Source: Neisseria musculi
GTDB lineage: Bacteria > Pseudomonadota > Gammaproteobacteria > Burkholderiales > Neisseriaceae
Assembly (NCBI RefSeq): GCF_014297595.2
Contig: NZ_CP060414.2
Location: forward strand, 1,116,001 to 1,180,000
Direction of reading: 5' to 3'
Length of the DNA: 64,000 nt
Shown here one piece after another: positions 1 through 64,000 of the stretch. The number at the start of each line of letters is the position of its first letter. Position 1 is the first letter of the stretch. The translations under genes were made by a program, and so were the position numbers. Below the pieces are notes generated by a model. The model was not told where the DNA came from. It did no database searches and worked only from the letters and a program-made list of their open reading frames with translations.

Positions 1-349
1 GAATCCAGTAAATATCGACAGCATCTGCGCCCAGGCGTTGCAGGCTGCCTTCGAGCATGGCAGCCACGGGGTCGGCAGCGGATTCATCGGCGGTTTGCGG
101 GGTGAATTTGGTCGATAACAGCACGCTGCCTTGCGGATATTTGCGCACCAGTTTGCCCAGCTCGGTTTCAGAGCTGCCCATGCCGTACACGGCGGCGGTG
201 TCCCACAGGTTCAGCCCTTCCAGCATGGCGGTGTCGAACACTTCTTTTATCTGCGCTTCGGTTAAGTTGTTGCCGAACACAGCATCGCCGCCGGCAAAAC
301 TTGTGCCCCACGACCAGGTGCCCAGTGCGGTTTTCGGTAATTTCTGCAT
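1..349 (-). CDS. Aldo/keto reductase, N-terminal part (cut by window edge)
   Basis: Only the first 116 codons are in the window; the gene reads leftward off the edge. The start (complement of CAT at 347-349) is followed by the ALGTWSWG strand typical of aldo/keto reductases. 'LWDTAAVYG' supplies the Asp and Tyr, and 'LSTKF' the Lys, of the family's Asp-Tyr-Lys-His catalytic set. Members reduce aldehydes and ketones with NADPH in the cytoplasm; the substrate cannot be told from this fragment. The 220-bp gap before the next gene holds nothing recognisable. Family assignment is firm from the motifs; specific function is unknown. Confidence 0.8.
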   Translation of the reverse strand, partial: MQKLPKTALGTWSWGTSFAGGDAVFGNNLTEAQIKEVFDTAMLEGLNLWDTAAVYGMGSSETELGKLVRKYPQGSVLLSTKFTPQTADESAADPVAAMLEGSLQRLGADAVDIYWI

Positions 350-569
350 ATTAATGCTCCTTCTTATCAATCATTTAAGCCGAAAGCCCTTCGGTTTGAC
401 GGGTGTTCTGCACGGGATAATGCGGCACTCCGCCCCGGCGCCTGCTGATGCGCCGTTTGGCGTGCGCTGTTGCCGCTCCGCCCGTGCAGTGTTTTCGGTT
501 TGTGCAGACACGGACGCGTCATACGGGCGGCAAACCATGCGGCGGAATATCGGCTCCCGCCCGCCACGG

Positions 570-1280
570 TTACGGCTCGGGTGCATGAAAAAGCAGCCCG
601 CCCTGATTGCCCAGATAGGCGGGGGTGATGTCGATGGTCTGCCTGTCGGCAATCATGGCTGCGGTCTGCTTCAGATAATGTTGAAAATGGGGCGTTTGGC
701 GGTGCGTTTCGTAGGCGGCATCATCGGCGTAGATTTCAAAAAACAGCCATTTGTTGGGATTATCCTGCTCCGTTGCGGCATACATCGCCAGCACGCCCTT
801 TTCCGCTTTCAACGATTGCACCATTTCAGCGGTAACGGCGCGGGCGAATGCCCGGCTGTGTTGCGGTTTCACTTCCACCCTCTCCAGATTGATGCGGCTT
901 GTTTCAGACGGCCTGATTTTCTTGTCGCCCAGAAAAACGGGGGGTAAGGCAATGCGCTGTTTGTGGTCGGTGAGGATTTTCGGGGAGGCAGCGAGAAAGG
1001 CGCGGTATTGCGGCGATTGGGCGTGTGTCTGATACGCCGCTTCATCGGCATAAATTTCAAACATATACGCCATATCCGGATCGGCTTTCTGCTTCACCGA
1101 ATACATCGCCAGCGTGCCTTTTTCGGTTTGGATTGAAGTGCGGATATTGTTTTCGCCCACCGCATCGTATTGCGCGGTTCGGCCGCTTTGCACGCCCAGC
1201 TCAAAGGCATTGAAAACCGGCGCGGCTTGGGCGGACAAGCCCGCCGCCAAAGCCAATAGCAACGCGCTTTTTTTGTTCAT
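570..1280 (-). CDS. Secreted protein with two antibiotic-biosynthesis-monooxygenase (ABM) domains
   Basis: 236 residues with a Sec signal peptide at 1-20 (Lys-rich start, Leu/Ala core, AQA-A cleavage site). Two similar ABM-type ferredoxin-like domains follow: about 45-110 ('GTLAMYSVKQ...FEIYADEAAYQTH') and 150-215 ('GVLAMYAATE...FEIYADDAAYETH'). The repeated FEIYAD-AAY-TH signature marks an internal duplication. ABM proteins of the YgiN/putative quinol monooxygenase type act on quinols or haem-like substrates, normally as dimers; here one chain could form the dimer-like unit. Export to the periplasm is inferred from the signal peptide. GGAGATGAAAA upstream is a good ribosome site. Substrate unknown. 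Confidence 0.72.
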   Translation of the reverse strand: MNKKSALLLALAAGLSAQAAPVFNAFELGVQSGRTAQYDAVGENNIRTSIQTEKGTLAMYSVKQKADPDMAYMFEIYADEAAYQTHAQSPQYRAFLAASPKILTDHKQRIALPPVFLGDKKIRPSETSRINLERVEVKPQHSRAFARAVTAEMVQSLKAEKGVLAMYAATEQDNPNKWLFFEIYADDAAYETHRQTPHFQHYLKQTAAMIADRQTIDITPAYLGNQGGLLFHAPEP

Positions 1281-1779
1281 TTTTCATCTCCTGATTGCGG
1301 ATATATTGGTATGGTGAAGACATTTGTTTTCGGCGGCAGGCGGCATGGCGCACCGAGCCGCATCAGTTGCCTCACGGGCGGCGGTCAAGCCCTTCTTTTG
1401 GGACGGAGGCACCGCAATGCCGCAGCGGCAGTCAAACGGACACGCCATAGCGCTTCCCTACGCACATGCTACCAGGCTGATGCCGCCCAAGCAGTGCAAA
1501 GGCCGTCTGAAAACGGGAAAGCTGCCCGAACAGCGTCAAACACAGACAGAATGAAAGCGGCAAGCCGTCTGAAAAAACAGATGCCTGCCCGAGTGCAAGG
1601 CTGTCTGAAACAAGGAGCACCGGCTGAAAGCATCAAAGCCGTCTGAAATCGGAACGCTTGATTGGAAGCACCAAGGCCATCTGAAAGCACTTAATTTCAA
1701 AAACTTTCAGACGGCCTTATATTGCGCCCCATGAAAAGGGGCATTTTTACATTCTTTCCAATACCTCTACACTCCGGCT
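1281..1779. other. Intergenic region with an array of exact and decayed uptake sequences
   Basis: No convincing gene. From about 1500 to 1720 there are six uptake-sequence-like elements at 35-60 bp intervals: GCCGTCTGAA near 1502, 1564 and 1638, variants GCTGTCTGAA near 1601 and GCCATCTGAA near 1675, and an inverted copy near 1706. The last two could form the terminator of the cytochrome gene to the right. Normal neisserial gaps have one inverted pair, so this density is unusual. Confidence 0.6.
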
Positions 1780-2448
1780 CTAACCGGCAGTGCCGGCAAA
1801 CCACACCGCCGCCGCAACGGCAGCCGCAACAGCCAAAGCCGTTGCCAGTTTGCCGCTGCCGGCAAATGCTAATGCAGGCAGCTTGCCTTCGATAAATTTA
1901 TAGCCGGTGATCATGGGTTTGATCAGATCATGCTTTTTTAGAAATTTATAAATAAAAATGGTGGCAACGTGTATGCAGATTAAGCCCAATAACGCATTGA
2001 AAAAGGTAACGTGCACGGTGCGCAGCGTGCTGCCCAAGCCGTCGCCTGCCCAGCCGTTGAGATAGCCGCTGTTGGTGAATGTGTTTTCATCGTTGGCAAA
2101 CAAACCCGTTGCCACCTGAAACAGCACCGCCGCCAGCAGGGCCAACACCATCAGCGCGCCCAACGGGTTGTGGCCGGGTTGTTCGTTTTCGCTGATTCCG
2201 CCTTTGAGATAGCGTGCAATCTGCCCCGGCCCGCGCACAAAGTTGGCAAAGCGTGCTGTGTCGCTGCCCCACAGCCCCCAGCAGATGCGGAACACAACCA
2301 GCGCCAATATCAACAGCCCCACCCGCAAATGCCATGTCAAAAGGTTGCCGCCCGTTTCGGCGCTGTACCACATAAAGGCGGTGGCGGCCGCCAGCGTCCA
2401 ATGGAAAATCCGCGTGGGCAAATCCCAAACTTTCAGTTTTTGCTTCAT
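1780..2448 (-). CDS. Cytochrome b/b6-domain membrane protein
   Basis: 222 residues with four to five hydrophobic helices. It opens with VWDLPTRIFHWTL, the first helix of the di-haem cytochrome b561 / Ni-Fe-hydrogenase b-type family. Candidate haem-ligand histidines are His16, His40, His146 and His160. Such proteins sit in the inner membrane and pass electrons between quinones and a soluble partner, often a small c-type cytochrome or a hydrogenase. No partner gene is adjacent, so the electron donor is unknown. The last helix (about 196-218) is Ala-rich. Family is confident; the physiological role is inference. Confidence 0.78.
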   Translation of the reverse strand: MKQKLKVWDLPTRIFHWTLAAATAFMWYSAETGGNLLTWHLRVGLLILALVVFRICWGLWGSDTARFANFVRGPGQIARYLKGGISENEQPGHNPLGALMVLALLAAVLFQVATGLFANDENTFTNSGYLNGWAGDGLGSTLRTVHVTFFNALLGLICIHVATIFIYKFLKKHDLIKPMITGYKFIEGKLPALAFAGSGKLATALAVAAAVAAAVWFAGTAG

Positions 2449-2559
2449 AATCTGCTTTCGTTCTTATATGATGGTTTGTGCCGTTTTCAGACGGCCTGCC
2501 GGCAAAGAGCCTGTCGTCTGAAATTTTTTATGATTGTAATGGATTTGCACGCAAGAATC

Positions 2560-3489
2560 ATGATGTTTTCAAGCCCTTACCAAAGTAAACGTTTTGCCGC
2601 CCAGTTGGAGGCCGCTTTGCAGTTTCCGCAGCTTTTCACGCCGCGCGCGGCCGACAGCCACAAAGGCACACACGGCACGCTGGCGGTTGTCGGCGGCGCG
2701 GCGGGCATGAGCGGTGCCGTGATTTTGGCCGCCACAGCCGCCATCTACAGCGGCTGCGGCAAAGTGTGGGCGGGCTTCAACCAAAACACCCTGCCCCTGC
2801 CTGTTGTTCCCGAACGCCCCGAAATTATGCTCGCCACCGCGCCTGTGTTACAGCAGCGCGACGACATCAGTGCCTGGGTGTTCGGCTGCGGCTTGGGGTT
2901 GTGTAGCGAAGCCGCATCCTTGCTGCGCACTCAATTGCAGCGTTGTGGAAACGAACCGCTGCTGCTGGATGCCGATGCCCTTACTCTGCTGGCGCGCCAC
3001 CCGGAAGCAGCGGCACAGGCAGGCAGGCGCGGCAATGTTATTCTCACGCCCCACCCCGCAGAAGCCGCCCGCCTGCTGGGCATATCTACCGCTGATGTGC
3101 AGGCAGACCGCGGACAGGCAGCCGAGTGCATCAGCCGCCGGTTTAACGCTTACACCGTGCTCAAAGGCCGCCACACATCGATATGCGCCCCAAACGGCAG
3201 CTTGCTCCACACCAACCGCAGCGGTAACCCCGGCCTGGCGGCGGCAGGCAGCGGCGATGTGTTGAGCGGCATCATCGGCAGCCTGCTGGCGCAAAGCATC
3301 AGCCCCGAACAAGCCATTTGCGGCGGCGTGTGGCTGCATGGTGCCGCCGCCGATGTATTGAAAGATTCCGAAACCGGCGAAACCGGTATGCTCTCCGGCG
3401 AGATCGCCCCCGCCGCCCGCTGGCTGCGCAACCGCATCACCGCCAACCTGCACCCTGAGAGCCAAGCCCGCGAAACCCTGCTACCATGA
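2560..3489 (+). CDS. nnrD: ADP-dependent NAD(P)H-hydrate dehydratase
   Basis: About 309 residues of the ribokinase-like CARKD/NnrD family, which dehydrates the damaged cofactor NAD(P)HX using ADP. Visible motifs are GTLAVVGGAAGMSGA near the N-terminus, 'DADALTLL', 'ILTPHPAEAARLL', and the nucleotide/catalytic loop 'AAGSGDVLSGIIG' with its conserved Asp. Only this dehydratase domain is present; the NAXE epimerase domain that is often fused to it is absent. In-frame ATGs at 2530, 2539, 2560 and 2563 make the start uncertain; 2560 gives the usual family length. Expressed alone, downstream of a divergent cytochrome gene. Confidence 0.85.
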   Translation: MMFSSPYQSKRFAAQLEAALQFPQLFTPRAADSHKGTHGTLAVVGGAAGMSGAVILAATAAIYSGCGKVWAGFNQNTLPLPVVPERPEIMLATAPVLQQRDDISAWVFGCGLGLCSEAASLLRTQLQRCGNEPLLLDADALTLLARHPEAAAQAGRRGNVILTPHPAEAARLLGISTADVQADRGQAAECISRRFNAYTVLKGRHTSICAPNGSLLHTNRSGNPGLAAAGSGDVLSGIIGSLLAQSISPEQAICGGVWLHGAAADVLKDSETGETGMLSGEIAPAARWLRNRITANLHPESQARETLLP

Positions 3490-3848
3490 ATCGGCTTTAT
3501 TTTTGATATAAGGCAACAAGCCGCAGACAATGGCAGACAGTATAAAGCCGGCTCTGTTGCCGCTTGGGCGGCCGATGGTATCTTTCTCTTTAGGCTAAAG
3601 TGCAACAATGCCATAGTCGAAATGAAAGGGTTTCACGATGATTCGGTTTAATGCGGGTTTAAGGCAACTCCGGCAGACAGTGCCATACACAACCGGTTCC
3701 GTTGCTGTTGGGGCGGCTTACCAAACTGCTTTCTTTAAGCAGGCGGACTGACGCTGCCGTTATTTTAAAGTGGGTTGGCACAACCATCGGAAAGGCCGTC
3801 TGAAAACCTATGTTCAGACGGCCTCAATCACGGCTGGTGTTTAAACGG
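3490..3848. repeat. Intergenic gap with two copies of a dispersed repeat
   Basis: No gene seen. Two related blocks, about 3511-3597 and 3660-3740, share the order 'aaggcaac...gcagacagt...ccggctctgttgc(c/t)g...gggcggc...tttct(c)ttta'. Related blocks recur at about 11024-11134, 11232-11342, 13041-13125 and, reversed, at 16201-16290 and 16560-16690. An inverted uptake-sequence pair near 3798-3823 is a likely terminator of gyrA, which ends at 3849 on the other strand. Confidence 0.5.
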
Positions 3849-6635
3849 TTATCCCCGCCTGTCATCACCGGCAATGTCCCCGGCAGATTCGGCTTCGGCG
3901 CTTTCGCCGTGTTCTCCGCCGCCTTCTTCAAGCATTTCGTCTTCTTCCGGCTCGGCAATCCGCTCGAGGCTCACCAGCATTTCTCCCTCATCGAGATTGA
4001 TCAGGCGCACGCCTTGGGCAGCACGGCCGGTTTCGCGGATTTGCGCCACTTTGGTGCGGATTAACACGCCGCCGCTGGTAATCAGCATCAAATCATCGCT
4101 TTCGTTTACCAGCGTGGCGGCTACCAATTCTCCGTTGCGCTCGCCGGTGTCGATGGCGATGATACCCTGCCCGCCTTTGCCTTTGCGGCTGTAGTCTGCA
4201 ATCGGCGTGCGTTTGCCGTAGCCGTTTTGCGTGGCGGTGAGCACCTGCTGTTCGGTATGGTCGGGCGGGGAAACCAGCAGGCTGACGATGCGGCCGCCTT
4301 CAGGCAGGCGCATACCGCGCAAACCGCCGCTGCCCCGACCGGACGGGCGTACGCCGTTGCCTTTCAATACGGGCGCATCGGCACCGTCCGTTTCATCGTG
4401 TTCGGTTTCGGCTTCCATATCAAGGCCGTCTGAATCTTCGTTTTCCAAATCATCGGCTTCGCCGCTGCGTTCGTAATATTCGTTAAAGCGGATGGCTTTG
4501 CCGAGATTGGAAAACAGCATAATATCGCTGGTGCCGGAGGTTTTCGCCACCCCCACCAGCGAATCGCCGTCTTTGAGGGCAATGGCCTTGATGCCTTGCG
4601 TGCGCACGTTTTTAAACGCGGAAAGCTGCACTTTTTTCACCATACCCTGCGCGGTGGCGAAGAAAACGTATTCGTCTTCGGGGAACTCGCGCACGGCCAT
4701 AATGGCGCTGACCTTTTCGCCTTCGTCAAGCTGAATCACGTTGTTAATCGGGCGGCCTCGGCTGTTACGCCCGCCTTCGGGCAGTTTGTACACCTTAATC
4801 CAGTGACACTTGCCGAAGTTGGTAAAGCACATCAGATAATCATGGGTGTTGGCGACAAACAGGGTTTCGATAAAGTCTTCGTCTTTGGTGGCGGCAGCCT
4901 GTTTGCCGCGCCCGCCGCGCCGCTGCGCCTGATAATCGGTGGTGGGCTGGGTTTTGATGTAGCCGCCGTGGGTGAGCGTTACCACCATTTCTCGCGGCGG
5001 AATCAAATCTTCATCGGCAATATCGCCGCCAAACGGGTTGATTTCACTGCGGCGCCCATCGCCGAAGTTGGTTTTGATTTCTTCCAGTTCTTCACCAATG
5101 ATGGCGGTGATGCGCTCGGGCTTGGCCAAAATATCCAGAAAATCAATAATCTGCCCCATGATGGTTTTGTAGTCGGCCACGATGGTGTCTTGATCGAGGC
5201 CGGTGAGGTTGCGCAGGCTCATGCGCAAAATAGCATCGGCCTGAATGTCGCTGAGAAAATAGCCGCCCGCCTGCAAACCCAAACCTGCTGGCAGGCCTTC
5301 GGGGCGCGCCATCTGCATATCCAAATCGGTGCGCGCCAGCATTTCGCCCACCAAACCCGACTGCCACGGGCGCGAGAGCAGTTTTTCTTTGGCTTCGGGG
5401 GCATCGGCGGATTCTTTGATAAGCTGAATCATCTCATCAATATTCGACAAGGCCACCGCCTTGCCTTCGGCGATATGGCCTTCGTGGCGCGCCTTTTTCA
5501 GGCGGAACAGGGTGCGGCGGGTAACGACTTCGCGGCGGTGGCGCAGAAATTCGCTCAAAATCTGTTTCAGATTAAGAAGGCGCGGCTGGCCGTCTACCAA
5601 AGCCACCATATTGATGCCGAAACTGTCTTGCAGTTGGGTTAATTTATACAGTTGGTTTAAAACCACTTCGGCATTTTCGTTGCGCTTCAGTTCGATCACC
5701 ACGCGCATACCCGATTTGTCGGATTCATCGCGCAGATCGGAAATGCCTTCTAACACTTTGTCGCGCACCAGCTCGCCGATTTTTTCCACCAGCTTGGCTT
5801 TGTTTACCTGATAGGGGATTTCATCGATGATAATGGCTTCACGCTCGCCGTTTTTGCCGATAGGCTCGATATGGGTTTTACCGCGCATCACCACGCGGCC
5901 GCGGCCGGTTTTATAACCCTCGCGCACCCCGCCCAAGCCGTAGATGGTGGCACCGGTGGGGAAATCGGGGGCTTTGATGATATCGATTAATTCGTCTATA
6001 CCGGTTTGCGGGTCGGCCAGCAATTTCAGGCAGGCATCGATGGTGTCGGGCAGGTTGTGCGGCGGAATATTGGTGGCCATGCCCACGGCGATACCCGAGG
6101 AGCCGTTTACCAGCAAAGCGGGAAAACGGGTGGGCAGCACCAGCGGTTCACTTTCGCTGCCATCGTAGTTGGGGCCGAAATTAACGGTTTCCTCTTCGAT
6201 GTCGGCCAGCATTTCGTGGGCGATTTTTGCCATGCGGATTTCGGTGTAGCGCATGGCCGCCGCGCCATCGCCATCGACAGAGCCGAAGTTGCCCTGGCCG
6301 TCTACCAACACATAGCGCATCGAAAAATCCTGCGCCATGCGCACGATGGTGTCGTACACCGCCGAATCGCCGTGCGGGTGGTATTTACCGATAACGTCGC
6401 CGACAATGCGGGCAGATTTTTTATATGCACTGTTCCAATTGTTTTTCAATTCGTGCATGGCATACAGCACGCGGCGGTGCACGGGTTTCAGGCCGTCGCG
6501 CACATCGGGCAGCGCGCGCCCCACAATCACGCTCATGGCGTAATCGAGATAGCTGCGGCGCATTTCTTCTTCAAGGCTGACGGGGAGGGTTTCTTTGGCG
6601 AAATGATGGTCGTTGCGGATGGTGGCGTCGGTCAT
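3849..6635 (-). CDS. gyrA: DNA gyrase subunit A
   Basis: 928 residues. GyrA breaks and rejoins DNA in the A2B2 gyrase that introduces negative supercoils. The start (complement at 6633-6635) gives [20 protein letters not shown], matching neisserial GyrA. The active-site Tyr is about residue 130 in '[10 protein letters not shown]'. The quinolone-determining segment '[10 protein letters not shown]' has Ser91 and Asp95, the wild-type drug-sensitive residues in gonococcal numbering. The C-terminal beta-pinwheel carries the GyrA box 'AQRRGGRGK'. It has an acidic insertion (about 805-830) and an acidic tail ([20 protein letters not shown]), as in other Neisseria. No neighbour is functionally linked. 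Confidence 0.98.
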
Positions 6636-7001
6636 AACGGGATAGCGGTTTCTATAGAAAATTCGCGCCATTTTAGCATAAAACGCGCCTGCATTGGCGT
6701 ATCCGCAATGTTCGATACCGAGCCGCCGCAGCCGTCTGAAAAACCCGCCCTGCCTCAGAGATGCCCTGCATGCCGCTTTCAGACGGCCTTTGCAAACCGT
6801 AAAACCATATGGAACACAACGCAGCCGGGCAAAGACAGTACGGCAGACCATGTGGTTCCCTACGTTTTACGTTTTACCGCAGCCTCTGCAACCGGCAAAC
6901 CTATGCCGGGCTGTGTAACAAATGCCCGCCGCCGTGCGCCGTTGCGCCCGCCTGCCCGCCGCCTTACAATGACCGCTGTTTCCAACTCACGGAGAGCTTT
7001 T
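6636..7001. other. Intergenic gap between divergent gyrA and CNP1-like gene
   Basis: No gene. It should hold the gyrA promoter (reading left) and the promoter of the gene at 7002 (reading right). Two oppositely oriented uptake sequences near 6729 and 6778 can pair into a loose stem. Nothing else recognisable. Confidence 0.4.
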
Positions 7002-7604
7002 ATGCGCCCGATTCTGATGCTTGCGCTGGCCGCAGCCGCCCTGCAGGTTTCTGCTGCCCCGCACAGCGATAAAGACACCTTCGAAAACACCCGCTACCAG
7101 GAAAGCGAAGCCGAAAAATCGGCGCGGGAATTTAAAGAAGCCGATGTCGCCCTGCCTGCCTTTCCCGACACAAAAAACGGCGGCTGGTTTGATATTGATG
7201 CCGGCAACGCTTTCGACAAGCGGCCGAAAATCCTGCTCGAGAGCATCAGCCGCGCGCCGGACGGCACGGTGCGTTATGTTTTAAACGTGCAGTCGAAGCA
7301 GGGGCACGACAACCTCACCGCCGAAGGCATTTACTGCGCGTCCTCTTCTTTCGGCGGCGAGAACAAACGCTCGGCTTATAAAGTATTCGGCTACGGCGAT
7401 CCGGTCAACCAACGCTGGATTGCCCCGAGTAAAGGCAGCTGGAAAAACATAGGCTCGATTCTCAGCGGTGCCGACCCCATACGCGGCCCGCTGTTCCGCG
7501 CGTTCTGCGAAGACGGCACCCCGAGCGGCGGGCCGGCTCTACAGCAGCGGGTTATCGAACGGGCGGGCAAACATCATCCTTCCCTGACCAACCGCAACAA
7601 ATAA
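7002..7604 (+). CDS. CNP1-like secreted protein
   Basis: 200 residues with a signal peptide at 1-19 (MRPILMLALAAAALQVSA). The mature part resembles the CNP1-like family: 'FDIDAGNAFDKRPKILLESIS', then a beta-rich core with 'TAEGIYCASSSF' and 'AFCEDGTP' (possible disulfide pair), and 'QRWIAPSKGSWKNI'. GGAGAGCTTTT before the ATG at 7002 fixes the start. Family members are uncharacterised periplasmic proteins of beta-proteobacteria, so no reaction can be given. The following inverted uptake-sequence pair ends the transcript. Confidence 0.7.
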   Translation: MRPILMLALAAAALQVSAAPHSDKDTFENTRYQESEAEKSAREFKEADVALPAFPDTKNGGWFDIDAGNAFDKRPKILLESISRAPDGTVRYVLNVQSKQGHDNLTAEGIYCASSSFGGENKRSAYKVFGYGDPVNQRWIAPSKGSWKNIGSILSGADPIRGPLFRAFCEDGTPSGGPALQQRVIERAGKHHPSLTNRNK

Positions 7605-7609
7605 CCCTC

Positions 7610-7639
7610 AAGGCCGTCTGAAAATGTTCAGACGGCCTT
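7610..7639 (+). terminator. Inverted uptake-sequence pair (terminator)
   Basis: AAGGCCGTCTGAA and its reverse complement are separated by only four bases 5 bp after the stop codon of the CNP1-like gene, giving a 13-bp stem. This is the classic neisserial arrangement in which two DNA uptake sequences double as a rho-independent terminator. Confidence 0.85.
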
Positions 7640-7769
7640 CTGCCTTTAACGCAACCGCATCGTTGTTTTGAACATTCTGCCATATTCCCGCCGGCCCGCG
7701 CCGCCAGAAACCGCCGCTTTCCTGCGGTGCAGCACGCCACAGCGGCAATACTGAAAAACTGAAAACATC

Positions 7770-8540
7770 ATGGATCTTCACCTTATTGCACTTCTTGCCA
7801 TCGGCTTTCTGGCCGGGCTGATGGATGCTGCGGTGGGCGGCGGCGGTTTGTTGCAGATTCCCGCCCTCTTTAACGCCCTGCCCAACAGCGTGCCGGTTAC
7901 CTCGGTGATGGGTATCAACAAATTTGCTTCATTCAGCGGCACCTTCACCGCCTCGGTTCAATTTGTGCGCAAAATCCGCGTGCCGTGGAACATGCTGCTG
8001 CCCGCCGCCGTGCTGGCGTTTCTGGCTTCTTACGGCGGCGCGCGGCTGGTAGCCTATCTGCCTGTCCACCATATCAAACCGGCAATGCTGGTGATTATGG
8101 CGGCGATGTTTGTTTACACGTTTTTTAAAAAAGATTTGGGGCAGGTTGCCCGCACCGCGCAACTGAGCCGCAAAGAAACCGCATGGGGGTTGTTTTTCGG
8201 CGCCCTGATCGGTTTTTATGACGGCCTGTTCGGCCCGGGCACCGGCAGCCTGCTGGCTTTTGTGTTTGTGCGTTTTTTCGCTTACGACTTTCTCACCGCC
8301 ACCGCTTCGGCCAAAGTGATTAACTTCACCACTAATCTGGCCGCACTCGCGTTTTTTATCCCCAACGGCCACATTGTTTGGGCATGGGCGCTGCCGCTGG
8401 CGGCCGCCAACCTGTGCGGCGGGCTGGCGGGCACGCATCTGGCGATACGCGGCGGCAGCCGCTTGCTGCGCTATGGGTTTATGGTGCTGTTGTGCGTGTT
8501 AATCGGCAAGTTTGGTTGGGACCTGCTGCACACGGCATAA
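7770..8540 (+). CDS. TSUP (TauE/SafE) family sulfite/organic-anion permease
   Basis: 256 residues of mostly hydrophobic helices. The first segment 'LAIGFLAGLMDAAVGGGGLLQIPAL' and, halfway, 'FFGALIGFYDGLFGPGTGSLLAF' are the duplicated signature of the TauE/SafE family: a GGG-type loop in each half of an inverted-repeat fold. These inner-membrane permeases export or import sulfite, sulfoacetate, thiosulfate or other small anions; the substrate cannot be predicted here. No sulfur-metabolism gene is adjacent. Length and topology are standard. Confidence 0.88.
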   Translation: MDLHLIALLAIGFLAGLMDAAVGGGGLLQIPALFNALPNSVPVTSVMGINKFASFSGTFTASVQFVRKIRVPWNMLLPAAVLAFLASYGGARLVAYLPVHHIKPAMLVIMAAMFVYTFFKKDLGQVARTAQLSRKETAWGLFFGALIGFYDGLFGPGTGSLLAFVFVRFFAYDFLTATASAKVINFTTNLAALAFFIPNGHIVWAWALPLAAANLCGGLAGTHLAIRGGSRLLRYGFMVLLCVLIGKFGWDLLHTA

Positions 8541-8849
8541 ACGTTTTATCAAACAAACGCTTGTTTATAAAAGGCCGGGGCTCTGCAAAAATCAAAAGCA
8601 TCAGAAAAAGTTTGTCTGCCGCCATTGGCTGCGCAAGCCCGCCGCGCTACCCCAGTCCAAACGGCCTCCACCCAAATGTTGGTTCATCAACACTTGCAAT
8701 ATTTCAACCTAGATTCCCCTGCGCGTGAATGACGGCGTTTGAGCATTTCAAACGGCATGAAGACATGTTTTGCAAAACTTCAGGCCGTCTGAAAAGATTT
8801 GCGGCTTTTCAGACGGCCCGATAATTGACACGGCTTCTATTTCTCAAAC
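8541..8849. other. Intergenic gap between convergent permease genes
   Basis: No coding sequence supported. Apart from the inverted uptake-sequence stem at 8783-8818 nothing recognisable is present. Confidence 0.4.
8783..8818 (-). terminator. Inverted uptake-sequence stem downstream of azlD
   Basis: GGCCGTCTGAAAAG and its complement CTTTTCAGACGGCC flank a short loop, 31 bp beyond the azlD stop. It probably terminates the azlCD operon and may act on both strands. Confidence 0.75.
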
Positions 8850-9149
8850 TTATTTCATCAAATAACCCAACACCCCCGATGAAACCACCGCCACCAGCAC
8901 CGTGGGCAGCATGCCCCAGCGGGCGGCAGCAAACAGCGTGATGGCGAGCGCAACCAATTCATGCGGTTTGTCGGATACGAAATGCGGTGCAATCACGGCA
9001 ACCAGCACACAGCCCGGCGCGGCTTCCATCACCGCCGCCGCCCGCCTGCCCGGTGTGCGGTTGCGCAGGGCGGAAAAACCGATCAGCCGCGTAGAATAGG
9101 TTACCGCCAGCATACCCGTAATGGTGAGGAACGAAGCCCACGAAATCAT
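8850..9149 (-). CDS. azlD: AzlD-family branched-chain amino acid exporter subunit
   Basis: 99 residues with three hydrophobic helices: 'FLTITGMLAVTYSTRLIGF', 'GCVLVAVIAPHFV' and 'LVALAITLFAAARWGMLPTVLVAVVSSGVL'. Length and helix pattern fit the small AzlD subunit (LIV-E/AzlCD family), which works with AzlC to export branched-chain amino acids or azaleucine. Its ATG overlaps the azlC stop by four bases (ATGA), so the two are translationally coupled. The gene order azlC-azlD is the standard one. Confidence 0.85.
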   Translation of the reverse strand: MISWASFLTITGMLAVTYSTRLIGFSALRNRTPGRRAAAVMEAAPGCVLVAVIAPHFVSDKPHELVALAITLFAAARWGMLPTVLVAVVSSGVLGYLMK

Positions 9150-9865
9150 GCTTTGTCTCCCCCAAAATAAGCGGCCAGCAGTCCCGCCGCCGCACCGGCA
9201 GGCACATACCACGCCCCATCGGCAGCGAGATATACCGCCGCAGCCGCCACCAAGCTCACCAGCCACGGGCGCGCGGCGGCAAAACCTTTCCACAAACCGC
9301 GCAGCAGCACCAGAAACACGGCGGGGAAAGCCATGCCGAATCCCCAAGCCTCCACATTGCCCAACCCCGGGCCGACAGCCGCACCCAAACCGGTGAACAC
9401 CACCCACACCGCATAAAGCGTTAAGCTCACACCCATATAATAAGGCAGGCTAAACAGCGGCAGGCCGAGACCGAGCTTTTTGCGCCTGTGGATGTCGGCC
9501 AAGCTCATCGCCCAGCTTTCATCGGCCATAAAAAACAGCGCGGGCAGGGCTTTTTTCAAAGGCAGCCCTTTCAGATAAGGCGCAAGTGCCGCCCCCATCA
9601 GGATATGGCGGCTGTTAATCATCAGGGTTACGGTGATAATCAGCAGCGCCGGCAGCGGGCTGCCCCACAAACCCACGGCGGCAAATTCGGAGCCGCCGGC
9701 AAAGTTCAGCCCGGCCATCATCGACATTTCCAGCGGGCTCATGCCTTTCTGCCCGCCCTGCACGCCTAAAATCAATGCAAACGGCAGCATGCCGATAATC
9801 ACCGGCAGGCAGTCTTTCACACCGCGTTTAAATTCGGACCGGGTCGGCGGGTTGTTCGTTGTCAT
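9146..9865 (-). CDS. azlC: AzlC-family branched-chain amino acid exporter, large subunit
   Basis: 239 residues. Family features: 'GVKDCLPVIIGMLPFALILGVQG' in helix 1, 'LNFAGGSEFAAVGL' and 'TLMINSRHILMGAALAPYL' (the conserved NSRH motif), then 'FFMADESWAM' and further helices. This is the main channel subunit of the AzlCD exporter at the inner membrane. The start at 9865 was chosen over an upstream in-frame ATG because it gives the usual length. First gene of a two-gene operon with azlD. Confidence 0.9.
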   Translation of the reverse strand: MTTNNPPTRSEFKRGVKDCLPVIIGMLPFALILGVQGGQKGMSPLEMSMMAGLNFAGGSEFAAVGLWGSPLPALLIITVTLMINSRHILMGAALAPYLKGLPLKKALPALFFMADESWAMSLADIHRRKKLGLGLPLFSLPYYMGVSLTLYAVWVVFTGLGAAVGPGLGNVEAWGFGMAFPAVFLVLLRGLWKGFAAARPWLVSLVAAAAVYLAADGAWYVPAGAAAGLLAAYFGGDKA

Positions 9866-10066
9866 GGCGGTATCCAAAACGGAAAAGGCCGCCATTATAA
9901 ACCAAGCGGCCGTCTGAAAACATGGTGCCGCCTGCTGGTGCAACGGCTGCAAACCGTTATAACGAAATCATCTTTTATTAAAACCAACCATTCTTTCCCT
10001 TTTTCAGACGGCCTCGGTAAAGTGGCGGCATATCCCTGATGATTTGCGCTTGTGCGCCATCCGATT

Positions 10067-10903
10067 ATGCTGCTCACCCCCCCCCTGCGTGTTACCCGGC
10101 TTCAAACTCAGCCTCGGCTTAACTGTGTTGTGTCTGTCGCTTTTGGTTGTGCTGCCGTTTGCGATGATGGCAGTGAAAGCGGGCGAAATCGGCTGGACGG
10201 CGTTTTGGCAGACCATTTCCGAGCCTAATGTTTTGGCGGCGGTGTGGCTGAGTTTGAAGATGTCGTTTTATGCCATGCTCACCAATATCGTGTTCGGCAC
10301 GCTGGTAGCTTGGGTGTTGGTGCGTTATGAGTTTCCGGGCAGAAATCTGGCCAACGCGCTGGTGGATCTGCCGTTTGCGCTGCCCCCACCGCCGTAACCG
10401 GCATCGCGCTGGCCACGCTCTATGCGCCGCAGGGTTGGATAGGCCGTCTGTTTGCGCCGTGGGGTATCAGCATCGCATTCACCCCTGCCGGCATCTGGAT
10501 TGCGCTGGTGGTGGTGAGCCTGCCGTTTATCGTGCGCGCGGTGCAGCCGGTGCTCGAAGAATTGCCGGCCGGATACGAAGAAGCCGCCGCCACGCCGGGT
10601 GCCGGCCGTCTCACCGTGTTCCGCCGCGTGCTGCTGCCCGAAATCACCCCCTCCCTGCTCACCGGCACCGGCATGATGTTTGCCCGAGCCACCGGCGAAT
10701 ACGGTTCGGTGATTTTTATCGCGGGCAATATCCCGATGGTTTCCGAAATTCTGCCGCTGGTGATCACCGGCAAGCTCGGGCAGTTTGATGTGCAGGGCGC
10801 ATCGGCGGTGGCGCTGTTTATGCTGATGATTTCGTTTGCGGTTCTGTTTCTGCTCAACGCCGGCCAATGGGCTTTGAACAAACGGGCGGGCGCGAAGGCT
10901 TGA
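10067..10903 (+). pseudogene. cysT: Sulfate/thiosulfate ABC transporter permease CysT (CysU), two frameshifts
   Basis: The reading frame is broken twice, each time at a C-run. The natural ATG at 10067 reads MLLTP into nine Cs (10077-10085) and leaves the frame; with eight Cs it would continue into VLPGFKLSLGLTVLCLSLL and the first permease half up to 'VDLPFALP' near 10382. There a run of five Cs (10383-10387) gives a stop; with three Cs it would continue 'TAVTGIALATLYAPQGW' (from 10388) through the ABC-permease EAA loop 'EELPAGYEEAAATPGAG' to 10903. All remaining sequence is well conserved. It is either a recent pseudogene, a phase-variable gene or a homopolymer sequencing error. cysW and cysA are not adjacent. 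Confidence 0.85.
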
Positions 10904-10908
10904 AGCGC

Positions 10909-10950
10909 AGGCCGTCTGAAAAGCCACCCCGTTAGGTTTCAGACGGCCTT
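10909..10950 (+). terminator. Inverted uptake-sequence pair after cysT
   Basis: AGGCCGTCTGAAA and TTTCAGACGGCCTT flank a short loop beginning 5 bp after the cysT stop. Typical neisserial terminator. Confidence 0.8.
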
Positions 10951-11023
10951 ATGCCAACGATGCCCTACCGCCGGAACCGGCGCAAAACGGCAAAGGAAGG
11001 CAGGCCGACAATACAGCTCCGGA

Positions 11024-11134
11024 TCTGCTGCCGCTTGGGCGGCCTGCAAAACCGTTCTCTTCGAACAAAAAAGAACAAAAAAAGCGCGGCAACGCTGTAA
11101 CGGAAACAACACCGCAAAGGCCGTCTGAAAAACC
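11024..11134. repeat. 111-bp direct repeat, copy A
   Basis: Begins TCTGCTGCCGCTTGGGC, passes through GCAAAACCGTTCTCTTCGAA and GCGGCAACGCTGTAACGGAA, and ends in an uptake sequence. Copy B lies at 11232-11342 with the same length and only scattered changes. Both sit in the non-coding gap between cysT and truB. Confidence 0.85.
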
Positions 11135-11231
11135 GTTCCGTTATGTTTCAGACGGCCTGACACCGCCTACCCGTGAAAAGTAATGCAGAGAGCAGCAAGG
11201 GTAAAGCCATACAGGCAGGCACAGCCCCGAC

Positions 11232-11342
11232 TCTGCTGCCGCTTTGGCAGCCTGCAAAACCGTTCTCTTCGAATAAGAAAGGAACAAAAAAACGCGGCAA
11301 CGCTGTAACGGAAATAACACCGCAAAGGCCGTCTGAAAAACC
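11232..11342. repeat. 111-bp direct repeat, copy B
   Basis: Same length and order as the block at 11024-11134, offset by 208 bp. It is followed by an inverted uptake sequence at about 11353-11366, as copy A is at 11145-11158. The whole unit (repeat plus stem) therefore appears tandemly duplicated. No coding potential seen in either copy. Confidence 0.85.
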
Positions 11343-11536
11343 TGCACACGCTTTTCAGACGGCCTTGTCTTTATCTCTAACGCTTTCTTCCCTGCCGCAG
11401 GGCAATCCGTCTGCTTGCGGAAAACACCCTGCCCGGCAGCAGGCAGCGGCCGGCCGTTTGAACACCACAGCGGTTAAAAAAGAACCGTAGAAAGAATCGG
11501 ATTGCTTGATTTATTTGCGCCCGGCTGCTTGCAGAT

Positions 11537-12442
11537 TCAGCCGCATTTTGCTGTGTTCATCAGGCGCACGGCTTTCAGACGGCCCTGGCGTATTTCGGCC
11601 AGGCCGATGAAGGTGCCGTTTTCGCGGTATATGCGCAGCGGGCCGCCCTCCGGCCTGTCCTCGGCATCGGGGCGGCGGCCTGTTTGCAGCATATCGGCGG
11701 CGCGGCTGCCGATCACGGTTGCAGGCAGGTGCCGAACCAGCGCATCACAGGGCAGCAGCAGCGCATCGCGTTCGGCTTCGCTTAAGGCTTCGAGGGTTTC
11801 AAGGGTGTGGCTTTCGGCGGTGGTGAAACCTGCGGTTTCGGTGCGGCGCAGGGCGGTGAGGTGGGCGAAGGTGCCGGTGTGTTTGGCGATGTCTTCGCCG
11901 AGGGTGCGGATATAGGTGCCTTTGCTGCAACGCACGTCAATCACGGCGGCGGGCGGGGAAAACGAGCGGATATTGATCGAATAAATTTCGATGCCGCGTG
12001 CTTTGCGCTCGATGGTGATGCCTTTGCGGGCGTATTCGTAGAGCGGCCTGCCTTCGTGTTTCAATGCCGAAAACATCGGCGGCACTTGGCGGATTTTGCC
12101 CGTTAATGCGCGGCAGGCCGTCTGAAAAGCGGCCGGGCTGATATTTGCGGGCGCGGCGGCGATCACTGCGCCTTCGGCATCACCCGTGGTGGTGGCTTCG
12201 CCGAGCTTCAGCGTGGCGGTGTAGGCTTTGTCGGCATCGAGCAGATATTGGGCGAATTTGGCGGCTTCGCCGAAACACACGGGCAAGAGGCCGGTGGCAA
12301 GCGGGTCGAGCACGCCGGTGTGCCCCGCTTTTTCGGCGCGGTAGAGGCGGCGGGCTTTCTGCAGGGCGGCGTTGCTCGAGAGCCCTTGCGGTTTGTCGAG
12401 CAGCAGCACGCCGTTTACGGGGCGTTTGGTCGGTTTGTGCAT
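11537..12442 (-). CDS. truB: tRNA pseudouridine(55) synthase
   Basis: 301 residues. TruB makes the universal pseudouridine 55 in the T-loop of tRNA. The N-terminal 'NGVLLLDKPQGLSSN' and catalytic loop 'KAGHTGVLDPLATGLLPVCFG' (Asp in GVLDPLA is the nucleophile) are exact family motifs. 'CSKGTYIRTLGEDIA' is a second conserved motif, and a PUA-like C-terminus follows. An uptake sequence is embedded in the coding region near 12115. It lies downstream of rbfA on the same strand, the common rbfA-truB order, about 120 bp apart. Confidence 0.97.
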   Translation of the reverse strand: MHKPTKRPVNGVLLLDKPQGLSSNAALQKARRLYRAEKAGHTGVLDPLATGLLPVCFGEAAKFAQYLLDADKAYTATLKLGEATTTGDAEGAVIAAAPANISPAAFQTACRALTGKIRQVPPMFSALKHEGRPLYEYARKGITIERKARGIEIYSINIRSFSPPAAVIDVRCSKGTYIRTLGEDIAKHTGTFAHLTALRRTETAGFTTAESHTLETLEALSEAERDALLLPCDALVRHLPATVIGSRAADMLQTGRRPDAEDRPEGGPLRIYRENGTFIGLAEIRQGRLKAVRLMNTAKCG

Positions 12443-12560
12443 ACGGGGTTTCGGTGGGTATCCAAAGAGAAAGGCCGGTGTTTCAGACGGCCTGGGGAGG
12501 CAGTTGCAGCCTGCGGGCGGTTATGTTCGGCAGCGGTTGTGTCGGGCAGTTGCGCCCGGT

Positions 12561-12932
12561 TTAGTCTTCCACCGGTTTTTCTGCCGCCACCTGATCAATC
12601 AGGTGAGAGATGCTCATGCCGCGCGCCAGCGATTCATCGTATTTGAAATGCAGCTCGGGCGTGCGGAACAGCTTGATGCGTTTGCTCAATTCGCTGCGCA
12701 GGTAGCCTTTGGCGTGTTCGAGCGCTTCTTCGGTGATTTCGCGGGCGGTGTCGTCAAGCACGGTGTAATAAACGGTGGCGTGGCTGTAGTCGCGGGTAAC
12801 TTCCACATCGTTGATGGTGATGAAACCGGCGCGCGGGTCTTTGAGGCCTTTGCGCACCAGTTCGGCCAGCTCGCGCATAATCTGCTCTTTCACGCGGTCT
12901 TGGCGGGCATAGCCCCGTTGGGGTTTTCTCAT
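12561..12932 (-). CDS. rbfA: Ribosome-binding factor A
   Basis: 123 residues. RbfA binds the 30S subunit during late 16S rRNA maturation and cold adaptation. It begins MRKPQRGYARQDRVKEQIMR and shows the KH-like core 'DPRAGFITINDVEVTRDYSHATVYYTVL' and 'LRSELSKRIKLFRTPELHFKYD'. The start at 12932 gives the normal family length; an upstream extension would cross a decayed repeat. Upstream of truB on the same strand, likely one transcript. Confidence 0.96.
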   Translation of the reverse strand: MRKPQRGYARQDRVKEQIMRELAELVRKGLKDPRAGFITINDVEVTRDYSHATVYYTVLDDTAREITEEALEHAKGYLRSELSKRIKLFRTPELHFKYDESLARGMSISHLIDQVAAEKPVED

Positions 12933-13237
12933 GCGGTGATCCTTTAATCGATGATGCCGCCTGAACAATGTTTCAGACGGCCGAATATTCCAAACCGCCG
13001 CCATTATAGCCGATAGCCGGTTCGATTTAAATGAAAGCAAGGCGGCAGGGCGCAGGCCGTACAAATCATGCTGCGCCGGTTCTGCCGCCGCTTTGGCAGC
13101 CGGCAACATCATTTTTTGGGGCTGAAACAGGCCGGTTGCGGTATTCAGTTTTTGTAATCCGCCATATTTCTCTTTCAGACGGCCTGCAAAAGCGGTAGGC
13201 TTAGGGCTGACACCCGACAATCAAACAGGAGCTTGGC
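12933..13237. repeat. Divergent intergenic gap with a degenerate dispersed-repeat copy
   Basis: Between rbfA (leftward) and the oxidoreductase (rightward). Positions about 13041-13125 ('ggcggcagggcgcaggcc...ctgccgccgctttggcagccggcaac') resemble the repeat family at 3511, 11024 and 11232. Uptake sequences lie near 12970 and 13173. No gene seen. Confidence 0.45.
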
Positions 13238-14287
13238 ATGACCCAAACCATCAAAATCGGCCTGGCCGGTTTCGGCCTTTCCGCCAAAGTGTTCCATCTG
13301 CCGTTTTGGCAGGCAGACGGGCGTTTCAAAGTGGTGCGCGTGTTGCAGCGTTCGGGCAGCCCGGCGCAGCAAATCCTGCCTGATGCAGAAATCGTGCGCA
13401 GTTTCAGCGGGCTGCTGGCAGACGATACCGATTTAATCGTGATTACCACGCCCAACCAAACGCATTTTGAGTTTGCCCAACAAGCCCTGCTGGCGGGCAA
13501 GCATGTGGTGGTGGAAAAACCGCTGTGCGCCACCGCAGCCCAAGCGCGCCGGCTGGCGGATCTGGCGCAAAAACAGGGCGTGGTGCTGACGGTGTATCAA
13601 AACCGCCGCTGGGACGCCGCGCTCCTCACCGCCAAACGGCTGCTTTCAGACGGCCTGCTGGGCGATATTGTCGATTGCGAAATCCGTTTCGAGCGTTACG
13701 CCGAAGGCTTGAGCCCGAAAAGCTGGAAAGAAACCGGCGGGGCAGACGTAGGTTTGGTGTACGATTTAGGCTCGCACCTGGCCGACATGGCGGTGGATCT
13801 GTTCGGCCTGCCGCAGGAAATCTATGCCGATGTGCGCCGCCAGCACGAGGGCGCGGTGAGCGATGATAATTTTCAGATGCTGCTTTATTATTACCCGGAC
13901 GGCAAAAAAGTTTCGCTCACGGCGGGAAAATACATGCGCGAGCCGCTGCCGTTTATGGCTTTGCACGGCAAACGCGGCTCTTATGTGAAACAAAACGCCG
14001 ACAATCAGGAAGCTCTGCTGGCTGCGGGCGCGGTGCCCGAAGGTGATTGGAACCGCGAACCGGAAGCCGAATGGGGCATTCTGCACACGAAAACCGCCGA
14101 AGGCGCCGTTATCCGCCAACGTTTTGAAGGCGAGCGCGGCGATTACGGCGCGTTTTACCGCAACCTTTACAATGTGTTGGCCAATGGTGCCGAATTGGCG
14201 GTGAAACCGCAGCAGGCGGTGCAGGTTTTAGATTTGCTGGAAAAGGCTTACCAAAGCGCAGAAAGCAAACAGCGGGTGGAAATTTGA
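13238..14287 (+). CDS. Gfo/Idh/MocA family NAD(P)-dependent oxidoreductase
   Basis: 349 residues. The N-terminal Rossmann fold has 'IGLAGFGLSAKVFHLPF', 'VVITTPNQTHFEFAQQAL' and 'HVVVEKPLCATAAQARRLA'; EKP carries the conserved catalytic-site Lys. The C-terminal alpha/beta domain includes 'GLVYDLGSHLADMAVDLFG', where the His is family-typical. Such enzymes oxidise or reduce sugars, inositols or similar; E. coli YdgJ/YhhX are close in architecture. Substrate not predictable. An uptake sequence lies in-frame near 13644 ('TTTCAGACGGCC'). Confidence 0.9.
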   Translation: MTQTIKIGLAGFGLSAKVFHLPFWQADGRFKVVRVLQRSGSPAQQILPDAEIVRSFSGLLADDTDLIVITTPNQTHFEFAQQALLAGKHVVVEKPLCATAAQARRLADLAQKQGVVLTVYQNRRWDAALLTAKRLLSDGLLGDIVDCEIRFERYAEGLSPKSWKETGGADVGLVYDLGSHLADMAVDLFGLPQEIYADVRRQHEGAVSDDNFQMLLYYYPDGKKVSLTAGKYMREPLPFMALHGKRGSYVKQNADNQEALLAAGAVPEGDWNREPEAEWGILHTKTAEGAVIRQRFEGERGDYGAFYRNLYNVLANGAELAVKPQQAVQVLDLLEKAYQSAESKQRVEI

Positions 14288-14318
14288 ATGTTTATGTTTA
14301 TGTTTATATTGATAGGCT

Positions 14319-14348
14319 CAGGCCGTCTGAAAGTTTTCAGACGGCCTG
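14319..14348. terminator. Bidirectional inverted uptake-sequence terminator
   Basis: CAGGCCGTCTGAAA and its complement with a 2-base loop lie between the convergent oxidoreductase (ends 14287) and cupin gene (ends 14355), so one stem serves both transcripts. Confidence 0.85.
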
Positions 14349-14354
14349 TTTCCG

Positions 14355-14693
14355 TTATAAACAGCAGCTGCCGAAACGCAGTTTTTTGCTGAACACCAAT
14401 TCGTGTGTGAGCTGTTTCACCACCAAAATATTGGTGCGGTCTTCCAATGCGCGGATGCTGTGGGCTTCGTTCGGCTCCAAGCGCACCACCTGAAGCCCGG
14501 CGGTGTTAAGCGTTTCTTTTTCGGTGGTGATTTGCGCGCTGCCGTTGAGCACGATTAACAGTATGATGGCATCGGTTTCGTAAACGGGGATTTCGTTGCC
14601 GCGCTGCAGGGAAAGCTGCACGAGCTGTTGGTCGTTGTCTTCGGCAATCACGCCGCCGATTAAGGCCTGTGGGTCTAAAATATATGGTTTCAT
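14355..14693 (-). CDS. Small cupin-like protein
   Basis: 112 residues. A single beta-barrel pattern with 'AIILLIVLNGSAQITTEKETL' followed by 'LQVVRLEPNEAHSIRALEDRTNILVVK' matches cupins. The usual metal-binding histidines are reduced to the His in 'NEAHSI', so metal binding is doubtful. It ends in 'FGSCCL'. The start at 14693 places MKPYILDPQALIGG first. Cytosolic; function unknown. Confidence 0.65.
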   Translation of the reverse strand: MKPYILDPQALIGGVIAEDNDQQLVQLSLQRGNEIPVYETDAIILLIVLNGSAQITTEKETLNTAGLQVVRLEPNEAHSIRALEDRTNILVVKQLTHELVFSKKLRFGSCCL

Positions 14694-15024
14694 GGCGCAT
14701 ATTCTCTGTGAAATTTCATTACGCCGCCCATTATAAAACCGCCGGCGGCGGCGGACAGGCTTTTTCAGACGGCCTTTGATATAAGGCAAAGGCAGGGTTC
14801 GCGCTGCGGCAGGCCCAATCCGCTTCATTGCCGCCCCAGCCCGAAAAGAGCGCTTCTGCCCGCCGGCAAAGCGGCAAACAGAACCGTTTCTGCGCCGCCT
14901 GCCGCCAAAAATAAAGCAGCTTCGCCATACACACCGCGCCGCCTGCCGCCCCGTATCCAAAATCGGCCCGATTCGCTATACAATATGCAGCGTATCAAAA
15001 ATATACCGAGCCACACCCGCCGCC
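14694..15024. other. Divergent intergenic gap
   Basis: Between the cupin (leftward) and waaF (rightward). One uptake sequence near 14764 and a short piece ('ttgatataaggcaaaggc', about 14777) like the start of the dispersed repeat at 3505. No gene recognised. Confidence 0.35.
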
Positions 15025-16041
15025 ATGTCGAAAAAAATCCTGATTATTTCCCCCAGTTGGATAGGCGACTGCGTGATGACGCAGCCGCTCTGCCGCCGCC
15101 TGCACGAGCTGCACCCGGGCGCCGCCATCGATGTGTTTGCCCCCAAATGGTCGATGGCCGTGTTCGAGCGCATGCCCGAAGTCAGCGAAATCATCGAAAA
15201 CCCGTTCGGCCACGGCGCGCTGGCGCTGAAAAAACGCTGGCAAACGGGGCGGCAGCTGGGGCGGCGTGGTTACGACCGGATTATCGTGCTGCCCGGTTCG
15301 CTCAAATCCGCCCTTATTGCGGCTGCCAGCGGCATCAAACAGCGCACGGGCTATGTGGGCGAATCGCGCTACCTGCTGCTCAACGACATCCGCAAACTCG
15401 ATAAGGCCGCGCTGCCGCTGATGGCAGACCGCTATACCGCGCTGGCGCATTCCACGCAGGCCGCATTCAACGGCAGTCCGGGCAATCCGCTGTTTAAAAT
15501 CGATGCAGAGCGCAAAGCGGCCGCGCTGGCCAAACACGGCTTGAACACCCGCCAACCCGTTTCGGCTTTCTGCCCGGGCGCAGAATACGGCCCCGCCAAA
15601 CGCTGGCCCGCCCGCCATTTTGCCGAACTCGCCCGCCGCCATGCCCGCGCCGGCCGGCAGATCTGGCTGTTCGGCTCGCAAAAAGATTTCGATATTGCCG
15701 AAGAAATCAACACGCTTTCAGACGGCCTCTGCATCAATTTGTGCGGCAAAACCGATTTGGCAGAAGCCATCGATTTATTGGCCTGCGCCGAAACCGCAGT
15801 CTGCAACGACAGCGGCCTGATGCACCTGGCCGCCGCCGTGGGCTGCAGGCTGGCGGCGGTGTACGGCTCTTCCAGCCCAGTCCACACACCGCCGTTGAGC
15901 AATCGTGCCGCCATCGTAAGCCTGAATTTAGACTGCTCGCCCTGCTTCAAACGCGAGTGCCCGCTGGGGCATACCGACTGCCTCAACAAACTCGCGCCCG
16001 AGCAGGTGGAGCAGGCAATAAAATCGCTGGAGCAGGCTTGA
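15025..16041 (+). CDS. waaF: ADP-heptose:LPS heptosyltransferase II
   Basis: 338 residues, a family 9 glycosyltransferase that adds the second L-glycero-D-manno-heptose to the lipo-oligosaccharide inner core at the cytoplasmic face of the inner membrane. Motifs: 'ILIISPSWIGDCVMTQPL' at the N-terminus, 'YDRIIVLPGSLKSALIAAASG', 'FCPGAEYGPAKRWPARHF' (ADP-heptose site) and 'LACAETAVCNDSGLMHLAAA'. Length is normal. Its last codons are duplicated about 322 bp downstream as part of a 175-bp direct repeat. Confidence 0.95.
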   Translation: MSKKILIISPSWIGDCVMTQPLCRRLHELHPGAAIDVFAPKWSMAVFERMPEVSEIIENPFGHGALALKKRWQTGRQLGRRGYDRIIVLPGSLKSALIAAASGIKQRTGYVGESRYLLLNDIRKLDKAALPLMADRYTALAHSTQAAFNGSPGNPLFKIDAERKAAALAKHGLNTRQPVSAFCPGAEYGPAKRWPARHFAELARRHARAGRQIWLFGSQKDFDIAEEINTLSDGLCINLCGKTDLAEAIDLLACAETAVCNDSGLMHLAAAVGCRLAAVYGSSSPVHTPPLSNRAAIVSLNLDCSPCFKRECPLGHTDCLNKLAPEQVEQAIKSLEQA

Positions 16042-16200
16042 CTTCTGTATCCAACCCTCCACCGAAACCGGCACGCGGACGGCAGGCCGCAGGCGGTGCA
16101 GACACCGCATGACAGCCAACGCCGTGATGATTTCTAGAACAGATCGGCGGCAGCAGAAGGCCGTCTGAAAAACAACGTGGCGGTTTTTCAGACGGCCTAA
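16026..16200. repeat. 175-bp direct repeat, copy A (includes waaF 3' end)
   Basis: Starts inside the last codons of waaF and ends in an inverted uptake-sequence pair (near 16158 and 16186). Copy B at 16348-16522 is exactly the same length with substitutions only. The upstream-most shared words are GAGCAGGCTTGACTTCTG in copy A and GAAGCAGGCTTGACTTCTG in copy B. Confidence 0.9.
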
Positions 16201-16984
16201 CGTGTTTTTATTTCCGCTGCGGCGTTGCCGTGCTTTTAATTTAAAGAGAACGGTTTTTTCAAGCCGCCAAGCGGCAACGGAATGAGCCCACAATATCCCT
16301 AGTGCCTTCGGCCTGCGTAGGTTTTAGCGGAGCAGGCAGTTCAGATCGCTGAAGCAGGCTTGACTTCTGTATCCAACCCTCCACCGAAACAACTACACGA
16401 ACGGCAGATCGCAGGAGGTATAGACACAGCATGACAGCCAAGGCCGTGATGATTTTTAGAACAGATCGGCGGCAGCAGAAGGCCGTCTGAAAAACAACAG
16501 GGCGGTTTTTCAGACGGCCTAAATGAATTTTGCAAAGGTTGCGCCCTTTTCGCTTTTACTCCCGCTGCGGCATGGCTGTGTTTTTTTATTTCCGCTGCGG
16601 CATTGCCGTACTTGTGTGCTGACTTTATTCTGCTGGTGTTCAATAGAGAGCAGGTTTGCAGGCCGCCCAAGCGGCGGAAGAATCGGTTTCTTATCTGCAC
16701 CACTCTGCCGCCTTGCGCCGAAATGTTCAACCGCCCTGTTTTCAGACGGCCTGTGTAGAAACACCGGCGTTTTTTACAGTATGCCGCATCAATCCGCGAA
16801 GCTCCGCACAGCGGCCAAACTGCCGGGGAGCCAGTGCCTCAGGCAGAACACTGCCCCGCCCGCCCGTTATCGGCACAGCAACCGTTTACCGCATACCGAA
16901 AGCCGCATGGCTGCCACTGCAAAAAGTGCCGCCCCCCCCCTTGCCACGATTTAAACAGGTGCCTGCCCTACCCTGCATGCTGCC
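16201..16984. repeat. Repeat-rich intergenic region
   Basis: No gene supported. Besides the duplicated block, 16201-16290 and 16560-16690 hold reversed copies of the dispersed repeat seen at 11024 ('ttccgctgcgg(c)ttgccgt...agagaacggttt...ccgccaagcgg'). A run of nine Cs lies at 16932-16940. The rest (16740-16984) is featureless. Confidence 0.55.
16348..16522. repeat. 175-bp direct repeat, copy B
   Basis: Equal-length copy of 16026-16200, concentrated changes in the middle third (about positions 45-85 of the unit). It carries a duplicate of the waaF stop-codon region and its terminator. Confidence 0.9.
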
Positions 16985-17605
16985 TCAACTCCCCGTGAAG
17001 CAGGTTTCATATAAAGGCTGCAGGGCGCGGATTTGCGCCGCCAGCCAAGCCGCGCTGTCGGTTTGGCCGATAACGCCGCGTTCGATATGGCTGCCGATGC
17101 AGAAAAAATCACCCAGTGCCAAATCCAAACCACCCGCACGCTGTACCGCCGCAGTCGGATAATCGGCATATTCGCCATCGCTGTCGCGCCACATATCAAA
17201 GCCGTCAAAATCCCCACCCGCCAATGCCTGCGGCCATTGCCGGTATTGCTCCAGCGACACGGCCGACTGCGCCGCACGGTAGCTGTGCCAATCCAGGCAC
17301 ACGCCCAAACGGCGGCGGTTGAGCAGCAGCGAAAAAATCACCGCCGAATCCTGATAACGCGTGTATTTGAAATAGGCAAAAAAATGCGCCCGCACCTGCC
17401 AGCCGTTGCACCAGCGCTCGATATGCGGCGGAGCAAATTCCGCGCCCAACTGCGCCGCAACATTCTCCACCGTGTGCCGCCACACCAGCCACGCCGAGCG
17501 GTGCGCCGCTTTAATCCCGTCCAAACGCTCCGGACAATAACGCTTGATTTGCGCCAATTGGAAAAACGGCAAATCGAATACAGCGGCATGATGCGGCTGC
17601 AACAT
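16985..17605 (-). CDS. Conserved hypothetical protein, possibly HI_0552 / G6PD_bact-like
   Basis: 206 residues, soluble, no signal peptide. Features are 'FDLPFFQLAQIKRYCPERLDGIKAAHRSAW' near the start, 'RWCNGWQVRAHFFAYFKYTRYQDSAVIFSLLLNRRRLGVCLDWHSY' in the middle and 'FDGFDMWRDSDGEYADYP' later. It resembles the small bacterial family sometimes labelled glucose-6-phosphate 1-dehydrogenase (HI_0552 type); I recall the family rather than being able to verify it, and no NADP-binding Rossmann motif is visible, so no enzymatic role is claimed. Rich in Trp, Tyr and Phe. Confidence 0.5.
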   Translation of the reverse strand: MLQPHHAAVFDLPFFQLAQIKRYCPERLDGIKAAHRSAWLVWRHTVENVAAQLGAEFAPPHIERWCNGWQVRAHFFAYFKYTRYQDSAVIFSLLLNRRRLGVCLDWHSYRAAQSAVSLEQYRQWPQALAGGDFDGFDMWRDSDGEYADYPTAAVQRAGGLDLALGDFFCIGSHIERGVIGQTDSAAWLAAQIRALQPLYETCFTGS

Positions 17606-17749
17606 TATTGGCTCCCGTCAAAAAACAGCATTCTACCCCAGCGGCTTCGATATAGTGCAAAAAGCCGTCTGAAGTTTTCAGGCGGCCTTTGCTTATTCTT
17701 GCTTTAAATAAGCTACTATAAGATTTGGGGAACCAAACATCAATCTTGT

Positions 17750-19180
17750 ATGTCATTAAGCCACATCACAGCACCTGTTAAAAACATGAACCACAGCCAA
17801 CCTTATTTAACCCGATACGGCAAACTCGGCCATATTATTTGGGAAAGCCGTGAAACGCTCTGCCAATGCACAAAGCCGAAATGTTCACATTCTATTCGAT
17901 ATATTGAAATATTTTATGCCTCACCAACCTGCCCCAAGTGCAAAAGCCGAATTGAGCATCCTTATAAATATATTGTATTCGATGTTGAAAGCCCTGCTGT
18001 AAAGTTTGATAAGGCTAAACCAAACTCTGAAGAAAACCCAACTGAATTTCGAATCTGCCAATTTTCGTGGGCAGTTTACCGCCATGATGGCAATCTTGAA
18101 TATATTCAAAACCACATTATCCAACCCAACGGCTACCGACTACCCGCCGATCATCAAAACAGACGCGGCTTTTCTCATGATGATGCCTGTAAACAAGGCA
18201 GGCCTATTCTTGAAGTTATCAGCCTTTTCCAACAAGATTTAGCACGTTACCCTGCTGATGAAATATGCTTGATTGCATTTAATATTTCACATGATATTGG
18301 TTTAATCAATAAAGAACTGTTACGGACAGGGCAGGACGAAATAAATTTTTCAACATTCAAACAATTCTGTCTGATGAAAAACACCACAAGCCTATGTGAA
18401 CTAACCTTTCCAGACGGGCGGGAAGGGTTTAAACACCCTTCACTGATGGAGCTCCACCAATATTTGTTTGGCGGTTTTTCAAACTGGCATAATGCTTTTT
18501 ACGATGTCCAGGCCACAGCCAGATGTTTTTTTGAGTTGGTCGGGCGAAAATATATCGTCTGCACACATGAAATCGACACAATAGCCGATTTACGAAACGA
18601 GACAAAACACAAACAAGAATACACAGAAAAGATGCTTTCGGAAAACAAGCAATTAGAAAACCGGCTCGAACATACAAAATCAGCGTTGTCTTCAGCCTTA
18701 CACAACAATCAACAACTTCAAGAACACCGTTTATGTTTAGACAGAGATATTCAGACATGGCAAAGCCGTTATGCAACCTTAACCTCGCAAAACAAACAGC
18801 TTCGGTTTGCACTTGCAGCCATAACAACCGCCTTTTTTATAACCATAATCTGTTATTTCTTATGGCCGTCTGAAAACCATCTATATCATGCCGGCAACCA
18901 ACCCAATCAGTTGGTGATTGTAAAAAACACCGCACTATATAAACGCGCATCAAGAAAATCCGGCAATTTCGCCGGATTTATACAAAAATGCAGTCTTGTG
19001 TCTGTTACCAAAAACAACAACGGTATAAGCGAATACGGCAATGGCAAATGGCTGCACATTTCCTATACAGGAAAAATCTGCCAGAATCAGAACATGAAAG
19101 GAAAATGTCTTAACAAACACACTGCGGGCTGGGTTGATGCCAAAGATATCCAATCAAAAACAAAATCCTGCCCAAATTAA
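17750..19180 (+). CDS. Membrane-anchored DEDDh exonuclease with zinc ribbon and SH3-like tail
   Basis: 476 residues in an unusual order. Residues 38-64: Cys pairs (CQC, C45, CPKC) like a zinc ribbon. Residues 74-262: DnaQ/RNase-T-type exonuclease with all motifs: 'YIVFDVES' (Asp78, Glu80), 'IAFNISHDIGLINKEL' (Asp182) and 'HNAFYDVQATARCF' (His247, Asp252). Residues 280-350: coiled coil. 351-372: one transmembrane helix. 385-465: SH3-like segment ('LVIVKNTALYKRAS...KWLHISYTG...AGWVDAKDI') with extra Cys. The exonuclease would face the cytoplasm and the SH3 part the periplasm if N-in. The gene is AT-rich beside GC-rich neighbours, suggesting transfer. Function unknown; defence or envelope-linked nucleic-acid degradation is a guess. 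An alternative ATG is at 17786. Confidence 0.75.
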   Translation: MSLSHITAPVKNMNHSQPYLTRYGKLGHIIWESRETLCQCTKPKCSHSIRYIEIFYASPTCPKCKSRIEHPYKYIVFDVESPAVKFDKAKPNSEENPTEFRICQFSWAVYRHDGNLEYIQNHIIQPNGYRLPADHQNRRGFSHDDACKQGRPILEVISLFQQDLARYPADEICLIAFNISHDIGLINKELLRTGQDEINFSTFKQFCLMKNTTSLCELTFPDGREGFKHPSLMELHQYLFGGFSNWHNAFYDVQATARCFFELVGRKYIVCTHEIDTIADLRNETKHKQEYTEKMLSENKQLENRLEHTKSALSSALHNNQQLQEHRLCLDRDIQTWQSRYATLTSQNKQLRFALAAITTAFFITIICYFLWPSENHLYHAGNQPNQLVIVKNTALYKRASRKSGNFAGFIQKCSLVSVTKNNNGISEYGNGKWLHISYTGKICQNQNMKGKCLNKHTAGWVDAKDIQSKTKSCPN

Positions 19181-19503
19181 AAACACTTATATATGATAAA
19201 AATCATTGAAACAAAGCCATAAAATTGCATTGCCCGCTTGCCCGCTGCTTCTTCAATCATTATATTTTGCCCCGCTTCAATCAGAAAAATCCAATCATAC
19301 CTGCCGTCCGCACCACAATTCCGCAAGCTGCAAACATCTTGAAAGCCTTAACCGGCACATTCTGCCGCGACCCGGCCGGTTTTTTTGTTTAACGTTTGAC
19401 CGCTCCGGTTTCAGCAACCCAATGTAGTGCCGTATATCGACACTCTATGCCATACCCCGCCCATTGCAGGCAAACTCTCCAAGCCTTTCAGACGGCCTTT
19501 ATG
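19181..19503. other. Gap between exonuclease gene and prophage end
   Basis: No gene seen. Contains 'cgacccggccggtttttttg' (about 19366-19387), a weak terminator-like stem with a T-run, and one uptake sequence at about 19486-19499 directly at the phage junction. Presumably the original upstream region of aroC. Confidence 0.4.
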
Positions 19504-19518
19504 TATAAAGCGGCGACA

Positions 19519-19585
19519 TCTTTTGCACAGAAAAACGCTAGCTTTTGCACGAATTGAAGGTAAAAGGAAATGATAGCTTTTGCAC
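19519..19585 (+). promoter_or_regulatory. Transposase-binding repeats at the phage right end
   Basis: Three direct copies of a CTTTTGCAC core: 19520-19528, 19542-19550 and 19577-19585, the last two extended as TAGCTTTTGCAC. They lie within about 80 bp of the junction, comparable with attR sites R1-R3 of Mu. The outermost copy is 16 bp inside the proposed end. Confidence 0.75.
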
Positions 19586-19604
19586 AAACTATCTAAAAGT
19601 CGCT

Positions 19605-20438
19605 TTAAAATTTAAAAACCATATTATCCTCATACCCCAGCCCCTTGGCCACGCCCGCAATCAAGCTAACCGAAGCGATGCCATCAAACACTGCCCACTC
19701 CTGCGGTCGGTGTTGTTTTAAGAAACCCAAATAATCCATAAACTCGCTGCGTGTACTGCTGAAGAACACGAAAGGCGGGCGAACCATGTACATAAGTTGA
19801 AGAAACTGCACCATGCCGAAGTAGTGCTTGTTGGCATACATACCCTGCAATGTCGAAACATACGGTGGGTCAAGCACAAGCAGGGTTTTAGGCTCGTCAA
19901 CATACTGCGGCAGCAGGGTTTGGAACGGTTGGGAAACAATCTCTAGTCCTTTTAAATAGCCGTCCGCATCGGGGTAATCGGTGCGGCGGATGCAGTTGTA
20001 CATATGCTTATTAAGAAGCTCGGCCATGGTGCCGGCCTGATTGCTGCTGAACAGCAGCCACGAACGTAGGCAGTGCAGGTCTTTGTAGCCGTTGAAATCC
20101 TGAATGGCAGCGACAACTCGGGCTTTAGTCGGCTTGTCCAAATGCCTGTCGCGGGGGTAATCGGCCAGCACGACGGCGAGTGTCTGCCGCAGGCGGTTGG
20201 TATCGGGGATATGGCGCAAACGCTCGGCGTAGCCGTCGAAGTCGTTATAGATGACACGGGCGGCGGGTTTGGTGTGCTTGGCAACGTGCGAGAGCAGGCC
20301 GCTGCCGCCGAATGCGTCAACGATTGTCCAGCCCGCGCCGTCGGCAGGGATGTTGTCTAATGCGTCTTTAAAGGCTTTGATAAAGTTGCGTTTTTGCCCG
20401 AAAAATGGCAAGGGGGCTTTGGTGTGGTGTTTGGTCAT
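19605..20438 (-). CDS. DNA N6-adenine methyltransferase (Dam/D12-like)
   Basis: 277 residues. 'LPFFGQKRNFIKAF' and 'IVDAFGGSGLLSHVAK' (about 39-54) form the AdoMet-binding motif I region, and 'LLVLDPPYVSTL' at about 186-197 holds the catalytic DPPY of N6-adenine methyltransferases in the alpha order. The C-terminus has 'FVFFSSTRSEF'. All parts expected for activity are present. It is the last gene before the right end, the position of mom in Mu, so it probably modifies phage DNA late in infection against host restriction. Recognition sequence unknown. Confidence 0.88.
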   Translation of the reverse strand: MTKHHTKAPLPFFGQKRNFIKAFKDALDNIPADGAGWTIVDAFGGSGLLSHVAKHTKPAARVIYNDFDGYAERLRHIPDTNRLRQTLAVVLADYPRDRHLDKPTKARVVAAIQDFNGYKDLHCLRSWLLFSSNQAGTMAELLNKHMYNCIRRTDYPDADGYLKGLEIVSQPFQTLLPQYVDEPKTLLVLDPPYVSTLQGMYANKHYFGMVQFLQLMYMVRPPFVFFSSTRSEFMDYLGFLKQHRPQEWAVFDGIASVSLIAGVAKGLGYEDNMVFKF

Positions 20439-20476
20439 AACAGCAGGCGCTCGCGGCGCTCTGCCTTATCGGTTAG

Positions 20477-21185
20477 TCAGAATGTGGTAATGAGTTTTTC
20501 TGCAATCCAGCGGGCGACTTGCGGTACAACGGCGTTTCCGGCAGCCCTAGCCTCTGCAAAGTTGGCCGCATCCAGTCCTTTGCGAAGCCCATTATCTGCA
20601 ACCGTTCGCTGCCGCTCAACCATCGCACCCCGTCCGTCGGCAACAATGCAGATGTTGGAACCTGAGATGTCGATATTTGTCCCGCCGGGGAAACCTGCAA
20701 GTAAAGTTGGGTGTGCGTCCGCCCAGGCGCTGCCCGCTGCCGCCTTGCCAGCCAATCGGTCAGCTGGTCCGGCGTCAGCCATAAACCCAATTGGCGGCCA
20801 CTCTCCCAATCCAGCGACCAGGAATACGCGGCGGCGTTTTGTGGGGACTCCGAAATAGCGAGCATCGAGCACTCTCCAGTATCCCACATACCCGCATTCG
20901 GCAAGGGACTGGATAACTGTCTGAAAGTCTTGGCCATTGTTGCTATTGAGCAACCCCGTGACGTTTTCAAGCACCAGCCAGCGGGGCTGAAGTGTTTTGA
21001 CGATGTTGAGTGCGTCGAAGAACAGGCCGGTGCGGGAAGCGGTCGGCGAGTACGGCGCGGGGCACGTCGGCAATTTCGACTTGCCATGCGGTTGTAAATC
21101 CTGCCTGCTCGAATCCGAGATCGAAGCCGCCGATGCCGGCAAACAGGCTACCGACTGTGGGTTTTGATGGTGCTTTTGCATCCAT
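20477..21185 (-). pseudogene. C5-cytosine DNA methyltransferase with deleted catalytic segment
   Basis: The N-terminal part (start 21185, after AAAGGAAAAT) reads [20 protein letters not shown] and '[18 protein letters not shown]' (motif I), then 'RAVLADRFP'. At about 21035-21050 the frame changes and the sequence resumes with '[17 protein letters not shown]', 'LENVTGLL', 'DARYFGVPTKRRRVFLV' (motif VIII) and 'GNAVVPQVARWIAEKL' (motifs IX/X). The segment between, which should carry the PCQ motif with the catalytic Cys, is missing. An internal deletion with frameshift best explains this; the protein cannot be active as a methyltransferase. Confidence 0.85.
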
Positions 21186-21257
21186 ATTTTCCTTTCGTGC
21201 GGCATTCTGGGATGCTCCGGTTTGAAAATACGGCGCTCTCGGCACTCTGTGAAATAA

Positions 21258-21368
21258 TCAATTGAATGTGTTGATGGTTTTGCAATGGCGGCATTTTATT
21301 TCTATTTTACCGCAACCTTTTGCCAGCAATTTATGGCAGATTTTGCAACGCAATTCGCGGTATCCCAT
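21258..21368 (-). CDS. com: Com-like zinc-finger translational regulator
   Basis: 36 residues: starts MGYRELRCKICHKLLAKG and has Cys8, Cys11, Cys26 and Cys29 in the C-x2-C...C-x2-C layout of Mu Com, including the 'LRCKxCxKLL' and 'IEIKCRHCKTIN' signatures. Mu Com binds the mom mRNA leader and exposes its start. Here the next gene downstream is the methyltransferase pair, so Com probably controls these instead. It is shorter than Mu Com (62 residues). The 150-bp gap upstream has no gene I can support. Confidence 0.75.
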   Translation of the reverse strand: MGYRELRCKICHKLLAKGCGKIEIKCRHCKTINTFN

Positions 21369-21516
21369 ATCGCATTTACTCCGTTTGTTATAAAATACCG
21401 CCGCTTATCTGCCGTAACAGGCCGGTAAGCGGCGGCCTTGAAGTCAATGCATTTCTGACTGGCGCAACGGGTGCTTGCTAGGTTATTCGTTGCGTCGCCG
21501 CCTCTCAAATCAAATT

Positions 21517-22002
21517 TTAAATCCCTCCTTTCTTTTCAGACGGCCTTGTCGATACTGTAGCATACAAGGATTCAGGGCTGTGTCTGCACGGCCGCGGGTA
21601 GTCCAACGCGCGGGCGCACCATTCGCTGCAAAACCAGCTGCCCGGGCCTTGTTTGATAAACGGCAACACAAAGGCCAACACGCCGAAAAAGTCGTATCGG
21701 CAGCCATCTGTTATGCGGTAAAACCGTGCTGCCTTTTCGGCCGCCTCCGGCGGCAGCTCGATTAAATCCCATCGCTCCGGTGGCAATGCCATTACTTTTT
21801 TGCGCACGCCGCCGTCGCGGGCAGAACTGGAATAGCAAGAAAAAACCCCTGCGCGCTGGTTATCCTGTACCGCAATCTCGCAATGGCTGTACCGGCTTTT
21901 GGTAGCCCGCCGCACGGCGGCATCGGCTATGCGTTTGATTATGTCGCGCGGGCGCTTGATGTCTGCTTTGCCCTTGTAAAGGGCAAGATAAGCCTTAGCC
22001 AT
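21517..22002 (-). CDS. Permuted NlpC/P60-like cysteine peptidase or amidase
   Basis: 161 residues. 'RYSHCEIAV' (His) and later 'GSWFCSEWCARAL' (Cys) are arranged as in the circularly permuted papain-like YiiX/YebB families, where His precedes Cys. Related phage proteins are often mislabelled enoyl-CoA hydratase. It starts immediately after the TGA of the tail-fibre assembly gene, so the two are coupled. Located after the tail fibre genes, it may be a virion-associated or lysis-related hydrolase; its substrate is unknown. Confidence 0.65.
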   Translation of the reverse strand: MAKAYLALYKGKADIKRPRDIIKRIADAAVRRATKSRYSHCEIAVQDNQRAGVFSCYSSSARDGGVRKKVMALPPERWDLIELPPEAAEKAARFYRITDGCRYDFFGVLAFVLPFIKQGPGSWFCSEWCARALDYPRPCRHSPESLYATVSTRPSEKKGGI

Positions 22003-22599
22003 TCAGATGGCCTCCGGCGCAGTAAACGCAATCACAATCTTATCCAGCGCGGCGGTCGTCTTGGCCGCCTCAATCTTGGCTTGCAGCGCCTGCCGCTGCC
22101 CGGCGATGCTGGCGGTGAGTGCCTCATAGGCCAGCGTTTTGCGCAGCGCGGCGGCCCTAAGCTGCTCAACCGGCACGCCGCGTGCGGCGGCGATGCCGTC
22201 TAAAACGGGCGTGGGCGCGGCGTTGTCTGCCGCCCATACTTTGACCTCAACAGCCTGCAGCGGCCACGTCTGCACCTCAAACGCGGGCAGCTTGTCGGTT
22301 TCGGCGGCCGCGTCGATATAGTCTTGGGCGGCGGCGTTGAGCTGTTGCAGCTTGGCGGATTTGGCTGCCCTGAGTTGCTGCGCGGCCGCATCATCCGGCA
22401 ACACCCACTTGCCGTTGTGTAATTGGTGCAGGTGGCCGGGCGGCGGGGTGTCGCTAAACCATACCGTCTCACCGTTTGACCAGGCAAACGGGCGGGCATC
22501 GTCAAAATCCGCTTCCAGGCAATATTGGTCGCCCGAAAGGGCGGGGGCTTCATGGGCGGCCATTTCGCAATGGCCGTATGTGTTGAAAATCAGATACAT
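22003..22599 (-). CDS. Tail fibre assembly-like protein (DUF4376-type)
   Basis: 198 residues. The N-terminal part 'GETVWFSDTPPPGHLHQLHNGKWVLPDDAAAQQL' resembles the linker of phage tail-fibre assembly/DUF4376 proteins. It is followed by a helical region rich in Ala, Lys and Gln ('AAKSAKLQQLNAAAQDYIDAAAE...') and a C-terminal helix pair. Such proteins chaperone or cap the fibre encoded just upstream. Its gene begins 10 bp after the fibre gene stop. Confidence 0.65.
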   Translation of the reverse strand: MYLIFNTYGHCEMAAHEAPALSGDQYCLEADFDDARPFAWSNGETVWFSDTPPPGHLHQLHNGKWVLPDDAAAQQLRAAKSAKLQQLNAAAQDYIDAAAETDKLPAFEVQTWPLQAVEVKVWAADNAAPTPVLDGIAAARGVPVEQLRAAALRKTLAYEALTASIAGQRQALQAKIEAAKTTAALDKIVIAFTAPEAI

Positions 22600-22609
22600 A
22601 ACAAAATCC

Positions 22610-24508
22610 TTAAACAGTAACCCAAGTATTATTGCGGCGCACGCGCACTGTCCCGGTCAGTTTGTCGATAATTGTCGAGCCGTTTTTGGCCGTCGGCGAG
22701 TAACCGATCCACGGGATACGGGCGTTGTAGTAGGCGTCGCCCTTGCCCGGTATAACGGGGGTTGCACCGCTGCTTAAGCCGTTGTCATAGTCAAAATCAA
22801 AGTACAGGTTATCGTAGGTAATGGCGTCTGCGGTGCGGATTGCCGCCATGCCGCCGCGCATGTTGACCCCCGTGAAAACCACGTTTTTCACGGTGCCCGC
22901 GCCGGTTGCTTCGGGCGCGGCATTGGTGTCAAAAAATACCACCGGGGCGTTTTGGTTGTGGCTGTTTTGGTAGCTGCCGCCCTGCACAAACAGGCCGTCG
23001 AGCAGGCCGTCCCAGCCGGGGAACCGGTCATAAACGGCAGACACGACGCGGATGCCCTGCCGCTGGAAATCGCTCATCACGTTGCCGTTAAGCGAGATGT
23101 TGGTTACCGATTCCAGCGACACCGCATCCCAGCACGAGTATTGCGCGTTGCGCTTTTTGCCGAGCGTGCAGCCGGTCATGGTAACGCCGTCTACAACCGA
23201 AAACATGTAGCCCGCAAAATTGCCGATGCCGCCGCCGGTCATGTTGACGTCTTCGACGTGGCAGGCGGTGAGTTTAAAGTTTTTGTGGCGGTGGCGGGCC
23301 ACGCTGGTAGCGCCAAGCACCTTAAAGCCGCAGCCGCCGCTCGACGTGCCGCCGTGGTTGCCCGACATCTTGGACACGCAGGCCACAAACGACACGTCGC
23401 GGATACCGAGCTGGCCGCCGAAGCGGTAGCCGTGCTCCGCTGCGTCCTCAATCAACCAATTTGCAAAAGTCAAATCATGAGTGGTGTAGTCGCCGCCAAT
23501 GCTCTCAACCAGCAGGCCGTTTTGGCCGGGTGCACCCTCCGCGTTGGGCGATTTTTCGGACAGGTGGGCGCGGTTAAAATCGTAGTTGCCCACGTCGCGC
23601 AGATAAACTCCGGTGCGGTAACACTTAATTTTTATATTATCGACGCGCCCGCCCTCAACCCCGAACAGCATCAGGGCTGCGTCGTAGTTGGTAATATCCG
23701 CGGCGCCGATTTTGATATTTTTAAGCGGGATACCGATCGACGACTGCAAGTGCACACCGTAGTTTGACCCCTTGGCATCTGATTTAAGCTCGATTTTTCC
23801 GATCTCAACGTTGCTGCCCAACACACGCACGCCGCGATCTGCCGCGCTGCCGGGCGAGTTGACCGCCAGCACATCGACAGACACATCGCTGTTGATGTTG
23901 ATACACGGTTGTTCGGATGCGGCCAGTTTTTTAAACACTGCTCCGGCCGCGGAAAGCTGCGAAAACTGCGGGATACTGATTTGGCTGATGCCGTAGTTTT
24001 TGCCGGCCGTGAAACCAAGCGGCTTGCGCTCGCCCGCGCATACGTTTAAGGCCGTCTGAACCTTTTGAGTTTCGTCGCTGCCGTCGCCCAAAATGCCAAA
24101 ATCAGCCGCCGACACGGTTTCAGACTGCCTTTTCCAGCGCATTCCGTCGGCGGCCACAATCACCGTGCCGCCGTTGTCGGCGGTGGTTTTGTCGGCTTTG
24201 TCGGCCACAAACAGGCCGCCGCCGATACCCGGTGCGGTATCATAGTATCCGTTGACATTAACATAACCCGAACCGCTGTATTGGCGCAACGCATCAATGC
24301 TGGATACTTGCGAGGCAGATTCGGCCAAGGTTTTGATGGCACTCAAAACCTGGCTATGATCCGCCTTATCCGGCTCAATTCCGGCGGCTTTTAAAATGCT
24401 AAACAACTCGCCCTGCAACTGATTGAGCCACCATGCCGGCACGGGAGTGCCCGGCACGCGGCGGGTGCCGTCAACAAACTGATTATCGGGGGTTTGGATT
24501 AAATCCAT
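22610..24508 (-). CDS. Tail fibre / tailspike with parallel beta-helix
   Basis: 632 residues. The first 90 residues ('MDLIQTPDNQFVDGTRRVPG...PAWWLNQLQGELFSILKAAGI') form the baseplate-attachment domain common to Mu-like fibres in Neisseria and Pasteurellaceae. A pectate-lyase-like region begins near 'TVSAADFGILGDGSDETQKVQ' and continues as repeated short strands with Asn/Asp/Gly turns (about 190-560), indicating a right-handed beta-helix as in depolymerising tailspikes. The C-terminus is 'TGTVRVRRNNTWVTV'. It likely recognises or cleaves a host surface glycan. Start at 24508, 1 bp past the previous stop. Confidence 0.85.
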   Translation of the reverse strand: MDLIQTPDNQFVDGTRRVPGTPVPAWWLNQLQGELFSILKAAGIEPDKADHSQVLSAIKTLAESASQVSSIDALRQYSGSGYVNVNGYYDTAPGIGGGLFVADKADKTTADNGGTVIVAADGMRWKRQSETVSAADFGILGDGSDETQKVQTALNVCAGERKPLGFTAGKNYGISQISIPQFSQLSAAGAVFKKLAASEQPCININSDVSVDVLAVNSPGSAADRGVRVLGSNVEIGKIELKSDAKGSNYGVHLQSSIGIPLKNIKIGAADITNYDAALMLFGVEGGRVDNIKIKCYRTGVYLRDVGNYDFNRAHLSEKSPNAEGAPGQNGLLVESIGGDYTTHDLTFANWLIEDAAEHGYRFGGQLGIRDVSFVACVSKMSGNHGGTSSGGCGFKVLGATSVARHRHKNFKLTACHVEDVNMTGGGIGNFAGYMFSVVDGVTMTGCTLGKKRNAQYSCWDAVSLESVTNISLNGNVMSDFQRQGIRVVSAVYDRFPGWDGLLDGLFVQGGSYQNSHNQNAPVVFFDTNAAPEATGAGTVKNVVFTGVNMRGGMAAIRTADAITYDNLYFDFDYDNGLSSGATPVIPGKGDAYYNARIPWIGYSPTAKNGSTIIDKLTGTVRVRRNNTWVTV

Positions 24509-24509
24509 C

Positions 24510-25079
24510 TTATAGCTCCTCGGCGTATTCAAAACGGCAATAAGTCCATGCCGGCTTAAGCTCCTCAAACATCGTCTCGATGATGGGGTCTGTGTAAACG
24601 GTTAGTCGGTCGCCGGCGCGGGCTTCGCCGGCGCGGAAAATGTAGGCTGTGGCGTTGCCGTCGGCGATGTCGACGCACCAGCGCCATTGGCTCTCCTCAT
24701 CGTTGAGGTTGTCGCCCGCGCAGCTTGTGCCCGCCCGAAAACAATCCTCCTCAGTGATGTGGATGTCGTAGCCCGCACCCTTTGCCAAACTTAAAAAATA
24801 AGGGATGCTCAAACCGCCGGTGGCGTTGATTTTTGCGATTACGGCGCTGATGCGGTAAGGCTCGGGTTTATCGGAGTTGTCGATGCCGAGTACGCGCTCC
24901 CAGTTGTCGATCAGCTCGCCGGCGTATTCGGGGGTAACGGCGTTTTCCGCGGCGGCGGCATGGTCGGCGGCGGCATCAAGCGCATTGCCGTCGATGGTTG
25001 CCTGATTGCGCTGGCCGTCGGCATTACGGGCATAAGATACAGGCGGCAGCAGGGCAAGCAGCGTGTTTTTGTAGCCCAT
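24510..25079 (-). CDS. Baseplate wedge protein, Mu gp48-like (YmfQ/DUF2313)
   Basis: 189 residues. 'LLALLPPVSYARN' at the start, 'AGELIDNWERVLGID' and 'RISAVIAKINATGGLSIPYFLSLAKGAGYDIHITE' are typical of YmfQ-family tail proteins, which connect the baseplate to the fibre. Position between gp47- and fibre-like genes agrees with Mu. Cys residues at 'RAGTSCAGD' and 'WRWCVDI' are common in the family. Confidence 0.85.
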   Translation of the reverse strand: MGYKNTLLALLPPVSYARNADGQRNQATIDGNALDAAADHAAAAENAVTPEYAGELIDNWERVLGIDNSDKPEPYRISAVIAKINATGGLSIPYFLSLAKGAGYDIHITEEDCFRAGTSCAGDNLNDEESQWRWCVDIADGNATAYIFRAGEARAGDRLTVYTDPIIETMFEELKPAWTYCRFEYAEEL

Positions 25080-25081
25080 GA

Positions 25082-26131
25082 TTAACCCATGCCCGTGATG
25101 GTTACGGTGCCCAGCCGATACCAGTTAACGTCGTCATCGTTTGCGGCCAGCATATTTGCGCGCGGTGCCGTCAAAATGCGGTCAGCCACACCCGGCACAT
25201 TGCTGATAACCGCTTCGATTTGAGATACCACCAAATCGTCGCCCGGCTCGAATTTGCCGAAAAACTCGGCCAACGCCCGCTCAACCACCGGCTGCACATC
25301 GGATACGCCCGGGATAAACACCGATGCGGCCACATCGACGTTAACGGCGTTCGGTGCCATGACCAGCACATTTTTGGCGGTAACGGGGCGCACCTCGTCG
25401 ATATAGTCTTGGCATTTTTTGATGGTCTCATCGCTCGGCAGGCCGCCCGAGCTGGTGATAACCACGTCAACCGTACCCAGCCCGCGCCGCAGCGGGTAAA
25501 CGTATGCCCCCGTTACGCCGTCCACCTCCAACGCCCAATTTTTAAAGTCATACTTGTTGCCGCCTGCGGCTGGTCGGCGGATGCGCTCCAGCAAACGGGC
25601 AAGCAGCGATGCATCGCTCTCGGTGTCGGTGCCGCCCTCAACGGTAATCACGCACTCAGACGGCACGCCCGCTGGTGCCGCCATCAACTGAGCCGCTGCA
25701 TTTTTGGCGTGGGTTGCGGTGCCGGCAGATTCCGCGGCCACGGCAACCCTAACCGGCGCGCTGCCGTCTGCCGCCACGCGCTCAAGGGTGCGGTAAAGAT
25801 AATCGCCGCGCTTAATCAGCAGGCCGTCTGAAACAACCGCACCTGCCAACGCGCCTGTGATAACGGCATATCCTGCCGCTTTGGTGGCATTGCGGCGGCG
25901 AAGGCCGCGCAGGTTGGCGTGCCGCTCCAAATAGTCGCTATCGGCCGTGTCGGGGAAAATCTGCCGGGTAATCCACGCCTGATGCGCATACTGCCCAGCG
26001 GCCACGCTGGCCAGGCGGCTGGCGTGCACGTAGTGGTCGCCGTCGGGGCTGATGTCTGCCGTCGGGTCGAGCGACTGTGTGTCGCGCAAAACCGAATCGC
26101 GGATCTCCTCAAACGTCGGAATCGTAAACAC
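25082..26131 (-). CDS. Baseplate J-like protein (Mu gp47)
   Basis: 349 residues. The N-terminus 'MFTIPTFEEIRDSVLRDTQSLDPTADISPDGDHYVHASRLA' and later 'GGNKYDFKNWALEVDGVTGAYVYPLRRGLGTVDVVI' are standard for the gpJ/gp47 baseplate ring family. The segment 'AIVVSDGLLIKRGDYLYRTLERV' lies in between. It forms the outer baseplate ring in contractile tails. Two bases separate it from gp48. Confidence 0.92.
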   Translation of the reverse strand: MFTIPTFEEIRDSVLRDTQSLDPTADISPDGDHYVHASRLASVAAGQYAHQAWITRQIFPDTADSDYLERHANLRGLRRRNATKAAGYAVITGALAGAVVSDGLLIKRGDYLYRTLERVAADGSAPVRVAVAAESAGTATHAKNAAAQLMAAPAGVPSECVITVEGGTDTESDASLLARLLERIRRPAAGGNKYDFKNWALEVDGVTGAYVYPLRRGLGTVDVVITSSGGLPSDETIKKCQDYIDEVRPVTAKNVLVMAPNAVNVDVAASVFIPGVSDVQPVVERALAEFFGKFEPGDDLVVSQIEAVISNVPGVADRILTAPRANMLAANDDDVNWYRLGTVTITGMG

Positions 26132-26154
26132 GCTTTAAAGCCTCTTTAAACGGG

Positions 26155-26502
26155 TTAAATAACGGGTACCTTGTGGCGGTAGTCAAACCCGCCCTCGGCG
26201 GTATCGACGCGGATAGCCAAATACAGCCAGCCGTTGTGCGGCTGCTCGGCACTGACGGTAATCCGTTGTGCGCGCCCGCTGTCGACAATGGGCTGCAATG
26301 CCTCGGCGGCGTATTGCTCCGCCAGCAAACCCACCCGCTCAAGGTCTTTCTCGCGCTGCAACAGATGCAGCTGTGAGCCGACCGTTTTATCTGCCCACCA
26401 GCTGCCAAGCGGCGTCATCAACCGGATGTACACCGCATTTTTAAGGGTGCTGACGGTTTTGCCGGTGTAGTCGCCGGTGGCGGTATCAAGCTCTTTATCC
26501 AT
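26155..26502 (-). CDS. Phage GP46 family baseplate protein
   Basis: 115 residues, with 'LKNAVYIRLMTPLGSWWADKTVGSQLHLLQREKDLERVG', the signature of Mu gp46 (a gp25/W-like wedge protein). C-terminal 'WLYLAIRVDTAEGGFDYRHKVPV'. It lies between the spike (gp45) and gp47 genes as in Mu. An uptake sequence separates it from gp45. Confidence 0.88.
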   Translation of the reverse strand: MDKELDTATGDYTGKTVSTLKNAVYIRLMTPLGSWWADKTVGSQLHLLQREKDLERVGLLAEQYAAEALQPIVDSGRAQRITVSAEQPHNGWLYLAIRVDTAEGGFDYRHKVPVI

Positions 26503-26592
26503 ATCGTGATTTTGCCTTTTTCAGACGGCCTGTCAGAGCAAACGCCTTTCAAGCCTGCGGCGCAAAAAAAGCAGCCCGAAGGCTGCCTGCTG

Positions 26593-27261
26593 TTATCCCG
26601 GTATCGGCGGCGATGTCTGCCCGCCGCTGTCGCCGGTGTGCGGGTGGTTGGCCAACGAAACGCCCGATGCCGCCACATCGCCGTCTGTTTCAAAACTGCC
26701 GCCCGTTTGAGTTACGTTGCCGCTAAATGTCGCGCCATTGCCGCCCTGCACGGCCATGCCGCCGTTGCCGTTGATTTGGCCTTGTGCGGTCAACACCGCG
26801 CTGGTCTCCAGCATGGGCGTTTCAAAGTTGGCTGCTTCGCTGGCCGTGATTTTGTAGCTTTTGCAGTTAACCTTAAAAACATCGCAATCGGCCTCGATAA
26901 CCTTGCCGCTCTTAATCACGATTTTTGCCCCTTCGTGGTTAAAAATGGCCGTTTCGCCCGGGCTGAGGTTTTTAATGCGGTATCGGCCGTGCTGCGTGCA
27001 CACAATCACACCGTGCGACGTTGCACCACCCAGCGGGATAACCACCGCTTCCGAGCCTGCCGGCGGGTTGCTGGCAAAGCCGTATTCCTGCAAGTGTTCG
27101 AGGTCTTGCAGGGTTTCGTCGGCCAAGCCGCCCAACTGCACACGCTGTATCAGCCCGTCCGACACAACCAGTGTGATTTTGCCGCGGAACGCCGCCCGCA
27201 CGGTATCGCCGATGTTTCGGGCCGTTTGCGCCGCCCGCTTCGCCATTTTTGCCAAACTCAT
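26593..27261 (-). CDS. Baseplate assembly protein V / central spike (Mu gp45)
   Basis: 222 residues. The N-terminal OB-like part has 'LQVYGFASNPPAGSEAVVIPLGGATSHGVIVC'-type sequence (residues about 45-95), followed by regular beta repeats ('INGNGGMAVQGGNGATFSGNVTQTGGSFET') that build a trimeric spike, and 'VSLANHPHTGDSG', where the HxH pair resembles the iron-binding tip of Mu gp45. Start overlaps the gp44 stop by four bases (ATGA). Confidence 0.88.
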   Translation of the reverse strand: MSLAKMAKRAAQTARNIGDTVRAAFRGKITLVVSDGLIQRVQLGGLADETLQDLEHLQEYGFASNPPAGSEAVVIPLGGATSHGVIVCTQHGRYRIKNLSPGETAIFNHEGAKIVIKSGKVIEADCDVFKVNCKSYKITASEAANFETPMLETSAVLTAQGQINGNGGMAVQGGNGATFSGNVTQTGGSFETDGDVAASGVSLANHPHTGDSGGQTSPPIPG

Positions 27262-28412
27262 TCAAATACCGCCGTTTTGTTGGTTTCCGTTTTTTGTTTT
27301 TTGCCTGCTTTTTTACGGTTGGTTACGCCTTTTTTGCTGCCCTTACGCTTGCGCGCCTGCTCCGATTTTTTGGGGTAGGCATCGGGCGTCCAAACCCCGT
27401 CCTCTTTGAACCGCAGCTCTGTTTGCGTGCCGCTGCCGCGGGAGAGCATAAACCGCCGCCCCATCAAGTAAAACACCGCATCGATGCCGTGCTCGTCATC
27501 AATCACATGCACCCGCTGGCCGGGCTGCCACAACACACCGTCGCGCGTGGCATGGCCGCCTACCGTAACCGTTAGGGTAAACCCCTCCAGCCGCCAATCG
27601 GCCAGCTGCTTTTTGGCCTGCTTTTGCAGCGCGGCCAAATTGTCGGCGTCGGACACCACCACCGTTTTGGGTTTGTGAAGCGTCATGGTCGGGTCTTTGT
27701 AAACCCATTTGAGATCGTGTTTGGCGCTGTCGCCGCTTTTTGCGTGCGATTGCGCCAGAAACACCACCTCCGAGTAGCGGTTATCTACCGACCACTCCAG
27801 CACCACGCTTTCGGTGTTGCGCCGTTTGTCGCTGCGGCTCCAACACAAGGTGGCCACGGGCGGGCTGGCATAATCCGCCCCGCCCACAACCAGCGTGCCG
27901 TCCGGCTCCATCCACGGATGCAGCCCCACCGAATTGGCAATATGCGTTAACGCCTGCCACACGCTCTCGCCCGGCTCGATGTCGATTTTATCGAGCACCG
28001 GGTTACTCTCGGCCTTGAGCCGGATATTTTTGATTTGCGGCCATGGCGCCACCAGTTTTTTAGCTGCGTCCAACACGGTCATGCCCTTAACATTGAGCTG
28101 CACGGCAGAGCAATCCACCAACAACCCGGCATAGTCGCGCCCGCTAAGCCGCAGCGAGCGCGAACCCTTGCGCTTATCGTGATGCTGGCTGTCGACAATG
28201 CCCGTCATCACCGTTTGGCCGTCTATTACCACCTCGCACGTCTCCCCCGACAAATCGGGGATTTCCGCCGCGCCGTAGGGCAGGCCGATGGCAAAATCGA
28301 AACCGTCGGCCGGTATCAAAAAATCGCTGTCTATATCGTAGCTCTCCCAATCGCGGTGCTCTTTGCCGCCGATACGCACGGCGGTGGTGTGGCCGTAGGA
28401 ATTATTTTGCAT
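27258..28412 (-). CDS. Baseplate hub protein (Mu gpP/gp44)
   Basis: 384 residues of the gp27-like hub family: 'RIGGKEHRDWESYDIDSDFLIPADGFDFAIGLPYG' at the start, 'GIVDSQHHDKRKGSRSLRLSGRDYAGLLVDCSA', 'ESVWQALTHIANSVGLHPWMEPDGTLVVGG', and a Lys-rich C-terminal tail (KKSEQARKRKGSKK). The hub joins tail tube and spike. It overlaps gene N by 11 bp and gp45 by 4 bp. Confidence 0.9.
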   Translation of the reverse strand: MQNNSYGHTTAVRIGGKEHRDWESYDIDSDFLIPADGFDFAIGLPYGAAEIPDLSGETCEVVIDGQTVMTGIVDSQHHDKRKGSRSLRLSGRDYAGLLVDCSAVQLNVKGMTVLDAAKKLVAPWPQIKNIRLKAESNPVLDKIDIEPGESVWQALTHIANSVGLHPWMEPDGTLVVGGADYASPPVATLCWSRSDKRRNTESVVLEWSVDNRYSEVVFLAQSHAKSGDSAKHDLKWVYKDPTMTLHKPKTVVVSDADNLAALQKQAKKQLADWRLEGFTLTVTVGGHATRDGVLWQPGQRVHVIDDEHGIDAVFYLMGRRFMLSRGSGTQTELRFKEDGVWTPDAYPKKSEQARKRKGSKKGVTNRKKAGKKQKTETNKTAVFE

Positions 28413-29727
28413 AGCTGTTTACCAGTTCGCCCCGCGCGATAAATGCGGGGTGTTTGATATGGGGGTTGAGTTTGACCAGCTCGTCGGCGCGGCCAAGGTC
28501 GCCGTAAAACTCGTGCGCCAGCTGGTGCACGGTGCAGTCAAACTGGGCAATCCGCACCACCAGTGGCGGCTTTTGGTTTATTTCCGCCACAATCAGGCGG
28601 TTAAACCGCGCGGCCAGCCTGCGCAATGCCTCGCCGGCGGTGTGGGCGCTGCTGTATAGCGCATCGGCGCTCAAACTGCCCGCAGCGGTGGCATCGGCCT
28701 GTATGGCGCGCATCAGGTCGATTTCCGCCTGTATCCGCGCACGGATTTGGCGGTTAACGTGCATCAGCTCGGCCGCGCTCATCTCGCCGCCGCGCGTCTC
28801 CACCAAGTCAACCGCCACCGCCACCAGCCCCAAACACACCGATGCGCGCAAGGCCGCGTCAATCGGCCGCATTTGGTTGGCAGTGATTTTTTGCAGTTGG
28901 GTTACACCGCCTTTGCCGCTCAGCAAATCTCCGCCCAAGGCCGCGCACTCGGCCGCTTTGGCCGACACCTCGTCAAACAGCTGCCGCGCCGCCAAACCGC
29001 CCTGCGCGGTATCAATGTTTGCCGATAGGGCCGCCTCGTTTTTCAGGCCGTCTGAAACCATATCCGCCATCGTGCCTAGATTGGCACCCAAGCTCTGCCT
29101 AAAGGTATCTGCGCTGTAAGAGCCGCTCCACGGCCAGCCTACCTCATTAAAATCAAACAGCCGCCGCACCGCCCCGAACACGCCCGCGCCGGCGCTCCAA
29201 ATGCCCAGCGCGCTGCCCCACAAGTCGGACACGCCCGCATCAACCGCCAGCAGCGTGTCGATAAAGCCAAATGCCGCCTCTTTGTAGGCGTCGATTTCGG
29301 CAATCAGGGCTTCCATCTCAACTAAAAAACTGTTTTCAAAAACAAAAATTTCCTGCGCTTCGGCGGCCTCACGGAACGTGATGTCGACTGCCGCGTAATC
29401 CACATTGTCGGCCTCGTGGCGGTAGCTCCACGATGCCGCAATCATGTTTTGCATCCGCCCCCAAACAGGGTGTACCAACACCCCCGCGCCCGGCTCCTCC
29501 AGCGCATCAAGCAGCTTTTTCAGACGGCCTGCATAGCCTTTGCCCCAAAAAACCGCCCGAATCTGCACCTGCCTGCCCGTGGTGCCCATATCCTCAAGGT
29601 CAACGCCCTGCACAAAGGCGCGGGCGTGCTCGGCCAACGCTTTGCCGTTGCTCTCGTCGACAGACTCAATGTCAAACCCCACGCCCTTATAAGACGCATC
29701 CTGCAAAACGGTATGCCACGCGCTCAT
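28402..29727 (-). CDS. DNA circularization / tail protein N (Mu gp43)
   Basis: 441 residues. Begins MSAWHTVLQDASYKGVGFDI, and 'HAFVQGVDLEDMGTTGRQVQIRAVFWGKGYAGRLKKLLDAL' is typical of the DNA-circulation N-terminal domain shared by Mu gpN. The middle is Ala-rich and helical; the C-terminal 'VRIAQFDCTVHQLAHEFYGDLGRADELVKLNPHIKHP' is LysM-like. In the virion it belongs to the tail tip/baseplate. Confidence 0.9.
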   Translation of the reverse strand: MSAWHTVLQDASYKGVGFDIESVDESNGKALAEHARAFVQGVDLEDMGTTGRQVQIRAVFWGKGYAGRLKKLLDALEEPGAGVLVHPVWGRMQNMIAASWSYRHEADNVDYAAVDITFREAAEAQEIFVFENSFLVEMEALIAEIDAYKEAAFGFIDTLLAVDAGVSDLWGSALGIWSAGAGVFGAVRRLFDFNEVGWPWSGSYSADTFRQSLGANLGTMADMVSDGLKNEAALSANIDTAQGGLAARQLFDEVSAKAAECAALGGDLLSGKGGVTQLQKITANQMRPIDAALRASVCLGLVAVAVDLVETRGGEMSAAELMHVNRQIRARIQAEIDLMRAIQADATAAGSLSADALYSSAHTAGEALRRLAARFNRLIVAEINQKPPLVVRIAQFDCTVHQLAHEFYGDLGRADELVKLNPHIKHPAFIARGELVNSYAK

Positions 29728-31817
29728 TGGCCTGCCCCTCTGCCAAACATCAACACCTGATGCCGCGACACCTCGTTGGCAATCACACGCCCGTCGAGCG
29801 TTACGGCAATATTGTTTTGGATGGTTTGATTAAGCCCGCCCAGCGTGCCGTTGATGGCGTTAAGGCTGCCGGTAACGGCTGCGGTATCGGCGGCCAGCGC
29901 CGCATGGTATTGCGCGGTTTGCTCCGCAATCGCGGCCTGATAGGCTGCGGTTTGCTGGGTAATAACGGGCGCAAGCGGCTCGGCTGGCTTGAGCGGCTCG
30001 GCCGGCTTAAGCGGGGCCAGCGGCTCCGCCCGCAACCGCGGCGGCGGCTGCACGGGAAGATAGGGCTTGTTGGCTCGCCAAGCCTCGCGCATCTTTGCCA
30101 TGCGCTCGTCTTCGCCCGCGTTCAGGCTTTCTGAACGCAACAGCAAACCCAAACCAAAACTTGTTTTGGCATTAAAAAGTTTGCCGATTTTGCCAAACCA
30201 TCGGCCGCCCGCCCCGCCTTTGGGTGCACCGCCGCCGTTTTTGCCCGGTAAAAAATCCCCCAACCCCTTGCCGTTTGCCATTGCCACCAACCCCAATGCG
30301 CCCGCAGCAGCCGTTGCCGCAGCGGTTAACGCTTTGGCCGCCAACGCAGCATTCGGAAACTCGGCCGAAATCCCCATCAAGCCGGTTTGGAAACTTATCA
30401 GCGGCTCGGTGAGGCTCTCGGTCATCATGGCAATTGATTTATCCCGCTCCTGCTTGGCTGCATCGGTCATCATCCTTGCCTCATTGAGGCGCGCCACTTT
30501 GCCGTTATCGTATGTAACGCCCGCCAGCGATTGCAGGTATTTGTTGATTTGCTCCAAATCCGAGGCGGCAAACAAGCCTTGCTTTGCCTGCAAGTCAGGC
30601 ATCACTTTAGACAACACAAACCCGTGCATCATATTCATTTGTTCGGCGGCGGTTTTGTCGCCCTGCTCGGCTTTGGCTTTATATCCGGCATACTCTTTGT
30701 CTTTTGCCAGCATCTGGTCCACCAAGCGGCTTAACACCTGTATGGCATTTTCGCCGTTGGCCTTGCCTCTCAAAACCGAGCCCTCCCAATCGATGCCTTT
30801 TCCGGGGGCTGCCGGATTGTCAAGTTTGGACAAGCGTTTAACCGTATCTGCCGACAATGTTTTGTTAAGGATATTGCCAACGTTGGTAGCCGCCTCGCTG
30901 GTTGTGCCCGATTTGTTTGCCGCCGACTGAAGCAGCGCCAGCAAATACTCAAACCCCTGCATGCCGTTCAGGCCGGCGGCCTGCGCCTGCGGCAGCAGCG
31001 CGGGCAGCTCGCGCACCATGTCGGCAATCTCAAAATTGCCGTCCAATCCCGACTGCAAAGCCTTTTCAAATGCCAAGCCCAAGTCTTTGCCGTTAAAACC
31101 CGCATCTTTAAGCACTTTCATTAGTTTTGCGGTGTCGTCGGGGTTGTATTGCCCGTTTTCGCTGGCTGCCATCATGGCCGCATAAGATGTTTGCGCGTCT
31201 GCCTGCACCTCTTTAAAGCTCATGCCGTTTGTCATCATGGCACTAATCATGCCCAACGCGGAATCCGCATTACCGCCATTTTGTTTAATCAGCTCCAACG
31301 CCAGCTCTTTAACCTGTTTTGCCCCCTCGGTTGCAATCCATTGCGCCGACTTGCTGTCGTCCTCGATAAATGCTTGTCGCGCCACTTGGTTGATGTTGGC
31401 ATTAAGCTGTTTTTTATCGTCCATCGCAGGCTTGAGCACAGCAAAAGCGGCCGTTCCGGCAGCCATGCCGGCCGCCCCGACTGCAAAAGCCTTTTGCAGC
31501 CGCGAACCTTTGCCCAACTCGGCATTAAGCTCCGCCACACGTTGTTTGGTCGCCCGCGCCGCCCGTGCCAAATCGTTTTGCGATGCCAAGCCACTACGTC
31601 GCAGGCGGTTATAAGCGGCTTCCGTTGCGCGGATTTCGCGCTGTATTGCTTTTTCGGAGCGGATTCCCGCAACCTCATAAGGTTTGTTTGCCCGCGCCAA
31701 TTGAGCTTTGGATAACGCCGTGCGCTTTAACTGCCGCTCGGTTTCGGCAAGCAGGCGGCGCGCACCGTCATCGCGCCCCGTAAGCGACAACACCAATTTC
31801 ATCAAACCGTTTGCCAT
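29724..31817 (-). CDS. Tail tape measure protein (Mu gp42)
   Basis: 697 residues. N-terminal coiled coil (about 20-100, many Arg/Ala/Leu), a hydrophobic stretch 'AFAVGAAGMAAGTAAFAVL', then the TP901-type core ('GNADSALGMISAMMTNGMSFKEVQADAQTSYAAMMAASENGQYNPDD'), a second hydrophobic segment (about 475-515) and a Pro-rich repeat 'RAEPLAPLKPAEPLKPAEPL'. Length sets tail length. Four-base overlap with gene N. Confidence 0.93.
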   Translation of the reverse strand: MANGLMKLVLSLTGRDDGARRLLAETERQLKRTALSKAQLARANKPYEVAGIRSEKAIQREIRATEAAYNRLRRSGLASQNDLARAARATKQRVAELNAELGKGSRLQKAFAVGAAGMAAGTAAFAVLKPAMDDKKQLNANINQVARQAFIEDDSKSAQWIATEGAKQVKELALELIKQNGGNADSALGMISAMMTNGMSFKEVQADAQTSYAAMMAASENGQYNPDDTAKLMKVLKDAGFNGKDLGLAFEKALQSGLDGNFEIADMVRELPALLPQAQAAGLNGMQGFEYLLALLQSAANKSGTTSEAATNVGNILNKTLSADTVKRLSKLDNPAAPGKGIDWEGSVLRGKANGENAIQVLSRLVDQMLAKDKEYAGYKAKAEQGDKTAAEQMNMMHGFVLSKVMPDLQAKQGLFAASDLEQINKYLQSLAGVTYDNGKVARLNEARMMTDAAKQERDKSIAMMTESLTEPLISFQTGLMGISAEFPNAALAAKALTAAATAAAGALGLVAMANGKGLGDFLPGKNGGGAPKGGAGGRWFGKIGKLFNAKTSFGLGLLLRSESLNAGEDERMAKMREAWRANKPYLPVQPPPRLRAEPLAPLKPAEPLKPAEPLAPVITQQTAAYQAAIAEQTAQYHAALAADTAAVTGSLNAINGTLGGLNQTIQNNIAVTLDGRVIANEVSRHQVLMFGRGAGQ

Positions 31818-31993
31818 AAAAAACAGCCTTTAAACTCACATTAACTCACGGTTAATTATGGCTTAAAGGCTGATCGCAAGGATATTTAAGGGGCTTCAAG
31901 CCCTAATCTTGCCGGGGGAGCCGCGAAAAGGCAAAAAAAGGCCGTCTGAAACAACATTGAAACTGTTTTCAGACGGCCTTGTGCTATACCGGT

Positions 31994-32143
31994 TTATGGC
32001 TTGGGCAGCCGCCTTGAGATAATCACTCCGTCATCACTCGGCTTTTTAATGCCCAGGCTTGCCAAAATATCGTCAAACCATGCCGTCAGCTCGGCGTGGC
32101 ACATATTGGCGACGGCCTCGGCGGATATGCCCGCCTTGGCCAT
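31994..32143 (-). CDS. Probable frameshift extension of tail assembly chaperone (gp41')
   Basis: 49 codons from an ATG at 32143, MAKAGISAEAVANMCHAELT onward, ending 'IISRRLPKP'. It lies in the -1 frame relative to the gene ending at 32149, and that frame is open upstream through the end of the preceding gene. Mu and most tailed phages make a longer chaperone by -1 slippage at this place, before the tape measure gene. 'ACAAAAC' near 32190 is a possible but not canonical slip site. Confidence 0.55.
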   Translation of the reverse strand: MAKAGISAEAVANMCHAELTAWFDDILASLGIKKPSDDGVIISRRLPKP

Positions 32144-32148
32144 CAGAA

Positions 32149-32574
32149 TCACGGATTGGCGGTAGTTTCGGTGGCTGTTGCGGTAGCTTCCGCGGCCCGT
32201 TTTGTCCAGGCGGCCGCTGCGGTGCCCGTGGGGGCTGCCCCAGCGGCGGTGTATTTTACCCGCAGTGCATCCTGCGCGGCCAAAATAATGCCGTAGTCCT
32301 CGCCGGTGAGGTTTTCCAGCAGGTAGGCGGCGGTAAGCTGCTCGGGGGCGATGCCGTCAACAGTGAGCTGCTCGGCCCAATAGGCCATTGTTTCGGCCAT
32401 CAGCGCGGCGGTTTTGCCGTTTTCGGTTTGCGCTTCGGCTCCGCCTATCTCTTCGATGGCGGCTTGCGCGCGCAACTCGCCGCCGATGGTAAGCGGGCGC
32501 AGGGCGGCGCGCTTGGCCACCTTATCCGTGCCAGGCACGGGCAGCCCCCATGCCAAATCAAAATCGTATTTCAT
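32149..32574 (-). CDS. Tail assembly chaperone (Mu gp41)
   Basis: 141 residues. Starts MKYDFDLAWGLPVPGTDKVA, with 'RAALRPLTIGGELRAQAAIEEIGGAE' and 'TMAYWAEQLTVDGIAPEQLTAAYLLENLTGEDYGIIL', matching the phage tail assembly chaperone of Mu-like phages (gp41/DUF E family). The C-terminus is Ala/Thr-rich and low complexity. Located between tube and tape measure, its expected place. Confidence 0.82.
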   Translation of the reverse strand: MKYDFDLAWGLPVPGTDKVAKRAALRPLTIGGELRAQAAIEEIGGAEAQTENGKTAALMAETMAYWAEQLTVDGIAPEQLTAAYLLENLTGEDYGIILAAQDALRVKYTAAGAAPTGTAAAAWTKRAAEATATATETTANP

Positions 32575-32580
32575 GCCGCG

Positions 32581-32958
32581 TTACTCCGTGATTTTGTGCA
32601 GCGCCACCATCTCGATGTCGATGCGCGCTTCGTTATCAACCTCATACTGCTCGCTGGTCTCGACGGTAAAGCAGTCGATATACGATGTACGGCGCTCCTC
32701 TTTGTTGATGGGGTAGATGGTAATCTTGGCTTTGGTGATGTTATCCCAATCAATTTCTGTGCCGTCGATGGGGATGGCGGCGGTAACGCTCAGTTTGTGT
32801 TCGGTTACGCCATCGGCATAGCCTTTCACGCGCCCTTGGCGGTTCATGGTTTTAACGGGTTTGCGGCCTGTGGTGGTTTGCGGCTTGATGCTCACAATCT
32901 CAACGTCTTGGCCGTTAACCTCCATAATCACCGCGCCGACATAGGTTGCGTCGCTCAT
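32581..32958 (-). CDS. Tail tube protein (Mu gpM/gp40)
   Basis: 125 residues: 'GAVIMEVNGQDVEIVSIKPQTTTGRKPVKTMNRQGRVKGYADGV' and 'ITIYPINKEERRTSYIDCFTVETSEQYEVDNEARIDIEMVA' are the Mu tube-protein pattern. It polymerises inside the sheath. The gene follows the sheath gene, with paired uptake sequences (about 32979-33017) in the 65-bp gap that may weaken read-through. Confidence 0.9.
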   Translation of the reverse strand: MSDATYVGAVIMEVNGQDVEIVSIKPQTTTGRKPVKTMNRQGRVKGYADGVTEHKLSVTAAIPIDGTEIDWDNITKAKITIYPINKEERRTSYIDCFTVETSEQYEVDNEARIDIEMVALHKITE

Positions 32959-33023
32959 TTTGCTTTCCTTTTTTGGGTTTTCAGACGGCCTTTAAAGGTG
33001 TTTTAAGGCCGTCTGAAACGGGT

Positions 33024-34430
33024 TTAAAGATACAGGTCGATGCGGGCGGCAAACACGTGCAGGCCGTTAACCACATCTACCGGGATAACCACATTCAGGC
33101 GGTTGGGGTCGTTGGGGTCGCGCTCCACAATCAAGAGATGCGCATTGGCCATCACGCTCTCGATGATTTCGGCTTCTTCCAGTTTGAGCAGCACGTCGAG
33201 GATTTCCGAGCGCACTTTTTTCGGCGTGCGTTCGTGCAGTTTTTCGCGCGGGAAGCGCAGGGCAACACGCTGGTCTACCGCATCGCGCACATAATCCAGC
33301 GTGCGGATGGTGGTAATGTCGAGCAGGGCGGGGTCGTCGGTGCCGGTGGCGTTTTTGGTGTATGTGGACACCGCACGCAGAATCTGCACCTTGTTGTTAA
33401 CCACGGTCAGCGGGGTGATGCCGTTGTAAAGGGCGTTGTTAAGCTCGGCGTAAACCGGCCAATCGGCATCCGATGTGATGCCCAAGCCCTTAACCTCAAG
33501 CGTGTTCAGGGGCTTGGCCGGGTCTTCCTCGAATGCCAACACCGCCGCATAACCTGCGGCAATAATGGCGCTGCCCTCAACGGCGCGCTTATACCACGGC
33601 ACGCTGATGCGGCCGTCGTTGAGTTTGCCTGCAAACGTAGTGGCGGCTGCCAATGTGCCGCGCTGGCCGATAACGCCGATGGCGCCGCGTTTTTCGATGG
33701 CATTGGATACTGCGGTCAGATGGGCGCTCAGGCGCTTGGCGTTGGCATCGTCGCCAAACGCGCTGCACACGATGTGGTAGCGTTTGCCCGCCACCGCGTT
33801 GAGCGCGGCGGAAATATCGGCGTTGCCCTCGCCGCCGGAAAACGGGGTAACGCTCACTTTTAAGCCCGTGGCCGTGGTTGACGCGCTCAATGCCAGCTCG
33901 TTGCCGATCTCGCCCTTGCATTTGGCCGTCAGGCTTACCGCCGCCGCCGAACCTGCCGCCGCCGGGCTGTCCGCCGTGCCCAGCAGGGTACGTAAACGGC
34001 CGGCCACGGTGTCGGGGGTATCATCGGCATTAACCGATGTGGCATAAGCCACGCCGCCCAACACCACGGTGGCGGTGCCGGCTGTGGCCGGCAGGCCGGA
34101 AACGGTAACGCCGGCAGTAGCGGCCTGCGCGCCGTCGGCGGCATCGGCCACGCCGATTACGGTCAAATCCAAATATTGGTTATTGGTAAACGCTTGGCGC
34201 ACGCACAAATGCGCCCACGAGCCGGCGCCGAACAAATCGGCCGCCTGCACATCGCTAAACAGGTTAACCGGCACATTGGGCGTTTGGCTGCCCGCCGCCG
34301 TCATCAGCGCAATCAGCACCATTTTCTGCGGGTTTTGCGGCAGGCCGCTAACCGCGGTTTTGGTGTTAAATTCGATGTATCGCCCGGGCACGCGGATGCT
34401 GCCGGGAATGGTGTCAAAATCCACTTTCAT
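33024..34430 (-). CDS. Tail sheath protein (Mu gpL)
   Basis: 468 residues. Begins 'DFDTIPGSIRVPGRYIEFNT', has 'QTPNVPVNLFSDVQAADLFGAGSWAHLCVRQAFTNN' and a conserved C-terminal handle 'VRDAVDQRVALRFPREKLHERTPKKVRSEILDVLLKLEEAEIIE'. Contractile sheath of a myovirus tail. Overlaps DUF2635 gene by one base, so translation is coupled. Confidence 0.95.
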   Translation of the reverse strand: MKVDFDTIPGSIRVPGRYIEFNTKTAVSGLPQNPQKMVLIALMTAAGSQTPNVPVNLFSDVQAADLFGAGSWAHLCVRQAFTNNQYLDLTVIGVADAADGAQAATAGVTVSGLPATAGTATVVLGGVAYATSVNADDTPDTVAGRLRTLLGTADSPAAAGSAAAVSLTAKCKGEIGNELALSASTTATGLKVSVTPFSGGEGNADISAALNAVAGKRYHIVCSAFGDDANAKRLSAHLTAVSNAIEKRGAIGVIGQRGTLAAATTFAGKLNDGRISVPWYKRAVEGSAIIAAGYAAVLAFEEDPAKPLNTLEVKGLGITSDADWPVYAELNNALYNGITPLTVVNNKVQILRAVSTYTKNATGTDDPALLDITTIRTLDYVRDAVDQRVALRFPREKLHERTPKKVRSEILDVLLKLEEAEIIESVMANAHLLIVERDPNDPNRLNVVIPVDVVNGLHVFAARIDLYL

Positions 34431-34615
34431 TACTTGCTGCCTTTCTTGGTGGCGGGTTCAGGGTCAACGGCTGCCAGCAGGTCGCCGTCGGCCAGCAGGC
34501 GGCGGTAATACAGCGTGTCGGGCACGCTCACAGGCTCTTGGCCGATATAGTCGTGCGCACGGCCCTCTTTGGGCACACGCAGGCCGTCGGCGGCCACTAC
34601 TTTGATTTTGTCCAT
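34430..34615 (-). CDS. DUF2635-type protein (Mu gp38)
   Basis: 61 residues: 'KVVAADGLRVPKEGRAHDYIGQEPVSVPDTLYYRRLLADGDL' matches the short protein always found just before the sheath in Mu-like phages. Role unknown, presumably tail assembly. Its start follows the gp37 stop by 2 bases. Confidence 0.85.
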   Translation of the reverse strand: MDKIKVVAADGLRVPKEGRAHDYIGQEPVSVPDTLYYRRLLADGDLLAAVDPEPATKKGSK

Positions 34616-34617
34616 GA

Positions 34618-35271
34618 TTAATCCTTTTTAAGGTTGATATCGGCGCCCACCTCCGCGCCGGTTGCGGGGTCGTAAATCTTGCCGGTAATGCCCTGCAAAT
34701 CAGGCCACGGCTCGGATAGGCTGCCCTGGTATTTGGCAAAAATATAATCGGGGCTGGCCGGGTCGTCGGTATGCTCCGGGTAGCGGCCGTTCTCCAACCC
34801 GACGCCGCTAAAGCAGATGCTGTACTCGATTGCATATATGCCCACCGCAGCCTGCTGCACCAAAACATGATTGGCAATCGCACGCACCGCTTTGGGAACC
34901 AACCCGCGGCTGTCGGCAAACCCCAGCCGCTGGCCGTCCAGCAGGCGGCGGATGGCGCGGATTAAATCGTTGCTGCCGATTTCGCGGGCGTCGATGCCGC
35001 CCTGCCGTTGCGCCGCCTCGCTGCGCAGGTTGCGGGTGGCGGCCATTACCACAAACTCGGCGGTGTCCTGATAACGCGCGCCCCTCAAACCCGCCGGCGA
35101 GCCTACCGTTTCGATTTTGCTTCCGCCATACGTTACCCAAACCGCGGGCAGGGTGTGGATTTGCCCGGCCAAATCGTCGGCCTCGCCGTTGTAGCTCTTA
35201 ACGGTGCGCACCATGCGCCCCAAACCGTTTTTCAGACGGCCTGTAATCGCCTGCTCAATATCAGTTATCAC
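34618..35271 (-). CDS. Mu gp37-like (DUF1834) head-tail protein
   Basis: 217 residues from a GTG at 35271 that overlaps the gp36 gene. Features: 'ITDIEQAITGRLKNGLGRMVRTVKSYNGE', 'LPAVWVTYGGSKIETVG', 'FVVMAATRNLRSEAAQRQG' and 'GSNDLIRAIRRLLDGQRLGF'. This family is the tail terminator/connector candidate in Mu-like phages. No in-frame ATG exists near the N-terminus, hence GTG. Confidence 0.85.
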   Translation of the reverse strand: MITDIEQAITGRLKNGLGRMVRTVKSYNGEADDLAGQIHTLPAVWVTYGGSKIETVGSPAGLRGARYQDTAEFVVMAATRNLRSEAAQRQGGIDAREIGSNDLIRAIRRLLDGQRLGFADSRGLVPKAVRAIANHVLVQQAAVGIYAIEYSICFSGVGLENGRYPEHTDDPASPDYIFAKYQGSLSEPWPDLQGITGKIYDPATGAEVGADINLKKD

Positions 35272-35683
35272 GTCCAAACACCTTGTTTTTGGCATTGGCA
35301 AAAATAACGCCGTTATCCGCCGCCGCGATTTCGCCGCCCGTGCCGTCCACTCCCAACTGCACATCGCCTTTGGCAATGGCGCGCAACAAGTCGAGCACGT
35401 CGATTTTGTAGCGGTTTCTGATTTCTTCGGTTATCAGCACGCCCGAGGCGGCAGTAAGGCGGTAACGGGCGATGTCGCAGCACAACCGCACCAAAATCGG
35501 CGGCGTATCGGCAAAAGGTCGGCTGAAACGGCCGAGATAGGCGTCGATTTCCGCCGTTGCGTCCTCCAAGGCCACCCGCGCCACATCGTCGTCAATCTCG
35601 CCGTCTTGGTTGCGGTCGGTGATTTGGATTACCTCCAAATCGCCAAACCTCGCCACCATATCGCCGACGGTTGCATAAGCCAT
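35261..35683 (-). CDS. Mu gp36-like (DUF1320) head-tail connector
   Basis: 140 residues: 'YATVGDMVARFGDLEVIQITDRNQDGEIDDDVARVALEDATAEIDAYLGRF' is the DUF1320 signature. It is probably the head-completion or adaptor protein. One-base overlap with the upstream gene and 11-bp overlap with gp37 place it in a tightly coupled run. Confidence 0.88.
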   Translation of the reverse strand: MAYATVGDMVARFGDLEVIQITDRNQDGEIDDDVARVALEDATAEIDAYLGRFSRPFADTPPILVRLCCDIARYRLTAASGVLITEEIRNRYKIDVLDLLRAIAKGDVQLGVDGTGGEIAAADNGVIFANAKNKVFGRDN

Positions 35684-36084
35684 TACTCTGCCTCTTTGCG
35701 CTCAAGTGCCGGCTCGTCGGTGATGCGCGCCCAAGCGGTTTCGCCCACTTCAGCGCGTTTTACGGTTTGCCATTGGTCGTTAAACAACACACCGCCGCGC
35801 CACAGCTCCTTGCCTTTGGCTGCGCGCACCAGCAGCGCCTCGCGGCTGTCGGCCTTTTTATCGGCTTTGCCCGTTTGGCCGCGCAGCGCGTGCAATTCGC
35901 GCGCCAAGGCTTCTTTTTCGTTTTCGGTTGCGGCCAGCTTGGCGGTCAGTTCGTCGATTTCGGCGCGGGCGGCGGCCAATTCGGCCTGCACATCCGCCGC
36001 CTGCTCATGCGCGGGCGTCTGCTCTTCGGGCTTGCTGCCCGGCGCGGGTGTTTGGGCTTCGGTGGATTTGGTGTTTTTTGCCAT
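35683..36084 (-). CDS. Coiled-coil head-region protein (HI1506-like)
   Basis: 133 residues. Pro/Glu/Ala-rich N-terminus (about 1-30), coiled coil about 30-75 ('QAELAAARAEIDELTAKLAATENEKEALARELHAL'), then a compact C-terminal part 'GKELWRGGVLFNDQWQTVKRAEVGETAWARI', similar to the FluMu HI1506-type proteins found after the major capsid gene. Possibly a decoration or adaptor protein. Function unproven. Confidence 0.65.
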   Translation of the reverse strand: MAKNTKSTEAQTPAPGSKPEEQTPAHEQAADVQAELAAARAEIDELTAKLAATENEKEALARELHALRGQTGKADKKADSREALLVRAAKGKELWRGGVLFNDQWQTVKRAEVGETAWARITDEPALERKEAE

Positions 36085-36148
36085 ATTGGTCTCCCGTTTT
36101 CAGACGGCCTTTAATCTGCTTTTAAGGCCGTCTGAAAACCGTTAAAGG

Positions 36149-37057
36149 TTACAGATGCACCGACACGTGCAGTTTCAGTCGGCCCTTAAAGGTGTTGGTG
36201 GTGCCGTCGATTTTGTCGGCTTCCAACAGCTCGCGTGCGATGCCCTCCAGCTCGGGCGGCACCACCAGCAGGCTGGGTTTGACGTCGAGCTTGTAGCCGC
36301 CGTTTGCCTCGATGCGCTGCATCTTGACGATGATTTTTTCCAAGTTGGCTTTGGTCAGCGCGGTTTTTTCGGCCAGGTGGGCGAGTTGCCACAAACCAAA
36401 GCCGGCGGCGCAGCGGCGGCGCGAGCCGTAAAGGTAAACGTCTTCCATAAATACTTTGTCCGATTTGGCCGGGTCAAACTTGGCCTCAAATTCGGGTTCT
36501 GTGCGGCTCTGGAACACCAGCGGCTTCAGCGTTTTGGTGTCATCAATAACATACCAGCTGGGCACGCCCTCATCGGTGCCGGTGGTAATGTTGACGGTGG
36601 GCGTGTTGCTGCCGGTGCCGTCGGTTTTGCTGTTTACGGGGTGGTCGGTGTCAAAAAAGTATTGGCCGTCGTAGCAGGTGGTGGTTTTGCCTTGTTTCAA
36701 CAGGCTCCACACCAAATCATCGGGCAGCGCGGCGGCGGATTCGCCCATCGCAGCCATCATCGGGCGGTACATGCCAACCTGATCGTCTTCGATGTCGGTG
36801 CGCTCCACGCCTACGGTGGCCTCAAACTTTTTATTGGCCAGGCTCATGGCCTCTTTTGCCATTTTTTCGATTTGGCGTTGGCCCACCCATTCGCGCATTT
36901 TCGGAAACTTGCCGAGCCACGCATAAGTGTTGATGGCGGTGGTCGACGGCACGGTCATGGCAATGGCGGTGTAAGACGGCTTTACAGATTCCAAACCGGT
37001 TTGGAATTCTTTGCGGAAAGCTGCCGTGATGGCGGTTAAAATGGCTGATTTATCCAT
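36149..37057 (-). CDS. Major capsid protein (Mu gpT)
   Basis: 302 residues. Typical opening 'ILTAITAAFRKEFQTGLE', 'YTAIAMTVPSTTAINTYAWLGKFPKMREWVGQRQIEKMAKEAMSLANKKFEATVGVERTDIEDDQVG' and 'YFFDTDHPVNSKTDG' are strongly conserved Mu-head-subunit motifs. HK97-fold capsid, no signal of N-terminal cleavage. Start overlaps the protease/scaffold stop by one base. A paired uptake-sequence stem (about 36098-36137) follows. Confidence 0.95.
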   Translation of the reverse strand: MDKSAILTAITAAFRKEFQTGLESVKPSYTAIAMTVPSTTAINTYAWLGKFPKMREWVGQRQIEKMAKEAMSLANKKFEATVGVERTDIEDDQVGMYRPMMAAMGESAAALPDDLVWSLLKQGKTTTCYDGQYFFDTDHPVNSKTDGTGSNTPTVNITTGTDEGVPSWYVIDDTKTLKPLVFQSRTEPEFEAKFDPAKSDKVFMEDVYLYGSRRRCAAGFGLWQLAHLAEKTALTKANLEKIIVKMQRIEANGGYKLDVKPSLLVVPPELEGIARELLEADKIDGTTNTFKGRLKLHVSVHL

Positions 37058-37611
37058 TATTTATCGTCCTTTTCGGTTTTGATTTTGGCAAACTCGGCAT
37101 GGCTCATGCCGAGCATTTTGGCGGCGGCCGCCTCTTCGGCGGTCAGCGCGGCGATGTTTTCGCCGGCGGGCAGGCCGCCTGTCTGCGTGCCGGCCAGTGC
37201 GGCCACCGGCTGCGCGTTGTCGATATAGCCGCTTAAAAACGCAAAGCCGCCGTCTTGTTTGAGCACGCTCTCCGCCCACTCTTTCTGCGCGGGCAGCAGT
37301 TTGCCTGCGGCCAGCGCGGCGGTAATCAGCTCGGCGCCCTTATCGGCGGCACGCTCGGCGGTCAGCGCGGCAAGCTGGCTTTGCAGCTGCTGCACCAGCT
37401 CAACGGGGGCGTATTGCGTAGGATCGGGTTTGCCTTGTGGGCAGGCGGAAAGGGCGGCGATTTTGCCGTCCTTTTCGGCCAACTCTTTATAGATGTCGGC
37501 CGACAAGGCAACGTTTTGCGGCTTGGCCTGCAACAGCGCGGTCAGCGCCGCAGTCAGCTCTTCTTCGGTCGCCTGCGGCAGGCCGAACAGTTGTTGCAAC
37601 AACTCTTTCAT
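37057..37611 (-). CDS. Internal scaffold protein from a nested start (Mu gpZ)
   Basis: 184 residues in the same frame as the protease gene, from an internal ATG at 37611 (MKELLQQLFGLPQATEEELT). GGAG lies 9 bases before it, a suitable ribosome site. Mu makes its scaffold Z in exactly this way from within gene I. The product would be purely helical and removed from the head on maturation. Confidence 0.7.
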   Translation of the reverse strand: MKELLQQLFGLPQATEEELTAALTALLQAKPQNVALSADIYKELAEKDGKIAALSACPQGKPDPTQYAPVELVQQLQSQLAALTAERAADKGAELITAALAAGKLLPAQKEWAESVLKQDGGFAFLSGYIDNAQPVAALAGTQTGGLPAGENIAALTAEEAAAAKMLGMSHAEFAKIKTEKDDK

Positions 37612-38118
37612 CGGGTTTTGCTCCGTTTGGGATTTAAAAAACTGTGCCGACGCTGCCGCCAACACCTCATCCATGCCGTCGAGTGCCGGGTAATTGGTCA
37701 GCGCGGCATGGTAGATTTTGCGCACATAGCCTTTGGTGTCGTAGCCAAACACCGCCGAGATATAACGGTATTCTTTGGCGGCGATGGCTGCTGCCGCCTT
37801 ATCCGTCCACTCCACGTCGGCAAACAAACCCTTGGGCGTAAAATCCAGACATCTCATCCAGCCTGCGGCGGGCGCGGGCTGGCCGTTTTTTTCCTTGTGC
37901 AGGGTCTGGTGCTCATAGTCGACCACCAGCTGGTTGCGCGATGCATTGGCCAGCTCGACCAAATCACGGCCGTTTTCCTCTGTGAGATACCACGCGGGGG
38001 CGTCAAACGGGCGGCCGTCAACCGCCCGAAACTCGCCGTAGGGCAAAAGTTGGATGCGGCCGTCTTTCGGGGCCACCTCAAAACTGCATGCGGCAAGGGT
38101 TAATTTGTCTTTAGGCAT
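37057..38118 (-). CDS. Head maturation protease with C-terminal scaffold (Mu gpI)
   Basis: 353 residues. Protease part: 'AACSFEVAPKDGRIQLLPYGEFRAVDGRPFDAPAWYLT' and 'NQLVVDYEHQTLHKEKNGQPAPAAGW' (His in YEHQT) and 'YRYISAVFGYD', where Ser is the likely nucleophile. The C-terminal half is a helical scaffold rich in Ala, Glu and Lys, with 'AAAAKMLGMSHAEFAKI' at the end. The start at 38118 follows AAAGGATTGCAAT. A longer upstream reading lacks a ribosome site. Confidence 0.92.
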   Translation of the reverse strand: MPKDKLTLAACSFEVAPKDGRIQLLPYGEFRAVDGRPFDAPAWYLTEENGRDLVELANASRNQLVVDYEHQTLHKEKNGQPAPAAGWMRCLDFTPKGLFADVEWTDKAAAAIAAKEYRYISAVFGYDTKGYVRKIYHAALTNYPALDGMDEVLAAASAQFFKSQTEQNPMKELLQQLFGLPQATEEELTAALTALLQAKPQNVALSADIYKELAEKDGKIAALSACPQGKPDPTQYAPVELVQQLQSQLAALTAERAADKGAELITAALAAGKLLPAQKEWAESVLKQDGGFAFLSGYIDNAQPVAALAGTQTGGLPAGENIAALTAEEAAAAKMLGMSHAEFAKIKTEKDDK

Positions 38119-38293
38119 ATTGCAATCCTTTCGATGTTGCCATTTTCCGGCTTTTTTCACACCATAAAGAGCGGACACGCTTCAAACCCGCCACCGACAT
38201 CTATCTGATATAATCAAATCCGTTTCAGAGCCTTTTTAAATTCGCCTAGAATTGCGTTTAAATCTTCCGATGGGGGTTTGCCTTACAGCCATA

Positions 38294-38320
38294 AAAAACG
38301 CGCTAAAAAGCGCGTTTTTA
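38294..38320 (-). terminator. Rho-independent terminator after gpG gene
   Basis: On the minus strand, AACGCGC and GCGCGTT flank a T/A loop and are followed by six Ts; complementary As on the other side make it bidirectional. It is 15 bp beyond the gpG stop and separates the portal-to-gpG block from the protease-to-tail block. An uptake sequence adjoins it. Confidence 0.85.
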
Positions 38321-38334
38321 AGGCCGTCTGAAAA

Positions 38335-38751
38335 TCAGCCGATAAGATTGGCGAAATAATCCTGCACATCATCCATTAAAGCCTGCTTGTCGTCGTTGCT
38401 CAAAACCAAAAATTCACGCTGCGGAATGCGCACCTTGCGGCCACGTCCCGCCATGCCGCCGAAATTGTGAATCGCAGCATAAACCAGATTGGTGCCGACC
38501 AGCGCGGTATCGTTGTCGGAAAAGGTGCTGAAGCTGTTGCGCAGCGCACCGGTATCATTCAGCGGCTTGCCGTTGCGGTATTTCAGCCCCAACCATTTCG
38601 GCCGGCCGCCCGCGCGGAAATTATCACGCACGCCTTTGTGCATGGTTTCCGATAAGCGGCGCATAAGCAGATAGCGGTTTTCCACGCCACTGCCCAAGCG
38701 TTCGAGTTGGTTTTGCACCACAAACAGGTTGTCGATTTGGACTTCAATCAT
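38335..38751 (-). CDS. Virion morphogenesis protein (Mu gpG, tail completion)
   Basis: 138 residues: 'GSGVENRYLLMRRLSETMHKGVRDNFRAGGRPKWLGLKYRNGKPLNDTGALRNSFST' and 'IHNFGGMAGRGRKVRIPQREFLVLSNDDKQALMDDV' are characteristic of the gpG/tail-completion family. Its start codon overlaps an opposite-strand extended -10 box (38751-38759), see the small RNA entry. Ribosome site GGAG is 13 bases upstream. Confidence 0.92.
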   Translation of the reverse strand: MIEVQIDNLFVVQNQLERLGSGVENRYLLMRRLSETMHKGVRDNFRAGGRPKWLGLKYRNGKPLNDTGALRNSFSTFSDNDTALVGTNLVYAAIHNFGGMAGRGRKVRIPQREFLVLSNDDKQALMDDVQDYFANLIG

Positions 38752-38880
38752 GCTATAATCATCTCCAAGGAAACTAGAAAAGCGATGAATCTCCCTATCG
38801 CGGCCTACCCGAAAGGGTGTGCGAGAGCGTGTGCGAGAGCGTGTGCAGGTGTGGGGAGCCCTGCCTAGTTTCCTTTTTTC
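38751..38880 (+). ncRNA. Putative phage small RNA, opposite to the late operon
   Basis: A self-contained transcription unit on the plus strand. TGCTATAAT at 38751-38759 is a perfect extended -10 box. The predicted start is about 38766. AAGGAAACTAG (38767-38777) pairs perfectly with CTAGTTTCCTT (38865-38875), closing a stem followed by six Ts (38874-38879). Inside are ACCC-GAAA-GGGT (about 38807-38818), GCGAT/ATCGC (38782-38786 and 38797-38801) whose loop contains CTCCCT, and a 12-bp tandem repeat GTGTGCGAGAGC (38817-38840). A 27-codon reading frame, MNLPIAAYPKGCARACARAC onward, runs from 38785 to 38868, so it could also encode a peptide. Sense transcripts of the head genes would also contain the complementary fold. 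Confidence 0.55.
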
Positions 38881-40160
38881 TTCAGCTTTTTCTTAAATTC
38901 TTCAGTTTTCATATCCCTGAAAGAATCTAAAAATATCTCCTGCTTACTCTCAAGATATTTAAAGGCGATTAAATAAAGTCTCCCATCCATTTCTCCAACC
39001 AGCTCATAACTGTTTTTCCCTCTGCTGTTGTCGGCGTATAAATAAATAGGGTTTGCTATCAACTCTGGTAACAAGGCATATTTCTCAACGGTAAAACCTT
39101 GTCCCTCTCGACTATCCACCTGCTTAACCAGCGTATCGTCCGACAACCACACCGTTGCCCGTTTCAAACCTGTCTGCTGTTGTACTTGCTTACTTAACAC
39201 ACCTGCTGCAAATTTCACCTGCCGTGACAGCTTGTTGCGGATGTCGATTTTCTCTGAATTACTCAGTTTGCCATCAATTTTCAGACGGCCTTTCACTTCG
39301 TAAAACTCTTCTGAAAGCTGTTTAAACACCGCTTTAAATTCCGCACCATTCATTTCCGCTTTGGCAAATTCATGCGCGAGACCACGGTCGTATTGGTCTA
39401 AATTCGGCCGGTAATTCATGCGGCCGGCGTTGTAGCCGAAACCACGGTCGGTGGTGTGCAGGCTGCCATCGGGTGCTTTAAAGGCAATCGTCGGGTAGCT
39501 GTCGCCTTTTTTGTTGTAAACCTTATGGGTTTCCACCAAATTATGTTCACCCGATTGGCTCAACACTTTACCTTCACGCCTCATATCGCGCTCACTCAGC
39601 GCAATCACCGAGCAGCGGCAGTTATATCCGTTGGGCGGATAAAACGTTGTCCAAAACGGGTCGTCATAGCGGTACACCAACCCGTCCATAGCAGAGTGGG
39701 CGGGGCGGGTGCGGTGGTCGCCCACCGCGTCATACATCCAATAAGGCCGGTTGTCGATATTATCCATATAACCCTGATACTGCCCGGCGCTATAAGCCGA
39801 CTGCATATTGGTGCGGTAGATAGTATCCAAGCGTCGCGGCGCACCGAACACCTCGCCCGTTTTAGGGTCGATGATGTCGTGGCCGTTGTGTCCGTTGGGG
39901 TGCAGCCAGCCCTTGTTTTGCAGGTGCTGCAAAATGTCTTTGTGCCAATCGGCATACGATTGGCCGTCTGAAACCGCTTTAACCATGCTTTGCTTAATGT
40001 CATTGAGCATATCCAAGTCGGTCATGCGCGCAATGGTGTATACCTTGGCAATTTCCGAATCGGTCAGATTGCGGTAATTTTCCGCCGTGACCTGCTTGGT
40101 TTTCAGCCACTCAATCGCTTTTTCCGGCGGCAAGCCGAGGGCAAAGTTAATTTTCGGCAT
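38865..40160 (-). CDS. Minor head protein (Mu gp30/gpF, SPP1 gp7 family)
   Basis: 431 residues. 'YWMYDAVGDHRTRPAHSAMDGLVYRYDDPFWTTFYPPNGYNCRCSV' is the diagnostic motif of gp7/gpF minor head proteins. The C-terminal part (about 290-431) has a barnase-EndoU-ColicinE5/RelE-like nuclease look ('VWLSDDTLVKQVDSREGQ...LPELIANPIYLY...LYLIAFKYLESKQEIFLDSFRDM'), as in many phage minor head fusions (phage-Barnase-EndoU). Start 40160 overlaps the portal gene end. The stop codon lies inside the opposite-strand RNA stem. Confidence 0.9.
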   Translation of the reverse strand: MPKINFALGLPPEKAIEWLKTKQVTAENYRNLTDSEIAKVYTIARMTDLDMLNDIKQSMVKAVSDGQSYADWHKDILQHLQNKGWLHPNGHNGHDIIDPKTGEVFGAPRRLDTIYRTNMQSAYSAGQYQGYMDNIDNRPYWMYDAVGDHRTRPAHSAMDGLVYRYDDPFWTTFYPPNGYNCRCSVIALSERDMRREGKVLSQSGEHNLVETHKVYNKKGDSYPTIAFKAPDGSLHTTDRGFGYNAGRMNYRPNLDQYDRGLAHEFAKAEMNGAEFKAVFKQLSEEFYEVKGRLKIDGKLSNSEKIDIRNKLSRQVKFAAGVLSKQVQQQTGLKRATVWLSDDTLVKQVDSREGQGFTVEKYALLPELIANPIYLYADNSRGKNSYELVGEMDGRLYLIAFKYLESKQEIFLDSFRDMKTEEFKKKLKKKGN

Positions 40161-41715
40161 TGGCCTGCCCCAATAAATCACTCAAAAACAAAGCATTTTG
40201 CATATAGCCTTGCAAGGTGCAGTTGTCGAGCTGCGGATAGAGCGCCGTCAGCGCCGCGTCGGCCTCCTCGTAGCTTTCGCACGCCGCCAATGCCGCCACC
40301 GCCTGTTTGATAATCGGGTTGAGTTGCGCATTAAAGTCCGGTACCTCCAGCGCCTCGTCGATGGCGGCATCTAGCGCCCGTTGCTCTTTACCAACCGCAG
40401 CCGCGGCAGGCAGGCGGGCGGACAACGCCGCCAAAGCAGCCTGATTAACGGGATTGGTTTCCCCAGGGCGCGCCAGCACCCGCTCGCCCTCGGCAGGCTC
40501 GGGAATAACCAGCTTATCACGCACCCAGCTCTCGGGGATTTGCACGCCCACATCAACCAGTTTGGGTATCGCGTCGGCAAAGATTTTGATGTCCTCAGAT
40601 TCGCGGGTATCAAACTCAAACTTAGGTGCACGCGCGGGGTCGGTGTTGGGGTAGTTGATTTGCAGCCAGGGCAGGATAATCTGACGCGTGATGGTTTGCG
40701 CCACCTGCTTGGCGTCGGACACCAGCAAATCGCGCCGTACCTCGTTGTGCACGGTGCCCAGCGCATTGGTGCTGCTTTTGCCGTCCGCCCCGCTGGTAAG
40801 CGTCTGCCCCAAAATCAGGCGCGCCGCCGATTTTTCGCACCAGTCGGCCATCTGCAAAAACGGGTTGCTGGTGGCGGTGGTGCCCGATGCCGCTTGGTGC
40901 AGTTCGATTTCCATTCCCTCCGGCATAATGCCGGCGGCGTTGTGGCCGATTTCCGCCACCGCCCTCAGCAGCGTGCGTTTTTCATTTTCCGTCGCCCCTG
41001 CGCCGTATTTACCGATACGGATCGGCATACCGTATAGCTCCAAAAACTCGGCAAAGTCATGCACGGCATAATGCTTAAACATATACAGCCATGCCAGCGT
41101 GCGGAATAAGCCGTTACGCGCCTGCTGCACGCTGCGCGATTTATGGCTGTGCACCACCCAGCCCAACGGCCACAGCGGATCGCCCATCGGGTTGTTTGGT
41201 GTTTTGATGAGCAGTTGGTCGTTTTTATTCCACTTAAACCAGCTTTGCGGGCGGTGGGTAAATGCAGTCGGATAATACAGGCCGTCTGAAAGCGTCCAGC
41301 CTATTTCGAGCGCGGCAAACCCGTGGCCCACGGCGTCCATCAGGTCGATAACCAAATCCTCAAACTGCGCCAACCCGTCCACCAACTCAAACGCAGCCTG
41401 CGCCTGCGCCTCTTCTTTGGGGGTGGCGTTGCGCGGCGGGGTTACGCGCCAATCCAAAGTAAGCAGCGCGCGCTTGCGCGTGCCCATATTGGCGCCGATG
41501 TCGCTGTCGCGCTCCTCAATGTCGGCAAACAGCTCGTGCTGCGCGGTAATGTCGCCCGTTTCAGCATCCTCAAACAACCCGCGCATTTTGGCCGGCGTAA
41601 TAAAGTTAGACGGATGGTCGGCAATCACCCGCCCTGCGGCGGTGATTTGCGCCAAGTCGGTTTGCAAGCCATCAACAGGCTTTTGCACTTTTTGATTTTT
41701 GTCTTTTTTTGCCAT
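40147..41715 (-). CDS. Portal protein (DUF935, Mu gp29)
   Basis: 522 residues. 'ELFADIEERDSDIGANMGTRKRALLTLDWRVTPP' and 'FAEFLELYGMPIRIGKYGAGATENEKRTLLRAVAEIGHNAAGIMPEGMEIE' are classic DUF935 motifs. It forms the dodecameric head vertex for DNA entry. Start overlaps the terminase stop by one base; an uptake sequence is in-frame near 41281. Confidence 0.94.
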   Translation of the reverse strand: MAKKDKNQKVQKPVDGLQTDLAQITAAGRVIADHPSNFITPAKMRGLFEDAETGDITAQHELFADIEERDSDIGANMGTRKRALLTLDWRVTPPRNATPKEEAQAQAAFELVDGLAQFEDLVIDLMDAVGHGFAALEIGWTLSDGLYYPTAFTHRPQSWFKWNKNDQLLIKTPNNPMGDPLWPLGWVVHSHKSRSVQQARNGLFRTLAWLYMFKHYAVHDFAEFLELYGMPIRIGKYGAGATENEKRTLLRAVAEIGHNAAGIMPEGMEIELHQAASGTTATSNPFLQMADWCEKSAARLILGQTLTSGADGKSSTNALGTVHNEVRRDLLVSDAKQVAQTITRQIILPWLQINYPNTDPARAPKFEFDTRESEDIKIFADAIPKLVDVGVQIPESWVRDKLVIPEPAEGERVLARPGETNPVNQAALAALSARLPAAAAVGKEQRALDAAIDEALEVPDFNAQLNPIIKQAVAALAACESYEEADAALTALYPQLDNCTLQGYMQNALFLSDLLGQANAEN

Positions 41716-43349
41716 TATCTAGCCCATTTGCTTTTGATGTCGTCATCGTCAAAATCGCCGTCGGCGGTGCTTTGCCACTCAATCGGCGCGGAGTTGGCCA
41801 ACGCGCCCGCCCACAGCATCTGCACCGCATCGGGGCCGTCGTCATGGTCGGCCAGCGGAAAATGCCTAAATTGCTGCTCAAGCGTGGCTTGCCCCGCATG
41901 CAGCAAAATCAGCCCGTTGGCCATGTGCGGCTGTAAGGTCTCAATGCGCAGCAGCTTGTCGGTAATCGGCTTCACCGCACGCGCCGGCACAGGCACACCA
42001 CGCGCCGCGCTGCGCTTAACCAGCTCATCTTTCAAAAATTCCTGAAACTGCACCGTCTCGATAAACCACATCTTGCAGCGGTATTTTTGGTGCAGGCGGA
42101 TCACATCCTCGATAATCAGATCGGGCAGGCGTTTTTTGATTTGCGCCTCCACGATATAGAGCTTGCCGGTGCCGCGGTGGTAGCCGCCGACAATAATCGC
42201 ACTCGGGTCGCGGCTTGCACCGGCCTTGCCCAACGACGGGTCGAGTGCGCCGAAGTAAATTAAATCGCCCGGCAACTCCGTCCAGTATTTGAGTGCAGAC
42301 GCAAACGGTGCCGCATCGCCGCTGACCGGGTCGTTTTGATACTCCGAGTCAAACGTGGCATGGCCGTCGCGGGCGCGGATTTTCATCAGATCGACCACCC
42401 TGCGCGCCGCCCAGCTCGTTACCGCACCGGCATCCATTTCCGTTTGGTTGGCCTGATAAAACGCATCGGCCATTGCCGCACCGGCTTTACCGTTGTTGCG
42501 CAGGATGGCTTCCCACTCGTCCCACAAGTCCATGCGGTCGGGCCAGCTCAACATCGCCTTAAACTTGATGCTGCGCCAAAACGGGTTATCCAACGTGCGG
42601 TTGAGCACACTGTCGTAATGTAGGATCGTGCCGATATACACCACATCGTATTTTTGGCCGACACCGCCCAAAGGCAGCACGGTTTTGGTCAGCCACGCAT
42701 TGAGCTTGTCGCGCTGCTCGGGATTTCTCACTTGTTCGTCGTTTTCAATATCATCCAGCACGGTCAGGTCGGGGCGGTAAGGGCCGTGGCGCAAACCGCG
42801 CAGCTTTTTGCCGCTACCGGCCACTTGCACTTTAATATCATTGGCCGTCACAATCGCACCGGCCTGCCACACGCGGCCTTGGCTGCAGGCTTCGGTAAAG
42901 TCGGTTTTTAGGCGGGGGTTAAACTCCAGCTCCGCCTTGATGGCCTCAAGCATCGGGTAGGCTTGGTCGATGCTATCCATCACGATCACGCAATAATGCT
43001 TTTGCGCGGTAATAATGCAATACAAAGTAAACAGCTGCGTCACCAGCGTCGATTTGGCTTCGCCGCGCGGCGCGGCAATCGCTTCATGGCGGCCTTGCGC
43101 GTCTTGCAGCACTTCGGGCAGGCGGGTAAACAGGTATTCGTGCAGTTGTGATTTACTGGCCGACCGCACATAGTGTGGGAAATAAGTATTCACGAAATAC
43201 TCATAGCCGCCCACAGGGTCGAGCACCTTGGCACGGCGCGCGGCCACCGCTTTCGGCGAAGCGTCGAAGCCTTCCACTTCGGCTTCGATGACTTGGCGCA
43301 GGTTCGCCGCCAAGCTCGCCAGCGATTTCAGAAATTCTTTTGTTTTCAT
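41715..43349 (-). CDS. Terminase large subunit (Mu gp28)
   Basis: 544 residues. ATPase part has 'IAAPRGEAKSTLVTQLF' (about 91-107, Walker A variant) and 'RPDLTVLDDIENDEQVRNP' (Walker B). The nuclease part has 'YFGALDPSLGKAGASRDPSAIIVGGYHRGTGKLYIVEAQI', with catalytic Asp in ALDPSLG. It cuts and packages phage DNA by headful from the host junction. Start at 43349 overlaps the small upstream gene by ATGA. Confidence 0.95.
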   Translation of the reverse strand: MKTKEFLKSLASLAANLRQVIEAEVEGFDASPKAVAARRAKVLDPVGGYEYFVNTYFPHYVRSASKSQLHEYLFTRLPEVLQDAQGRHEAIAAPRGEAKSTLVTQLFTLYCIITAQKHYCVIVMDSIDQAYPMLEAIKAELEFNPRLKTDFTEACSQGRVWQAGAIVTANDIKVQVAGSGKKLRGLRHGPYRPDLTVLDDIENDEQVRNPEQRDKLNAWLTKTVLPLGGVGQKYDVVYIGTILHYDSVLNRTLDNPFWRSIKFKAMLSWPDRMDLWDEWEAILRNNGKAGAAMADAFYQANQTEMDAGAVTSWAARRVVDLMKIRARDGHATFDSEYQNDPVSGDAAPFASALKYWTELPGDLIYFGALDPSLGKAGASRDPSAIIVGGYHRGTGKLYIVEAQIKKRLPDLIIEDVIRLHQKYRCKMWFIETVQFQEFLKDELVKRSAARGVPVPARAVKPITDKLLRIETLQPHMANGLILLHAGQATLEQQFRHFPLADHDDGPDAVQMLWAGALANSAPIEWQSTADGDFDDDDIKSKWAR

Positions 43350-43459
43350 GCGCGGTTTTCCCAAAGTTTCAGTAGAGCCTGATAATCCTGCCACGCGGCA
43401 TAATCCGCAGCGGCGGCGGCTTTTTCGATTTGACTTTTACACCAGTCAATCGGGTTCAT
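43346..43459 (-). CDS. Small helical protein between DUF1804 and terminase
   Basis: 37 residues (MNPIDWCKSQIEKAAAAADY onward, ending 'LLKLWENRA'). Short amphipathic helices with no recognised domain. It overlaps the terminase start by four bases, indicating coupled translation and so a real gene. Function unknown. Confidence 0.6.
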   Translation of the reverse strand: MNPIDWCKSQIEKAAAAADYAAWQDYQALLKLWENRA

Positions 43460-43471
43460 TTTTCAGACGGC

Positions 43472-43978
43472 CTATCCAAATTTCTTTTCAACTTCTGCAC
43501 CAAACGGTTCCAAAACTTCCACAAATGCGCCCAAATGCTTAGTGTGTTTTTCTTGAACGAATACCATCAGCATTTCGATTAACTCCAACGCCGTTGCCAG
43601 CTTAGATGTCTCAGGCATCACGCGCGCGTTGGCGGCGACGGTTTTCGTAAACGCATCGGCCAGACTGGCCAGCAGCTTAGCGCGCTCCGACGGCGTTAAG
43701 TCTTCCACGCTTGAATCCTGCAGCATGGTCATGGTGCTGTTGTACTGCACCATGAATCCTGCCAACATCGCGCGGCTCAAATCTTCGATGCCGCCGCCTG
43801 CCAGCGTATAGGCGGCGCGCAGTTTGTCCCAATCGTCGCCTTTTTCCTTGTCGGCACGTTTCCATGCGCGCGCGGTGGCTTGCGGGATTTCGCACATCAA
43901 AGCCGCCGTTTCCAGCGTTTGCGCGCCGGAAACATAAAGCTGGCGCAAGCGTTCGCGTTTTTCCTGCGGATGCGCCAT
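43472..43978 (-). CDS. DUF1804 protein, probable small terminase (Mu gp27-like)
   Basis: 168 residues. The N-terminal part is a helix-turn-helix: 'RLRQLYVSGAQTLETAALMCEIPQATARAWKRADK'. The remainder is helical ('SSVEDLTPSERAKLLASLADAFTKTVAANARV'). DUF1804 proteins sit directly before the terminase in Mu-like phages and by position and fold probably recognise phage DNA for packaging. Two bases separate it from the next gene upstream. Confidence 0.8.
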   Translation of the reverse strand: MAHPQEKRERLRQLYVSGAQTLETAALMCEIPQATARAWKRADKEKGDDWDKLRAAYTLAGGGIEDLSRAMLAGFMVQYNSTMTMLQDSSVEDLTPSERAKLLASLADAFTKTVAANARVMPETSKLATALELIEMLMVFVQEKHTKHLGAFVEVLEPFGAEVEKKFG

Positions 43979-43979
43979 A

Positions 43980-44195
43980 TCACAACCCCATCTTGGCTTT
44001 AATCAGCTGCCAGCCCAACGACACAATGCTGCCGCCCACCGCACCGGACACGCCGCCCACCACGGCGGCGGTGCGCTTGGTGTCCTTGTGGATTTCGGCG
44101 ATTTCGGCTTTCATGGCCTGTTGGTTTTGCAGGGTTTGGTCGGTCTTGGCTTCGATGCGCGCCAAAGCCGATAGAATCGGGTCTCGGTTTTCCAT
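43980..44195 (-). CDS. Small coiled-coil membrane protein (Mu gp26-region)
   Basis: 71 residues: helical 'ALARIEAKTDQTLQNQQAMKAEIAEIHKDTKRT' followed by a glycine-rich hydrophobic segment 'AAVVGGVSGAVGGSIVSLGW'. Possibly a lysis or packaging accessory protein; unassigned. Start 44195 chosen because of the MENRDPILSAL sequence after a ribosome-like GAGAACACACC. Confidence 0.55.
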   Translation of the reverse strand: MENRDPILSALARIEAKTDQTLQNQQAMKAEIAEIHKDTKRTAAVVGGVSGAVGGSIVSLGWQLIKAKMGL

Positions 44196-44205
44196 GGTGT
44201 GTTCT

Positions 44206-44478
44206 CTATTTGTCGGCCTTGCGGTCGAGCTTGTCGTTGAGTTTGTCGAGCTTGGTTTCCAAACGGGCAAGGCCGTCTGAAACTGTTTTCAGGTCGGCGA
44301 CGGCCTCGGCTTTGGTGCGGTAGTTGATTTCCACGCGGTGCAGTTGTTCGCGCAGCTCGTCGGCGCGGCGGTCGGCTTCTTTCAGACGGCCTGAAATGCC
44401 GTTAACCCAAAACCAACCCGCCGCCGTAGCCAAGCCCCACAGGGTTTTAAAGGCAAACTCAAAATCAATGGTGGTCAT
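44206..44478 (-). CDS. Transmembrane coiled-coil protein (Mu gp25/DUF2730-like)
   Basis: 90 residues: N-terminal hydrophobic helix 'FAFKTLWGLATAAGWFWVNGI', then a long coiled coil ('RLKEADRRADELREQLHRVEINYRTKAEAVADL...RLETKLDKLNDKLDRKADK'). This is the layout of DUF2730/Mu gp25 proteins located after the lysis genes. Role unknown. Overlaps the upstream gene by four bases. Confidence 0.65.
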   Translation of the reverse strand: MTTIDFEFAFKTLWGLATAAGWFWVNGISGRLKEADRRADELREQLHRVEINYRTKAEAVADLKTVSDGLARLETKLDKLNDKLDRKADK

Positions 44479-44816
44479 TGCGGCACATCTCCAAGCACAA
44501 TGTAGCAGGCGTAGCCGTCCGGTCGGATACTGGCCACCTCGATGCCATCACGCCACGGATACACCTCATAAACGGCGGCGATGGTTTGCCACACGGCGCG
44601 GCGCTGCACGTCAAAATCGCAGTCGTCCCACTCCACGCAAAAGGTCACACGGAATTGGCTGTCCATGCGGGCGCGGTAGGTAAAGCCGCCCTTATCCAGC
44701 AAGCGCGACACGTTCAGCACAAATCCCTCCTGCTCGCGCGCGCGGCCTAAACCCAGCTCGGTATCGGCATGACGGCAGGCCAAGACGCGCTGCACCAATT
44801 CGCGGTAGGTGGTCAT
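44475..44816 (-). CDS. Hypothetical phage protein
   Basis: 113 residues without membrane segments. 'YRELVQRVLACRHADTELGLGRAREQEGFVLNVSRLL' then a beta-rich part 'SQFRVTFCVEWDDCDFDVQRRAVWQTIAAVYEVYPWRDGIEVASI'. Four-base overlaps on both sides place it firmly in the late operon. No family recognised. Confidence 0.55.
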   Translation of the reverse strand: MTTYRELVQRVLACRHADTELGLGRAREQEGFVLNVSRLLDKGGFTYRARMDSQFRVTFCVEWDDCDFDVQRRAVWQTIAAVYEVYPWRDGIEVASIRPDGYACYIVLGDVPQ

Positions 44817-45130
44817 GGTGCCACCTCCGAACTGTCAACTTTAAGTTGATGGTTCGCCCAATCGCGCCAGCCTTGGTTTTGCACTTCCAGCTTTTGCACA
44901 TACGCGCCAAACTTGACCGCATGGCGCAGCAGGGCTTCGGGTTTGCCCGATTCAGGCGGCTCAGGTCGTAACGGCGTGTCCAGCAGCGCGGCAGGCACGG
45001 GCGGCATCACCGGCTTTTCGGCCGTCTTAATCGGCGTAGCCGAGGGCTTGGCGGTAGAGACGCAGGCTGTCAGCACCCAGGCCGTCAACACAACGGCCGC
45101 CGTTTGCGCTTTTGTCTTTTTCGATAACAT
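44813..45130 (-). CDS. Rz1-like outer-membrane spanin lipoprotein
   Basis: 105 residues with a lipoprotein signal 'AAVVLTAWVLTAC' (lipobox LTAC, Cys at about 23), followed by a Pro-rich mature part ('PVMPPVPAALLDTPLRPEPPESGKP'). The first third of the gene is embedded in a different frame inside the Rz-like gene, the standard Rz/Rz1 arrangement. With Rz it fuses inner and outer membranes in the last step of lysis. Confidence 0.85.
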   Translation of the reverse strand: MLSKKTKAQTAAVVLTAWVLTACVSTAKPSATPIKTAEKPVMPPVPAALLDTPLRPEPPESGKPEALLRHAVKFGAYVQKLEVQNQGWRDWANHQLKVDSSEVAP

Positions 45131-45434
45131 GATGGATTTCTTTCTCAATGGCCGCCGCGCGGCGGTCGAGTTCGCGGTTGGCTTGCGCCAGCTTCGCGCT
45201 TTCCGATTGGGCAAAGTCCTGCCATTTTTTCTGTTCGGCCAAGGCTTTTTCGAGTTCGGCAGCATAGGCTTGTTCGGCTTTCAGACGGCCTTCGGCGGCT
45301 TCGGCCTTGATTTGCTCAATCACCGCCTGTTGACGCTTAAAGGCCGTCTGAAAACCGCCGTACCACACGCCGCCCAGCAATGCGGCTGCGGCCAAAGCCG
45401 CCACGCCGTATTTAATCAGTTTGACTTGCAGCAT
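45027..45434 (-). CDS. Rz-like inner-membrane spanin
   Basis: 135 residues: transmembrane helix 'YGVAALAAAALLGGVWYGGF' (about 8-27) followed by a long periplasmic coiled coil ('RQQAVIEQIKAEAAEGRLKAEQAYAAELEKALAEQKKW'), the i-spanin pattern. The nested Rz1-type lipoprotein gene overlaps its 3' part. The C-terminus retains 'RRAAAIEKEIHHVIEKD'. Confidence 0.85.
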   Translation of the reverse strand: MLQVKLIKYGVAALAAAALLGGVWYGGFQTAFKRQQAVIEQIKAEAAEGRLKAEQAYAAELEKALAEQKKWQDFAQSESAKLAQANRELDRRAAAIEKEIHHVIEKDKSANGGRCVDGLGADSLRLYRQALGYAD

Positions 45435-45642
45435 TTTCAGCCTCCTGCCGTTTGACCGACACAAACGAACGGGCGACGGCATAGCCGCCGACGATGCCCA
45501 AGTAAATCGCCCAGATTTCAGACGGCGCATCGGGCGCGACGACAAACTTATACGTCGCCGCAGCACACGCCACGTTTGCCCACAGTTTTGAGTGCGATAC
45601 CTTGCCTGTTGCGGGGTTTTTGATGATGTCTAACAGTCCCAT
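45412..45642 (-). CDS. Small membrane protein, possible holin (DUF2644-like)
   Basis: 76 residues: 'GLLDIIKNPATGKVSHSKLWANVACAAATYKFV' and 'EIWAIYLGIVGGYAVARSFVSVK' give two hydrophobic helices. Similar proteins (DUF2644-type) precede the spanins in FluMu-like prophages. By size, topology and place among lysis genes a holin role is plausible but not shown. Confidence 0.65.
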   Translation of the reverse strand: MGLLDIIKNPATGKVSHSKLWANVACAAATYKFVVAPDAPSEIWAIYLGIVGGYAVARSFVSVKRQEAENAASQTD

Positions 45643-45653
45643 TTCAAACGGCC

Positions 45654-45839
45654 TTATAAGGGATAACGGGTTTTAAACACTTCGCGCACCTCAAACAGAC
45701 GATTGCCGATTTCAAAATGGCCGGTGCGGTCAATTCTTTTCAAGATGTTTTTACACAACATCGCAAATACGACAGCAGCAAAAAACCAACCCATCACGAG
45801 AGATGACAGCACACAAATCAATATCGTTTGCACATCCAT
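45654..45839 (-). CDS. Single-pass membrane protein in lysis cluster
   Basis: 61 residues: one transmembrane helix 'ILICVLSSLVMGWFFAAVVFAML' (about 6-28) and a basic cytoplasmic tail 'NILKRIDRTGHFEIGNRLFEVREVFKTRYPL'. Candidate holin or antiholin alongside the neighbouring two-helix protein. No family recognised. Confidence 0.6.
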   Translation of the reverse strand: MDVQTILICVLSSLVMGWFFAAVVFAMLCKNILKRIDRTGHFEIGNRLFEVREVFKTRYPL

Positions 45840-45842
45840 TTT

Positions 45843-46052
45843 TTAACCCTTGTTTTTACGTTTACGCGCCGCACGCTTGGCCGCGGCCACGCTCGAAAAG
45901 CGGTGCGGCTGCTTATTTCGGCCTTTGCCAGTGTGGCGCAAATAACTCGGCGTATCCAATACCTGTAAGGCTTTTACATCGCTTTCAGACGGCTTTTTAC
46001 CCAATGCCCATGCCAACGCCGCCAGCGCATATTGCTTAATCTTGCCAAACAT
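45843..46052 (-). CDS. Small basic protein after the amidase
   Basis: 69 residues, start overlapping the amidase stop (TGATG). 'MFGKIKQYALAALAWALGKKP' is amphipathic, and the C-terminus is Arg/Lys-rich ('VAAAKRAARKRKNKG'). No known domain. Tight spacing supports expression with the lysis genes. Confidence 0.55.
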   Translation of the reverse strand: MFGKIKQYALAALAWALGKKPSESDVKALQVLDTPSYLRHTGKGRNKQPHRFSSVAAAKRAARKRKNKG

Positions 46053-46585
46053 CAGCCCAGCTCCTTCGCAATCGCATTGGCGACGGCGCGGCAAATCAAC
46101 CATTTACGTTGTTTGAACAAGGCCAAATCCGCATCGTTTGAGATAAAAAAAGGCTCAAACACAATGCCGCCGTGTTGCGCGTAGGCCAAGCGGCTGTGCT
46201 GGCCGGCGTTATCCGGCTTATAGCCTTTGTCGCCGCGCATCTTCCAGCCGGTTGCTTCTGCCACCGCTTGGCTCAATAGCTGACACCAGCGTTTGTTTTT
46301 CGCTGTGCTCAAGGCTTCAATGCCCGTAGCCGTTTTATTCGCCGCCGCGTTGCAATGAAACTCAATCGCCACCGCCGAGCCGCGAATCAAAGTCAAGGCC
46401 TTGGATAAAGGCAAATTGCCCTTGCCCTCGCCATCGGTGCGCACCGTCAAGCCGTAGTCGTTACGCAAAATAGATGCCGTGATATTGCGCATATCCTGCG
46501 CCAAATCCGCCTCGCGGTCGCTGCCGTTGACCGCGCCCGGGTCGGTGTTGCTGTGGCCTGCGGTCAACACAATAATTTTGCTCAT
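46052..46585 (-). CDS. N-acetylmuramoyl-L-alanine amidase (endolysin)
   Basis: 177 residues of the amidase_3 family. 'IIVLTAGHSNTDPGAVNGSDREADLAQDM' provides His (TAGH) and Glu zinc ligands, 'AVAIEFHCNAAANKTATGIE' the second His, and 'HGGIVFEPFFISNDAD' the catalytic Glu. It cuts the amide bond between muramic acid and the peptide. No signal peptide, so it needs the neighbouring holin. First gene of the late operon, as the lysozyme gene is in Mu. Confidence 0.92.
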   Translation of the reverse strand: MSKIIVLTAGHSNTDPGAVNGSDREADLAQDMRNITASILRNDYGLTVRTDGEGKGNLPLSKALTLIRGSAVAIEFHCNAAANKTATGIEALSTAKNKRWCQLLSQAVAEATGWKMRGDKGYKPDNAGQHSRLAYAQHGGIVFEPFFISNDADLALFKQRKWLICRAVANAIAKELG

Positions 46586-46631
46586 AAAAGCCCTTTCATA
46601 ATCGTTTTAAGCGGTTTTTAAACCCATTTTT

Positions 46632-46678
46632 GCGAGCCTTTATGCTATCCGCCTTTACGCACATACCCGCACGGTATG
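46632..46678 (-). promoter_or_regulatory. Predicted Mor-activated late promoter
   Basis: CATACC (46662-46667) and GGTATG (46673-46678) form a 6-bp dyad with a 5-bp spacer, about 35 bp before a TAGCAT-type -10 sequence (46632-46637) on the minus strand and 50 bp before the amidase start. Mu Mor/C activators bind imperfect dyads at just this distance (around -33 to -56). No separate C gene is present, so Mor probably acts here directly. Confidence 0.5.
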
Positions 46679-46720
46679 CCTTTCAAGCCCTTAAGGCCGT
46701 CTGAAACAAGCGGATTAGGC

Positions 46721-46745
46721 AAAAAAAATCCGCCCGAAGGCGGAT
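46721..46745 (-). terminator. Terminator of the gemA-mor transcript
   Basis: On the minus strand ATCCGCC-TTCG-GGCGGAT followed by eight Ts, 23 bp after the mor stop. A strong intrinsic terminator with a UUCG loop that separates middle from late transcription. Confidence 0.92.
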
Positions 46746-46767
46746 GAAAGAGGAGAATAAAACAGCG

Positions 46768-47196
46768 TTAAAACAGGGTATTTTGCTGCGATACCGGCTC
46801 GCATCCCGAGCGCATAATCGTGTAGCCCGTGCGCTCGGAAATGCCGTATTTCGGGCACAGTTCCGTCATCGCCATCAGGCCGCTTTTTCCCTCGACTTCG
46901 GTCAGATTTAAAAATTCGTTTCTAAACCGCTCGTTGCGCAGCTCGCGCAGAGCGTTTTCGCAGCGCGGCACATACAGCTCCTCGCCTCCATACACGCGCA
47001 ACAGCTCGTATGTTTTCGCCTCGCCAATCGCCGAAAACAGCATATGCAGGCGCGGCGTATCTTCTTTGCCCTTGCCAAACTTAAACCGCGCGCCGCCGAT
47101 GGCTTTTACCAGCTGTTCGGCGGCCTGTAATCCGATAACCTCGACAATATCCTGCATGGTTTCGGGCAGCAGGTGTCGCACCTTCTTAAGCTCCAT
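46768..47196 (-). CDS. mor: Mor-family transcription activator
   Basis: 142 residues. 'LLPETMQDIVEVIGLQAAEQLVKAIGGARFKFGK' is the dimerisation region and 'RNEFLNLTEVEGKSGLMAMTELCPKYGISERTGYTIM' the helix-turn-helix of Mor/C proteins. It activates the middle or late promoter with host RNA polymerase. Its start overlaps the GemA gene by 11 bp, as in Mu. Confidence 0.93.
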   Translation of the reverse strand: MELKKVRHLLPETMQDIVEVIGLQAAEQLVKAIGGARFKFGKGKEDTPRLHMLFSAIGEAKTYELLRVYGGEELYVPRCENALRELRNERFRNEFLNLTEVEGKSGLMAMTELCPKYGISERTGYTIMRSGCEPVSQQNTLF

Positions 47197-47614
47197 TGCC
47201 TTCCCCTTTTAGTTTTTGCTGTTTTTTTGTCAACGCCGCAATCACGCCGCGCATATGCTCGTCGGTAAGCCATTCCACCCGCGCCACCCCATACATGCGC
47301 TTGGCCAAAGCATGCGCATAATTCCAGTGCAGTGTCATCGATGCCAGCAAGGCTTCGATTTTGCGCATCATCGGGTCGGCCGAGCTGCGGCGGCGCGGGC
47401 GCGCGCCGTGGCTTTTCGCAAGCGGCACAAAGCCCATACGCGTCATCTCTTCCGCCACTTTTTCCAAATCCTTCACGCCCATTTTTGCGCAAGAATCCTT
47501 TCCCGTTACCCGCTCCAGCATGGCGCGGTAAGCATCGTCGGCCATATCAAGCTCCTTTTGCGCAATCTTGATTTTGGCAATCAGGCTGCGGCGCAGCTTT
47601 TGCACATCGTTCAC
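47186..47614 (-). CDS. gemA: GemA regulatory protein (Mu gp16 family)
   Basis: About 142 residues from a GTG at 47614, seven bases after AAGGA. 'VQKLRRSLIAKIKIAQKELDMADDAYRAMLERVTGKDSCAKM' is the gp16 signature. Mu GemA modulates host gene expression and replication timing. The gene is co-transcribed with mor. A TTG four codons earlier is a possible alternative start. Confidence 0.88.
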   Translation of the reverse strand: MNDVQKLRRSLIAKIKIAQKELDMADDAYRAMLERVTGKDSCAKMGVKDLEKVAEEMTRMGFVPLAKSHGARPRRRSSADPMMRKIEALLASMTLHWNYAHALAKRMYGVARVEWLTDEHMRGVIAALTKKQQKLKGEGNGA

Positions 47615-47629
47615 GGTCAAATCCTTAAA

Positions 47630-47645
47630 ACACAATATGTTGTGT
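47630..47645. promoter_or_regulatory. Dyad upstream of gemA
   Basis: ACACAA-TATG-TTGTGT, 6-bp arms. It lies 15 bp before the gemA start, in the gap where the middle promoter should be. It shares the ACAA/TTGT words with the operator of the hicA promoter (48468-48483), so the HTH of HicB might bind both; this is a guess. Confidence 0.45.
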
Positions 47646-47774
47646 ATTTTATGTTATTTTTACCGAAAAATCTACTATATATTGATTTAAGTGGCTGTTT
47701 TTTTGTGAAAGGTTGGAATGCAAAAAAGCCGTCTGAAACAGACGGCTCCGATTACTGTATAAGAAAGTTGAGGT

Positions 47775-48191
47775 TTAAGAAAAGCTGATATTCAAACGCT
47801 TGCCGAGTTTTCCGGCTGCTTTTTCCAAAAAATCGATTTTCGTATTGTGGCGCAAATCAAGCAGGCGGTCAATCTGCGGCATATGTACATCCAAGCGGCG
47901 TGCCATTTCCGCTTTTTTCACGTTTTGGCGCAACATTTCATTCAGCAGCAGCACCTTTGCCGTTTCCAGCGCAGGCAGTTCTACTGTTTGAGAACCATCG
48001 TTTTCAGACGGCAGCGGAATTTCACGGCGGTCTTCAAAATAGCCTTCCAAAGCACAAATCAGGCCGTCAACAGCTTCGATTTTGGCTGATTCTTCGTCTT
48101 CGCCCACTGCCACCGCCTCGGGAATATCGGGAAACGTTACCAACAGCGTGCCGTTGTCGTCGGGGGTCAAAATATAGCGATAAGCCAACAT
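47775..48191 (-). CDS. hicB: HicB antitoxin with C-terminal helix-turn-helix
   Basis: 138 residues. N-terminal HicB/RNase-H-like domain: 'YRYILTPDDNGTLLVTFPDIPEAVAVGEDEESAKIEAVDGLICALEGYFEDRREIP'. C-terminal XRE-type HTH: 'LLNEMLRQNVKKAEMARRLDVHMPQIDRLLDL'. It neutralises HicA and represses the operon through the HTH. Order hicA-hicB, 60 bp apart. Sits between the GemA gene and the peptide/RHH modules. Confidence 0.92.
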   Translation of the reverse strand: MLAYRYILTPDDNGTLLVTFPDIPEAVAVGEDEESAKIEAVDGLICALEGYFEDRREIPLPSENDGSQTVELPALETAKVLLLNEMLRQNVKKAEMARRLDVHMPQIDRLLDLRHNTKIDFLEKAAGKLGKRLNISFS

Positions 48192-48251
48192 GTCATTACC
48201 TTTTGTGAATGATGGATTTGATGATTAACAAGCCCTTTCGGGCTTGCCTTG

Positions 48252-48434
48252 TTATTTGAGACCTAAGTCTTTTTTGATTTTCAAAACCAATCCCGTACCG
48301 ATTTCTTTACTGCCGTGGTTCGGGAAAACCGATGTTTTATTACCTAATCTGATGAGTTGGTGGCTGCCGCGTTTCTGCGTGGTAAACTCTACACCCTGAG
48401 AGAGCAGCCATTTTCGGAACTCGCTGTATTTCAC
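48252..48434 (-). CDS. hicA: HicA mRNA interferase toxin
   Basis: 60 residues: 'YSEFRKWLLSQGVEFTTQKRGSHQLIRLGNKTSVFPNHGSKEIGTGLVLKIKKDLGL'. A dsRBD-like fold with the catalytic His25 in RGSHQ. It cleaves mRNA and tmRNA. The start is GTG at 48434, after AGGAGG. Such modules in a prophage favour its retention or act against other phages. Confidence 0.92.
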   Translation of the reverse strand: MKYSEFRKWLLSQGVEFTTQKRGSHQLIRLGNKTSVFPNHGSKEIGTGLVLKIKKDLGLK

Positions 48435-48462
48435 TCAACCTCCTTTCTTATACAGTAAAGAT

Positions 48463-48491
48463 ATAATACAACAAATTTGTTGTGTTGTCAA
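48463..48491 (-). promoter_or_regulatory. hicAB promoter with operator in the spacer
   Basis: TTGACA (complement 48486-48491), 17-bp spacer, TATTAT (complement 48463-48468): near-consensus sigma-70 promoter. The spacer is filled by a perfect 16-bp palindrome ACAACAAATTTGTTGT at 48468-48483, so repressor binding would block polymerase. Transcript begins about 28 bp before hicA. Confidence 0.88.
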
Positions 48492-48616
48492 TAAAATTAA
48501 ACATTTTTGTTGTGTTTTGTGGAATCAAAAAGGCCGTCTGAAACAGCGTTGATACTGTTTTCAGACGGCCTTTATTCTTGGGTTTAAAGACTTTGCCGGG
48601 TTCCGGCCCAACCTTG

Positions 48617-48784
48617 CTATTTTTTTACAGCTTCGCGGATTTTATCCTTAACCCATTGGGAAAAATCGATTTTATTTGCATATTCGAGCAAATCTTTTTC
48701 GGTTTCATTGTTGAAGGATACGTTTTTGATTGTCCGCTTGGCCGCTGCCCGTTTTCGATATTCGGCCAGCTTTTCATCAACCAT
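48617..48784 (-). CDS. RHH-like small regulator, module 1
   Basis: 55 residues (MVDEKLAEYRKRAAAKRTIK start). 'TIKNVSFNNETEKDLLEYANKIDFSQWVKDKIREAVKK' is a beta strand plus two helices, as in ribbon-helix-helix DNA-binding proteins. The gene has GGAG 7 bp before the ATG. It follows a 20-residue hydrophobic peptide gene by about 100 bp and has a paralogue at 50107-50274 in the same context; about 60% of residues match. Probably represses its own promoter at the CGTATATACG-type dyad. Confidence 0.75.
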   Translation of the reverse strand: MVDEKLAEYRKRAAAKRTIKNVSFNNETEKDLLEYANKIDFSQWVKDKIREAVKK

Positions 48785-48793
48785 AGGTACTCC

Positions 48794-48870
48794 TTGATTT
48801 TTAAAACGGTTGGCGGTATAGTTTGAGAAAGTTTGGAGGAAGGGGCAGCGGTGTTCTGCCGCCCCTTTTT
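48794..48870 (+). terminator. Plus-strand stem with T-run between peptide 1 and RHH 1
   Basis: GGGGCAGCGG ... GCCGCCCC followed by five Ts (48842-48870) is an intrinsic-terminator shape for plus-strand RNA. TTGATT at 48794-48799 and TATAGT at 48817-48822 with a 17-bp spacer lie just upstream, so a very short antisense RNA is conceivable. The TTGATT part also overlaps the RHH gene ribosome site, so it may be coincidence. Confidence 0.4.
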
Positions 48871-48887
48871 ACTGCAAGTGATTTACA

Positions 48888-48950
48888 TTAGTAAGCTTTT
48901 GCCGAGATTACCAACAAAATCACTAAGATTAGGATTTTAACCACATTCAT
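48888..48950 (-). CDS. 20-residue hydrophobic peptide, module 1
   Basis: MNVVKILILVILLVISAKAY: one membrane-spanning segment with a Lys near each end, preceded by a very strong ribosome site AGGAGGTGATG. The paralogue at 50354-50419 shares the 'ILILVILL...AY' pattern. Size and composition resemble type I toxin peptides (Ldr, Fst, TisB) or small membrane regulators, but no homology is claimed. It has its own promoter (49020-49048). Confidence 0.65.
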   Translation of the reverse strand: MNVVKILILVILLVISAKAY

Positions 48951-48970
48951 CACCTCCTTTCTTTTTCGAT

Positions 48971-48993
48971 TCCCGCCGCCTCCAACGGCGGGT
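48971..48993. terminator. Stem-loop in the leader of peptide 1
   Basis: CCCGCCG-CCTCCAA-CGGCGGG. On the plus strand it is followed by TTTCTTATTT, so it can end plus-strand transcription; on the minus strand it forms a 5' leader hairpin about 25 nt after the promoter and just before the ribosome site. Confidence 0.7.
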
Positions 48994-49019
48994 TTCTTAT
49001 TTCCTAATCCATGAAACGA

Positions 49020-49048
49020 ATTATATTGTGTATAGACATAATAGTCAA
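49020..49048 (-). promoter_or_regulatory. Promoter of peptide/RHH module 1
   Basis: TTGACT (complement 49043-49048), 17-bp spacer, TATAAT (complement 49020-49025). The spacer TTATGTCTATACACA holds a degenerate dyad (TGTcTATAcACA) similar to the perfect ones at 50084-50095 and 50499-50508. Confidence 0.88.
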
Positions 49049-49130
49049 GCATTTCCCCTAAAAAACACGCAAAAAGGCCGTCTGAAACCCCGATAAATCA
49101 AGGTTTCAGACGGCCTTTAAATCATCTAAA

Positions 49131-49295
49131 TCATTCTTCCAGCGATTGCGCGTATTCTGACAGGCAGAGCAGCAGGCAGCCCAGTTGTTCGGACTCTTCT
49201 GATTTCAGTTCGCCGATTTGCAAGAGAGCCGTGCCTAAAAATGCCAAGCCGTGTGCAATGCTGTTGCGTTTAAGTTCCAGTTGTTCGGTATTCAT
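49131..49295 (-). CDS. Small helical protein downstream of antirepressor-like gene
   Basis: 54 residues (MNTEQLELKRNSIAHGLAFL start): entirely helical, ending 'LLLCLSEYAQSLEE'. GGAGGGTTAAGCC precedes the ATG and its start lies 4 bp from the previous stop, so it is cotranscribed with the gene at 49299. No family recognised; could be an anti-regulator partner. Confidence 0.6.
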   Translation of the reverse strand: MNTEQLELKRNSIAHGLAFLGTALLQIGELKSEESEQLGCLLLCLSEYAQSLEE

Positions 49296-49298
49296 GGC

Positions 49299-49952
49299 TT
49301 AACCCTCCAAGCTCAAAGACTGTTGCTGTTGCAGAAACGCCCGTTTTTCCTGCCGCGCCTTGCTGCCCAGTCTGCCCGCGCGGGCGAATTTCGGGTCGGG
49401 GTTGTAGGCGACAATGCCCAAGCGGTCGAGTTCTTTCAGGTGATGGCGCAAAGCGTCTTTGCTGCTGCCCATCAGGCGGGCTTTCTCGTCCCAGTTCAAA
49501 CCCATATTGTGATAACGGGCAAGTCTGGCCATCTCGGGGTTGGCTTTCAGATAGGCTTGTTCCAACAGACCGGCACGCGCCATATTGAATTGCAGTGTTT
49601 CGCGGTCAACGGCGATAAAACCGTCCGGCTCGGCCAGCTTTTCCTTTGCCCATGCACGGAAGGCTTTGGCGTTGGGCGTGTTGGCGAAGAAGCTCAGCAG
49701 GTTGCAGCCGGAATGGGAGAATATGCGGGTTTCGCGCATCTTACCATCAACCGCCATCAATTTGATGGTGGTTGAATCTTTCTCTTGAAATTCATCAAGA
49801 TGGCGGTTGTAGAGATTGTTCACGCCGTCGCGGGCGCGTTTGTCGGAGAAGCCCAAAGCCAAACCGAGCTGTTCGGCGGTCAGCCATTTACCGCCGTTGT
49901 GGTCGATAATGGCAATTTGGGACGGGTTGAATTGTTGGATGGGTGCATTCAT
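49299..49952 (-). CDS. BRO/antirepressor-like DNA-binding protein
   Basis: 217 residues. N-terminal 'AIIDHNGGKWLTAEQLGLALGFSDKRARDGVNNLYNRHLDEF' is the Bro-N/ORF6N-like DNA-binding domain of phage antirepressors; 'RIFSHSGCNLLSFFANTPNAKAFRAWAKEKL' completes it. The C-terminal part has a helix-turn-helix-like 'WDEKARLMGSSKDALRHHLKELDRLGI'. It has its own promoter (50078-50105) with the same operator as the peptide/RHH modules. Likely relieves or modulates repression. Confidence 0.75.
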   Translation of the reverse strand: MNAPIQQFNPSQIAIIDHNGGKWLTAEQLGLALGFSDKRARDGVNNLYNRHLDEFQEKDSTTIKLMAVDGKMRETRIFSHSGCNLLSFFANTPNAKAFRAWAKEKLAEPDGFIAVDRETLQFNMARAGLLEQAYLKANPEMARLARYHNMGLNWDEKARLMGSSKDALRHHLKELDRLGIVAYNPDPKFARAGRLGSKARQEKRAFLQQQQSLSLEG

Positions 49953-50003
49953 GATAGAATGTCCTTTCATTTATGAGAGTAGATGACACGGAAAAGAACG
50001 CTC

Positions 50004-50034
50004 CAACGTTGCTTTTCCACTATTGCCGCCAAGC
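50004..50034. terminator. Leader stem-loop before the antirepressor-like gene
   Basis: TTGCCGCCAAG and CTTGGCGGCAA flank a 6-base loop (about 50024-50051 including tails); TTTC follows on the plus strand. As in the two peptide modules, a strong hairpin lies between the CGTATATACG promoter and the coding sequence. Confidence 0.6.
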
Positions 50035-50077
50035 TCCAACTTGGCGGCAATTTCATTACAGGGTTACTGTGGAATGA

Positions 50078-50105
50078 ATTATAACGTATATACGTTTATT
50101 TGCAA
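50078..50105 (-). promoter_or_regulatory. Antirepressor promoter with 12-bp palindromic operator
   Basis: TTGCAA (50100-50105), 16-bp spacer, TATAAT (complement 50078-50083). The spacer contains a perfect palindrome ACGTATATACGT at 50084-50095. The -35 box ends just after the stop codon of RHH gene 2. Confidence 0.88.
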
Positions 50106-50106
50106 C

Positions 50107-50274
50107 CTATTTTTTTAGCCTTTCTCTAATTATCTCCTTAACCCATTGAGAAAAATCAATTTTATTTGCAAACTCCAGCAAATCATGCTCTGTTTCTGTA
50201 TTAAAAGAAACGTGCTTAAGCATTCGTTTTTTCTCATATTTTTTTCGGGTTTCGGCCAATTTTTCATCAACCAT
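50107..50274 (-). CDS. RHH-like small regulator, module 2
   Basis: 55 residues (MVDEKLAETRKKYEKKRMLK start), then 'HVSFNTETEHDLLEFANKIDFSQWVKEIIRERLKK', the same strand-helix-helix layout as the 48617 paralogue. GGAG is 7 bp before the ATG. An in-frame ATG two codons earlier is too close to the ribosome site. Predicted to bind the CGTATATACG operators in the three neighbouring promoters. Confidence 0.75.
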   Translation of the reverse strand: MVDEKLAETRKKYEKKRMLKHVSFNTETEHDLLEFANKIDFSQWVKEIIRERLKK

Positions 50275-50324
50275 AGGCATACTCCTTGATTTTCAGCACG
50301 TTCTATTTTAAGATTGGGACTAGG

Positions 50325-50348
50325 CGGCGTGCCGGCCGCCTAGCTGGT
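50325..50348. other. Strong stem-loop between peptide 2 and RHH 2
   Basis: CTAGGCGGC-GTGCCG-GCCGCCTAG: 9-bp perfect stem. It occupies the same place as the stem at 48842-48865 in module 1 but has no T-run. It may protect or separate the peptide message from the RHH message. Confidence 0.6.
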
Positions 50349-50353
50349 TAGCC

Positions 50354-50419
50354 CTAGTAAGCGTTACCGCTTACCGTTAACAGGATAACCAAGATGAGAA
50401 TTTGAAGGGTGAGCTTCAT
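50354..50419 (-). CDS. 21-residue hydrophobic peptide, module 2
   Basis: Starts MKLTLQILILVILLTVSG and ends NAY. One hydrophobic segment of about 15 residues, ribosome site GGGAGAAGAAA. Paralogue of the peptide at 48888-48950. Together with the following RHH gene and the operator promoter it forms a repeated unit. Confidence 0.65.
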   Translation of the reverse strand: MKLTLQILILVILLTVSGNAY

Positions 50420-50439
50420 TTTCTTCTCCCAGTAGAGCC

Positions 50440-50458
50440 CCGCTTCGGTGGGGCTTTT
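50440..50458. terminator. Leader stem-loop of peptide 2
   Basis: AGCCCC-GCTTCGG-TGGGGCT followed by TTTCCC on the plus strand. Situated between promoter and peptide gene on the minus strand, equivalent to the stem at 48971-48993. Confidence 0.7.
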
Positions 50459-50490
50459 CCCGTATCGGCCTTGCTGCACCGATGAAATGA

Positions 50491-50519
50491 ATTATAATCG
50501 TATATACGCTAAAGGTCAA
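50491..50519 (-). promoter_or_regulatory. Promoter of peptide/RHH module 2
   Basis: TTGACC (complement 50514-50519), 17-bp spacer, TATAAT (complement 50491-50496), with the palindrome CGTATATACG at 50499-50508 inside the spacer. Flanking bases around the -10 (TATAATTCATTTCA on the minus strand) are shared with the other two promoters. Confidence 0.9.
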
Positions 50520-50608
50520 GCATTTCCCCCAAAAAAACACGCAAAAAGGCCGTCTGAAACCCAAGTTTCAGACGGCCTTTAACCATTGGCAATATCCTTC
50601 AGGCCGCC

Positions 50609-50629
50609 CTATGTTAAACATAGGGCGCA
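50609..50629 (-). terminator. Stem-loop after gam
   Basis: GCCCTATG-TTAAA-CATAGGGC, 8-bp perfect stem, just after the gam stop at 50636. An inverted uptake-sequence stem with flanking A/T runs follows at about 50546-50581. Together they should end early transcription. Confidence 0.7.
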
Positions 50630-50635
50630 CTAATT

Positions 50636-51157
50636 TCAAAGAGCCTGTTCCGTCGGCTCGATGACAAAATCCTCCATACCGCTCACAATCTTAATCCCCG
50701 GCACTTGGCCGTCTGCAAAACGCTCTTTCTGGTTCAAAATCGCGTCTTTGTCGATTTCTTGTTTGGTGCGCACAAATTCGGCAAAGGCGGATTTTTCGGA
50801 GAGCCACGCCAACACGGCGGCGACGCCGGTTACTTTGACCGACGGCGGGCGGATACGCCATTTAATCAGGCCGGTAACAAAGTCCACGGTTTTGGTTTTG
50901 CCGTTTTCGGTCAGCTCGTCTTTATGCGCTTCGCAGTAGGCGGCCACGCGCTCGGTCAGGCTCATGATTTCGGCACACAGCGGCGCGGCTTTGGCGGCAT
51001 AGGCTTCTTCGATTTCGGCTTTCTTGTCGCCGGCTTCGGTTTCGAGGCGTTTCACTTCGCGCTGCAAATCGCCGATTTTGCGGATAAACGCGGTTACTTC
51101 TGCTTTGTCTTGCGCCGCTTCGATGGCGGGCTGTTTGATTCGGGTGGTTTTAGCCAT
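50636..51157 (-). CDS. gam: Host-nuclease inhibitor Gam
   Basis: 173 residues, close to the 174 of Mu Gam. Long helix 'VTAFIRKIGDLQREVKRLETEAGDKKAEIEEAYAAKAAPL', then 'CEAHKDELTENGKTKTVDFVTGLIKWRIRPPSVKVTG' and 'KQEIDKDAILNQKERF'. Gam is a Ku-like dimer that binds DNA ends and blocks exonucleases such as RecBCD. Last gene of the early operon. Confidence 0.95.
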   Translation of the reverse strand: MAKTTRIKQPAIEAAQDKAEVTAFIRKIGDLQREVKRLETEAGDKKAEIEEAYAAKAAPLCAEIMSLTERVAAYCEAHKDELTENGKTKTVDFVTGLIKWRIRPPSVKVTGVAAVLAWLSEKSAFAEFVRTKQEIDKDAILNQKERFADGQVPGIKIVSGMEDFVIEPTEQAL

Positions 51158-51169
51158 TTTTACTTGCTC

Positions 51170-51406
51170 CTAGTTTACATATGGTCTGTCGCAGACCGCT
51201 TTAATTACTTTGATTTTGTTGATTACCGCTTGTTTAAAATCGGCTGCATCGGCATTTGCGTTAAGCTCCATACTCATCAGCATCCAACCGACCATAAAGG
51301 CTGCCAATTCTGCATTGCTTGATTCGGGGGCGGCGTGAAAGTCGGGGATTTCGACTTTGATTCCGTCGTTTTCCGTTTCTCGGATTTTGATAACGTATTC
51401 ATTCAT
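51170..51406 (-). CDS. Hypothetical early protein
   Basis: 78 residues. 'YVIKIRETENDGIKVEIPDFHAAPESSNAELAAFMVGWMLMSMEL' suggests a small alpha/beta protein; no family recognised. It overlaps the preceding small gene by 8 bp and is preceded by GGAGAAAAAA, so translation is likely. Confidence 0.6.
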   Translation of the reverse strand: MNEYVIKIRETENDGIKVEIPDFHAAPESSNAELAAFMVGWMLMSMELNANADAADFKQAVINKIKVIKAVCDRPYVN

Positions 51407-51545
51407 TTGATTTTTTCTCCAGTTTATTGACTAACTCGTCTGCTTCGCTCTCACTAAAGCCGCATTCTTCGGCATAGTTGCAAAACACGCTCCAGTTTTC
51501 GTCTGCAAAATCGGCCAACAGGCGGTATTCTTTTGCTTCAATCAT
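51399..51545 (-). CDS. Small acidic early protein
   Basis: 48 residues (MIEAKEYRLLADFADENWSV start, then 'CNYAEECGFSESEADELVNKLEKK'). Acidic, helical, two Cys. The stop overlaps the next start. The acidic charge would allow DNA mimicry, but nothing shows it. No family recognised. Confidence 0.5.
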   Translation of the reverse strand: MIEAKEYRLLADFADENWSVFCNYAEECGFSESEADELVNKLEKKSNE

Positions 51546-51556
51546 TTGACCTAATC

Positions 51557-51643
51557 CTATCCATTCAAAAAATCTTTTTTTTGATATTGCTGGTAATTTT
51601 CCAGCTGCTCCTTCGTAAGGTGTTTATGGCGTTTATCAGACAT
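51557..51643 (-). CDS. Very small basic early peptide
   Basis: 28 residues, MSDKRHKHLTKEQLENYQQY then QKKDFLNG. Its ATG overlaps the stop of the upstream gene by 8 bp and follows GAAAGGAAAG, an acceptable ribosome site. Function unknown; could be a short decayed frame. Confidence 0.4.
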   Translation of the reverse strand: MSDKRHKHLTKEQLENYQQYQKKDFLNG

Positions 51644-51788
51644 GATTTCTTTCCTTTTCAAGGCGTTTTAAAATTTCGTGGGCAACGGTATTCCCCGGCA
51701 AGCCGTGTTTTTGGGCAATCTCTGCAAATTCCGTCATGTAGGTTCGCAAAAATTCGGCAAGGAGTGCTTTTTCAAAATCCTGCAACAT
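51636..51788 (-). CDS. Small early protein
   Basis: 50 residues: starts MLQDFEKALLAEFLRTYMTE and continues 'FAEIAQKHGLPGNTVAHEILKRLEKE'. Helical, with a possible short HTH ('IAQKHGLPGNTVAHEIL'). AAAGGAAATTGAC precedes the ATG. One base separates it from the upstream gene stop. Confidence 0.5.
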   Translation of the reverse strand: MLQDFEKALLAEFLRTYMTEFAEIAQKHGLPGNTVAHEILKRLEKERNHV

Positions 51789-51789
51789 G

Positions 51790-52263
51790 TCAATTTCCTT
51801 TTTCACGTTCGCGCTTGGCCAGCTCTTCGACTTTCGCGCGGTTTCTCAAAATCTGTTCGGCAAAGGTTTCGGGCTTTCCCGGCTCGATGATTTTGCCGTT
51901 CAATACCGCTTTAATGCCGTCTGAAATCTGTTTTAACGCGGATTTGCCTTTGGCTTTTTCCACTGCCGTCGGGTTGTAGCGGTACTCAATCATCGGCGGT
52001 GCGGGCGGCGGTGGCAGCACGTCCAAAAAGTCGCGCGGGCTTGGCCAGCGGTTGGTTTCTGCCGCCAGCACCATAAAGGCCGTCTGAAAGCGTTTTAAAT
52101 CGCGTTCTTCGTCCCACTCGCGCCCGTGTGCCAACACACGACTCCATGCTTTGGCGGTGGCGGCCACGGTATCGGCGGCAGGCGACCCGGTCAGGCGCAG
52201 TGCCAGCAGCATAGTCAGGCCGTCAATCATCGTGTTGTGTAGTTGGGTAGGTAGTTCTTTCAT
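51790..52263 (-). CDS. Early protein with replisome-accessory-like layout
   Basis: 157 residues. N-terminal helices 'LHNTMIDGLTMLLALRLTGSPAADTVAATAKAWSRVLAHG', a conserved-looking 'FQTAFMVLAAETNRWPSPRDFLDVLPP', a Pro-rich hinge, and a charged C-terminal helix. The 'W-P-S-P-R-D-F' stretch is typical of phage replicative-helicase-loader-like or DUF-type early proteins; I make no firm assignment. AAGGATTGAAAAG before the ATG. Confidence 0.55.
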   Translation of the reverse strand: MKELPTQLHNTMIDGLTMLLALRLTGSPAADTVAATAKAWSRVLAHGREWDEERDLKRFQTAFMVLAAETNRWPSPRDFLDVLPPPPAPPMIEYRYNPTAVEKAKGKSALKQISDGIKAVLNGKIIEPGKPETFAEQILRNRAKVEELAKREREKGN

Positions 52264-52748
52264 CTTTTCAATCCTTGCAGCTCGGTGGCTGCGGTTAGGG
52301 TTTGGCTGGGTTTGGCGGGCGGTGCGTCTCGGTGGGTCGGTTTGCTTATCTGATTCCCTGCTGCGGTGGGCTGGCAAGCCCACCCTACAAGGATTTCATA
52401 CAGATAACCGTGCGATTTGAGCGGTGTTTTCAGACGACCTGCTTCGCGTGCCGCCAAGACTTCATGCAGGGCATAGAGCCATGCGTCTATCGGTGCGGCA
52501 TAGGCCGTGCCGTCTCGCTCGATAGTGGCCGTCTGAATCTGCGGCAGCAGCTCTTTGAGCAGTTTGGCGGTGCGTCCCCAAGAGAGCTGGCTCTTCTCGG
52601 GGCGGAACAGCCCGATATACCGTATTGCCGCCTTGCCAATGTCGGCATCCAGCTCGAGCAGCATTTTCAGCACTTCGGCAGCCTCGGCATCGCTGATTAA
52701 ACTGTCCAAGCTGTGTACCGCGCCGCAGTTGGGGCAACGGGTGTTCAT
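52260..52748 (-). CDS. Zinc-finger early protein
   Basis: 162 residues. The N-terminus has 'TRCPNCGAVHSLDSLI', half of a zinc site (Cys-x2-Cys...His). Then a helical region 'LKMLLELDADIGKAAIRYIGLFRPEKSQLSWGRTAKLLKELLPQI' and a disordered, Pro/Thr-rich C-terminus. Found in this place in related Mu-like prophages as far as I recall; function unknown. Coupled by overlap to both neighbours. Confidence 0.55.
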   Translation of the reverse strand: MNTRCPNCGAVHSLDSLISDAEAAEVLKMLLELDADIGKAAIRYIGLFRPEKSQLSWGRTAKLLKELLPQIQTATIERDGTAYAAPIDAWLYALHEVLAAREAGRLKTPLKSHGYLYEILVGWACQPTAAGNQISKPTHRDAPPAKPSQTLTAATELQGLKR

Positions 52749-52930
52749 GATTCGACCTCGCCCCAATACCAATCAAATTCGCCGAAAAATGTTTCTACCG
52801 CCCATTCGTTTTTTTCTTTGTCGGTCATACTGTCCCAATCATCGGGGGCAGAGTATGCAAACAAAACACGGCTATCGCACTCATCACACAACCCCGGACA
52901 AGTCATAACAAATTCGATTTTTTTGGCCAT
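52745..52930 (-). CDS. Small acidic Cys-containing protein
   Basis: 61 residues (MAKKIEFVMTCPGLCDECDS start). Cys at 'CPGLCDEC', then Asp/Glu/Trp-rich 'DDWDSMTDKEKNEWAVETFFGEFDWYWGEVES'. Net charge is strongly negative. AGGAGG lies 7 bases before the ATG. Possible DNA mimic or zinc-binding anti-host factor; unproven. Confidence 0.55.
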   Translation of the reverse strand: MAKKIEFVMTCPGLCDECDSRVLFAYSAPDDWDSMTDKEKNEWAVETFFGEFDWYWGEVES

Positions 52931-53424
52931 CACATTTCCTCCTTAAAAAACGTTATCCAATGCGTCTGCGTTTGGTTTTGCTTATGCTTCATGCTGACGT
53001 GTCCGATAAGCGGCTCCACATCTGTCAGAGCCAAAATATCTTTCACAGGGATTTGGTTTTCGTTCCATTTAAAAATCAGCATACCTTCGGGCCGTAACAC
53101 TCGGAAACACTCGGCAAATCCTTTGCGTAAATCCTCGCGCCAGTCATTGCCCAACACGCCGTATTTCTTTGCGAGCCAAGATTTTTCGCCTGCTTTTTCC
53201 AAATGTGGTGGGTCAAAAACCACCACCAGAAACGTGTTGTCAGGGAAAGGTAGATTGGTAAAATCCATAACCGCATCAGGGGAGATTTCCAGCTTTCGTA
53301 GGTATTTTCGGTCTTTCAGAAGATGGGTTTCCCGCCGCTTATCACCAAAAACTGCCGACTTATTGGCTTTGTCAAACCACATCATCCGGCTTCCACAACA
53401 GGGGTCTAATACTTTGGCATTCAT
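52930..53424 (-). CDS. SAM-dependent methyltransferase (early phage gene)
   Basis: 164 residues. 'KVLDPCCGSRMMWFDKANKSAVFGD' is a compact AdoMet-binding motif I, 'VVVFDPPHLEKAGEK' resembles motif IV (DPPH in place of DPPY), and 'GFAECFRVLRPEGMLIFKW' the class I fold end. Its shortness and absence of a recognition domain argue for a small DNA or RNA methyltransferase. Early position suggests modification before host restriction acts. GGGAGGAATC is a good ribosome site. Confidence 0.75.
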   Translation of the reverse strand: MNAKVLDPCCGSRMMWFDKANKSAVFGDKRRETHLLKDRKYLRKLEISPDAVMDFTNLPFPDNTFLVVVFDPPHLEKAGEKSWLAKKYGVLGNDWREDLRKGFAECFRVLRPEGMLIFKWNENQIPVKDILALTDVEPLIGHVSMKHKQNQTQTHWITFFKEEM

Positions 53425-53588
53425 GATTCCTCCCACAATGCAATCGCTCTTTCCAACGTCGCCGCTTCCGCCGACTTCATCATGCCGTCTGGTTTTCTTG
53501 CAACTACCACAAAATTACCGCCGTCGCTTTTACTGATTACCATCTCGCCGCGGTCTTCGAACCATTCGATAAGGTCTTTCGCATTCAT
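53421..53588 (-). CDS. Small early protein
   Basis: 55 residues (MNAKDLIEWFEDRGEMVISK start, then 'SDGGNFVVVARKPDG...ATLERAIALWEES'). A compact alpha/beta layout. AAAAGGATTATTAAAA precedes the ATG and the stop overlaps the methyltransferase start (ATGA). No family recognised. Confidence 0.55.
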   Translation of the reverse strand: MNAKDLIEWFEDRGEMVISKSDGGNFVVVARKPDGMMKSAEAATLERAIALWEES

Positions 53589-53667
53589 TTTTAATAATCC
53601 TTTTAAGTCAATATCTTGCAATTTTCACAAGACAAAAAATATATAGCCGTATCAACAGCTTGCCGTT

Positions 53668-53781
53668 TTAATTGTCGTCGTAGCCGTCGCCGATCATCCG
53701 TATCAAAGCAATACGCGCCACCAGCTCCAGCAACACGCCAAGACCAATCAATACCGCCAGTCCTATTGCAATCCACATCAT
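53668..53781 (-). CDS. Small single-pass membrane protein
   Basis: 37 residues (MMWIAIGLAVLIGLGVLLEL then 'VARIALIRMIGDGYDDN'). One transmembrane helix. The start overlaps the upstream stop, after GAAGGAGCGGAAAAA. Unknown role; perhaps superinfection exclusion or membrane anchoring. Confidence 0.55.
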   Translation of the reverse strand: MMWIAIGLAVLIGLGVLLELVARIALIRMIGDGYDDN

Positions 53782-53939
53782 TTTTTCCGCTCCTTCTTCA
53801 GCAACTCTTCCGTTTCCCGCATCATCCGCGCCTGATATTCTTCCGCCGTTTCCTGCTTTTTCCGCGCCTGTCTTGTCCACGCGCGGCGGCGGTGTTGGCC
53901 GTAGGCTTGCCAATCCTGATTGCGTCTATAAAAGCTCAT
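53778..53939 (-). CDS. Small basic helical protein
   Basis: 53 residues (MSFYRRNQDWQAYGQHRRRA start, then a long Arg/Lys/Glu helix ending 'LLKKERKK'). It overlaps neighbours on both sides by 4 bp. Probable nucleic-acid contact by charge; no family recognised. Confidence 0.55.
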   Translation of the reverse strand: MSFYRRNQDWQAYGQHRRRAWTRQARKKQETAEEYQARMMRETEELLKKERKK

Positions 53940-54055
53940 TTGCGCCATCCTTTCTGTATCGCCTTATCCCCAAAGCGGCGTTTGATGTCCGTCACCGCCT
54001 GTTTCAATGCCAGCTCACGCACCTTGCGTGTCGGTCGTTTGGCCTGTTTATTCAT
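53936..54055 (-). CDS. Very small basic protein
   Basis: 39 residues (MNKQAKRPTRKVRELALKQA start, then 'VTDIKRRFGDKAIQKGWRK'). Very basic. Overlap of 8 bp with the upstream gene and 4 bp with the downstream gene support translation. Unknown function. Confidence 0.5.
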   Translation of the reverse strand: MNKQAKRPTRKVRELALKQAVTDIKRRFGDKAIQKGWRK

Positions 54056-54269
54056 ACACAATGCCCTCCATCTTGCTGTCCGCGCTCATGCTGTCGTATT
54101 GCGCTTCCACCTTCATCACTTCCGCCTGCGCCGCCATTTCCGCCGCGCGCTGTAAATCGGGTGTCTCTGCCCAGGCTTCTTCGGTACATGAGTGCAGCAA
54201 GACTCCTGCCAACAGCATAACCGTCGCGGTCAGCATCCCGGCCATCATGTGCTTCAAATATGCAATCAT
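54048..54269 (-). CDS. Small protein with N-terminal signal/anchor
   Basis: 73 residues: 'HMMAGMLTATVMLLAGVLLHSC' is a hydrophobic segment ending in Cys like a lipobox (GVLLHSC is imperfect), followed by a helical acidic part 'DLQRAAEMAAQAEVMKVEAQYDSM'. GGAAGGAAAATAAAAA precedes the ATG. Perhaps membrane-bound; unknown. Confidence 0.6.
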   Translation of the reverse strand: MIAYLKHMMAGMLTATVMLLAGVLLHSCTEEAWAETPDLQRAAEMAAQAEVMKVEAQYDSMSADSKMEGIVYE

Positions 54270-54346
54270 TTTTTATTTTCCTTCCGAATCAATGATTTAT
54301 AAAATTCATTGGGTAAAAAATATATAGCCGTGTCAAGGGCTTAGGC

Positions 54347-55265
54347 CTATCGGATAATCAGCGAGCTGTACTTTTTCACAATCCCGGCCTGCAATTGGAT
54401 GCCGTTTTTGTTCGCCGTGCGCACCGCGCCGCGCATCAGTTTACTCATCCGGCGCGTGTTGCCGTTGGCCTGTTTCACGATTTCCGACAGCGTTTCTTCA
54501 TCGGCTTGCGGCAGGGCGGATTTGGCGATTTCGGCCAATTCTTCATCGGGCAGACTGTCGCCCAGCGGCAGGACTACACTCACACGGCTGTAAAGCTGCA
54601 CCAGCTCGCCATGCTTGCCGCGCAGATTCGTCACCAGTTTCGGCATACCGCTCAACACCAAGCCGCAACCCGTTTCGTCGTGCAGGCGGCGCAGGATTTC
54701 CAAGGCGCGTAATGGCAAGTTTTCTGCTTCATCGACTACAATAAGACGGCCCGAATCGCGCAAACGGTCGGCCACCGCTTCAAACAAATCATTCAGGCTG
54801 CCCGTACTCATCAGCTTGCACGCCGTCGCCAGTTTGCGCATCAGCACCAGCGCGGTAAAGCTCGGATTGGCTTCAATCAGCACCGCTGCCGGATTTTGTT
54901 CGCAGTAGTGTTTGACTGCTTGGGTTTTGCCCAAACCGGCCTGACCGTAAATCACCGCCACTTCGCCGCCTTCGTGCGCATCACGCATCACTTCCGCAAT
55001 CCGGCGCGTGGTGCGCGTGGCCACAAACTCAATATGCAGCTCTTCGCGCTTTGGCTTTGCTTTCCTGCACTTCCAAATATGCTTCGATTTTCGGCTCGAT
55101 GGTCTCGTAATTGCCGCCTTTGTCCGCATAAGTACCGCTCAGGTACATACTTACCGCCGCCGGAGCGCAGCCGATACCGCGCGCCAATTGGGTCTGATTC
55201 AGCCCTGATTTGGCTTTAAAATCGGCAAGACGTTGTTGTAATGCTGTGTTGATTTGGTTTTTCAT
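54347..55265 (-). pseudogene. Transposition protein B (MuB-like ATPase), split by a frameshift
   Basis: The N-terminal part (from ATG at 55265, after AAGGAAAACAAC) is the HTH domain: 'TALQQRLADFKAKSGLNQTQLARGIGCAPAAVSMYLSG'. It ends 'VQESKAKARRAAY' at a stop at 55029. The AAA+ part continues in another frame: 'REELHIEFVATRTTRRIAEVMRD', Walker A 'YGQAGLGKTQAVKHYC', Walker B 'RLIVVDEAENLPLRALEIL', to 54347. The shift lies near 55052-55060 in a GCGCG run: an added GC pair would restore 'AKAREELHIEF'. MuB captures target DNA and activates transposase, so as read transposition would be impaired. A sequencing error or programmed shift is possible. Confidence 0.85.
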
Positions 55266-55284
55266 GTTGTTTTCCTTAAGTTTT

Positions 55285-55446
55285 TTAAAAAATATAGCCG
55301 TTTTCCATCCAGTCCCACACCACCCACGCCGTTGCAGCAACCACCGCAGCGCAAGCCCCGATAATCCACGGCCATGTTTTGCGTTTTTTGGCCTTACGGA
55401 TGTCTTTAATCACGATACCGTCTTGTTCTAATTCATAAAAATCCAT
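55285..55446 (-). CDS. Small membrane protein between transposase A and B
   Basis: 53 residues (MDFYELEQDGIVIKDIRKAK start, helix 'TWPWIIGACAAVVAATAWVVWDWM'). Ribosome site GGAG 8 bp before ATG. Not present in Mu at this place as far as I recall. Function unknown. Confidence 0.6.
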   Translation of the reverse strand: MDFYELEQDGIVIKDIRKAKKRKTWPWIIGACAAVVAATAWVVWDWMENGYIF

Positions 55447-55456
55447 TTTTTTACTC

Positions 55457-57472
55457 CTATTTGTCTGCTTCAAACAAAACAAAATCATCGGTTCCCGTTT
55501 TCGGCAATACCGCATATTCCGCTTCGATAACGTCCGGCTTCATACCCATACTGCCCAGCTCGTCCCACGTTGCCGCCTGCTCAAGTGCCGGATTCGCTTC
55601 CGCATTGGCCAACCTGATTACGTTTTCCGCGCGTTTGACCTTACCTTTGCGGCGGTTTTCCGCCAGTTGGTCGCGTCGCGCCACCGGCATTGCAGGGCGT
55701 TTGTTGCCGTCGAGTTTAGCCTTACATAAAAACTTACCGGCCATGTCATACACCAACACACTCTGAGCATCGTCCAAGTCATAAGCTACACGCACTTCGT
55801 CTTTGTGGTACTCGGCCAAATCCACGCTAAAATATTGGTTGTTAAACAAATCCAGCCAGCCGCGCTGCACCTTACGGATTTCCTGCGGTCTGAACAGCGT
55901 TTCTTCCTCTTCCGCCGCCAAAAAGTCAGGGGTCAGGCCGTCTGAAATCATGCGTGCATCACGGTATTGTTTCGGCGTATAGTGCGACCCGTCTGCCATT
56001 TTCGGCAGCTCGCTGTGGGGGCGGTTGTTGTAATCGTCGATACAGGCCATCACATCAGCGATAAACTGTTTCCAGCTCGGCAGCTTAGCCGCCCATTTCT
56101 GCTGTTCAGCCGTCAGCTCTTTGCCCTGTTCCAGCGCGTTAAACGCGCTTTCCAGTTTGCGGTAGGTCAGGTTTTTCGTGCTGCTGTCCATCCCTTCGCC
56201 GGTAAACGTGTCGTAATTTCGGGCAATGCGGATTAAATTGTCTTTCCACCAGCGTTCAATGATGCCGCGCCCCTGCGGATTGCCCGGCAAACCCGTCTCA
56301 TGATGGATACTCAGCCGCGCAGCGATACCCGTAATCTCGTGATCGATGGTCTTGGCCGTTTGGCCGCCGCCGTTATCCGAGTAATACATCAGCGGCACGC
56401 CAAAATGCTTGACCCCAATCCGCAGCGCATCACACACCGCCACGCAGCTCTCCGCCAAACTGACCGAAAACCCCATCACCATCCGCGTGCAACCGTCCAA
56501 AATCACCGTCACTTCCGGCTTAAACGGCCTACCGTGTACAGGGTGTGCCACCTTCGCCTTAAAGCTGTGGCCGTCGCCGATCCAAACATCGTTCGGCTTC
56601 AACGCCCCCCAATCACGCTTCACATAAGGCATCAACGCCTTATATGCCGCGCCGGTTCTGCGGCCCCGTTCCTGCATAATCATCGGCAGTTTCTCCCAAA
56701 CACGTCGCACTTGGCTCTCAGTTGGCATTTCATTAATCGGCATATGCTTTTCCCACCAATCCGCAAACAACCCATAGCTGTGTGCCAATTTCGGCGCGCT
56801 CGGCACATTGTGAAAGCGGATAAAATGCGGCAACCAACGGTATTCCGACAGCGGCACAATCCGGCGCGTCGCCTTCGGAGCCAGAGCCATCAGCCGCTCG
56901 TTCGGCGTGGCCGCCTCGCGGTAGGCCAAAGTCCATTCTTTTAAAGAGCGCATGGAGAGCTTCGCTTCGCCACCGCTGCGCGCATTGGCCAAGGGCAGCA
57001 GATCCATCAAATGCTTGGGCAATCTGCCTTGTTCCAACTGTTCCAGCACATAAGCCTGCGCATGGCTTATTTTCAAGCCGCCCACGCGGTGCATTTTCAG
57101 CACCTCCGCCACAATCGATATCCGCGCATGAGCACATTGCCGCTGTTTTTCCGTTAAGCCGCCAACCACTTCGTCAATCGGCAATCCAAGCTGCGTGTTT
57201 TGGCGTTTGCCCGGCAGTTTCGCCGCCTGCACAGGTAGCGTTTCGGCCAGTTTTTCGCTTTCCGCCAGCAGCTCGTCGGCTTTTTTCTGTTGGATGGCGG
57301 TTCGGATTTCGGGGGGTAAACTGTCGATTAGGTATTCAAAACCACCTCCGCGACCGGCTCTTTCTCTAAAGTCCCAATTGGACTTTTTAGCAAGTTTTGA
57401 CAATCCTCTAACAGTACTCGGAATACCTTGTATTTTTAAGTTTTCTAATTCTTTCAGGCTTATGTAGCTCAT
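55457..57472 (-). CDS. Transposase A (MuA-type DDE)
   Basis: 671 residues. N-terminal Mu-type DNA-binding winged helix ('SYISLKELENLKIQGIPSTVRGLSKLAKKSNWDFRERAGRGGGFEYLIDSLPPEIR'), a second HTH region (about 100-200), and the RNase-H-like core with Asp300 ('WIGDGHS'), Asp366 ('YYSDNGGGQT') and Glu406 ('GRGIIERWW'). C-terminal Mu-type domain ('FLAAEEEETLFRPQEIRKVQRGWLDLFNNQYFSVDL'). It binds the end repeats and joins phage ends to target DNA. Overlaps ner by four bases. Confidence 0.96.
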   Translation of the reverse strand: MSYISLKELENLKIQGIPSTVRGLSKLAKKSNWDFRERAGRGGGFEYLIDSLPPEIRTAIQQKKADELLAESEKLAETLPVQAAKLPGKRQNTQLGLPIDEVVGGLTEKQRQCAHARISIVAEVLKMHRVGGLKISHAQAYVLEQLEQGRLPKHLMDLLPLANARSGGEAKLSMRSLKEWTLAYREAATPNERLMALAPKATRRIVPLSEYRWLPHFIRFHNVPSAPKLAHSYGLFADWWEKHMPINEMPTESQVRRVWEKLPMIMQERGRRTGAAYKALMPYVKRDWGALKPNDVWIGDGHSFKAKVAHPVHGRPFKPEVTVILDGCTRMVMGFSVSLAESCVAVCDALRIGVKHFGVPLMYYSDNGGGQTAKTIDHEITGIAARLSIHHETGLPGNPQGRGIIERWWKDNLIRIARNYDTFTGEGMDSSTKNLTYRKLESAFNALEQGKELTAEQQKWAAKLPSWKQFIADVMACIDDYNNRPHSELPKMADGSHYTPKQYRDARMISDGLTPDFLAAEEEETLFRPQEIRKVQRGWLDLFNNQYFSVDLAEYHKDEVRVAYDLDDAQSVLVYDMAGKFLCKAKLDGNKRPAMPVARRDQLAENRRKGKVKRAENVIRLANAEANPALEQAATWDELGSMGMKPDVIEAEYAVLPKTGTDDFVLFEADK

Positions 57473-57717
57473 AACTGCAAAACCTCCTTGAGTTTTGAAA
57501 TTCTTTCGGACCGATTGTCTTTTATCGCGTAGTAGGGGAAAACTTCTTCTAAGTCTTTTTGAATGACTTTCGCCACTGATTCCGCTATCCGGCGGCTTCC
57601 TTTTCCATTTCTGATTACTTCAGAAACAGACTGATTAGTAACGCCTAGAGCAGAAGCAATCATCCTTGCCGACACGTTATGATTTTCTAAAGATTGATAA
57701 ATTTCATTCGGTTGCAT
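57469..57717 (-). CDS. ner: Ner-like transcriptional regulator
   Basis: 82 residues. 'SARMIASALGVTNQSVSEVIRNGKGSRRIAESVAKVIQ' is the Ner/Nlp helix-turn-helix. AGGAGGGAAT immediately before the ATG at 57717 fixes the start. In Mu, Ner lowers early and repressor transcription soon after infection. First gene of the early operon, overlapping the transposase start. Confidence 0.9.
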   Translation of the reverse strand: MQPNEIYQSLENHNVSARMIASALGVTNQSVSEVIRNGKGSRRIAESVAKVIQKDLEEVFPYYAIKDNRSERISKLKEVLQL

Positions 57718-57743
57718 ATTCCCTCCTGTGTTAAAATACTTCA

Positions 57744-57826
57744 CTTACATTGCTGGCTTACTTGCTTGCCTTACCTGTTGAATGAATCATATACCAAAGA
57801 TATTTGGTATAGCAAGTATCTTTGGT
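57744..57826. promoter_or_regulatory. Divergent early/repressor operator region
   Basis: Three 13-bp spaced CTTAC elements at 57744, 57757 and 57770 (CTTACATTGCTGG, CTTACTTGCTTGC, CTTACCTGTTGAA), followed by a perfect inverted repeat ATACCAAA-GATA-TTTGGTAT at 57791-57810 and a third half-site TTTGGT at 57821-57826. A leftward promoter (TTGCTA...TATGAT on the minus strand) overlaps the palindrome. By analogy with Mu this is the operator/enhancer between ner and repressor. Confidence 0.7.
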
Positions 57827-57845
57827 TAATATTTTGGTGAAAACT

Positions 57846-58661
57846 ATGGAACGTATTGATTTAGCTTTAAATTTAGTTGAAGAGAGAAGTAGATTAGGTT
57901 ATTCAAGAAAGAATTTTGCAGAGCAGGCTGGTTGCAGTGCGGAAAGTCTGCGTTTGTACGAAAGCGGGCAAGTGAATATCCCTGCCGATTTTTTACTGGC
58001 AGCGGTTCAATTAGGAGTTGACATCCAATTCATATTTACAGGTATTCACTCTGAAAATCTGAATAGAGTCTCAGAAGAAGTTGATAGAAAGATTGAAGAG
58101 AATATAGCGAAAACAACCATAGAAAATCAGATAAATGGTAATGTCAGCAATGCTGTTATTGCTTCTTCAGGTTCTGTTGTAAACCAAGTAAATACGCAAC
58201 AGCATGTAACCAAAACCATAGCAGAAGTGAAACCGGGTATCGAGCATATTACAAACGAGCAGGCGGCAAAATTACAAGCATTAGTAAAGCAAATTGTGGA
58301 GTCTGAACAAATCACAAAGACCAATCCCAAAACATTTAGAGCCGTTTGGTCTAGCCTGAATGCTTACTGTAAAGTTCCTAAATACAACTTAATTCCCCTA
58401 GAAAATTACGAAAAGGCCGAAACATATTTACGGAAATGGCTGGGTCGCTTAGGGAATACTGCTACATCAAGGAAGAAAGACCCTGATTGGCGTAAAAAGA
58501 GGTACGCATATATCAAGCTTAATATCAAACAATTTAACCTTGAAGATTGGCTATCGGACTATCTGATAAAGAATTTTTCAGTTACTAGTCTTACAGCACT
58601 TAGTGATGACGATTTGCAAAAAACCTACTCTGCCGTTGCTAGCAAAAAACGTAAAAAATAA
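57846..58661 (+). CDS. XRE-type repressor with C-terminal ORF6C-like domain
   Basis: 271 residues from the ATG at 57846; the TTG at 57822 has no ribosome site. N-terminal HTH: 'LVEERSRLGYSRKNFAEQAGCSAESLRLYESGQVNIPADFLLAAVQLGV' (XRE). Middle: low-complexity linker rich in Asn, Val and Thr. C-terminal: 'FRAVWSSLNAYCKVPKYNLIPLENYEKAETYLRKWLGRLG', the ORF6C-like helical domain. By position the lysogenic repressor of the early promoter. Unusual in lacking an S24 domain, which is encoded separately downstream. Confidence 0.8.
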   Translation: MERIDLALNLVEERSRLGYSRKNFAEQAGCSAESLRLYESGQVNIPADFLLAAVQLGVDIQFIFTGIHSENLNRVSEEVDRKIEENIAKTTIENQINGNVSNAVIASSGSVVNQVNTQQHVTKTIAEVKPGIEHITNEQAAKLQALVKQIVESEQITKTNPKTFRAVWSSLNAYCKVPKYNLIPLENYEKAETYLRKWLGRLGNTATSRKKDPDWRKKRYAYIKLNIKQFNLEDWLSDYLIKNFSVTSLTALSDDDLQKTYSAVASKKRKK

Positions 58662-58666
58662 CAGTC

Positions 58667-58802
58667 AACTTGGAACTGTTCGATTATTTCCAGTTCCAAG
58701 TTAGAAGTTTTGTTTTTTTTTAGAATTTTTCTAATTTATTGGTTTAAAATAAAATTTCCGAACTTGGAACTAATCCATTTGTTCTAAGTTTAGTTCTAAG
58801 TT
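58667..58802. promoter_or_regulatory. Cluster of AACTTRGAACT operator-like sites
   Basis: AACTTGGAACT at 58667-58677 is a perfect inverted match to AGTTCCAAGTT at 58692-58702 (terminator-like stem after the repressor). AACTTGGAACT recurs at 58761-58771, and its near-complement AGTTCTAAGTT at 58792-58802 with a further half-site TTCTAAGTT at 58782-58790. Five sites in 136 bp just before the S24 gene suggest autoregulation by a second repressor. Confidence 0.65.
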
Positions 58803-58822
58803 CGGACGGCATTACCGATATA

Positions 58823-59266
58823 ATGAGCAACCCGGTCGACCTATCCGAGTTCGTCTTCGTGCCACGCTACAACATCGCCGCCGCCGCAGGCCACGGTGCA
58901 TATGTAGATAGCGAGAGTTACGACTACTGTATAGCATTCAGAAAAGATTATATAAATCAGATACTTTCCAGCAATACGGAAGATTTCAGCGTAATTACGG
59001 TAAAAGGCAACAGCATGGAAGGAGTCCTAAATCACGGCGACCTGATACTGGTAAACCATGCCCGAACCGAGCCGTCAGACGGCCTGTATGTGATACAGAT
59101 AGGATCTGACCTGTTCGTCAAGCAAACACAACGCCTGCCCAACAAACGTCTGTTGGTCAAATCCTCCAACACCAGCTATGACCCGTTTGAGATTGACCTT
59201 AATGATGTAGATGCCGACATCCGTATTATCGGCAAGGTAGAGTGGCTTGGCCGTACCATCGCTTAA
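58823..59266 (+). CDS. Stand-alone S24/LexA-like peptidase domain
   Basis: 147 residues with the C-terminal domain of CI/LexA repressors only: 'FVPRYNIAAAAGHGAYVDSE', the self-cleavage Ser64 in 'VKGNSMEGVLNHGDL' and Lys100 in 'DLFVKQTQRLP', then 'YDPFEIDLNDVDADIRIIGKVEWLGR'. No HTH is present: the reading frame is closed at 58745, and no start lies before 58823. It may have lost its HTH, or work with the separate XRE protein to sense DNA damage. TATAAT overlaps the start codon, allowing a leaderless message. Confidence 0.8.
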   Translation: MSNPVDLSEFVFVPRYNIAAAAGHGAYVDSESYDYCIAFRKDYINQILSSNTEDFSVITVKGNSMEGVLNHGDLILVNHARTEPSDGLYVIQIGSDLFVKQTQRLPNKRLLVKSSNTSYDPFEIDLNDVDADIRIIGKVEWLGRTIA

Positions 59267-59318
59267 TTCAGAGCAGTTTTAAAAATGTCTTAAAACCGTT
59301 TTAAATTTGATAATTCCC

Positions 59319-59467
59319 CGCCAGCTTTTGCTCAAAAAAATGCGCGTTTTTGCTCATTTTTTTGCAAAAGCTGGCGTAAATTTTTTTAGATACAAAAAAA
59401 CGCCGAAATCCGCGTGTTTATTGGATTTCAGCCTTTTTTTGGTGAGTGTGATTCAAGTGCAAAAACT
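59319..59467. promoter_or_regulatory. Transposase-binding sites at the phage left end
   Basis: GTGCAAAAACT at 59457-59467 (complement of the right-end repeat) lies 14 bp inside the junction. About 80 bp further in, a 13-bp inverted repeat CGCCAGCTTTTGC (59319-59331) / GCAAAAGCTGGCG (59364-59376) supplies two more sites. This one-outer plus two-inner spacing mirrors L1 and L2-L3 of Mu. Confidence 0.7.
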
Positions 59468-59531
59468 AACAGTACCCCACATATGCTAAACTGGCCGTCC
59501 GTTTTCCAACCCTTTCCCAAAGCACAACACT

Positions 59532-60626
59532 ATGGCAGGAAACACTTTCGGACAACTCTTTACCGTAACCACTTTCGGCGAAAGCCACGGCCCCGCGCTG
59601 GGCTGCATCATTGACGGCTGCCCGCCCGGGCTGGCCTTAACCAAACAAAACATCCAAGCCGACCTCGACCGCCGCAAACCCGGCACCAGCCGCCACGTTA
59701 CCCAGCGGCGCGAGGCCGATGAAGTGGAAATTCTATCGGGCGTGTTTGAAGGCCGCACCACCGGCACCCCCATCGCGCTGCTGATCCGCAACACCGACCA
59801 GCGCAGCAAAGACTACGGCAATATCGCCCGCCGGTTCCGCCCCGGCCACGCCGATTACACCTATTGGCACAAATACGGCCTGCGCGACTACCGCGGCGGC
59901 GGCCGCTCTTCCGCCCGCGAAACCGCCGCCCGCGTGGCTGCCGGCGCCGTGGCCAAGAAATGGTTGAGCGAAACATTCGGCACCGAAATCGTGTGCTGGG
60001 TAACACAAGTCGGCGAAGTGGAAATCGCATTCGAGGGCGAGCAGTTTATCGCGCAAAACCCGTTTTTTGCCGCCAACCAATCGCAAATCGGCCGGCTCGA
60101 AAACTATATCGACAGCGTGCGCAAATCGCTTGATTCGGTGGGTGCCAAACTGCACATCGAAGCGCGCAACGTGCCTGTGGGCTTGGGCGAACCCGTGTTC
60201 GGCCGCCTCGATGCCGACATCGCCCATGCCCTGATGGGCATCAATGCCGTAAAAGGCGTGGAAATCGGCGACGGCTTCGATGTAGTTGCCCAGCGCGGCA
60301 GTTTCCACGGCGATGAGCTTACCCCGCAAGGCTTCAAATCCAACCACGCCGGCGGGGTGTTGGGCGGCATTTCCACCGGCCAAACCATCACCGCCAACTT
60401 TGCCGTCAAACCCACCAGCAGCATCGCCACCCCCCGCGAAAGCATCGACATCGATGGCAACAGCGTCCAAATCGCCACCCACGGCCGCCACGATCCCTGT
60501 GTGGGGCTGCGCGCCGCACCGATTGCCGAGGCCATGCTGGCTTTGGTGTTAATCGACCATGCTCTGCGCCACCGCGCCCAAAACGCCGGTGTGCGTGTAA
60601 GCACACCCGATATCGAACACCGCTGA
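59532..60626 (+). CDS. aroC: Chorismate synthase
   Basis: 364 residues; final step of the shikimate pathway, converting EPSP to chorismate with reduced FMN as catalyst. Motifs: '[32 protein letters not shown]', '[39 protein letters not shown]' and '[22 protein letters not shown]'. Intact. The prophage junction lies only about 50 bp upstream, where TATGCT could be the native -10 box, so its normal promoter is probably altered. Confidence 0.98.
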
Positions 60627-60922
60627 ACACAGCCCCCTAAAAACTTCCGGGCCGTCTGAAAAACACCAACCGCCGTCATCCGGCCGTGTTTTCAGACGGC
60701 CTTTATCCTTTGCCCTCCGGTTTGCAGCACCTTACCGCCGCTTGTATGCTGTTTGCCGACTGCATTAACAGCAGCTTACCGAATCATGAAAATATGTAAA
60801 ACACCCTGCCTTGCCGAAACTTTTTAATATCAGCAGTCTATCTTTAAATATCGCGGTGTGTATGTATCGCGGTAATTCACCGCCAGAGCATTACCGCCCC
60901 CTCCCCCCGAAGGAGTAAAAAT
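60627..60922. terminator. Gap after aroC with inverted uptake sequences
   Basis: GGCCGTCTGAAAAAC (about 60650) and TTTCAGACGGCC (about 60690) flank a 26-base loop and likely terminate aroC. Downstream, 'TTTAATATCAGCAGTCTATCTTTAAATA' is AT-rich promoter-like sequence for the next gene; ribosome site GAAGGAGTAAAAAT. Confidence 0.6.
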
Positions 60923-61582
60923 ATGCAGCAAAACATTATTGTCGGCTTATTCAACGTCCCCAGCGAAGCCTACCAAGCCTTCAGCGAATTGAAGGCCTAC
61001 CGCCAAACCCATGATTCTTTGATTGCACAAGCCGTATTGGTGAAAAAAGAAAACGGCGTGATTACTGTGGCCGACAGCACCGATTTTGCCGAAAATGCCG
61101 ATGAAGGCGCAGTTACAGGCGGCCTGCTGGGCGCATTAATCGGCGTGTTGGGCGGCCCCGTGGGCATGCTGCTGGGCGGCGCAACCGGTGCCGTCATCGG
61201 CAGCAGCACGGGCGCAACCGTTTCGCTCGCAGAAGCTACGCTGATGGAAAGTGTGTCGCAAAAAATGATCAATGGCGATGCGGCCGTGATTGTGCTGGCC
61301 CAAGAAGCAAGCGAAGTGCCTGCCGATGCTTTCTTCGGCCGCTTCGACACCCATGTTTTACGCTGGAGCGCAGAAAGCGTCCAACAAGAAGTGTTGACCG
61401 CTGCCGAAGTCGAAGCAGAGCTGCAACGCCAAGCGCGCGAGGAGCTGCAGCAACGCCGCAAAGCCGAGCGCAAAGAAAAGGCAGAAGAGCTGAAAAACAG
61501 CCTGAAGCAGAAATTTGAAGATTTAGGCAAAAAATCAAAGGCGGATAATCAGCTCCGCCGCTGCGCCTTTGGGCAAATCTGA
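60923..61582 (+). CDS. DUF1269-like glycine-zipper protein
   Basis: 219 residues. Alpha/beta N-terminus ('IIVGLFNVPSEAYQAFSELKAYRQ'), a glycine-rich hydrophobic stretch 'GGLLGALIGVLGGPVGMLLGGATGAVIGSSTGA' (about 72-105) that can insert into a membrane, 'GDAAVIVLAQEASEVPADAFFGRF', and a charged coiled-coil C-terminus rich in Lys, Glu and Arg. Matches the DUF1269 membrane-associated family. Role unknown. Confidence 0.7.
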   Translation: MQQNIIVGLFNVPSEAYQAFSELKAYRQTHDSLIAQAVLVKKENGVITVADSTDFAENADEGAVTGGLLGALIGVLGGPVGMLLGGATGAVIGSSTGATVSLAEATLMESVSQKMINGDAAVIVLAQEASEVPADAFFGRFDTHVLRWSAESVQQEVLTAAEVEAELQRQAREELQQRRKAERKEKAEELKNSLKQKFEDLGKKSKADNQLRRCAFGQI

Positions 61583-62073
61583 TCCAACAGCGGCTGTGTT
61601 TGCTGCCTCGGCAGGCGGCATACGGCGATAACGCCCTCAAATTGCCGCCTGCGCAACAAAGGCCGTCTGAAAAGGTTTTCAGACGGCCTTTGAATATCAT
61701 CAAACAATTTTTCATCTCAGGGTCATTTCGGAAAGGTGCTGCGGCGGTGCCGCCCCAAAAGAGTCGGAAACGCCCTATGTGATTCTGATTGCCTACCATC
61801 TCGCCCGCAAATCCGCCCACCGCCGCCGGCACGGCCATACACAAATTTCATCGAGCGCGGCGGCAGAATAACGCCCGCCATATCAGCAAAATTCCGAGAG
61901 ACACCGCACACCCGCAGCGGCAGGCCAAACCATCAACGGCATAGCTGCCGCGGCCAACCGCACCATGCGCCCAAGTTCAAAACATTATCGACAAAGCCTT
62001 AGCCAAAACACCGGCTTTATACTAAAATATGCAGACTTTACCCAATCAGACCATCAGTTTCAGGAACACCAAC
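61583..62073. other. Intergenic gap, no intact gene
   Basis: Apart from the terminator at 61658-61690 nothing intact is seen. 61730-61950 has codon-like GC pattern on the minus strand but is broken by stops in all frames, so it may be the remains of a former gene; I cannot name it. Confidence 0.35.
61658..61690 (+). terminator. Inverted uptake-sequence pair
   Basis: AAAGGCCGTCTGAAAA and its complement TTTTCAGACGGCCTT are separated by 2 bases, 75 bp after the DUF1269-like gene. Probable terminator. Confidence 0.8.
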
Positions 62074-62520
62074 ATGACGAAGGAAACCGCTTTGGGCGCA
62101 GCACTGAAATCCGCAGTGCAAACCATGAGCAAAAAGAAACAAACCGACATGATTGCCGAACATATCTACAATAAATACGATGTGTTCAAACGCTTCAAAC
62201 CGCTGGCTCTCGGCATCGACCAGGATTTGATTGCCGGGCTGCCCCAGTTTGACCCCGCCCTGATTGCGCGCGTGCTGGCCAACCACTGCCGCCGCCCGCG
62301 TTATCTCAAGGCACTCGCCCGCGGCGGCAAACGCTTTGATCTGAACAACCGCTTCAAAGGCGAAGTCAGCCCCGAAGAGCAGTCAATCGCCCAACAGCAC
62401 CCCGCCGTGCAGCAGGCGCTTGCCGCCCGCGTCGAACGCCAAGCTGCCGCCGAAGCGCAGCAAACTGCCGAAACCGTGCCGCCATCTCCCGAAGCCCCCG
62501 CGCAGAGCAACAACGGCTAA
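62074..62520 (+). CDS. proQ: ProQ/FinO-family RNA chaperone
   Basis: 148 residues: MTKETALGAALKSAVQTMSK start, then 'IYNKYDVFKRFKPLALGIDQDLIAGLPQFDPALIARVLANHCRRPRYLKALARGGKRFDLNN', the FinO/ProQ domain, almost as in meningococcal ProQ (NMB1681). The C-terminus is Ala/Gln/Glu-rich. It binds structured 3' ends of small RNAs and mRNAs and stabilises them. Start at 62074 agrees with the meningococcal protein; an in-frame ATG at 62029 is unlikely. Confidence 0.93.
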   Translation: MTKETALGAALKSAVQTMSKKKQTDMIAEHIYNKYDVFKRFKPLALGIDQDLIAGLPQFDPALIARVLANHCRRPRYLKALARGGKRFDLNNRFKGEVSPEEQSIAQQHPAVQQALAARVERQAAAEAQQTAETVPPSPEAPAQSNNG

Positions 62521-62806
62521 ACGCCCTGTCAAACCGGTTCCGCCAACCGCAAGGCAGGGCAGAAACGCCTGCCTTGCGGCCGTCTGAAAGCCTTTACGGC
62601 CAGCCTTTTGAAAACCATACAGCACCGGCGCACCTTGCCTGCGGTAGGGAGCCTGCCCGCTGCGTTGCTGCGCCCTGTATCGAAAATATACACACCCGCT
62701 CGGCCGACAGAGCACATCTGACCCGGCTCGAATATCACATGACATTTTCAGCAAAAAATAATTTCAAACGGCCTGAACCAAAACAGCCGTGCCGATAACC
62801 GGTCAT

Positions 62807-63679
62807 TCACATGCCCAGCCAGCCTGCCAAAATATTCCAATAAAACAGGCAGCCGATGGCGCACACCGCCACCACAATCCCCGCCGCGTTGACGGCGCTG
62901 ATTTTTTCTTTAAACGCCAAAGCCCCCACCAGCGTGCCGAGCACAATCACGCCGATATTCATGCCCGCAAACACCAGCGTAGGGTTGCTGCCCATCACTT
63001 GGTGCGCGCGCACATAGGTGAAAATATTGGCAAAATTCAAACAGCCCAGCACCATCCCGCCGAGTATGCCCGCCGCCGACCATTTGGCCGGCCTGGAAAA
63101 CAGCCAGCCAAACATCAACACCCCTGCCAGGCAAAACGCCACCAGCAGGTTGCCGGCAAAAGCCGTGCCGCTTTTGGCCACCTGTTTAAACAGAATATCG
63201 ATCACGCCGTAGCCCGCCCAAACGCCCAGCAGCCAGCCCGCATTGGCCGCAAACCCCTGTTTTTTACCGCCATCGGGCTTCCAAAGTAGGCAGAACAACG
63301 CCGTAAACGCCAACGCCAAACCGATCAGACGGCCTGTTGAAAGCTGCTCGCCAAACAGCGTAAACGAAGCCAAAACCGGCAGAAACAGCGACAGCCGCTG
63401 CGCCGCATCGGCCCGCACAATCCCCGCCTGTTCCACCGCCTTTCCCATCACCACAAACACAGAAGGCAGCAAAACGCCCAATGCGGCAAACAGCCACCAT
63501 GTCGGCAGATAAGCCTTCCACGCACTCAAATCAGGCTTCAGCAACTGCATACACAACACAACGGCAACGATATAGTTCACCGCCACCGCCTGAGCGATAT
63601 CTATTTTCCGCGAGCGGGCGAGTTTGAGCAGCACCGACACGGCAACGCTGCAAAAAATACTGGCAATCAAATAAAGCAT
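62807..63679 (-). CDS. EamA/DMT-family permease
   Basis: 290 residues with about ten hydrophobic helices in two halves (EamA-type): 'LIASIFCSVAVSVLLKLARSRKIDIAQAVAVNYIVAVVL' and 'AGWLLGVWAGYGVIDILFKQVAKSGTAFAGNLLVAF'. GGAGGTGTTG precedes the ATG at 63679. Drug/metabolite transporter superfamily; substrate unknown. The family often exports amino acids or nucleotide-like metabolites. Confidence 0.82.
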   Translation of the reverse strand: MLYLIASIFCSVAVSVLLKLARSRKIDIAQAVAVNYIVAVVLCMQLLKPDLSAWKAYLPTWWLFAALGVLLPSVFVVMGKAVEQAGIVRADAAQRLSLFLPVLASFTLFGEQLSTGRLIGLALAFTALFCLLWKPDGGKKQGFAANAGWLLGVWAGYGVIDILFKQVAKSGTAFAGNLLVAFCLAGVLMFGWLFSRPAKWSAAGILGGMVLGCLNFANIFTYVRAHQVMGSNPTLVFAGMNIGVIVLGTLVGALAFKEKISAVNAAGIVVAVCAIGCLFYWNILAGWLGM

Positions 63680-64000
63680 CAACACCTCCACCGCAGTTTA
63701 CCGGGCCGTCTGAACAACCGGTTTCACACACCAACCGGCTCCTGCAGACACCTGCGCTGCAAAACCATTCAATCTTGGAAAACCGGTTATCCGGCCCGAC
63801 AGCCGCTTTCTCCCGCCGCCTAAACCATGGCCGCCGATTCAGGCACACTCAAAACCACAGGGCTTTGCCGCGCCTTGCGGCATTCGGCAACGCTGAAAAA
63901 TCCCGACACAAACCTGCCAAAACAAAACCTACACACCATTGGAATTTCCATACCGACATCCTGCACGCCAAATATTTCCACCGTTTCAGACGGCCGCAAC
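63680..64000. other. Right-edge intergenic sequence
   Basis: No gene or RNA recognised. Uptake sequences lie near 63705 and 63986. Confidence 0.35.

Follow-up and report, generated by a model that had tools for sequence, protein, structure and literature searches.

The Sib antisense RNAs of Escherichia coli block translation, and Arc is an RHH protein that binds between the -35 and -10 elements. As described in PMC4147584, control of E. coli Ibs involves no RHH protein, and TisB/IstR-1, DinQ/AgrB, and SymE/SymR each keep a type I toxin under transcriptional repression as well as under an antisense RNA. PMC8309996 states that the AY or AW end matters for IbsC toxicity, and PMC11016777 describes how a small repressor, an antisense RNA, and an antirepressor share one region in P22 immI (mnt, arc, sar, ant). 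In the open-access literature, covered mostly at the level of titles and abstracts, neither an Ibs-RHH pairing nor Ibs in Neisseria was found.

Herein, a Mu-like Neisseria prophage was found to carry two units within the window, the whole 64-kb stretch of DNA that was analyzed. Each unit comprises a promoter, a hairpin, a ribosome site, a hydrophobic frame of 20-21 aa, a GC stem, and a 55-aa protein. In agreement with the preliminary description, both are present; they lie on the minus strand, with promoters of 11/12 consensus bases and with the peptide and 55-aa frames it had given. They are indeed diverged copies, the 55-aa proteins being 73% identical and 107 nt of their DNA 78% identical. 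Downstream of unit 1 is a HicAB pair, and downstream of unit 2 an antirepressor-type gene (Bro-N). From sequence comparison, each unit is probably a type I toxin-antitoxin module of the Ibs/Sib-like kind that also encodes an autorepressor, unit 2 being wired to the antirepressor. The features of unit 1 are as follows.

49020-49048, minus strand: promoter, TTGACT-17-TATAAT, 11/12 consensus bases
49027-49040, minus strand: predicted RHH operator, TATGTCTATACACA; the spacer tracks the RHH protein among relatives
48972-49000, plus strand: predicted antisense-RNA terminator, CCCGCCGCCTCCAACGGCGGG then TTTCTTATTT
48888-48950, minus strand: Ibs-like peptide, MNVVKILILVILLVISAKAY; Ibs_toxin E 0.0016, 18.8 bits (below the cut-off)
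48829-49000, plus strand: predicted antisense RNA, ends inferred; position and signals as in unit 2
48842-48865, plus strand: 5' stem of the predicted antisense RNA, previously the internal GC-rich stem
48794-48822, plus strand: predicted antisense promoter, TTGATT-17-TATAGT, 9/12 bases
48617-48784, minus strand: RHH-like protein 1, 55 aa, predicted autorepressor; PHROG 8400 match

Those of unit 2 and the gene that follows it are listed below.

50491-50519, minus strand: promoter, TTGACC-17-TATAAT, 11/12 consensus bases
50497-50509, minus strand: predicted RHH operator in the promoter spacer, GCGTATATACGAT; the spacer tracks the RHH protein among relatives, and a second copy lies at the antirepressor promoter
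50434-50458, plus strand: predicted antisense-RNA terminator, previously the leader hairpin; stem then T on the plus strand, at the same place as the E. coli Sib end
50354-50419, minus strand: Ibs-like peptide, MKLTLQILILVILLTVSGNAY; Ibs_toxin E 0.017, 15.5 bits (below the cut-off); coding pattern in relatives
50321-50458, plus strand: predicted Sib-like antisense RNA, ends inferred; SIB_RNA match and fold z
50286-50314, plus strand: predicted antisense promoter, TTGATT-17-TAAGAT, 8/12 bases (below the scan threshold of 9/12); position kept in relatives
50107-50274, minus strand: RHH-like protein 2, 55 aa, predicted autorepressor; PHROG 8400, no Pfam RHH match
50078-50105, minus strand: antirepressor-gene promoter; it contains a second operator, ACGTATATACGTT, at 50083-50095 (2/13 mismatches to the unit 2 operator)
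49299-49970, minus strand: antirepressor-type gene (Bro-N); PF02498 37.5 bits, cut-off 25.6; PHROG 5060, anti-repressor Ant, E 1.3e-20

The preliminary description held that usual gene calling had missed these frames, which holds only in part. The 55-aa proteins match PHROG 8400, a family of unknown function (E 1.4e-27 and 1.3e-27), a relative is annotated as 'hypothetical protein' in N. yangbaofengii, and NCBI has annotated an Ibs gene paired with RHH in an E. coli prophage. The regulators of related loci fall into two main families, A (that of the window) and B, and a further family C. Family B matches PHROG 27481 (E 5.4e-15 to 5.7e-32) and family C PHROG 3887, a transcriptional regulator (E 3.7e-29). 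PHROG 8400 and 27481 carry no function, and neither includes the pairing with a peptide. Families A and B showed no profile similarity to each other. Family A proteins gave no Pfam RHH match; their model has three helices and an extended stretch at a pLDDT of 70.9, which is low confidence, and no match was obtained in Foldseek, in a further fold search, or among PDB sequences. The family B model reached a pLDDT of 84.6, with only insignificant matches. In family C, RHH_1 was above cut-off in three of the five proteins tested (L028, L145, and L147; not L101 or L140).

The preliminary description pointed to other Neisseria and Pasteurellaceae prophages as places to find the peptide/RHH pair, and the pair is present in other Neisseriaceae and in Pasteurellaceae phages. 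An Ibs-like peptide lies upstream of the regulator in 42/53 distinct contexts of families A and B and is absent from the remaining 11/53; in family C the association holds in 14/14 viral loci, several of them identical. The phage relative L145 has the same order as the window units and exceeds the cut-offs for Ibs_toxin (41.6 vs 27 bits, the query padded with one X), SIB_RNA (110.4 vs 56), and RHH_1 (24.7 vs 20.5). The module of a Mannheimia phage adjoins a P22-type antirepressor, and a Mannheimia phage was also the best phage match of L083-L090, covering 22% of the query. Against the phage collection, neither unit 1 DNA nor the family A and B proteins gave a match. Family A occurs in five plasmid records; in the two from Acinetobacter, the matching stretch belongs to a longer annotated protein. 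Family B was found in 1/369 genomes of a class-wide search, namely that of the window itself.

The idea of a repressor, already put forward in the preliminary description, gains a specific predicted operator. In family A, the spacer of the ibs promoter holds an inverted repeat whose sequence tracks the regulator and not the intervening toxin. Among 27 modules with 13 motifs and 22 spacers, spacer and regulator co-varied (partial Mantel r 0.68, 0/5000 permutations). The mean spacer similarity was 0.94 for pairs with the same motif and a different core (18 pairs), compared with 0.52 for pairs with a different motif and the same core (11 pairs), and identical peptides were found with different RHH proteins; L053 and L056, for instance, share a peptide but differ in operator. 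Judged from this co-variation, related phages seem to exchange the regulator together with its predicted DNA site. The spacers of family B were no more palindromic than shuffled ones. Spacer palindromes were also tried as a separator of solo E. coli ibs genes from prophage copies, but gave no clean split: the score was 3-4 in six solo genes and 6 in one (n = 7), and 3 to 8 in eight phage or prophage copies of the family C type, with the script-picked promoter possibly wrong in L148 and L143.

A second operator copy was present at the next gene, the antirepressor, in 9/27 family A modules and was not found in the DNA at hand around the other 18. For unit 2, a 21-base operator pattern matched only the antirepressor promoter in the whole genome; this pattern cannot match the ibs2 promoter, where the spacing differs by one base. 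For unit 1, no second copy was found within the 64-kb window. A whole-genome search gave one more site, with a single mismatch, where an unrelated gene begins; it was taken as chance. The nine second operators would suit an RHH-like protein that acts mainly as an Arc-like phage regulator of the antirepressor, with ibs/sib as an often-decaying passenger. The changed peptide ends in L016, L020, L061, L064, L068, and L069 and the broken frame in L041 point the same way. However, the unit is kept in the 18 modules lacking a detected second operator, and the peptide shows coding selection (see below), so we regard this alternative as unlikely.

The preliminary description proposed that a sense leader structure holds the peptide off, together with a repressor. 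The hairpin upstream of the peptide is present and can form in the predicted sense leader as well (z -2.42 and -1.64), and the repressor part of the proposal agrees with the spacer co-variation and the second operators. But the T-runs adjoining the hairpins are on the plus strand, which makes an antisense-RNA terminator the better reading of the hairpins. Across 21 distinct stems, T-runs were on the antisense strand in 14 and on the sense strand in none. Likewise, the internal GC-rich stem exists but better fits an end of the Sib-like RNA on the opposite strand. SIB_RNA (RF00113) matched the opposite strand of unit 2 at 50286-50434 with 33.9 bits (E 2.5e-5, 201-base search), significant by E but below the gathering score of 56 bits; unit 1 reached 17.2 bits, which is below that score and not significant. 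The antisense stretch 50321-50461 of unit 2 had a fold z of -4.88. An antisense promoter-like site occupies one fixed position across the 40 modules, the sites being weak when taken singly (P up to 0.37). In sibC, the overhangs before and after ibsC measure 39 and 42 nt, respectively; those of the predicted RNA are 33 and 39 nt in unit 2 and, being longer, 59 and about 50 nt in unit 1. The frame of the peptide and its ribosome site are covered by the antisense signals at offsets resembling those of Sib. The T-run after the 5' stem of unit 1 (plus strand) means that this stem could also end the RNA early. On these grounds, 'leader hairpin' and 'internal stem' are better taken as opposite ends of one Sib-like antisense RNA, which explains the hold on the peptide better than the sense leader does; control by sense hairpin and repressor with no antisense RNA is very unlikely.

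In both strands of the 64-kb window, the two peptides were the only ATG frames of 16-28 aa that had a ribosome-site word and at least 8/10 consecutive I/L/V/F/M. At 9/10, no such frame occurred in ten shuffles of the window or in 97,904 bp of sequence flanking related viral loci. Ibs_toxin (PF13956) was their sole Pfam match, in frame. Since the scores, though significant by E value, do not reach the cut-off of 27 bits, we call the peptides Ibs-like and do not file them as curated members. The K-12 Ibs peptides used for comparison were taken directly from the database record. The peptides resemble these toxins, from which we infer putative membrane toxins. Their codons in relatives carried 50 synonymous changes against 34.7 expected (P 0.002), and the class-conserving fraction was 0.78 vs 0.57, for frames that had been chosen for hydrophobicity. 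An Ibs_toxin search of 46 Neisseria genomes gave matches in 14 at E 10, none above cut-off. Considering that 11/14 unrelated control genomes also matched, such weak matches mean little. When 8 of the 19 Neisseria places were inspected, the best six all adjoined an RHH-type gene; in one of them the peptide frame was broken.

Instead of a toxin, the short frame could be a leader peptide that regulates the RHH gene downstream through its own translation. The frame lies at a fixed distance of 73-106 nt from the RHH start with a stem between, and the AY or AW end is absent in 7/40 peptides. The likeness to Ibs toxins, the hydrophobic composition that survives change in these pre-chosen frames, and the existence of E. 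coli Ibs/Sib pairs without RHH make this highly improbable.

Several type II systems use RHH proteins as antitoxins. Neutralization of the peptide through binding by the RHH-like protein is nonetheless hard to credit, as the antisense unit is predicted to be sufficient, identical peptides accompany different RHH proteins, and E. coli Ibs is controlled without one (PMC4147584).

The comparison thus backs the earlier view that the phage switch region holds a toxin-antitoxin-like unit, with a membrane peptide and a small repressor; the alternative of a signalling unit gained no support from it. We propose that the strong promoter would express the membrane peptide, followed by the RHH-like protein, while a convergent promoter at the RHH gene start would produce an antisense RNA of roughly 140-170 nt over the peptide frame and ribosome site and would block peptide translation. 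The RHH-like protein may shut off the ibs promoter by binding the inverted repeat that lies between its -35 and -10 elements, as the co-variation suggests. The antirepressor promoter of unit 2 carries the same operator, as it does in other relatives, so repressor, toxin, and antirepressor would form one circuit. When the repressor is missing or diluted, on entry into a naive cell or on prophage loss, a pulse of toxin mRNA and antirepressor would follow. The benefit is a matter of guesswork: prophage stabilization, exclusion of other phages, or tuning of lysis and lysogeny. Tentatively, and with some doubt, Ibs/Sib may have originated as a three-part phage module of toxin peptide, antisense RNA, and RHH repressor, with an operator that diversifies as an immunity specificity does. 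An incoming copy would be silenced by a resident prophage carrying the same RHH, and with a different RHH toxin and antirepressor would fire, giving heterotypic exclusion or a switch for the lysogeny decision. The chromosomal Ibs/Sib loci of E. coli, which lack RHH, would then have lost the repressor along with the strong operator-bearing promoter and persist as relics.

In TisB/IstR-1, DinQ/AgrB, and SymE/SymR, the repressor is the host LexA, whereas the predicted repressor of the window type is co-encoded, diverse, and seemingly exchanged with its operator. This natural regulator-operator series is a ready set for studying how a 55-residue repressor picks its site. Like P22 immI, unit 2 places an antirepressor gene (Bro-N) under predicted control of the small repressor through the second operator; unit 1, followed by HicAB, does not. 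Unlike in immI, a putative toxin is present and the predicted RNA lies opposite its peptide, not ant. The units would therefore work like P22 immI without being members, and unit 2 would tie a toxin-antitoxin unit to a phage antirepressor circuit. With E. coli Ibs/Sib the window units share a short hydrophobic peptide with an AY end, a predicted antisense RNA over the frame and ribosome site, and a predicted terminator in the peptide 5'UTR at the same offsets. In contrast, the solo E. coli ibs genes examined (seven genes, four loci) have no RHH gene annotated alongside, and their promoters match 6-7/12 bases vs 9-12 in family A. Ibs/Sib-like type I toxins are thus extended to Neisseriaceae and Pasteurellaceae phages, with a co-encoded predicted transcriptional repressor added, and the E. 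coli prophage of the same architecture makes the purpose of the E. coli ibs/sib loci testable in a laboratory strain.

Each unit is quite probably an Ibs/Sib-like type I toxin–antitoxin module, resembling the E. coli toxin peptide Ibs with the antisense RNA Sib opposite its gene, with a co-encoded autorepressor. Inspection of the window bore out the parts that the preliminary description listed for both units, and the two hydrophobic frames were exceptional compared with the rest of the window, with shuffles and with the flanks of relatives. The surroundings comprise the following features:

48617-49048, minus strand: unit 1, with promoter, hairpin, Ibs-like peptide frame, GC stem and 55-aa RHH-like protein
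50107-50519, minus strand: unit 2, with the same parts
47775-48434: HicAB pair 3′ of unit 1 (HicA, 41.3 bits; HicB-like, 27.3 bits)
48529-48573, 49073-49118 and 50545-50580: inverted repeats built on GCCGTCTGAA, flanking the units

The genome is 2.93 Mb long, and its closest proteins and genomes are those of Neisseria. The neighbouring genes of both units are on the minus strand with Gam (PF07352) directly upstream, and what we take to be transposase-like and MuB-like frames lie still further upstream in the window. GCCGTCTGAA is presumably the Neisseria DNA uptake word; its inverted repeats could act as terminators and aid unit exchange via transformation. Elsewhere in the genome, a third unit (L003) encodes the peptide MQKFLIFAILLLLATNAY and, after it, a small protein that differs from those of units 1 and 2. 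It is adjoined at L003 495-1146 by a closely similar HicAB pair, recognised by reading the sequence.

Ibs_toxin was the sole Pfam match of the window peptides, in frame, at E values of 0.0016 and 0.017, below the cut-off; an NCBIfam search of them gave one unrelated weak match only. In a profile search with 10 queries padded with X, two other Neisseria peptides scored 25.1 and 23.3 bits, and one query had no match. IbsA, IbsB and IbsC of K-12 were taken from the genome record for comparison. Over 26 tree edges, 149 substitutions fell on codon positions 1, 2 and 3 of the peptide frame 56, 27 and 66 times. Synonymous codon changes numbered 50 versus 34.7 expected (P 0.002) and changes to or from stop 0 versus 9.9 expected, the stop and hydrophobicity counts being biased because intact hydrophobic frames were pre-selected; this bias bears less on the excess of synonymous changes. 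Of 40 peptides, 7 did not end in AY or AW. Altered C-terminal ends were seen in L016, L020, L061, L064, L068 and L069, and a broken frame in L041; at these loci, the toxin is possibly decaying while the RHH gene remains open.

On the plus strand of unit 2, SIB_RNA matched 50286-50434 with 33.9 bits against a gathering score of 56 (E 4.6e-4 when 3.7 kb were searched and 2.5e-5 when 201 bases were); on unit 1, it scored 17.2 bits, below significance. It was also found in 3 of 16 further loci at E 0.01 (L028, L027 and L019) and in 5 of 9 at E 0.1 (the phage relative L145, L123, L126, L147 and the K-12 control L099), two counts that overlap, L123 and L028 being one place. An antisense-strand −35/−10 pair lay at the RHH start in 40 modules. 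Its −35 was TTGATT in regulator family A, to which the window proteins belong, and in family B copies L083-L087, and TTGCCA or TTGACA in most remaining family B modules; L034 had TTGCCA-17-TATAAA (10/12), with identical letters in L081, and one L079 copy had a weak promoter. The best antisense-promoter score averaged 8.8 versus 6.7 for shuffled sequences (18 sequence clusters; single P 0 to 0.37). T residues were counted in the 8 bases after each of the 21 distinct stems that precede the peptide: 14 stems had 4 or more on the antisense strand, and none did on the sense strand; unit 2 has 3 T in this count because its stem absorbs part of the T-run. Fold z values were −4.88 (unit 2) and −3.03 (unit 1, cut at 150 nt) for the antisense strand, and −2.42 and −1.64 for the sense leaders. 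In unit 1, a terminator-like stem immediately behind the predicted antisense start might end this RNA prematurely. Matches to further families of phage antisense or small RNAs were located close to units (L144 1535-1618, L126 1757-1813, L101 1087-1173, L079 1240-1322 and L140 2541-2671), C4 and sRNA-Xcc1 above their gathering scores and c4-2, AaHKsRNA82 and isrK below theirs.

The predicted operator is an inverted repeat between −35 and −10 of the ibs promoter. In 29 family A and 11 family B modules, close relatives included, the palindrome score of this stretch was 6.21 for family A versus 5.12 with shuffled spacers (sd 0.14; top of 300 shuffles 5.55), and family B spacers were no more palindromic than shuffled ones (5.64 versus 5.70). 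After deduplication (27 family A modules), similarity between spacers tracked RHH similarity (r 0.71; 0.68 at constant ibs core, 0/5000) much more than ibs core similarity (r 0.29; 0.13 at constant RHH, 82/5000), despite the core sitting between spacer and RHH. The four residues before VSFN (the RHH motif), the N-terminal and the C-terminal parts gave r of 0.65, 0.67 and 0.60; since every part correlates, the contact residues are not pinpointed. MKSYLQILFFLFLILVSGKAY was paired with motif TIKN (operator TATGTCTATACATA) or MTKR (operator ATGTAGCTACAT), and MKLTLQ... with MLKH (operator CGTATATACG, in the window) or VIKK (operator CGTGCCCACG); L046 and L048 had unlike motifs but a near-identical operator. 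Units 1 and 2 have different predicted operators, which suggests that mutual repression is unlikely.

A second operator copy lay by the RHH stop in 9 of the 27 modules, 6 copies being identical over 13-14 bases and 3 having 2 mismatches. The next gene encodes an antirepressor-type domain, Bro-N in window unit 2, L016, L018, L055, L058 and L064 and AntA in L053 and L056; that of the ninth, L019, was assessed from its frame start alone. Within a fixed stretch behind the stop, at most 2 mismatches were found for the own operator in 8/27 versus 9/624 for other-motif operators, the latter including closely similar operator types. A Mannheimia phage has its ant gene (P22_AR domains) in divergent orientation, with a 19/21 copy of the ibs spacer sequence in the intervening DNA. 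L145, L147 and L144 had no second operator copy. After the antirepressor gene of the window, a 54-aa frame (49131-49295) had no match in Pfam, NCBIfam or PHROG; short frames also trail this gene in several relatives.

A single-sequence search found family A in 7 of 60 relatives and a profile search found it in 12 of 83 genomes of the bacterial family; family B was found in 10 of 83. All these counts include the window's own genome; viral loci numbered 32 for family A and 13 for family B. Eight family A genome loci were in N. bergeri, N. polysaccharea, N. gonorrhoeae, N. viridiae, Alysiella crassa and Bergeriella denitrificans. The peptide lay 73-106 nt upstream in 42 of 53 distinct contexts of both families (30 A, 12 B; 40 modules after identical stretches were dropped), and 11 had no upstream peptide. 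A peptide was present at each of the 14 viral loci retrieved for family C and in the Mannheimia phage, with 6 different peptides; L148 is an additional locus of this type with a peptide, and in L028 units of families C and B are arranged in tandem. A tandem array in genome G007 (L015/L024) contains two complete peptide and RHH units with different operators, then a third RHH-like gene without peptide and an AntA-like frame.

Shown at the level of sequence are the arrangement of the parts, conservation of the peptide, the signals for an antisense RNA, co-variation of operator and regulator, and second operators at antirepressor genes. In the proposed mechanism, the antisense RNA would be transcribed and would block peptide translation, as excerpts of PMC4147584 describe for Sib; the peptide would be toxic, like IbsC in excerpts of PMC8309996; the RHH-like protein would repress, and its loss would lead to a pulse. 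The biological role of the module is the least certain step.

Three curated cut-offs are exceeded in L145, by its Ibs peptide, its SIB RNA and its RHH_1 protein, and these parts stand in the order of the window units; an E. coli D53-1 prophage has an annotated unit of this kind. The L145 query matched 5375 of 5426 E. coli genomes, with at least 80% of the query covered in only 1, a count that would miss E. coli units whose RHH protein is of another type. Out of 12, ibs promoters scored 6-7 for 7 solo genes of E. coli, 9 for the D53-1 copy and 9-12 for 27 family A modules; spacer palindromes did not cleanly separate solo from prophage ibs copies. E. coli sibC extends from 39 nt past the stop of ibsC to 42 nt past the start of that gene; the corresponding offsets of the predicted unit 2 RNA are 33 and 39 nt. 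Type I toxins under LexA (excerpts of PMC4147584) are already known, as is the way in which P22 immI combines a repressor, an antisense RNA and an antirepressor (excerpts of PMC11016777). In the open-access literature, mostly at title and abstract level, we found no Ibs/Sib-like module with an exchangeable repressor encoded alongside it. The single parts are already annotated in databases, and the novelty is the link between them.
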